From a virus, in IMG/VR virus record IMGVR_UViG_3300009152_003190, positions 1 through 21,920 of that record: a DNA stretch of 21,920 nucleotides, one strand, 5' to 3'. Position 1 is the stretch's first letter. Each line of letters begins with the position of its first letter. The notes under the pieces were generated by a model that saw only the letters and a program-made list of their open reading frames with translations, made no database searches and was not told the DNA's origin. Position numbers and translations under genes: made by a program. Positions 1-21,920 of this stretch are shown here, piece after piece.

Positions 1-174
1 AGCTAGATCATACTGATCGTTACCACCAAGATCTGAAATAATAGAATTAGCATAGGTAAGAGGATCTTGCGATAGACCAATGTCTTCACCTACTTGTTGA
101 ATAGCACGGACAACTGAACCTTCTTTGATACCATAAGACTTGAGTACTTGCTTTGCATTAATGACTGCTGTCAT
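1..174 (-). CDS. Unknown phage protein, C-terminus cut off by window edge
   Basis: The first 58 codons of a minus-strand gene that runs off the left edge of the window in an open frame. It begins MTAVINAKQVLKSYG and continues with a mixed, soluble, helix-prone sequence (for example SVVRAIQQVGEDIGLSQDP). I chose the ATG at 174 because a GGAG Shine-Dalgarno lies about seven bases upstream. An in-frame ATG at 186 would place that GGAG inside the coding region. I do not recognise the family. It is separated from the lipoprotein gene by 93 bases that hold promoter-like boxes, so it may begin its own transcript. Confidence 0.7.
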   Translation of the reverse strand, partial: MTAVINAKQVLKSYGIKEGSVVRAIQQVGEDIGLSQDPLTYANSIISDLGGNDQYDLA

Positions 175-183
175 ATAAATCTC

Positions 184-250
184 CATAATAAAGTATTAAT
201 AACGTCAAACAACAAAGTCAATCATCAACAATTCGAAAAATAAAGTCAAC
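184..250 (-). promoter_or_regulatory. Possible promoter region with three TTGAC boxes
   Basis: In the gap between the gene starting at 174 and the lipoprotein ending at 268, the minus strand holds three TTGAC-type boxes: TTGACT at 249-244, TTGACT at 221-216 and TTGACG at 208-203. The first has a 4/6 match to TATAAT (GATGAT, 226-221) at 17-base spacing; the others have only poor -10 matches. The boxes may be a promoter or a protein-binding repeat for the gene at the left edge. This is pattern reading in AT-rich DNA and is weak. Confidence 0.25.
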
Positions 251-267
251 AGTTACTTTTTTAGTAA

Positions 268-717
268 TTAATGACGCATCATTATTAGACTTGGCACAAT
301 TTTAAGGAACAAACTGTCTAAATTCCTAAAGAAGTCATTATCTGAATTATCAGCCTTTTCCTCTTCGTTACCCCTTCCGTTCTTGTAGTCAGGGTACTTG
401 AATGTGGCTGCCTTATAGTTCTTGGGTTCGGACGTGCGATTAGATTGATAGTTTTGTTGTGCTTGAACAATCTTTGTAGAATTGTCAACATGAGCATTGG
501 GAGAGTTAACAATGATTGTACCAATGGTAATGTTGTCACCTTGAATTACGACTCCACCTGTCTTCTTAGGAGTGGGATTGTCTGTAGTAGATCTTATAGT
601 GGTACGTTGAACAATTACGTCTTCCATAAGAACGGAACCACGTTCTTCACGAGTGCTAGCACAACCTACCAGACTAATAGGTATCAAATATATCAATAGT
701 TTTCTTGACGTAATCAC
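268..717 (-). CDS. Small predicted lipoprotein
   Basis: A 149-residue protein with a short lipoprotein signal: MITSRKLL, a hydrophobic stretch, then the lipobox LVGC with Cys19 as the predicted lipidated residue. The mature part is polar and low in complexity (Asn, Thr, Lys, Glu rich) with no domain I recognise. The start is a GTG at 717, because it gives exactly the N-terminus needed for the signal peptide; no good Shine-Dalgarno is visible. It overlaps the end of the exonuclease gene by 44 bases, which supports co-transcription. Phage lipoproteins can be outer spanins or exclusion proteins, but neither can be claimed here. Confidence 0.65.
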   Translation of the reverse strand: MITSRKLLIYLIPISLVGCASTREERGSVLMEDVIVQRTTIRSTTDNPTPKKTGGVVIQGDNITIGTIIVNSPNAHVDNSTKIVQAQQNYQSNRTSEPKNYKAATFKYPDYKNGRGNEEEKADNSDNDFFRNLDSLFLKIVPSLIMMRH

Positions 718-1330
718 TTGGATCTTTCACAAACACTTGAGGATTGTCACCCTCAACTGCAATCATAATAACAATCTGCTCAATGTCCAGATCGTATCTC
801 TCTTTTACCATCAACGAATAGGCTGTCGATTGGATAAAGTAGTTCTCAATCCACTCTTCTTTCTTTTGTTTACTAGCTGTTTTGTAGTCAAGGATTGTAG
901 TTTTCCCTGCGTACTTACATATCAAATCAGAAGTTCCAGCAGCTCTCAAACGATCAGAGTACAACGGATATTCAATACCATACACCTCTTCTAAGTTAGA
1001 ATCAACAAAAGGCTGAATGTCCAAGAATAATGAAGTAGTGGTTGGCATTTTGTTCAACGCAAAGTCTTCAACGTTGCCAACGTAGTCTTCCATCATTGTA
1101 TGGAGTTTGGTTCCTCGTCTTGAAGCGCTTGTTGATATCTTTGTGGCTTCTTGTTCACCAACTCGATTCCTCCACTTCTGGATTGCTTCTTGAGTTAGCT
1201 GAGAAAGGATAGTAGTAACAGAACGATAGCTATCACCGTTAGGAGTAACGTAGTATCGTTTTCCATCTATTTCTTTTCGTGGGATTTCAATTTTAGGAAG
1301 AGGCTTATGCTCAAAGTATTTGGTTCTCAA
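674..1330 (-). CDS. PD-(D/E)XK exonuclease, RecB/MGME1-like
   Basis: A 218-residue single-domain nuclease of the kind found in T4-like cyanophages and related to mitochondrial MGME1 and Cas4/RecB nucleases. The N-terminus carries the pattern RYYVTPNGDSYRSVTTILS; the middle has RGTKLHTMMEDY, where the His is a usual metal ligand. The core reads AAGTSDLICKYAGKTTILDYKTASK, i.e. the GT-D ... D-Y-K-T of a PD-(D/E)XK site, followed by a Q...Y helix (FIQSTAYSLM). It probably degrades single-stranded or host DNA ends, or trims recombination intermediates. The start is TTG at 1330, overlapping the previous stop in TTGA; no nearby ATG keeps the conserved N-terminus. Confidence 0.85.
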   Translation of the reverse strand: MRTKYFEHKPLPKIEIPRKEIDGKRYYVTPNGDSYRSVTTILSQLTQEAIQKWRNRVGEQEATKISTSASRRGTKLHTMMEDYVGNVEDFALNKMPTTTSLFLDIQPFVDSNLEEVYGIEYPLYSDRLRAAGTSDLICKYAGKTTILDYKTASKQKKEEWIENYFIQSTAYSLMVKERYDLDIEQIVIMIAVEGDNPQVFVKDPSDYVKKTIDIFDTY

Positions 1331-1623
1331 TTTGGTCGTCTGTATTTGTTTACTGTATTATCAATCTTAACTTGCTTAGCTGAACGAGATACTGTTCTAT
1401 CAGCAAGCTCACTGTTAGGATGAGCTTCTGCTACTTTTGAGAGGACTTCTTTAAATCCTGAGTCAGTTCTGATCGATCCAGTTCCTCCGACAATTCCAGG
1501 AAACGAATCAAAGTAACGCTCAAGACTAGGATTAGAGGTGAGAAAGCTATCGTAATCAGCAATACGTAAAGTGAATTCGACAAGTTCATCTGTGTCTTTA
1601 TCTTTAAAAGTATAAATGGGCAT
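1327..1623 (-). CDS. Short conserved phage protein with FmdB-like N-terminus
   Basis: A 98-residue protein starting MPIYTFKDKDTDELVEF. The opening resembles the FmdB-type zinc ribbon (MPIYEYRC..CG), but the protein has no cysteine, so it cannot bind zinc that way. The rest is charged and probably flexible, ending in a basic tail (NKYRRPN). Similar short proteins are common in marine T4-like phages; their role is unknown. It starts at an ATG overlapping the carbamoyltransferase stop by one base (TAATG) and ends overlapping the exonuclease start by four, so it lies in a tight operon. Confidence 0.75.
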   Translation of the reverse strand: MPIYTFKDKDTDELVEFTLRIADYDSFLTSNPSLERYFDSFPGIVGGTGSIRTDSGFKEVLSKVAEAHPNSELADRTVSRSAKQVKIDNTVNKYRRPN

Positions 1624-3155
1624 TAGTTTTTAGAGAATAATTTGTTACCTACGACTAGATAGTCAATACTAGTTTCAAAAAACAGTTCCTGTGCGTTGTG
1701 TATATATCCAGCAATTGGCTTACCACCTAGATTGAGACTTGTGTTAAGAAGTACTGGACACTCAGTTAGTTGATGGAATCTTTCAAGTAGCTTTCTGAAT
1801 GAGCCTGAATTCTTCTCCACAGTCTGTACTCTACACGTACCGTCCACATGAGTGATTGCAGGGAATCTATTTGTCTTTGCCTTACCAACATACAACATAT
1901 ATGGATTATCAAAAGGAAGGTCAAAAAACTTCTCCGTATGTTCAGCTAGTATAGAGGCCCCAAAGGGTCTATACTGCTCTCTTCGCTTCACTCTATTAAT
2001 AATAGCCTTACCGTTTTTAACTTCTGGGTTCATTAGGATTGATCTGTTACCTAGTGCTCTAGGACCAATCTCTCCATTACCTTGGTACCACGCAACAATC
2101 TTTCCATCAGCTAATAAGTTTGCAACATTGTCAATTAACTCATCAGAAACATCAACGTCTTCAGGAGCTTGATCTGATTGAGCAAATGGAAAGTTATTAA
2201 ACTCTAATCGAGGTAGATTATTTTTGATACGTAACCACTCAACAGCTCCAATACTAATACCATCATCAGCAGAATGTGGAAGGATAACAAGATTAGGAAA
2301 GTACTCTCTCAGCTGTGTATTCCATATCACATTCTGAGCAACCCCACCAGAATAAAATATAACATCATCTGGCTTACAATTTACTTGAAAGAACTTTAGT
2401 AGAATATCACCAGCCTTAGTATGAATAGTTTTAATCCAATCTAGACAGGTGCACTTACCAACAAGATCGTCACCTTTATGTTCGTGCCACTTTTTGATAT
2501 CAAATAATTCTTTTATGTCATAGATTGTAAGCCCATCGAGCTTATCATAGAACTCTTTGTCAAAGTTACCGTATGATTGAAATCCCATTACCTTACCAGC
2601 AATATCAACCTCTACTCCGTACTTAACTCCAACAAACTTACCAAACTCATTCATTAAGAGACCAATAGAGCCGTGATCAAATATCTTACCGACTTCAATC
2701 AGCTTATCACCCTTGAATACTGACCAAGGCACTTCATTATCACCTATACCGTCAATGATAATAGAGACATCGGGTTTCATGTACGGAACATAGCTAAGTG
2801 AGTGAGCGTAGTGGTGATCAATTGAGTAGACAGGACAGCTAAGAGGAAAGCCAGTGCAAAGACTGTTCAATGATGCTTGGACCCCAACATTTGTTAATTG
2901 ATTACTGTTTCTATCAAAAGGATCATTAATATACTTGATGCTGGTATTCTCTTCTAGAGATATACAAACCTCATCAATGTCTCTATAGTCAAGACCCCAT
3001 GCATCCATGACGTCCTGCCTCCATTGGAACTCACCCAGAGACTCGTGATGCTTAACTTGATATTTGCGTTCAGTTTTTAGATACCTGAGCGACTTTCCAT
3101 CATAAAGGCACAAATTGCTGTCGTGAGCATTTATCCTGATTCCAAGTAAAATCAT
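1623..3155 (-). CDS. Carbamoyltransferase, NodU/TobZ family
   Basis: A 510-residue enzyme that in known relatives transfers the carbamoyl group from carbamoyl phosphate, through an adenylate, to a sugar or antibiotic hydroxyl. The N-terminal kinase-like (YrdC-type partner) fold shows GIRINAHDSNLCLYDG near the start, the metal-binding IDHHYAHSLS at about 112-121 and IDGIGD at 135-139. A SGGVAQN loop lies at 269-275. The C-terminal carbamoyltransferase domain carries GNGEIGPRALGNRSI at about 359-373. Length is slightly below the usual 550-600. T4-like cyanophages carry similar genes. With the two glycosyltransferases, the PMM-like enzyme and FkbM methyltransferase, it points to modification of a sugar. 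The substrate is unknown. Confidence 0.9.
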   Translation of the reverse strand: MILLGIRINAHDSNLCLYDGKSLRYLKTERKYQVKHHESLGEFQWRQDVMDAWGLDYRDIDEVCISLEENTSIKYINDPFDRNSNQLTNVGVQASLNSLCTGFPLSCPVYSIDHHYAHSLSYVPYMKPDVSIIIDGIGDNEVPWSVFKGDKLIEVGKIFDHGSIGLLMNEFGKFVGVKYGVEVDIAGKVMGFQSYGNFDKEFYDKLDGLTIYDIKELFDIKKWHEHKGDDLVGKCTCLDWIKTIHTKAGDILLKFFQVNCKPDDVIFYSGGVAQNVIWNTQLREYFPNLVILPHSADDGISIGAVEWLRIKNNLPRLEFNNFPFAQSDQAPEDVDVSDELIDNVANLLADGKIVAWYQGNGEIGPRALGNRSILMNPEVKNGKAIINRVKRREQYRPFGASILAEHTEKFFDLPFDNPYMLYVGKAKTNRFPAITHVDGTCRVQTVEKNSGSFRKLLERFHQLTECPVLLNTSLNLGGKPIAGYIHNAQELFFETSIDYLVVGNKLFSKN

Positions 3156-3158
3156 AAA

Positions 3159-3386
3159 TTATTTTACGTTCCAGTCTGATTTCTTCTTAGCAGGAGCTTT
3201 TTTAGCAGGGACTTTCTTAGCTGGAGTTCTCTTTTTAGTTTCACTCAAAGAATCTAGCTGTGGTTCTTTTTTAGGAGGAGCTGGTGGTGGTTGGTGGCGT
3301 TTATTCCAAAACCAATTAGTGAAAGTAAGTAGCTTACCCTCAAACCATCCCATAAGTTTATTTTCCCAAAACCATCTACTGTTCAT
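3159..3386 (-). CDS. Small Trp-rich protein with histone H1-like Lys/Ala/Pro tail
   Basis: A 75-residue protein. I chose the ATG at 3386 because AAGGAG lies eight bases upstream; the longer frame to 3437 has no such site. The N-terminal third is rich in aromatic residues (MNSRWFWENKLMGWFEGKLL), which could be an amphipathic membrane-surface helix. Then follow a proline run (PPPAPPKK) and a C-terminal tail of AKKxPAKK repeats like those of histone H1 or bacterial nucleoid proteins. The tail suggests nucleic-acid binding or a flexible basic linker. It overlaps the upstream gene by 11 bases and sits four bases before the carbamoyltransferase. Confidence 0.65.
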   Translation of the reverse strand: MNSRWFWENKLMGWFEGKLLTFTNWFWNKRHQPPPAPPKKEPQLDSLSETKKRTPAKKVPAKKAPAKKKSDWNVK

Positions 3387-3564
3387 CCAAGTACTCCTTA
3401 TCTCGTTTGTGATCCATGTCATCGTAAAACTGATCATACCGTCTGTTTTTTAACATTCGATCAATACTCTTTACTGACCTGTCTGTATGCTCTTTTTTTA
3501 TTACTTTTGATACGTGATGGTGTTTTTCATCAAGTGAACGTAATGACTTGTTCGTCTTACCCAT
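3376..3564 (-). CDS. Small basic hypothetical protein
   Basis: A 62-residue, highly charged protein (MGKTNKSLRSLDEKHHHVSK...) with a His cluster at 15-17 and a Tyr/Asp-rich end (YDQFYDDMDHKRDKEYLDEQ). It has no signal, membrane segment or domain I recognise. It starts two bases before the end of the frameshifted gene upstream and overlaps the next gene, which supports it being a real member of the operon. Function unknown. Confidence 0.55.
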   Translation of the reverse strand: MGKTNKSLRSLDEKHHHVSKVIKKEHTDRSVKSIDRMLKNRRYDQFYDDMDHKRDKEYLDEQ

Positions 3565-3565
3565 T

Positions 3566-3981
3566 TTACCCCTCTAGTAGTCCAGGATACATCTCTTCAA
3601 CAAATTTCTTAGTAATACCTTTGTATGGTATTTTTTTATCTTTAACAGCAATCAAGAGCTTAGCATCTTCTTTGTCTATTGTTTCTAGCAATTGAACAAA
3701 TAGATACTCTCGTCTAGTTGGTTTCAGATTAGGATTGCCACCTCAATAAACAAATACAAACGACGCAACTCACTAAAAAGAATTCCTTGTTGATCAGGAA
3801 GCTCGTTTGGTTTGTATGGAGGATCTCCTTCAGGTAACAAGAACTTTACTTTATCATCATAAGCATATTTGAACAATGCTCTTAGTGCAGCACTGTCCCA
3901 TCTATTCAAAAAGTCAATCCTATCTTGCTTCTTGTCAAGCTCAGAAGCTTGTTTTAATATCTCAGATAAACTCAATTTCAT
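3566..3981 (-). pseudogene. DUF6433-like T4-like phage gene broken by a -1 frameshift
   Basis: Two adjacent frames together give one protein of about 138 residues that resembles a conserved marine T4-like phage family of unknown function (I recall it as DUF6433). Part 1 runs from ATG 3981 (MKLSLSEILKQASELDKKQDR...) to about 3742, ending LRRLYLFIE. The same frame then reads VAILI and stops at 3724. In the -1 frame the protein continues GGNPNLKPTRREYLFVQLLETIDKEDAKLL to a TAA at 3566. The join is at 3740-3744, where GAGGTGGC would need one extra G. A TGA lies in the -1 frame just before the join and there is no slippery heptamer, so a lost G (mutation or assembly error) is more likely than programmed frameshifting. 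The start overlaps the rnh stop by one base. Confidence 0.8.
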
Positions 3982-4838
3982 TAAAATTCCCCAGCATGTT
4001 CCATCATTGTTTTAAGTTTGTGCTCTTGAAAATACCCAATAATATTTACCTTTTTGGGTGTCGCAAGCTGCGTTTGATATTCATTCCAGATCTTACTTGT
4101 AATGTTTTCAGGTATCAATGATAAATTAATTAGCTTATTGTTACGTTCAAGTCCCGCTTTAAGTTCAGGAACATTTGATGAAAGCTGTTCCAGACTCATA
4201 CCCAACCATGTAGATAACTTATTCTTGTTTACAGGTCTTTGTCTGATACCATCTACAAAGCAATTATCACTAGACAAAGCATTAGGTATACCATCACCAC
4301 TATCTCCTTTGATAACCAACTCCTTGAGATACTGCTTAGGATCCTCAACCTGTACATTACGCTTGCGAATGGGATCAAACTGAATCACTCTCTCGTTATG
4401 TAGCTGGATAAAATCCTTATCAGCAGACAGGATCAATACATCCTCAGTAGAGTTAAGACATATAGTTGCAATGATATCATCTGCTTCACAATGATCTACT
4501 TTAACTACGATGTAAGGAAGATTTTGTTTGATCTCTTCTCTGATCTTATTGAGAGTTTCAAACACGAGTGGCCAATCGATATCACTTTGCTCACGAACCT
4601 TCTTCCGTCCAGCTTTGTAATATGGAAAAAGATCTTTCCTCCAATAGTTTTTATCATCGCAAGCAATGACTATATCTCCATACACTCTACCAAACTTCTG
4701 CTTGTATAGACGAAGTGAGTTAAGGATCATATGTCTAACTAATCCTTCCTCAAATACTAGCTCAGTATGGTTACCAATCTGCATCATCAGGTTAGAGATG
4801 CAGACTTGGTTAAAGTCAATAATAATAATTTTAATCAC
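3981..4838 (-). CDS. rnh: T4-type RNase H, 5'-3' flap nuclease
   Basis: A 285-residue FEN-1-family nuclease, near the 305 residues of T4 Rnh, that removes RNA primers and a few bases of DNA from lagging-strand fragments. The active-site acids are visible: D8 (IDFNQV), D61/D62 (IACDDKNYWRKDLFPYYKAGRK, with the Arg/Lys/Tyr that contact the phosphate), the EADD block at 118-121, D140 and D142 (SADKDFIQL) and the helix-3-turn motif with further acids GDSGDGIPN near 178-186. The start is a GTG at 4838 overlapping the previous gene's stop by four bases (GTGA). It would act with the primase at 17668-18705. Confidence 0.92.
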   Translation of the reverse strand: MIKIIIIDFNQVCISNLMMQIGNHTELVFEEGLVRHMILNSLRLYKQKFGRVYGDIVIACDDKNYWRKDLFPYYKAGRKKVREQSDIDWPLVFETLNKIREEIKQNLPYIVVKVDHCEADDIIATICLNSTEDVLILSADKDFIQLHNERVIQFDPIRKRNVQVEDPKQYLKELVIKGDSGDGIPNALSSDNCFVDGIRQRPVNKNKLSTWLGMSLEQLSSNVPELKAGLERNNKLINLSLIPENITSKIWNEYQTQLATPKKVNIIGYFQEHKLKTMMEHAGEF

Positions 4839-5782
4839 CCATTATAATCTATACGTTTCAAATCTTTGAGCATTACCTTCATTAGGTTGATCCATTGATT
4901 CTTTCTGTTATGCCATCCATAGAATGCATCAACGTACGCTTTTTGAGCAACTAATGTCTTTTGCACATCAGGCTCATTATACACTTCAATAGCATTGGAA
5001 GTCAACTCTACAAGAGCTTTCATGTGATCTCGTTCATTATCTTGCCACTGATACATCCATGTCCAGTTAGCTGCAGTCTCGTACAGAGCACCATAGTTAG
5101 GATGGAGACAGAACACACCTGCAGACATCGCTTCAATCAGGCTAATACAAGAAGTCTCTAGCCACGTGTTTGGATACGCATAGAAATGAGCTTTTTGAAG
5201 AGCTGTCCGAATTTCGCTGTTGGGGACAGAACCATGATAATTAATATTAGGATGATCTTCACAGAACTTAAATAAGTCTTTGTAAGGCTCATCTCGTTGT
5301 TCCCAGCCGTAGATCTTAAAGCTAGAGTATACATCCAGCTCTACGTTAGGGTAGCGCTTAGATAGAGCATCAAAAGCGGAAACCAGGATATTGAGCCCAC
5401 GATGAGGAGTAGTATGATATACAAATCGGATTTTGTCAGTAGGTTTTTGTACATGTTCAATTGGTTCAATAGCATTCTGAAGAACTACACACTTGTACCA
5501 TGGAAGACCATAGTGTTTCTGATACGCTTGCATTTGCCAGTTAGAGACAAAGACAAGTTTATCAAATCGATTCCAACCACCACCCTTGAGATGTTCTGAT
5601 TCGGGATCACCTGGTAAGTCATGCAACCAGTATATTTTAATTTTGGAGTCATTCACATCTCTTACTCGAGAAGGAATGATTTGAAAGTGCTGCATTAGAT
5701 CTGCAGGTATATGACTATGGAGTGCTTCGAGCATTAGCTCTGTGCCACCCTTAGCGTTTTGTGACAACTCATTGACTTCCAT
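4835..5782 (-). CDS. Glycosyltransferase, GT4-like (GT-B fold)
   Basis: A 315-residue protein with the C-terminal half of a group 1 (GT4) glycosyltransferase. It starts with a glycine-rich acceptor-side loop (NAKGGTELMLEAL), then IYWLHDLPGDPE, a VFVSNWQ strand, and RFVYHTTPHRGLNILVSAFDAL where the nucleotide-sugar domain begins. Near residue 215 comes the EX7E signature, LETSCISLIEAMSAG, followed by the usual strand and helix. It uses a nucleotide-activated sugar; donor and acceptor are unknown. It sits between rnh and a small conserved gene with four- and one-base overlaps. It is not closely related to the Agt-like enzyme at 9758. Confidence 0.87.
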   Translation of the reverse strand: MEVNELSQNAKGGTELMLEALHSHIPADLMQHFQIIPSRVRDVNDSKIKIYWLHDLPGDPESEHLKGGGWNRFDKLVFVSNWQMQAYQKHYGLPWYKCVVLQNAIEPIEHVQKPTDKIRFVYHTTPHRGLNILVSAFDALSKRYPNVELDVYSSFKIYGWEQRDEPYKDLFKFCEDHPNINYHGSVPNSEIRTALQKAHFYAYPNTWLETSCISLIEAMSAGVFCLHPNYGALYETAANWTWMYQWQDNERDHMKALVELTSNAIEVYNEPDVQKTLVAQKAYVDAFYGWHNRKNQWINLMKVMLKDLKRIDYNG

Positions 5783-5958
5783 TATGCTTCACCATTCTCA
5801 TTACGTTTTGGTTTACCAGATTCACGCTTTGCTCTCTCAAAAGAAACAAGAGCATCAATCATCAATCGTTTAAAAGCACCACGTTGATGAGGATCAACAA
5901 TCGTAGCAGCTGCTCGCTTAACTTCTTTATCCATCTTAAAACCACTGTTCGTCTTCAT
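5782..5958 (-). CDS. Small conserved T4-like phage protein
   Basis: A 58-residue basic protein, MKTNSGFKMDKEVKRAAAT..., continuing with VDPHQRGAFKRLMIDA and a Lys/Asn/Glu tail. The N-terminal pattern (K-T-N-S-G-F-K) and the D-P-H-x-R-G block match what I recall of a short conserved protein in T4-like cyanophages. It has no signal or membrane segment and its role is unknown. It starts at the ATG at 5958, three bases after the PMM-like stop region, and its TAA overlaps the ATG of the glycosyltransferase by one base. Confidence 0.75.
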   Translation of the reverse strand: MKTNSGFKMDKEVKRAAATIVDPHQRGAFKRLMIDALVSFERAKRESGKPKRNENGEA

Positions 5959-5961
5959 AAT

Positions 5962-6702
5962 TTACTTTCCATCCTTTTGTAGATAATTCCAAGTGTCCTT
6001 CCAACTCTTCACTTTCACTGTTGTAGCCTTGCTTTGTTTCATCTGTATATAGTTCTCCTTTAGAGCCATGCCCAAAGGAAAATCATTACCACCAAACTCC
6101 ATCTGATCACCAAAGAAGTGTACATGAACAAACGGTTCAACAAAGTATTTTGCAATCTGTCCTTTGTCTTTACCTGGTTCCATAATATCAACACCAGTCT
6201 CACCAGCAACTTGAGCTACAGCAACATCACCAAACTTCTCATTGAACTCTTTAGCAATCCTCTTGCGTTCACCAGTACGTTTATCATATTCAACATACTT
6301 ATCACGCTGCTCTCTATCAGCAGCTCTACCAACAATACTAAAGTTAACAAGTCCAATACGGTTTTCAATATGTCTTCCAGCCTTTCCAGTGAAAAGACTT
6401 TTAAACAGCTGTTCATTCAACCATTGGATCTGAGGATCTTTCAATGTCCATTTACTAGAATACTTCAATGATCCTTTAGTATATATGGCGTTTCCAGCAC
6501 AGGAAAATACTGCGTTTGCCATGTCCAGGACATCGTTTCCCAGCTGTTCTTGGGTTTTAGGATAGTCACTGCCAGTTGCAAAGTAAACCTCCTTCTCACC
6601 TGTTTTAATCCAGTTCTTGAACCACTTACGGAATTGTGGATCAATGACCTCTCGACTGGGAGTTAGGGTGCCATCAACGTCGAATATGTAAACTTTTTTC
6701 AT
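5962..6702 (-). CDS. HAD-family phosphatase/mutase, eukaryotic-type phosphomannomutase-like
   Basis: A 246-residue HAD-superfamily protein of about the size of eukaryotic phosphomannomutase (PMM), which converts mannose-6-phosphate to mannose-1-phosphate for GDP-mannose. Motif 1 is FDVDGTLTPSR with the nucleophile D8 and acid D10. The cap domain shows the PMM-type NFSIVGRAADREQR (about 120-133) and GETGVDIMEPGKDKG (167-181). The final motif is HFFGDQMEFGGNDFPL with D199 and GGND. The agreement with PMM is strong over its whole length, though sugar specificity cannot be read off. Mannose activation would supply the nearby glycosyltransferases. It starts at the left side of a 39-base divergent gap. 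Confidence 0.85.
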   Translation of the reverse strand: MKKVYIFDVDGTLTPSREVIDPQFRKWFKNWIKTGEKEVYFATGSDYPKTQEQLGNDVLDMANAVFSCAGNAIYTKGSLKYSSKWTLKDPQIQWLNEQLFKSLFTGKAGRHIENRIGLVNFSIVGRAADREQRDKYVEYDKRTGERKRIAKEFNEKFGDVAVAQVAGETGVDIMEPGKDKGQIAKYFVEPFVHVHFFGDQMEFGGNDFPLGMALKENYIQMKQSKATTVKVKSWKDTWNYLQKDGK

Positions 6703-6724
6703 AGTGTAGATAAATACTTATAAT
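6696..6724 (+). promoter_or_regulatory. Possible promoter for the plus-strand gene pair
   Basis: The divergent gap has a perfect TATAAT at 6719-6724, with TTTTCA (4/6 of TTGACA) 17 bases upstream. A GATAAATA at 6709-6716 is also one base away from the T4 late promoter core TATAAATA. Either could start transcription toward the gene at 6742, whose Shine-Dalgarno (AAGGA) follows at once. Which type, if either, is used cannot be told from sequence. Confidence 0.4.
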
Positions 6725-6741
6725 TACATGGAAAGGATAAA

Positions 6742-6969
6742 ATGTTACACTTATACCCACCTTTGACTATGCCCACTATAACTGATGTTACAGAAAGAAA
6801 TCAACAGTTCTTATGTGAGTTTGTCAATCTCAAGCGAAATGGCTTTCACCATTTCTCAAAAGCATTCAACGATCTAACCTGTGGATTTTGGAAACCAGTG
6901 CTTGATCAAGCTGATCAACAAGTAACTAATTTAGCAGACCACTTGAAGCTATGCATAAAGTCAAAATAG
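6742..6969 (+). CDS. Small hypothetical protein on the plus strand
   Basis: A 75-residue protein, MLHLYPPLTMPTITDVTERNQ..., mostly helical and soluble, with NLKRNGFHHFSKAFNDLTCGFWKPVLDQADQQVTNL. The helical spacing faintly recalls phasins, but this is too weak to name. The ATG at 6742 has AAGGA five bases upstream; the in-frame ATG at 6769 (MPTITDV) is a less likely alternative. It is followed 17 bases later by the larger plus-strand gene, so the two probably share a transcript. These are the only plus-strand genes in the window. Confidence 0.55.
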   Translation: MLHLYPPLTMPTITDVTERNQQFLCEFVNLKRNGFHHFSKAFNDLTCGFWKPVLDQADQQVTNLADHLKLCIKSK

Positions 6970-6986
6970 GAGAACACTTATTTTAA

Positions 6987-7769
6987 ATGGATCCATTAAC
7001 ACTATTTGCTTTAGCAAACGGTGCGGTTCAAGCAGTAAAAAAGGGATGTCAGTTATATAAAGAGATTAGTGGTGCAGTTAGTGATGTGAAGGGGGTCTTA
7101 CAAGATTTAGATGACCAATTTCATTCCAGATACAAAGACCGTGCACCAACAATAGCTGAGAAAAATCAGTATATTGAAGAAAAAAATCGCGTAATCGAGT
7201 TGAGTAAAAAACAACCTGAGGACGTGTATGCCCAGATTGGTGAAGAACTTGGTGCGTACTTTGAAAACATGGCTACTTGCATGGCAATCTTTGAGGAGGA
7301 AGAAAGACAGGATGATGAAGTTTACACTGGTACAACAAGTATAGGTAAACGTGCTCTACAAAGAGTCCTCATGAAAACCAAGCTGAAAGCAATGAAAGCT
7401 GAGCTACGTGAGATTATGGTTTACCAATGTCCTCCTGAGCTAGGTGATCTCTATACTCAGGTCGAAAAGATGATGGCTAAAATGGAAGAGCAGCAATCTA
7501 TTGCTATTGTTGCTAAAATGAAGCGAGACAGAATTGATGCAGCAGCAAGAAGAAAAAGAATTCAAAGGATCAGATGTGAAGGGTGGAAGTACGGCATAAC
7601 CGTTATTTTTGCATTGTACTTGTCATGGTTAGTATGGGCTGTTGTTGAGGTACGCAAGGAAGTGCATCCTGAACTTGGAGTCTGTCTAATACCAAAAGGA
7701 CAGTGGCCATACGAATACTACAACAGACTCAAGTGGGTTGAATGTAACCCTCGTCAGATCAGTCCTTGA
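6987..7769 (+). CDS. Probable membrane-anchored virion-type protein of T4-like phages
   Basis: A 260-residue protein on the plus strand. The N-terminus (MDPLTLFALANGAVQAVKKGCQLYKE) and the following charged helical region resemble a family I recall as virion structural proteins of marine T4-like phages. Residues of about 60-200 are likely coiled coil (many Lys, Glu, Met). A single membrane segment, YGITVIFALYLSWLVWAVV, follows a basic RRKRIQRIR run at about residue 190-200. A short C-terminal part with two cysteines (GVCLIP, VECNP) would then lie on the other side of the membrane. The Shine-Dalgarno (AGGAG) is unusually far, about 15 bases. The 3' end overlaps the convergent FkbM gene by 16 bases. 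Confidence 0.65.
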   Translation: MDPLTLFALANGAVQAVKKGCQLYKEISGAVSDVKGVLQDLDDQFHSRYKDRAPTIAEKNQYIEEKNRVIELSKKQPEDVYAQIGEELGAYFENMATCMAIFEEEERQDDEVYTGTTSIGKRALQRVLMKTKLKAMKAELREIMVYQCPPELGDLYTQVEKMMAKMEEQQSIAIVAKMKRDRIDAAARRKRIQRIRCEGWKYGITVIFALYLSWLVWAVVEVRKEVHPELGVCLIPKGQWPYEYYNRLKWVECNPRQISP

Positions 7770-8611
7770 TCATCGAAAAAGTTAAATATATTTGATCCTA
7801 CTTTAGCTTCTTGAAGACCTGTTGGCTGTTCCTGATCTTTGTGCACACAAATAATATTACCTTCATATCTCTTATCCATATTTTTCTTATCAATTACAGA
7901 TCCTGGCTCTTCCCAAATGTCCTGTTTTTGTTGATTATGATTGTTTGGATTGTGCTTGGTGTATATGTGCCAGTATGCAGCGTATCCCATTGCCTGAACT
8001 TTCTCAAGCAACTCATCGTTACCTTCCTTATTGTTAAACTCAATGTACAACATTGGTTTATATTTGTCTATTAACTTCTCAGCACCATTCAATACATCTA
8101 CCTCTAATCCTTCAACATCTAGTTTGATAAGATGAAATGGTATGCCATGCTTGAGTAATGAATCCAATGTAATGCATGATGTATGAAGACCTCTAAAGAC
8201 GTGGTCTTTAAGTTTAAACTCACCGTAGTTTACTTTCTCACCATGAAATGGATCAATATTAAGGATCCTCACTTCCTTTTCTTCGGAGCCACAAGCAGCT
8301 CTCATCGGAATTACATTGAAGCATCCGTTGATCATCAGGTTAGTATTAAGGAATTGTGAGATGTATAGTTGAGGCTCAATAGCAATCACAGTACCCTTAG
8401 TACATTTCTTAGAGAAATAGACTGAATGGGTACCAATATTAGCACCAACATCAATAACGTTTGAATAATCCTTGAGGAAGAGATCAAAAAGATCCATTTC
8501 TTGCTGTGCCCATTCACCATAGTAGTGAAGACAAGCTCCTATTGGATCATCATTACGAAAGAATGTAAATCTGCCGTACTTGGAGTCTGCTATTGCAATG
8601 TGATTTTCCAT
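7754..8611 (-). CDS. FkbM-family methyltransferase
   Basis: A 285-residue SAM-dependent methyltransferase of the FkbM type, which methylates sugar hydroxyls or similar small groups. The SAM site reads NVIDVGANIGTHSVYFS (51-67) and the acid of motif II is in IAIEPQ (77-81). The family signature IKLDVEGLEVDVLNGAEKLI lies near 160-180, followed by LYIEFNN. The C-terminus is ordinary. ATG 8611 has GAG about five bases upstream. It lies 12 bases after the tRNA 3' end and ends convergently with the plus-strand gene. Together with carbamoyl- and glycosyltransferases it suggests decoration of a glycan, of virion or host. Confidence 0.88.
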   Translation of the reverse strand: MENHIAIADSKYGRFTFFRNDDPIGACLHYYGEWAQQEMDLFDLFLKDYSNVIDVGANIGTHSVYFSKKCTKGTVIAIEPQLYISQFLNTNLMINGCFNVIPMRAACGSEEKEVRILNIDPFHGEKVNYGEFKLKDHVFRGLHTSCITLDSLLKHGIPFHLIKLDVEGLEVDVLNGAEKLIDKYKPMLYIEFNNKEGNDELLEKVQAMGYAAYWHIYTKHNPNNHNQQKQDIWEEPGSVIDKKNMDKRYEGNIICVHKDQEQPTGLQEAKVGSNIFNFFDDQGLI

Positions 8612-8623
8612 AATATCTCAAAT

Positions 8624-8698
8624 TGGTTGCAGGGGAAGGAATCGAACCTCCGACCTCGGGATTATGAGTCCCGCGCTCTACCGCTGCGCTACCCTGCG
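8624..8698 (-). tRNA. tRNA-Met (CAT), possibly initiator-like
   Basis: A 75-base tRNA with the 3' CCA encoded. The acceptor stem is CGCAGGG with CCCTGCA, the anticodon loop is CTCATAA (anticodon CAT), the T loop is TTCGATT and the T stem GGAGG with CCTTC. Six of seven acceptor pairs form. The first position is C1 facing A72, a mismatch typical of bacterial initiator tRNA-fMet. However, the anticodon stem is CGGGA/TCCCG, so an A-T pair rather than the third G-C pair sits next to the loop, and the 11:24 pair is C-G, which are elongator-like. Tentatively Met; fMet or Ile2 (lysidine-modified CAT) are alternatives. T8-A9-G10 also form the TAG stop of the upstream gene. Confidence 0.93.
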
Positions 8699-9096
8699 TC
8701 TGTTAATTGTAAATGCTTCCTATGTATCTTACACATAACCCATACATTATAATACCGTTCTGGAAATAAGAGAACATCTAATTCAAATTGATACTTTGCT
8801 TCGTAGTATGAACACTCACCCTTGTTCTTACAGAATCTGAGAATCTGTCTTTGAAACTTCTCTTTTCCCAGTAACTCTATATCAGCTAAAAGTAAATCGT
8901 TGGAACCATAGTACTCTTTCCAATCCGATTCCACTTTAAACTTTTTCTTCTTGCCTTTAACTTGTCTTTGCTTAGAAGCGTAAAATAATTTCTTACCAAT
9001 GTATTGTTTATTGGTATCAGTATTAGTTATTTTGTAGACAAATCCATAACATCTATCTGGAATATTGGTCACTTCAACATTATCATGTGTCCACAT
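8689..9096 (-). CDS. GIY-YIG nuclease-like protein, possible homing endonuclease
   Basis: A 135-residue protein from ATG 9096, which follows the zinc-ribbon stop by four bases; the longer frame to 9144 would overlap that gene by 43 bases. The core is GFVYKITNTDTNKQYIGKK, matching GIY ... YIG, followed by Lys-rich residues, then ESDWKEYYGSNDLL and LGKEKFQRQIL. The FELDVL helix after YYEAK can carry the metal-binding Glu. This layout resembles the small GIY-YIG nucleases common in T4-like phages, some of which are homing endonucleases. No extra DNA-binding domain is seen. The TAG stop lies inside the downstream tRNA, at T8-A9-G10. Confidence 0.78.
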   Translation of the reverse strand: MWTHDNVEVTNIPDRCYGFVYKITNTDTNKQYIGKKLFYASKQRQVKGKKKKFKVESDWKEYYGSNDLLLADIELLGKEKFQRQILRFCKNKGECSYYEAKYQFELDVLLFPERYYNVWVMCKIHRKHLQLTDAG

Positions 9097-9100
9097 TAAA

Positions 9101-9262
9101 TTAATTATCTTCGTCGTAGAAATCTTCATCCATACTATCTTCACCCATCATAGATCCACAATAGGGACAAAATGAAATGGGTTCATCAATATTATATCCT
9201 TCTACTTCAAACTCAGAGTCACAAGTCCTACATGTTTGAATATTTTTATCGTCACCGATCAT
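9101..9262 (-). CDS. Small zinc-ribbon protein
   Basis: A 53-residue acidic protein with two cysteine pairs: QTCRTCDSEF near residues 10-18 and FCPYCGSM near 33-40. The spacing and the CPYCG knuckle are those of a zinc ribbon. The remainder is Asp/Glu-rich (MDEDFYDEDN at the end). The ATG at 9262 has GGAG seven bases upstream, and its start overlaps the stop of the adhesin-E-like gene by four bases (ATGA). Short zinc-ribbon proteins are frequent in T4-like marine phages; a role in transcription is possible but not shown. Confidence 0.8.
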   Translation of the reverse strand: MIGDDKNIQTCRTCDSEFEVEGYNIDEPISFCPYCGSMMGEDSMDEDFYDEDN

Positions 9263-9717
9263 ATAGTATCTCCACATACGACGTCATAAACATTTCTAGC
9301 AATAGAGTTTTTGACATCAAGATTAGTTACATACGAGCCAAAATCATGAGATTGTGTATATCTAATCACGTTCTTTTCATCAGCAAAAAGATCGCTAAGC
9401 AGATACAACTTTTCTTGCTCACAGCTCAGTATACCGTACGTATATATCCTTTTTATTTCAAAGGGAAATTGTGTATATTGCTGAAGAGAATGAAACTCCG
9501 TCACAGCATGGAATTCAATATTTTTCTGTTTACGACCAGCAATGTCTTTGTCAATGTATACGTCGTAATTGGCTGCTTTAACAACAAAGAACCACTGTTC
9601 TTTTTTGTGGATTATTGTTCTTGTACCATCTGAATTAGCTTTAAAGTCTAGCGTGAGTTCGGCTGATGCAATTGATGACGAAAGGACTAGAATCAGTGTT
9701 ACTAGAAGATTTTTCAT
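9259..9717 (-). CDS. Exported protein resembling surface-adhesin protein E
   Basis: A 152-residue protein with a clear Sec signal peptide: MKNLLV, a hydrophobic core, then SSIASA before the predicted cut ahead of ELTLDF. The mature part (about 132 residues) has a WFFVVKAANYDVYIDKDIA strand region, FHAVTEFHS, LSCEQEKLYLLSD and a final ARNVYDVVCGD, a pattern that recalls the adhesin-E family with one disulfide between its two cysteines. It probably works in the periplasm or at the cell surface. The start codon at 9717 lies two bases after a hairpin that covers its Shine-Dalgarno. Identity with adhesin E is tentative. Confidence 0.7.
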   Translation of the reverse strand: MKNLLVTLILVLSSSIASAELTLDFKANSDGTRTIIHKKEQWFFVVKAANYDVYIDKDIAGRKQKNIEFHAVTEFHSLQQYTQFPFEIKRIYTYGILSCEQEKLYLLSDLFADEKNVIRYTQSHDFGSYVTNLDVKNSIARNVYDVVCGDTI

Positions 9718-9719
9718 AG

Positions 9720-9740
9720 TTACTCCTTAGACTGGAGTAA
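9720..9740 (-). promoter_or_regulatory. Hairpin enclosing the ribosome-binding site of the exported protein
   Basis: On the minus strand a perfect seven-base stem (TTACTCC with GGAGTAA) with a seven-base loop (AGTCTAA) ends two bases before the ATG at 9717. The GGAG of the 3' arm is the Shine-Dalgarno, so it is fully paired when the hairpin forms. This could hold translation off in long read-through transcripts and allow it from shorter ones, as is known for some T4 genes, or respond to temperature. The hairpin is seen directly; the function is inferred. Confidence 0.55.
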
Positions 9741-9757
9741 GTATATATCATTCAAAT

Positions 9758-10753
9758 TTACCTGATACTGATTAGATTGTCTTTAAAAATCTTCCAGCAT
9801 TGCTCCCAAGTCCATATTGATGAAGCTTTCTTGACCTTCTTACGATCAAGTAACAAGCAGTTCATTATAGCCTTGTCTAAATTATCATCCATACATCCAG
9901 TGAGATTATCTATAACATCTAAAGGACCATCAACTGGATATGCTGCAACTGGAGTACCAAGACTCATAGCTTCAATCATCACAATACCAAACGTATCGGA
10001 CTTGCTTGGAAAGCAAAACACATCAGCACGTGCGTAGCTGTTTGCTAGCTCCGAACCTTGCTGGTATCCTAAGAACTTAACTTTAGGATATCTCTCTTCC
10101 AGCTTCTTTCTGTAAGGACCATCACCAACAATTTCAATATTGTAGGTGTCTTGTAGCTTGCACAAGGCATCAAGATTCTTTTCTTTAGATACGCGACCGA
10201 CATATAATACAGTTGGAGGATTGCTATAATCATACCGCTTAGTAGGCTTCAACATATCACGGTCAACCCCTCTAGTCCACGTAACCATTGGACCACTGAA
10301 TCCTTTACCCTCTAAGATAGTTTTCATTGATCTGGTGTTGACTAGTAGCTTACCAGAGTGCTTATGGAACCAGCGAAGATATCCCCATGTGATACTCATA
10401 GGAATATTGTAAATTGCTTTTAGAAATTCAGGGAATTTAGTATGATAAGAAGTATTGTAACAATAGCCCCGTTTGTCAAGATAAAGTCTAGCGAACAAAC
10501 CAACAGGACCTTCTGTGGAGATGTGTATATAATCCGGAGATATCTCTTCAATCTTCTTGCCAATGTTCCACGGAAGGGCAAGTTTAACTTCAGGGTAGCC
10601 TGGGCAATTAAAATGTAAGAACTGAAGGGGAGTAAGGTATACAATAGAATAATCATCCAAAAGCGCATGTTTCTCAATGCTTTGGAAAGTAACCACGACT
10701 CCATTAATTTGATCTGGAACATTATCGGTTACTATGAGGATTTTCTTTGGCAT
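9758..10753 (-). CDS. agt: Glycosyltransferase GT4, Agt-like glycolipid synthase
   Basis: A 331-residue GT-B enzyme of family GT4. The N-terminal domain has VTDNVPDQINGVVVTF (8-23), YPEVKLALP, HISTEGPVGLFARL (77-90) and TSYHTKFPEF (101-110). After a RGVDRDMLKP link (161-170) comes the donor domain: VLYVGRVSKEKN (182-193), IVGDGPYRKKLE and the EX7E-type site SDTFGIVMIEA (252-262, with D253 and E261), then AAYPVDGPLDVI. This is the pattern I recall of bacterial Agt enzymes, which glycosylate diacylglycerol during phosphate starvation in SAR11 and roseobacters and usually lie beside plcP. Here it follows a PlcP-like gene, with AAGG about ten bases before its ATG. GT4 family is sure; the Agt function and substrate are inferred. 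Confidence 0.82.
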   Translation of the reverse strand: MPKKILIVTDNVPDQINGVVVTFQSIEKHALLDDYSIVYLTPLQFLHFNCPGYPEVKLALPWNIGKKIEEISPDYIHISTEGPVGLFARLYLDKRGYCYNTSYHTKFPEFLKAIYNIPMSITWGYLRWFHKHSGKLLVNTRSMKTILEGKGFSGPMVTWTRGVDRDMLKPTKRYDYSNPPTVLYVGRVSKEKNLDALCKLQDTYNIEIVGDGPYRKKLEERYPKVKFLGYQQGSELANSYARADVFCFPSKSDTFGIVMIEAMSLGTPVAAYPVDGPLDVIDNLTGCMDDNLDKAIMNCLLLDRKKVKKASSIWTWEQCWKIFKDNLISIR

Positions 10754-10828
10754 GAGGCTTCTACCTTAAAACTTTTAAACTTTAATGAATAGGTCATTGA
10801 AGATTTTGCTTGTTCACATGAATGTTGA

Positions 10829-11659
10829 TCAGGAAACTCCAACGTTACTTTTCCTGGTTGATCGTTTGGATTGTTTAGGTGGACTGCTATCAATATCATC
10901 ATCCACATTGTCGCTCTCCTGTGTCCAAGTTATTATCTCCCATCTACCATCGTGGTGTTCAACTAAAGCAGTACAAGATTCAACCCAGTCACCATCATTC
11001 ATATAGACTACACCATTAATTTGTTTAATCTCTGCTTTGTGTATGTGTCCACATATGACCCCATCGTATCCTTTTTTCTTACAATATCCAGCTAAGTTCT
11101 TTTCAAACTGAAACATGAAATCTAAGGCTCGTTTAACCCTTTGCTTAAGATAAAGGCTAAGAGACCAATAACCAAAACCAAGTCGATGACGGAACCAATT
11201 GAATCGAGAATTGAGAGTAAGAACAAAATCATATGCTTTGTCTCCTAAGAAGGAAAGCCAAGGTGCTAGTCTAGTGATACCATCAAATAGATCACCATGC
11301 GTGACGAGATAATGTTTCCCATCTGCACCAATATGTTCGCACTGATTTGTAATTGTTAGCATTCCAAACCCTAACCCGTAATGAAGGTAAGGTCTAAGGA
11401 ATTCATCGTGATTGCCTAGTACGTATACCACTTCCGTACCACGCTTAGAGTGACCAAGGACACGTCTCACTACGTTTGTATGAGACTGCTTCCAACGCCA
11501 TTTGTTCTGTTTAATTTTCCATGCATCAATTATATCACCTACAAGATACAACTTCTCACATGAATTATGCTTTAGAAAATTATTCAGATGCTCAGCCTTG
11601 CAATCCTTAGTTCCAAGGTGAACATCTGATATAAAGATGCTACGGTAGTTTTTTTCCAT
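10829..11659 (-). CDS. plcP: PlcP-like metallophosphoesterase (phospholipase C type)
   Basis: A 276-residue calcineurin-type metallophosphoesterase. The metal-binding residues are in place: D12 and H14 (SDVHLG), D42 (GDIIDAW), N83 and H84 (GNHDEF), H121 (THGDLFD), H205 and H207 (GHIHKAE). Beyond these general motifs, it carries the family blocks QSHTNVVRRVL, NWFRHRLGFGYWSLSLYLK (154-172), YDGVICGHIH and NDGDWVESCTALVEHHDGR, which match my memory of bacterial PlcP, often mislabelled UDP-2,3-diacylglucosamine hydrolase. PlcP cuts phospholipids to diacylglycerol under phosphate limitation. The C-terminus adds a Ser/Lys-rich tail. No good Shine-Dalgarno precedes ATG 11659. LpxH is the main alternative; the agt-like neighbour favours PlcP. 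Confidence 0.85.
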   Translation of the reverse strand: MEKNYRSIFISDVHLGTKDCKAEHLNNFLKHNSCEKLYLVGDIIDAWKIKQNKWRWKQSHTNVVRRVLGHSKRGTEVVYVLGNHDEFLRPYLHYGLGFGMLTITNQCEHIGADGKHYLVTHGDLFDGITRLAPWLSFLGDKAYDFVLTLNSRFNWFRHRLGFGYWSLSLYLKQRVKRALDFMFQFEKNLAGYCKKKGYDGVICGHIHKAEIKQINGVVYMNDGDWVESCTALVEHHDGRWEIITWTQESDNVDDDIDSSPPKQSKRSTRKSNVGVS

Positions 11660-11737
11660 TGAAGGTCTGGTTACGGATCCAGCGTCACCCTATCGTCGTG
11701 ACCGATTTGAAGATTGAATTAATTTTAATATGTATGT

Positions 11738-11764
11738 ACACAGTTTTGAAAACCCTGTGTTTTT
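11738..11764. other. Hairpin with T-run between plcP and nrdB
   Basis: A six-base stem (ACACAG at 11738-11743, CTGTGT at 11755-11760) with an inner TTTT/AAAA is followed on the plus strand by a T-run. Read as plus, it resembles a factor-independent terminator, but no nearby gene is transcribed that way. On the minus strand, where it lies 43 bases after the nrdB stop, the T-run is missing. It might stop antisense transcription or protect the nrdB mRNA end. The rest of 11660-11802 holds no clear promoter. Confidence 0.35.
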
Positions 11765-11802
11765 AATCAAGTCTTCATCAAATGGACTTCAAATTATCAT
11801 AC

Positions 11803-12786
11803 TCAGGCTGCTTTTGCCCATACATCACCCCAGTCTCCACTAAGAGCACCCTTAGCATAGTCTGTTGCACGGTTCTCAAAGAAGTTAGTATGTGTAGGAG
11901 CATTGATCATTTCTTCCACCCACGGCAGAGGATTCTTCTTTACTTTGAAAATCCCTTTAAGACCAAGAGAAATAAGCCTGCGGTCACAAATATAGCGAAT
12001 ATAGCGCTTAACATCTTCTGCATTCAATCCCTCCATTGCTCCCATCGAGAACGACAGATCAATAAATTTATCTTCAAGCTCAACCATCTTCTCAGCTATA
12101 GAGTATATTTCACCCTTCAACTGATCGTTCCATATATCTCTGTTCTCTTCAACAAAAGTTCTGAACAGCTTAATCATCGACTCGGCATGTTGAGTTTCAT
12201 CTACGATTGACCAAGTAATAATCTGACCCATACCCTTCATCTTACCATGACGAGGAAAGTTGAGAAGCATGATGAATGAACTAAACAACTGCATGCCTTC
12301 TGTAAAGGCACTAAACGCTGCAATCTGTTGAGCAATAGTTGTTGCATCTTGACCAGCAAGAGACAAGAAGTAGTCATGCTTAGCTCTCATCTCCTCATAC
12401 TCGAGGAAGTCGTTGTATGTGGACTCTGGCATGCCAAGAGTTTCAATTAAATGACTATATGCAGCAACGTGTAATGCTTCTCTTGCTGCAAAGCCAGTTA
12501 ACATCATTCTTACTTCTGGTTGTGGGAAATATGGAAGATAGTTCTTAACATATCCACCAGCAACGTCCACATCACCTTGAGTGAAGAATCTCAAGATGTT
12601 AGTTAAGAAGTGCTTCTCTTGTTCATTTAACTTGTTCTTCCAATCCTTTACATCCTCAATCATTGGTACTTCTGTATGCATCCAATGACTCTGCTCATGC
12701 TTTAACCACGCATCATATGCCCATGGATAGTGGAAAGGCTTAAACGAGCTGCGTTCGTCTGTTAGCTTTAGTTTCTGCTTAGCCAT
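11803..12786 (-). CDS. nrdB: Ribonucleotide reductase class I beta subunit
   Basis: A 327-residue NrdB, which holds the di-metal centre and the tyrosyl radical used by NrdA to make deoxyribonucleotides. In order: D72 in FFTQGDVDV, E103 and H106 with the radical Tyr110 in REALHVAAYSHL, E163 in FTEGMQLF, and E197 and H200 in DETQHAES. The wording around these sites is like that of alphaproteobacterial NrdB and differs from the E. coli form. I chose ATG 12786, which overlaps the nuclease stop by one base (TGATG); a TTG further upstream is less likely. It would pair with NrdA at 15635, though a cluster of other genes separates them. Confidence 0.96.
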   Translation of the reverse strand: MAKQKLKLTDERSSFKPFHYPWAYDAWLKHEQSHWMHTEVPMIEDVKDWKNKLNEQEKHFLTNILRFFTQGDVDVAGGYVKNYLPYFPQPEVRMMLTGFAAREALHVAAYSHLIETLGMPESTYNDFLEYEEMRAKHDYFLSLAGQDATTIAQQIAAFSAFTEGMQLFSSFIMLLNFPRHGKMKGMGQIITWSIVDETQHAESMIKLFRTFVEENRDIWNDQLKGEIYSIAEKMVELEDKFIDLSFSMGAMEGLNAEDVKRYIRYICDRRLISLGLKGIFKVKKNPLPWVEEMINAPTHTNFFENRATDYAKGALSGDWGDVWAKAA

Positions 12787-13217
12787 CAATTGCACCAACT
12801 TTGCTTAGCTTCACCGTAGTATTCTCTTGCAAATCCATTCTGGATCAGCATCTGTCTTAGACTTACACCATCGAGGATAATATCACCAAGCACACGTCCA
12901 CCAAACTTATCCCAGTCCATGAGAAGGACTTGACGCTTAACAGATTTAGATACCGCGTTCTTTGTAAAGTTAGTAGCTGCTAGCCCTTTTGCATCCTCTT
13001 CAGGACACTTGGCACGGAATCCTTTTTCAGGAGTATCAACTCCGTACACTCTTACTGCTAGTTCTTTAGGCAGTGGGTCTGGAAGCCACGTGGCTTGGAA
13101 TGCAACAGTATCACCGTCTTTCACTCGAGTGATCACAACGTCATACAATACACCACTCTTGTCTTTGGCAAATGCCAAGAAAGGTAGTAGAGCTAAAAGT
13201 AAAATTAGTTTTTTCAT
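12786..13217 (-). CDS. Exported thermonuclease (SNase domain)
   Basis: A 143-residue protein with a Sec signal peptide (MKKLILLLALLPFLAFA) and a staphylococcal-nuclease-like domain. Catalytic and calcium-binding residues are present: R56, D61 and E64 in VRVYGVDTPEKG, R108 in DKFGGRVLGD, with VKDGDTVAF at 32-40 and GFAREYYGEAKQSWC at the end. Nucleic acids would be hydrolysed to nucleotides, in the periplasm if the signal works. Similar proteins occur in T4-like marine phages. The stop overlaps the nrdB start, and its own start overlaps the gene upstream by four bases, so it may serve nucleotide supply together with NrdB. Confidence 0.9.
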   Translation of the reverse strand: MKKLILLLALLPFLAFAKDKSGVLYDVVITRVKDGDTVAFQATWLPDPLPKELAVRVYGVDTPEKGFRAKCPEEDAKGLAATNFTKNAVSKSVKRQVLLMDWDKFGGRVLGDIILDGVSLRQMLIQNGFAREYYGEAKQSWCN

Positions 13218-13867
13218 TCATTATCCTTATTATCGTTTTCATACATTACTGTATTGGTGTCTCCTAAAAACCACTTAGGATTTGTTTCTACAACATACTT
13301 CTTAGTACATACTCTAAAGTCTGGAAACTTCAATTCTTTGGGATTGCTTGCTGCATCGTAGAATAAGCATCTATTGTTTGGTTGAGCTGCGTATTGTCCG
13401 TTCTCTAGTTGAATGAAATTAAAGCTCTTGTGATCTTCTGGCCATTCAGCATAGCTTGTGTCTATAATGTTAAGATCTGGTGCTGAATGATCTACCGTGA
13501 ACATATAATCACCAGAGTATAATTGTCTATCTTTTGCGTAAAATTTACAACTGAGATTACGTAAAAAAGCTTTTTGTATTACTGTAAAGTCGTAACTGAA
13601 GCAATCCCATATCTGAAGGGTATCTAGGGGTAAGAATTCCTCTGTCAGATCATGGTTCCTACTAACAAATGCGTGCAGTGGTAGCTTATCATACAACGCA
13701 CCATAGTTAGGAAGATAGGCTTCGATCCTAAATGCCTGACTTCTTATACTTTTTATTGATACCCATATACAAGGTTCATATTCACTATGACCCTTTTCAA
13801 AGTCATAGAGAAACTCTTTGCGAATGTAGCAGTGGACTGGTGGAATGTTTGCAACGAGGTGTGCCAT
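13214..13867 (-). CDS. Conserved hypothetical protein of T4-like marine phages
   Basis: A 217-residue soluble protein, MAHLVANIPPVHCYIRKEFLYDF... with recognisable blocks: IWVSIKSI, RIEAYLPNYGALYDKLPLHAFVS, LQIWDCFSYDFTVIQKAFL and a FNFIQLENGQYAAQPNNR loop. I recall very similar unnamed proteins in T4-like cyanophages. It has no signal, membrane segment or catalytic motif I can name. It ends with a four-base overlap on the thermonuclease gene, which places it in the nrdB operon. Confidence 0.75.
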   Translation of the reverse strand: MAHLVANIPPVHCYIRKEFLYDFEKGHSEYEPCIWVSIKSIRSQAFRIEAYLPNYGALYDKLPLHAFVSRNHDLTEEFLPLDTLQIWDCFSYDFTVIQKAFLRNLSCKFYAKDRQLYSGDYMFTVDHSAPDLNIIDTSYAEWPEDHKSFNFIQLENGQYAAQPNNRCLFYDAASNPKELKFPDFRVCTKKYVVETNPKWFLGDTNTVMYENDNKDNE

Positions 13868-13875
13868 TTTATACC

Positions 13876-14091
13876 TTATTTTTTATCTCTAGCTTCAACA
13901 GCCTCTTTCAGCATAGATTTTATTAGTAACACTACTCTGTCCTTTTCTTTTTCAGTTAACTCTTTTACCAAAAACAATTTATCATCATAACTCTTAGCAC
14001 CCTCAAGAAACTCTGGAGGTACTGTTAACTTCTTTTTTTTAGGTTTAAATTTGTTTAGTTTTGATTTTAGGTCTTCGTTTTCGTCTGACAT
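13876..14091 (-). CDS. Small basic hypothetical protein
   Basis: A 71-residue charged protein (MSDENEDLKSKLNKFKPKKKKLTVPPEFLEGAKSYDD...) with a Lys cluster at about 15-21 and a helical C-terminal half. It has no signal or membrane segment. AAAGGA lies close upstream of ATG 14091, which directly follows the stop of the membrane protein. Function unknown. Confidence 0.6.
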   Translation of the reverse strand: MSDENEDLKSKLNKFKPKKKKLTVPPEFLEGAKSYDDKLFLVKELTEKEKDRVVLLIKSMLKEAVEARDKK

Positions 14092-14331
14092 TTATTCCTT
14101 TGGCTCTACACAGTATCCACCTTTGAACTTGTACACATTAGAGTCAACACGAATTTGTTCATATATTTCATTATCTACACACTTAAATGGATCTCTGTAA
14201 TTAATAAAAAAAGAGTATACACCAAACCCAATGCCTGCTAGTATCATAATGACTGGTATGTATTTTAAGTATTTAACGATCCCAGGTAGGTTCTCTAGCA
14301 GCTGGGGTAAGTATTTAAGAAGGTCTTTCAT
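14092..14331 (-). CDS. Small one-pass membrane protein
   Basis: A 79-residue protein with a single membrane segment at about 25-43 (IPVIMILAGIGFGVYSFFI), an amphipathic N-terminus (MKDLLKYLPQLLENLPGI) and a polar C-terminal part with two cysteines (PFKCVDNE, GGYCVEPK) that could form a disulfide in the periplasm. It overlaps the SOD-like gene by 17 bases. Function unknown. Confidence 0.6.
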   Translation of the reverse strand: MKDLLKYLPQLLENLPGIVKYLKYIPVIMILAGIGFGVYSFFINYRDPFKCVDNEIYEQIRVDSNVYKFKGGYCVEPKE

Positions 14332-14866
14332 TGTTTATTCTATCACTAACTATCTTCCAATTTATGATTTTCCAAGTATTGTCTAAATACTTTTCTTTAT
14401 CTGCTTGGTAGTCTAATGCCCAAGCATGCTCCCACCAGTCAATTAGTAGAGCTATATTGGGAACAACTTGATGATTAACTATGGTTTTAATATCACCTGA
14501 TGTGTCCATATAAACCCATCCAGATCCTTGAATCTTCATAGCGATTCTTTTCAACTCTTCTTTGAACTTAATAAATGATCCATACTTCTGATTAATAATC
14601 AATTCACTTGATCCCTCAGGGGCATTATTATCTGAAGGTGGTTGAAGTTGAGGAAAGTATAGGTTATGAAGAAATGCTCCAGCTCTGTTAAACTTAGGAT
14701 CCCCCTCACCTTTGTTGAATCGATTAACATATCCAGATGCTAAAGTACCGTAGTGATAATCTAGAGTGTCCTTACTCTTTACAGGAGACAGATCCGTTCT
14801 TTTGTATGGAAGAGGCTCTAAAACCAAATTATCTTTAGATTCAATAAAGTGAGAGAAGTTTTTCAT
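14315..14866 (-). CDS. Fe/Mn superoxide dismutase-like protein
   Basis: A 183-residue protein that reads as an Fe/Mn superoxide dismutase across its length: LVLEPLPYKRTDLSPVKSKDT, H38 in DYHYG, H67 in AGAFLHNLYF, GSGWVYMD, and D143 with H147 in LIDWWEHAWALDY. These are the four metal ligands, and the Tyr34 equivalent (Y46) is kept. However, the usual KHH before it is TLA, so the gateway His is missing. A Gly at the position of the FeSOD Gln and a Gln in NHQVV suggest a Mn-type site. It would remove superoxide in the cytoplasm (no signal seen); activity is unproven. The start overlaps the previous gene's stop (ATGA). Confidence 0.85.
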   Translation of the reverse strand: MKNFSHFIESKDNLVLEPLPYKRTDLSPVKSKDTLDYHYGTLASGYVNRFNKGEGDPKFNRAGAFLHNLYFPQLQPPSDNNAPEGSSELIINQKYGSFIKFKEELKRIAMKIQGSGWVYMDTSGDIKTIVNHQVVPNIALLIDWWEHAWALDYQADKEKYLDNTWKIINWKIVSDRINNERPS

Positions 14867-14997
14867 TTGTCCTTTTCTTGTTCTATCTTTTTCTCTACAG
14901 CTGGAGGTTTGTCTGGAAATACTTTATCAACAGTCCAGTTCGCCATCATCCATCCCATTGCGCTGAAAAATCCCCATACTATCATTTCACCTATCAT
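14863..14997 (-). CDS. Very small membrane-associated protein
   Basis: A 44-residue protein missed by length filters. MIGEMIVWGFFSAMGWMMANW forms one hydrophobic segment and is followed by a charged tail (DKVFPDKPPAVEKKIEQEKDK). ATG 14997 has a good GGAG about seven bases upstream; the stop overlaps the SOD-like start in ATGA. Similar mini-proteins occur in T4-like marine phages. Function unknown. Confidence 0.65.
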   Translation of the reverse strand: MIGEMIVWGFFSAMGWMMANWTVDKVFPDKPPAVEKKIEQEKDK

Positions 14998-14998
14998 T

Positions 14999-15633
14999 TT
15001 ATCTCTCCATCAAATTATTAACAAAATTAAGTAACAACTTGTGATGCTCACCATCATGATATAGACCTCTCATCCAGGAATAGTATTTATACCAATGCAC
15101 TTCACTCTCCGGATGACATCCAATAAGACCTAAACGTCCTTGATAGATGGCCATTGGGTTTTCGTTTGGGTACGTAGCAATAGTACTAAACTCACCTCCA
15201 ACAAACGTAGGACCATCATAAAAGAACATCCTCTGATTCTCACCCTTCCAGTTGATCTTCATTGCCTTGGCATGAGGTCGTCTGGTACAAGTATTTGGCT
15301 GTTTTATGTACTGCTGAGCTTCCGTATTTTCCAAGAACCCAAAGTAATTGTGATCAGCCCAATAAGCCCCCATACATATTCCCAGATAGTGTCCACCACT
15401 TGCAACAAAATCACGGATCTTTGATCCATTATGCTTGAAAAGAGAATTCCAAGAATCGCTATCCCCGATACCACCAGGAAGGCAAACGAGATCCACATCA
15501 TCAAAAAAGTTATCTTAATCTCATGTTTAGTAAATATCTTGAATCTGTAATGTGGAGAAAGAGCCCTGATTATTCCATTCCCTGATTGCACTGAGCATTT
15601 GGGTTGATGAACAAACAACGCTATAGTCTTCAT
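14999..15633 (-). CDS. Glutamine amidotransferase-like protein (BPL_N type), interrupted by a -1 frameshift
   Basis: About 210 residues split between two frames. Part 1 starts at ATG 15633 (MKTIALFVHQPKCS), four bases after an AAGGA and just beyond the nrdA stop, and runs to KITF near 15505. Part 2, in the -1 frame, continues DDVDLVCLPGGIGDSDSW and ends at 14999. Together they show a class-I amidotransferase-like fold of the biotin-protein-ligase N-terminal type: the nucleophile elbow GHYLGICMGAYWA and the GCHPESE His-Glu pair. Known T4-like phages carry similar genes of unclear role. The joint is a run of six T (seven would keep the frame), and T TTT TTG is a valid slippery heptamer. If not slipping, the product would end out of frame at 15304. 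Confidence 0.8.
15084..15091 (-). promoter_or_regulatory. Exact match to T4 late promoter core
   Basis: The minus strand reads TATAAATA, the T4 late-promoter element, inside the amidotransferase-like gene about 87 bases before the small membrane protein and the SOD-like gene. In AT-rich DNA of this length such a match is expected by chance about once, so it is only a candidate. Confidence 0.2.
15502..15508 (-). other. Slippery heptamer T TTT TTG at the frame break
   Basis: In the incoming frame the codons are ACT TTT TTG. A one-base backward slip on the heptamer keeps TTT pairing and makes GAT the next codon, joining the two parts of the amidotransferase-like gene as KITFLDDVD. No clear stem-loop or internal Shine-Dalgarno is visible nearby. 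A lost T in a seven-T run would give the same sequence. Confidence 0.4.
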
Positions 15634-15634
15634 G

Positions 15635-17422
15635 TTATCCTTCACAAGCCAAACAGACATCCTCCGAGGCTAGAGCTTTCATATCAATCTCTTCAATGAC
15701 TTGACGTTCAATACGCTTTGATACTTTATCAGCCTTACCAATCTTCTCACTTCTGCAATAATAGAGACTCTTCAGTCCCTGCTTCCATGCCTGGAAGTGA
15801 ACTGCATGCAGATACTTGATATGTACATCTGGTCTAAAGAATAGATTCAAGGATTGGGCTTGGTCAATGTACTCTTGACGGTCTGCTGCATGCTGTACGA
15901 GCCATCGCTGGTCAATTTCCATACTTGTTTTGAAAACGTCCTTTGTCCAGTCGTCCATCCATTCCAGGTGTTGGACGGATCCGTCAGTTGCAATAATACT
16001 TGACCAGACTTCATCGTACCATCCGTCTTTATGCTGCTCTGCTTCTTTTCTAATGATTGCATCGAGGAATCTATTTCTGTTAAGAGATGATCCTGAGAGA
16101 GTATCTTGTCTATATGCATTTGCCCTATATGGCTCAATACTAGGAGAAGTGTTGCCCATGATAATAGAAGAGCTAGCATTGGGTGCAATAGCCATGAGAT
16201 GGCTGAAGCGAAAACCAGTACCTGTAGCATCCGGAGCTTCCCCTCTTTCCTTACCCAATTCCAAATTAGCCTCATCTAGTTTACTCCTGATATGTTTGAA
16301 GATCTGTTTGTTCCTGCCAACAGCCATCGACGATTCCCAAGGTATGTTATTCTTCTGCAAATAAGCATGATAACCAAGAGCCCCCACACCAATGCTGCGC
16401 TCCTGGCTGGCAGAGTATATCGCTCGAGAAATAGCGCTAGGAGCATGGTCAATAAAGTACTGAAGTACGTTATCCAACATCTCAGCGATGTCCCGAAGAA
16501 AAAGATCATTACCTTTCCAATCATCATAATACTCCAAATTCACAGACGACAAACAACATACAGCTGTTCTGTCTTTATCAGTAGGAAGAACAATCTCCGA
16601 ACATAAATTAGATTGTCTTATTTTAAGACCCTTGTCCTTCAAATGCTTTGGTAGATACTTGTTACTTGTATCTACAAAGTGAAGATAGGGTTCACCAGTA
16701 TGCATTCTAAGTTCAAGGATTTGCTGCCACAATGACTTGGCTGATACTACTTCACGCACTTGACCATCATGTGGATCAGTTAACTCCCAGCTATCATCCA
16801 TAGTAGGATCTAACATACACTTCTCAACCAGTTGCATAAACTTATCTGTTATGTTTAAGCCGTGATGCAAGTTAGGTGCTCTCATATTAGGATCACCTGT
16901 TGGCTTCCTCATGTCCAAAAATAAAGCAATATCAGGGTGATCGATATCCAAGTAGGCAGCATAAGAACCTCTACGAGTCCGTCCTTGTCTGTATGCAAGA
17001 GACGAAGCGTCGTATATACGCAAATGGGGCATAACACCAGTAGACTTATCATCAGCAGAACGAATACCAAAGCCGACACCTACACCACCTCCGAGCATTG
17101 ATAACCAGTTTGTTTCTGAAAGATTATCGACGAGACCAGCTGAACTGTCATGCATGTAGTTAAGAAAGCATGAAATAGGTAATCCTTTCTGCGTTCTTCC
17201 AAACGAAAGGATTGGAGTAGAGTAAGACAACCAGTGCTTGGATGAGTAGTCATATAACCTTTGTGCGTGTTCTTGATTAGAAGCAAAAGCAGATGATACG
17301 GAAGCAAAACGTTCTTGTGGTGATTCCTCACTATCTAGCATGTACGATTCTTTGAGTCTTTTCATACCGTGTTCATCGAATAGATTGTCTCTTGTCTTAT
17401 CGATTGTTATTGAGTATTTCAA
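15635..17422 (-). CDS. nrdA: Ribonucleotide reductase class I alpha subunit, without ATP cone
   Basis: A 595-residue NrdA that reduces ribonucleoside diphosphates. The catalytic set is complete: C85 (LPISCFLNYM), N272, C274 and E276 (NLCSEIVLP), C289 (AVCCLSSVNL), a SIIMGNTSPSIEP phosphate loop, the radical-path tyrosines of LYYCRS and the C-terminal redox pair CLACEG. It is some 150 residues shorter than E. coli NrdA: the N-terminal ATP cone, which gives dATP shut-off, is missing. That fits an enzyme meant to run during phage replication. The start is TTG at 17422 with GAGG six to seven bases upstream; no ATG gives a plausible N-terminus. Confidence 0.95.
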   Translation of the reverse strand: MKYSITIDKTRDNLFDEHGMKRLKESYMLDSEESPQERFASVSSAFASNQEHAQRLYDYSSKHWLSYSTPILSFGRTQKGLPISCFLNYMHDSSAGLVDNLSETNWLSMLGGGVGVGFGIRSADDKSTGVMPHLRIYDASSLAYRQGRTRRGSYAAYLDIDHPDIALFLDMRKPTGDPNMRAPNLHHGLNITDKFMQLVEKCMLDPTMDDSWELTDPHDGQVREVVSAKSLWQQILELRMHTGEPYLHFVDTSNKYLPKHLKDKGLKIRQSNLCSEIVLPTDKDRTAVCCLSSVNLEYYDDWKGNDLFLRDIAEMLDNVLQYFIDHAPSAISRAIYSASQERSIGVGALGYHAYLQKNNIPWESSMAVGRNKQIFKHIRSKLDEANLELGKERGEAPDATGTGFRFSHLMAIAPNASSSIIMGNTSPSIEPYRANAYRQDTLSGSSLNRNRFLDAIIRKEAEQHKDGWYDEVWSSIIATDGSVQHLEWMDDWTKDVFKTSMEIDQRWLVQHAADRQEYIDQAQSLNLFFRPDVHIKYLHAVHFQAWKQGLKSLYYCRSEKIGKADKVSKRIERQVIEEIDMKALASEDVCLACEG

Positions 17423-17465
17423 TTGTTGCCTCTTCGTTATTGTTGTTGTACGTATTCACGTTCAT
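17397..17465 (-). CDS. Possible 22-residue leader peptide ahead of nrdA
   Basis: ATG 17465 has a strong AAGGA seven bases upstream and opens a 22-codon frame (MNVNTYNNNNEEATIEILNN...) that ends inside the start of nrdA, overlapping it by 26 bases in another frame. It may couple translation to the TTG-started nrdA. A frame change near 17422 could alternatively make it the true N-terminus of NrdA. Not conserved as far as I know. Confidence 0.3.
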   Translation of the reverse strand: MNVNTYNNNNEEATIEILNNNR

Positions 17466-17467
17466 AA

Positions 17468-17674
17468 TTATTCCTTTTCTTTGTACCTTGTCTCTAAAGT
17501 ACTTTCTAATAATTTTTTAGTTCCTCGCGGACCTATTTGCTGTTCCAGAATAGTTACAGCAGACGTCATCATAGCACATGCAAGCATTCGAATCTCTTCT
17601 TCTGTGTCACATCCCATGATCATTCTATCCATTGACCTAAGATAATTCTTGGCTTTCTTTTCTATCTCTAACAT
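17468..17674 (-). CDS. Small conserved hypothetical protein
   Basis: A 68-residue helical protein, MLEIEKKAKNYLRSMDRMI..., with two cysteines and a hydrophobic middle (MLACAMMTSAVTILEQQIG). I prefer ATG 17674 because GGAG lies just before it; a GTG at 17683 is possible. It overlaps the end of the primase gene by seven bases. Similar short proteins follow primase or precede nrdA in T4-like marine phages. Function unknown. Confidence 0.7.
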   Translation of the reverse strand: MLEIEKKAKNYLRSMDRMIMGCDTEEEIRMLACAMMTSAVTILEQQIGPRGTKKLLESTLETRYKEKE

Positions 17675-18705
17675 TTTCTCCACTGCATTAAAGTTGCTTT
17701 TGCTTGTAGCCCTGAGTATGTATTACAGTCAATTAACAGCTTTACGTCTTCAGGTTTAGTTCCTGCTAACACCATATCATTGACATCTTTCTGCTCGCAG
17801 TGGGAGGGCCAGATGCATACATTATATCCTAGATCAATTGCTTTTTCAACGATTGTACAAATTTCTTTGTTCTTTGGCTCGTTGTCCATTACAATAGTAA
17901 ATTTAGAAGGGTCGTCCATGAATCTCTTTAGTCCATCAAAGTTGTTTGATGATGACATTGCTAACGCATTGGGGAGAAACAACGAATCAATAGGTCCTTC
18001 AGTTACATATACTCTTTGAGATTTGTTGACACCATCCAAACCGAAAAGCATTGGTTTTTCAATATCAACAGCAATTGTAATATACCTCAACTTACTCTCT
18101 TTTTTGAGAGATCTACCAGTAAAACCAATCAGAGACCCATCCATATCAATAAAGGGGATCACCAACCTTGATTCGTCTCTTTGTAGAGACTCATTGTCAA
18201 ACTTATCAGGTATGATAGTGTTGACCCACAGCTTGAACTTCTCTGCAAAGAACAATTTGTGGTGGTGCTTCGTTGGTATTTTGCGCTCATCCACATACTT
18301 CTTTGCAGGGTGTGCATAGTGGAGTGCCGATATCTTTGTGAGATATTTTAGGTGGGAGCGGAGGTATTTAGGGAAACTTATCTTGGTAATATCACGAGTT
18401 TGTGCGGTTACTCCGACTTCTTTTGAAATATATTTTTCTGCCAGTCTTTCCTTTTGATATTCCTCAAAAAGGTTAACATCAACTTGTTTTATTAAGTTAG
18501 CAAGACTCAAAGACGCATTGCAATTATGGCAATAGTAGGTAACGCGTTCGTTCTCTGTTAATAAGAATCCACGCTTCTTTGTTTTGTTTGTCTGTGAGTC
18601 TCCACAGATGATACAACGAAAGTTGTATGTGCCGTCCCGCTTTCTAGAGAATAGCGGAAGGTGGGAAGAGATAAGTCCGATGTACTTGTAATCAATTGGT
18701 TGCAT
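17668..18705 (-). CDS. DNA primase, T4 gp61 type
   Basis: A 345-residue primase, about the length of T4 gp61 (342), which with the helicase makes RNA primers for lagging-strand synthesis. An N-terminal zinc finger has C31 and C34 (FRCIICGDSQ) and C59 and C62 (YYCHNCNASL). The central region carries RLVIPFIDMDGSLIGFTGRSL (180-200) with the RNA-polymerase-type fold. The Toprim site is VYVTEGPIDSLF (232-243, E236) followed by FTIVMDNEPKN (269-279, D274). ATG 18705 has AGGAG upstream. A strong sigma70-type promoter lies just before, so this gene probably opens the primase-nrdA transcript. Confidence 0.92.
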   Translation of the reverse strand: MQPIDYKYIGLISSHLPLFSRKRDGTYNFRCIICGDSQTNKTKKRGFLLTENERVTYYCHNCNASLSLANLIKQVDVNLFEEYQKERLAEKYISKEVGVTAQTRDITKISFPKYLRSHLKYLTKISALHYAHPAKKYVDERKIPTKHHHKLFFAEKFKLWVNTIIPDKFDNESLQRDESRLVIPFIDMDGSLIGFTGRSLKKESKLRYITIAVDIEKPMLFGLDGVNKSQRVYVTEGPIDSLFLPNALAMSSSNNFDGLKRFMDDPSKFTIVMDNEPKNKEICTIVEKAIDLGYNVCIWPSHCEQKDVNDMVLAGTKPEDVKLLIDCNTYSGLQAKATLMQWRKC

Positions 18706-18731
18706 ATAAGAGTCTCCTGATGAACAAGGAG

Positions 18732-18760
18732 ATTATACACGCAACCAATTAGCAAGTCAA
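18732..18760 (-). promoter_or_regulatory. Strong sigma70-type promoter upstream of primase
   Basis: On the minus strand a -35 TTGACT (18760-18755) and a perfect -10 TATAAT (18737-18732) are 17 bases apart. Transcription would start near 18725, about 20 bases before the primase ATG, giving a very short leader with the AGGAG. The -35 box overlaps the TGA stop of the preceding gene. This is the best promoter match in the window and fits host RNA polymerase, so an early or middle gene block is likely. Confidence 0.85.
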
Positions 18761-19008
18761 CTGACTACTTTTGCAAGTTGAACCAACTGAGCGATGAGGT
18801 ATCCTAGAACAAGTGCACCACCAATAACCATATAACGCCATCTTTCGAGAACATCAATTCTCTTATCAATAGAGTCAATACGCTTCATCATGGCTTCATG
18901 CTGCTCTTTTTGCTCCTTACGGAGCTCTTTCATCATTTCTGAAACGTTTTTAACTTCGTGTTCCAAGATGGCTATCCTCGATTGGGTGTCGAATAGTTCC
19001 ATAGACAT
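18757..19008 (-). CDS. Coiled-coil protein with C-terminal membrane anchor
   Basis: An 83-residue protein. Residues of about 5-55 form a likely coiled coil (SRIAILEHEVKNVSEMM, KRIDSIDKRIDVLERW) and the final 25 residues are a membrane segment (MVIGGALVLGYLIAQLVQL). It thus looks like a tail-anchored membrane protein facing the cytoplasm. I chose ATG 19008, next to the stop of the gene upstream; ATG 19026 and 19002 are possible. Placed in the lysis-like block, it might be a holin partner, but there is no direct evidence. Confidence 0.65.
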   Translation of the reverse strand: MSMELFDTQSRIAILEHEVKNVSEMMKELRKEQKEQHEAMMKRIDSIDKRIDVLERWRYMVIGGALVLGYLIAQLVQLAKVVS

Positions 19009-19009
19009 T

Positions 19010-19210
19010 TTATTTCTTTGCCTCATCTGGAACCGCTGTGCCTTCTAGTTTTTTATGCACTTTAATCTTTTTGCAAACATCCACCTCTTTGCCTTTTTTA
19101 GTTTCTTTATGGCAAACTTCTTTCATCTCACCACCAGCAAATGCAGCTTTGGTTAGTGGGGCAAAAAGAAGGAACAGGATCATTGATCCAAGTAGAATCT
19201 CTTTTTTCAT
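19010..19210 (-). CDS. Small exported protein with Cys pair
   Basis: A 66-residue protein with a signal peptide (MKKEILLGSMILFLLFAPLTKAAFA) and a mature part of about 40 residues: EVCHKETKKGKEVDVCKKIKVHKK. The two cysteines 14 residues apart could form a disulfide in the periplasm. Similar tiny exported proteins exist in T4-like marine phages. Its start overlaps the next gene's stop by four bases. Function unknown. Confidence 0.65.
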   Translation of the reverse strand: MKKEILLGSMILFLLFAPLTKAAFAGGEMKEVCHKETKKGKEVDVCKKIKVHKKLEGTAVPDEAKK

Positions 19211-19431
19211 TTCTTTTCCTTATTGGTAAATTTTTCTGCTGTAGTGAACCCTAAACCACCAAGTACAATGTACATTATTGCATTGAACGTTTCAGGATTC
19301 ACTCTCTTTTCAAAGAACATCTCTGCTATATATCCAGCTGCAATTAGCAAGAAAGCAAGAAACGTAATAGTTCTCTTGCTACTTGGATTGTTCTCTCCTT
19401 CTCCTGAGAGCATCTTAACTAGGAAGTTCAT
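19207..19431 (-). CDS. Small two-pass membrane protein, holin-like candidate
   Basis: A 74-residue protein with two membrane segments (ITFLAFLLIAAGYIAEMFF and FNAIMYIVLGGLGFTTAEKF), a polar N-terminus and a Lys-rich C-terminus. Size, two-segment topology and its place in the endolysin block fit a class II holin. T4-like marine phages have similar membrane proteins, and no function has been shown. It overlaps genes on both sides by four bases (19207-19210 and 19428-19431). Confidence 0.65.
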   Translation of the reverse strand: MNFLVKMLSGEGENNPSSKRTITFLAFLLIAAGYIAEMFFEKRVNPETFNAIMYIVLGGLGFTTAEKFTNKEKK

Positions 19432-19874
19432 AGTTCTGGCTCAAATGCAGGAGGAGGTGCTGGCTTACCACCAAATCCCATTGACACACTACCAGCTGGT
19501 GCCATACTAGGTGCAACTTGTACTGCTTCACTGGTATACGAGAATGATGCCCCAAGTCCGTTGGTAGGAGGTGCTGGAGGTGGTGTATAAGGCTTATTAG
19601 CAGCATCCAACGCTTTACCTCTTAGATCCTTATCGTCACCTGCTAACATAATGCCAGACAATGTACCAGTCAAGAATGTTGCTACTGGAATGATAAGCTC
19701 AAAGAACTTATTATCAACTGGACTCATGCCATTCATTGGCTGTGTAACAAAAATAAGACTATACAATACTACAAACACAATACCAAAAAGTGTTAAACCT
19801 AAAATAATACCAATAAAAAACTTTAGACGAGCATTCAACTCTTCAGATGTATATTTCTCTTTAGTAAAAATCAT
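19428..19874 (-). CDS. Membrane protein with proline-rich tail
   Basis: A 148-residue protein: charged N-terminus, membrane segment 1 at about 20-45 (FIGIILGLTLFGIVFVVLYSL), segment 2 at about 60-80 (IIPVATFLTGTLSGIMLAG), then a flexible tail rich in Pro, Ala, Gly and Ser (TPPPAPPTNGLG, GGKPAPPPAF). The tail might reach through the periplasm or contact a virion or cell-wall partner. It is in the lysis-like block between a lipoprotein and a holin-like protein. Function unknown. Confidence 0.65.
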   Translation of the reverse strand: MIFTKEKYTSEELNARLKFFIGIILGLTLFGIVFVVLYSLIFVTQPMNGMSPVDNKFFELIIPVATFLTGTLSGIMLAGDDKDLRGKALDAANKPYTPPPAPPTNGLGASFSYTSEAVQVAPSMAPAGSVSMGFGGKPAPPPAFEPEL

Positions 19875-20095
19875 TTACATTCCCCTTTGCTTGGTGCCAC
19901 TTGTGGCTGCTGTGGCTGACCTGGTGTTTTATTTTTTTCATAGTGTTGTAAGTCCTCAGGGCATGTTCCATTTGCACTGCAAAATGGTTTCTTACAGAAC
20001 TCTTCTTGCCAGTTCTTTGGATCTTGGCATGGATACCTGTACTCTTCTTGACATCCAAACAGAGCTATTAATAATAGAAGTGCAGCGTATTTCAT
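19871..20095 (-). CDS. Cys-rich small lipoprotein, spanin candidate
   Basis: A 74-residue protein with a lipoprotein signal: MKYAALLLLIALFGC with Cys15 as the lipidated residue. The mature part has further cysteines (YPCQDP, EEFCKKPFCSANGTCPED, GECK) and a proline-rich segment (KTPGQPQQPQVAPSK). Small outer-membrane lipoproteins beside an endolysin are often Rz1-type outer spanins, and this one starts one base into the endolysin stop. A role as spanin is reasonable but not proven; no inner spanin partner is obvious. Confidence 0.7.
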   Translation of the reverse strand: MKYAALLLLIALFGCQEEYRYPCQDPKNWQEEFCKKPFCSANGTCPEDLQHYEKNKTPGQPQQPQVAPSKGECK

Positions 20096-20721
20096 TAGTG
20101 AGCTCCTAACACATGCAGTGCATGCTCATAATGCTTGATGCGATCTTCCAATCCAATATACCCACCATTGATTGCTTTTGTTAGTCCTTTAATGTCACCT
20201 ACATCTGCAAATCTGTTAAGATTGTTTGCTTCCCAGAACCAGCAAGCAGATTGTGCAGCACCTTCAAATGTTGCTAAGTATTCTGGCACATCTTCCACAT
20301 TCATTTCAAGACTGTCGGCAAAGTTTTGATAGTTACTTTTTCCAGTCAACTGGATTAATCCACGACCGCAGTAGCGATATCCATCTCCACTAGCCTCATC
20401 TCCGTTACCCATACGGCTTGCATAGATTCTATTTGCAATAGCTTCTTGCCTGTTAGGCTTAGCTGCATACACAGCTGCAAGTTCATCATTAGGAAAGTAT
20501 TTAGAAAATAACTTTCTCAAGGTAGGTGCTTTGTAGTTAAGATTCTCTTTGATAGCTGTGAAACCACCAGACTCATGTGCGCACTGCGCAACAAAAGCAG
20601 CAATACGCTTTGGAGTATTGATATCGTAATCAGGTAGCAACTGCTCAAGAGCATGATGCCAATGTTCAACGTACGGATTCTTAGGTAGCAGCTGTTTAAG
20701 CTGTTGTTTTGTTAGTTCCAT
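20095..20721 (-). CDS. Endolysin of the GH19 (chitinase-like) family
   Basis: A 208-residue single-domain lysozyme-like enzyme that cuts the peptidoglycan sugar backbone. The catalytic glutamate is E50 in AAFVAQCAHESGGF and the second is E59 in KENLNYKAP. The substrate-binding block is RYCGRGLIQLTGKSNY, followed by GAAQSACWFWEANNLN and LTKAINGGYIGLEDR. No signal peptide is visible, so a holin is needed for it to reach the wall. Upstream of ATG 20721 is a weak AAGG-type Shine-Dalgarno. It heads a run of small membrane and lipoprotein genes that probably complete lysis. Confidence 0.92.
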   Translation of the reverse strand: MELTKQQLKQLLPKNPYVEHWHHALEQLLPDYDINTPKRIAAFVAQCAHESGGFTAIKENLNYKAPTLRKLFSKYFPNDELAAVYAAKPNRQEAIANRIYASRMGNGDEASGDGYRYCGRGLIQLTGKSNYQNFADSLEMNVEDVPEYLATFEGAAQSACWFWEANNLNRFADVGDIKGLTKAINGGYIGLEDRIKHYEHALHVLGAH

Positions 20722-20894
20722 AATTCACCTTTTTTATTTTTATAGTTAGTGATGCCCCACTTGTGTCCTCAACAATTGTAATGTTGATGTAGTAGGCAGG
20801 GGCCTCCTTATACACTCTTAAAGATTAACGGTCCTAAGGGTGTGTATTCTGTTCTAATTTATTTATTAGAGCCAAAGTAAGTTAATAAAAACAT
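20722..20894 (-). other. Largest gene-free gap: leader of the endolysin gene
   Basis: This 173-base gap holds no gene I trust. The minus strand shows a possible six-base hairpin (ATACAC with GTGTAT, loop of about 25 bases) followed by an AAGGAGG near 20810, a strong Shine-Dalgarno that has no convincing downstream gene (a GTG frame there is mentioned below). An AATAAATA (one base off the T4 late promoter core) lies near 20858. It is probably the promoter and 5' leader of the endolysin transcript. Confidence 0.35.
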
Positions 20895-21629
20895 TTAAAT
20901 TCCGTAAGTATCTTTAATTGCATTGTAATTCTGAGCTATCTCAGCACCAGATAATGCTTTGTTATACACCCGCATCTGATAAAAAACTGGATATAGTGCA
21001 GAATCTGAGTTGTTCATTGTATCCCCAAAACCTGTACCATCATTTGCTGCAAACCTTGACCCAAATTGAAACCCACCTGTCGCAAAGAGTGTTTGATTAT
21101 TAATAGTATCAGTTGTTCCAACTTGTGAACCATTTAAAAATATACTAACTTGTGTACCATTGATAACAAAAATCCAATGTCGTGTGGCGTTACTTTGGGT
21201 TATAGTTACTGTGGTTTCACTATTAGGGATACCATAACTTAGCTCTGTTGAAGAACTCATATACGCTAGGTATCCCCCGCTATCATTATAAATTTCATTA
21301 CCCCAAATAGTTCCCCAAAACGATGTTGGATTAAACGATGCAACCACTTCAACTGTTACAGTGCTTGAAGCAATATTGTAAGGAACACTAATATAATCCG
21401 TACTATTTGCATCCTGATTGTTTAGTCTTATGCCACCACCATTGATTGACACATACGATGGAGAACCTTGTAGTGTTGCGTTTCTTCCGTTACCACTAGA
21501 ATCAGTCCATGTTGAACCAGATGTTGGTGCAGTTGCTAAGTTAAATTGCAAACCTGAAGTTACGATTCCTGATGAGACACTTGCTGTAGCGCTATAGCTT
21601 CCTCTCAACGTCTGTACAATGCCACCCAT
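20895..21629 (-). CDS. Tail-fibre-like protein with LamG-type domain
   Basis: A 244-residue, Thr/Ser/Asn/Gly-rich protein. From about residue 25 it reads as a concanavalin A-like (LamG) jelly-roll: GLQFNLATAPTSGSTWTDSSGNGRNATLQG, SVTVEVVASFNPT, RHWIFVINGTQVSIFLNGSQVG and the classic end MRVYNKALSGAEIAQNYNA. Such domains bind sugars and sit at the tips of tail fibres or on other virion surfaces. The ATG 21629 overlaps the stop of the gene upstream (TGATG), with GGAG seven bases before, so the two may be made together. No chaperone-like end is seen. It is probably a receptor-binding tip; the sugar is unknown. Confidence 0.85.
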   Translation of the reverse strand: MGGIVQTLRGSYSATASVSSGIVTSGLQFNLATAPTSGSTWTDSSGNGRNATLQGSPSYVSINGGGIRLNNQDANSTDYISVPYNIASSTVTVEVVASFNPTSFWGTIWGNEIYNDSGGYLAYMSSSTELSYGIPNSETTVTITQSNATRHWIFVINGTQVSIFLNGSQVGTTDTINNQTLFATGGFQFGSRFAANDGTGFGDTMNNSDSALYPVFYQMRVYNKALSGAEIAQNYNAIKDTYGI

Positions 21630-21920
21630 CAAGTAGCTCCAGTACCGCTAACCATCCAAGTATCTGTACCAATCTTCAACAGGGTAGCCATACTGTATGA
21701 GTTGAGAGTCACAGTAGACTTGGCAGTGCTATTGCCAGCAAGGTACATTGTTACACCAGCTCCGTTTGCAACAGCTACTGTACCGGTTGATTGAACTACA
21801 ACTGTTATAGCTACTCCATTTTGGAATGCAACTGTTGCATTGTTTGCAATTGTGATTGTTTTAGTAGACGATCCTGAGTTCTGAGTAAGAATGTGCTTGC
21901 CAGCATCAGTCAATGCTAAT
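21629..21920 (-). CDS. C-terminal end of a tail-fibre-like protein, 5' part outside window
   Basis: An open frame enters from the right edge with no start in view and ends with a TGA at 21629. The visible 96 or so residues start LALTDAGKHILTQNSGSS and continue with a regular beta-strand pattern (KTITIANNATVAFQNGVAITVVV, GAGVTMYLAGNSTAKSTVTLNSYSMATLLKIGTDTWMVSG). The TDAGK-x-I ... TITIPxN-type repeat is typical of the C-terminal module of phage tail-fibre and other virion surface proteins. It overlaps the LamG-type gene by one base. Confidence 0.75.
   Translation of the reverse strand, partial: LALTDAGKHILTQNSGSSTKTITIANNATVAFQNGVAITVVVQSTGTVAVANGAGVTMYLAGNSTAKSTVTLNSYSMATLLKIGTDTWMVSGTGAT

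Follow-up and report, generated by a model that had tools for sequence, protein, structure and literature searches.

Phage genes predicted to convert host phospholipids into phosphorus-free glycolipids

Bacteria that face phosphate starvation can remodel their membranes through the PlcP-Agt pathway, in which PlcP converts phospholipid to diacylglycerol and Agt, a GT4 glycosyltransferase, converts the diacylglycerol to a glycolipid; the pathway is described in SAR11 HTCC7211, Pseudomonas aeruginosa (PA3219/PA3218) and Methylosinus OB3b (PMC4796936, PMC8528852, PMC9239053). Phage auxiliary metabolic genes (AMGs) for phosphate uptake are also well known, and T4-like cyanophages carry phosphate AMGs, such as pstS, under the control of host PhoBR (PMC10976474). 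Here, we examined a 21,920-base viral contig (IMG/VR record IMGVR_UViG_3300009152_003190, positions 1 to 21,920; the whole stretch is referred to as the window) that carries the T4-like genes NrdA, NrdB, T4 RNase H, primase and endolysin. An earlier note, made from the sequence alone, proposed that two adjacent genes in the window are a PlcP-Agt pair that would allow the phage to change host membrane lipids to phosphorus-free ones and free phosphate for its own DNA. Our analysis confirms the observation and largely supports this interpretation, though the benefit to phage DNA is inference, and the framing of the pair as a new system in one phage was too narrow. The features relevant to this analysis, all on the minus strand, are as follows.

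9758-10753 (minus): agt-like GT4 glycosyltransferase, 331 aa, predicted to convert diacylglycerol to glycolipid
10829-11659 (minus): plcP-like metallophosphoesterase, 276 aa, a predicted phospholipase C converting phospholipid to diacylglycerol
11660-11802 (minus): nrdB-plcP intergenic region, with no recognizable Pho box
11665-11706 (minus): conserved two-hairpin RNA element in the leader just before the plcP start codon
11803-12798 (minus): nrdB, the upstream neighbor (Pfam Ribonuc_red_sm, 1.5e-77)

The two genes of the pair lie in the same orientation, 75 nt apart, and plcP and agt match the Pfam families Metallophos (1.5e-10) and Glycos_transf_1 (6.7e-23), respectively. The closest relatives show dN/dS of 0.05-0.13 against the window for both genes, so both are maintained proteins under purifying selection rather than chance ORFs. 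Elsewhere in the window are a Fe/Mn superoxide dismutase (14315-14866, minus; Pfam 2e-21), a SegE-type GIY-YIG endonuclease and a tRNA-Met next to the lipid genes (8689-9144 and 8624-8698, minus), which represent a possible route of gene movement, and a NodU-type carbamoyltransferase, a second GT4, a phosphomannomutase-like HAD protein and an FkbM methyltransferase (1623-3155, 4835-5782, 5962-6702 and 7754-8611), which form a possible surface-sugar modification set separate from the lipid pair.

Databases call proteins of this metallophosphoesterase family UDP-2,3-diacylglucosamine hydrolases, and LpxH structures are the best PDB fold match, which raises the possibility that the enzyme is LpxH-like and that the pair works on lipid A or LPS. 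The sequence evidence makes this very unlikely. The window protein scored 35.4 bits against an LpxH equivalog cut-off of 190, and 49 against 134 for a second, whereas in the bacterial genomes searched true LpxH scored 224-336 bits and the PlcP-type paralogues 37-53. A 90-row maximum-likelihood tree separates LpxH from the phage and cellular PlcP rows with 100/100 support, with the P. aeruginosa PA3219-type protein and the Sinorhizobium meliloti-type PlcP on the phage side; these two loci were assigned from their neighbors (cyaB and azoR3; an acyl-homoserine-lactone synthase and a LuxR-type regulator) and from the presumed locus order. Identity of the window protein is 55.5% to the PA3219-type protein and 46.9% to the S. 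meliloti protein. At 12 of 12 positions that separate PlcP from LpxH the window has the PlcP residue and at none the LpxH-type residue, and the two-metal ligands of the calcineurin-like fold (D12, H14, D42, N83, H121, H205, H207) are intact. An AlphaFold model (pLDDT 77) gave an LpxH-like core but is too weak for substrate arguments. The tree contains one large phage lineage, the base of which is weakly supported, and a second one with Pelagibacter phage Mosig, suggesting that phages probably acquired plcP at least twice.

The GT4 lies in the Agt cluster, where phage GT4s form one clade away from most of the other GT4s of three bacterial genomes, although this rests on a quick tree with long outgroup branches. 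It is 38.9% identical to the PA3218-type Agt1. In accordance with mutagenesis of the SAR11 enzyme GTcp (PMC8231724), the window protein retains each residue whose mutation abolished activity, and all Agt residues tested are present (G18, G82, G85, H104, R161, R187, K192, D253, T254, F255, G256, E261, W316). The GTcp motifs GRVAXEKN and FPSXTDTFG appear as GRVSKEKN and FPSKSDTFG, and the catalytic dyad His104-Asp256 as H104 and D253. The GTcp residues His104, Arg163 and Trp320, predicted to contact diacylglycerol, correspond to H104, R161 and W316, which are invariant in 113 phage GTs. In 46 of these 113, however, D253 is replaced by Glu, although D256E cost over 90% of GTcp activity (PMC8231724); the window has Asp.

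The pair is widespread and modular in uncultivated phages. Scans of IMG/VR met 591 PlcP and 454 GT relatives, of which we retained the best 80 of each. Of the 80 GT4 loci, 77 have plcP directly upstream and the other three are cut by contig ends, a linkage in independent contigs that rejects chance pairing. The plcP-agt order also occurs in 41 of 85 cellular and plasmid PlcP loci. Of the 80 PlcP loci, 39 have the GT4, 25 have instead an unrelated GT2-fold protein of about 240 aa in the same slot, 11 have neither and 5 are truncated. A separate scan for the GT2 gave 22 loci, each with plcP upstream. The GT2 (e.g., L023:6907-7620, L063:6907-7626 and L299-L320, where L numbers denote our fetched loci) keeps DxD and ED motifs, its model (pLDDT 86) matches GT-A enzymes such as TarP, and it was not found at any cellular locus in our set. 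The exchange of two unrelated glycosyltransferases behind the same PlcP argues that the product of PlcP is what they glycosylate. One phage contig (L068) also has a DesA-type fatty acid desaturase (7710-8420) near plcP and GT2, a further possible membrane-lipid gene. It is conceivable, though we consider it unlikely, that PlcP alone is the functional unit, releasing phosphorus or producing diacylglycerol, with the GT protecting the cell from diacylglycerol or a host GT performing the second step. About one in seven of the best PlcP loci has no GT in the slot, one such 146-kb phage has no GT4 above the E-value limit anywhere on its contig, so the second step is not always phage-encoded, and Mosig has no GT beside its plcP. 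Against PlcP acting alone, a GT of one of the two families follows plcP in 64 of 80 loci, and GT4 and GT2 occur with plcP in all untruncated cases.

The genomic context of relatives links the cassette to phosphate. Of 25 large contigs, 14 carry the T4 major capsid gene, making bacterial contamination unlikely, 13 carry PstS over the curated cut-off and 6 a phosphate-selective porin O/P (OprO/P), in arrangements such as pstS-oprP-plcP-agt; phage phosphate islands with pstS, the porin, plcP and a glycosyltransferase in a row occur in L059, L061, L028, L041 and L069. A sequence deposited as a human fecal phage, MT836169, has TyrS-like and Ppk-like neighbors by eye, is probably bacterial and was not used as phage evidence. 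With the published E. coli Pho-box consensus, fixed beforehand, 19 of 109 phage plcP upstream regions and 47 of 84 cellular ones reach p<0.05. The phage form, YTGTAAY-N4-YTGTAAY, occurs in 47 of the 109, mostly at -39 to -59, against 66 of 6,643 background windows (1%). This motif was read from the top sites in the same regions, and its enrichment at plcP is partly circular, but as an independent check it also stands before 16 of 25 phage pstS genes and 0 of 30 nrdB genes; we acknowledge that the sequences are related and that the counts are not independent events. The window itself has no pstS, no porin and no recognizable Pho box (best match 7 of 14 to the E. coli consensus). When plcP follows nrdB, as in the window, a box is found in 1 of 34 cases, and otherwise in 51 of 105. 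The window's copy is therefore probably not PhoB-controlled and is more likely expressed with the nucleotide-synthesis genes, while in related phages the cassette is probably switched on by host PhoB. The pair might instead change membrane or surface lipids for another reason, such as superinfection exclusion, altered charge or permeability, or membrane preparation for virion assembly or lysis, with phosphorus saving incidental. This appears unlikely given the linkage to pstS and OprO/P, the Pho boxes at plcP and pstS in relatives, and a chemistry that is that of the phosphate-starvation pathway.

The two-hairpin element directly before the plcP start codon is 42 nt long (model hit 61.7 bits, 5e-21) and is conserved in about 40 relatives although the DNA just upstream has diverged. 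On 17 distinct rows, 5 of 10 pairs show compensatory changes and 98% of cells pair, far above shuffled and slid controls. It has no Rfam match and occurs once per genome in 18 of 25 records. Two pattern scans found 124 stretches (e.g., L011:5953-5994, L404 and L442), about half with plcP on the stretch; copies lie before plcP or next to pstS, porin or GT genes, and most of the intact copies elsewhere lie between regA (Pfam-confirmed in two) and an Hsp20-like ORF (by eye). It is therefore a general phage element and not part of the lipid cassette as such.

Taken together, we propose, with a probability of roughly 0.8, that the two genes form a phage-borne lipid-remodeling cassette. PlcP, as a two-metal phosphodiesterase, would remove the phosphorylated head group from host phospholipids and leave diacylglycerol, to which the GT4 would add a sugar from a UDP-sugar, giving a phosphorus-free glycolipid that keeps the membrane intact. 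The activities, substrates, sugar and benefit to the phage are inferred from sequence in the absence of biochemical data. The net effect would be to release phosphorus, or spare it from lipid synthesis, during infection. By published numbers for Phaeobacter MED193 (PMC4796936), halving lipid phosphorus would supply about one 160-kb genome, so the gain may be small in tiny cells and larger in bigger ones. A broader reading, that a widespread, PhoB-triggered cassette of PlcP plus either glycosyltransferase, often with PstS and an OprO/P porin, rebuilds the host membrane as phosphorus-free glycolipid during infection, and that the phage GT2 is an undescribed kind of diacylglycerol glycosyltransferase, is about as likely as not.

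The enzymes themselves are known, but their phage-borne, modular form appears to be new. Full-text searches, which did not cover most subscription journals, found no paper describing plcP or agt in phages, and a catalogue of phage phosphorus genes does not mention plcP or lipids in its main text (PMC10987575). Among named phage genomes we found no record with both genes, and a megablast search against phage genomes found no relative of the window. Ocean AMG surveys may hide such genes, as PlcP is annotated as LpxH and one survey removes contigs with glycosyltransferases as LPS islands (PMC11360552). If the function is confirmed, lipidomes of infected cells in phosphorus-poor waters would carry a viral signal, and whether phages rebalance membrane chemistry during lysis becomes testable.

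In comparison with described systems, the window PlcP shares the calcineurin-like fold and metal ligands with LpxH but falls in a different clade. The PlcP of Pelagibacter phage Mosig EXVC030M (MT647606) is 51% identical, is annotated as an LpxH-like hydrolase and is divergent from a putative phosphate ABC transporter gene. Relative to the cellular PlcP-Agt pathway, the phage pair has the same two families, gene order and catalytic residues, with Pho boxes in relatives, but it is encoded by lytic-type T4-like phages, its GT4s form a separate clade on a long stem, the GT4 can be replaced by a GT2, and the window copy follows nrdB without a Pho box. As with the phosphate AMGs of T4-like cyanophages, in relatives the phage gene is likely controlled by host PhoB and has pstS beside it; it differs in that its predicted action is on membrane phospholipid rather than on phosphate uptake, and in its hosts, which probably include Burkholderiales, judged only from ~30%-identical porins.
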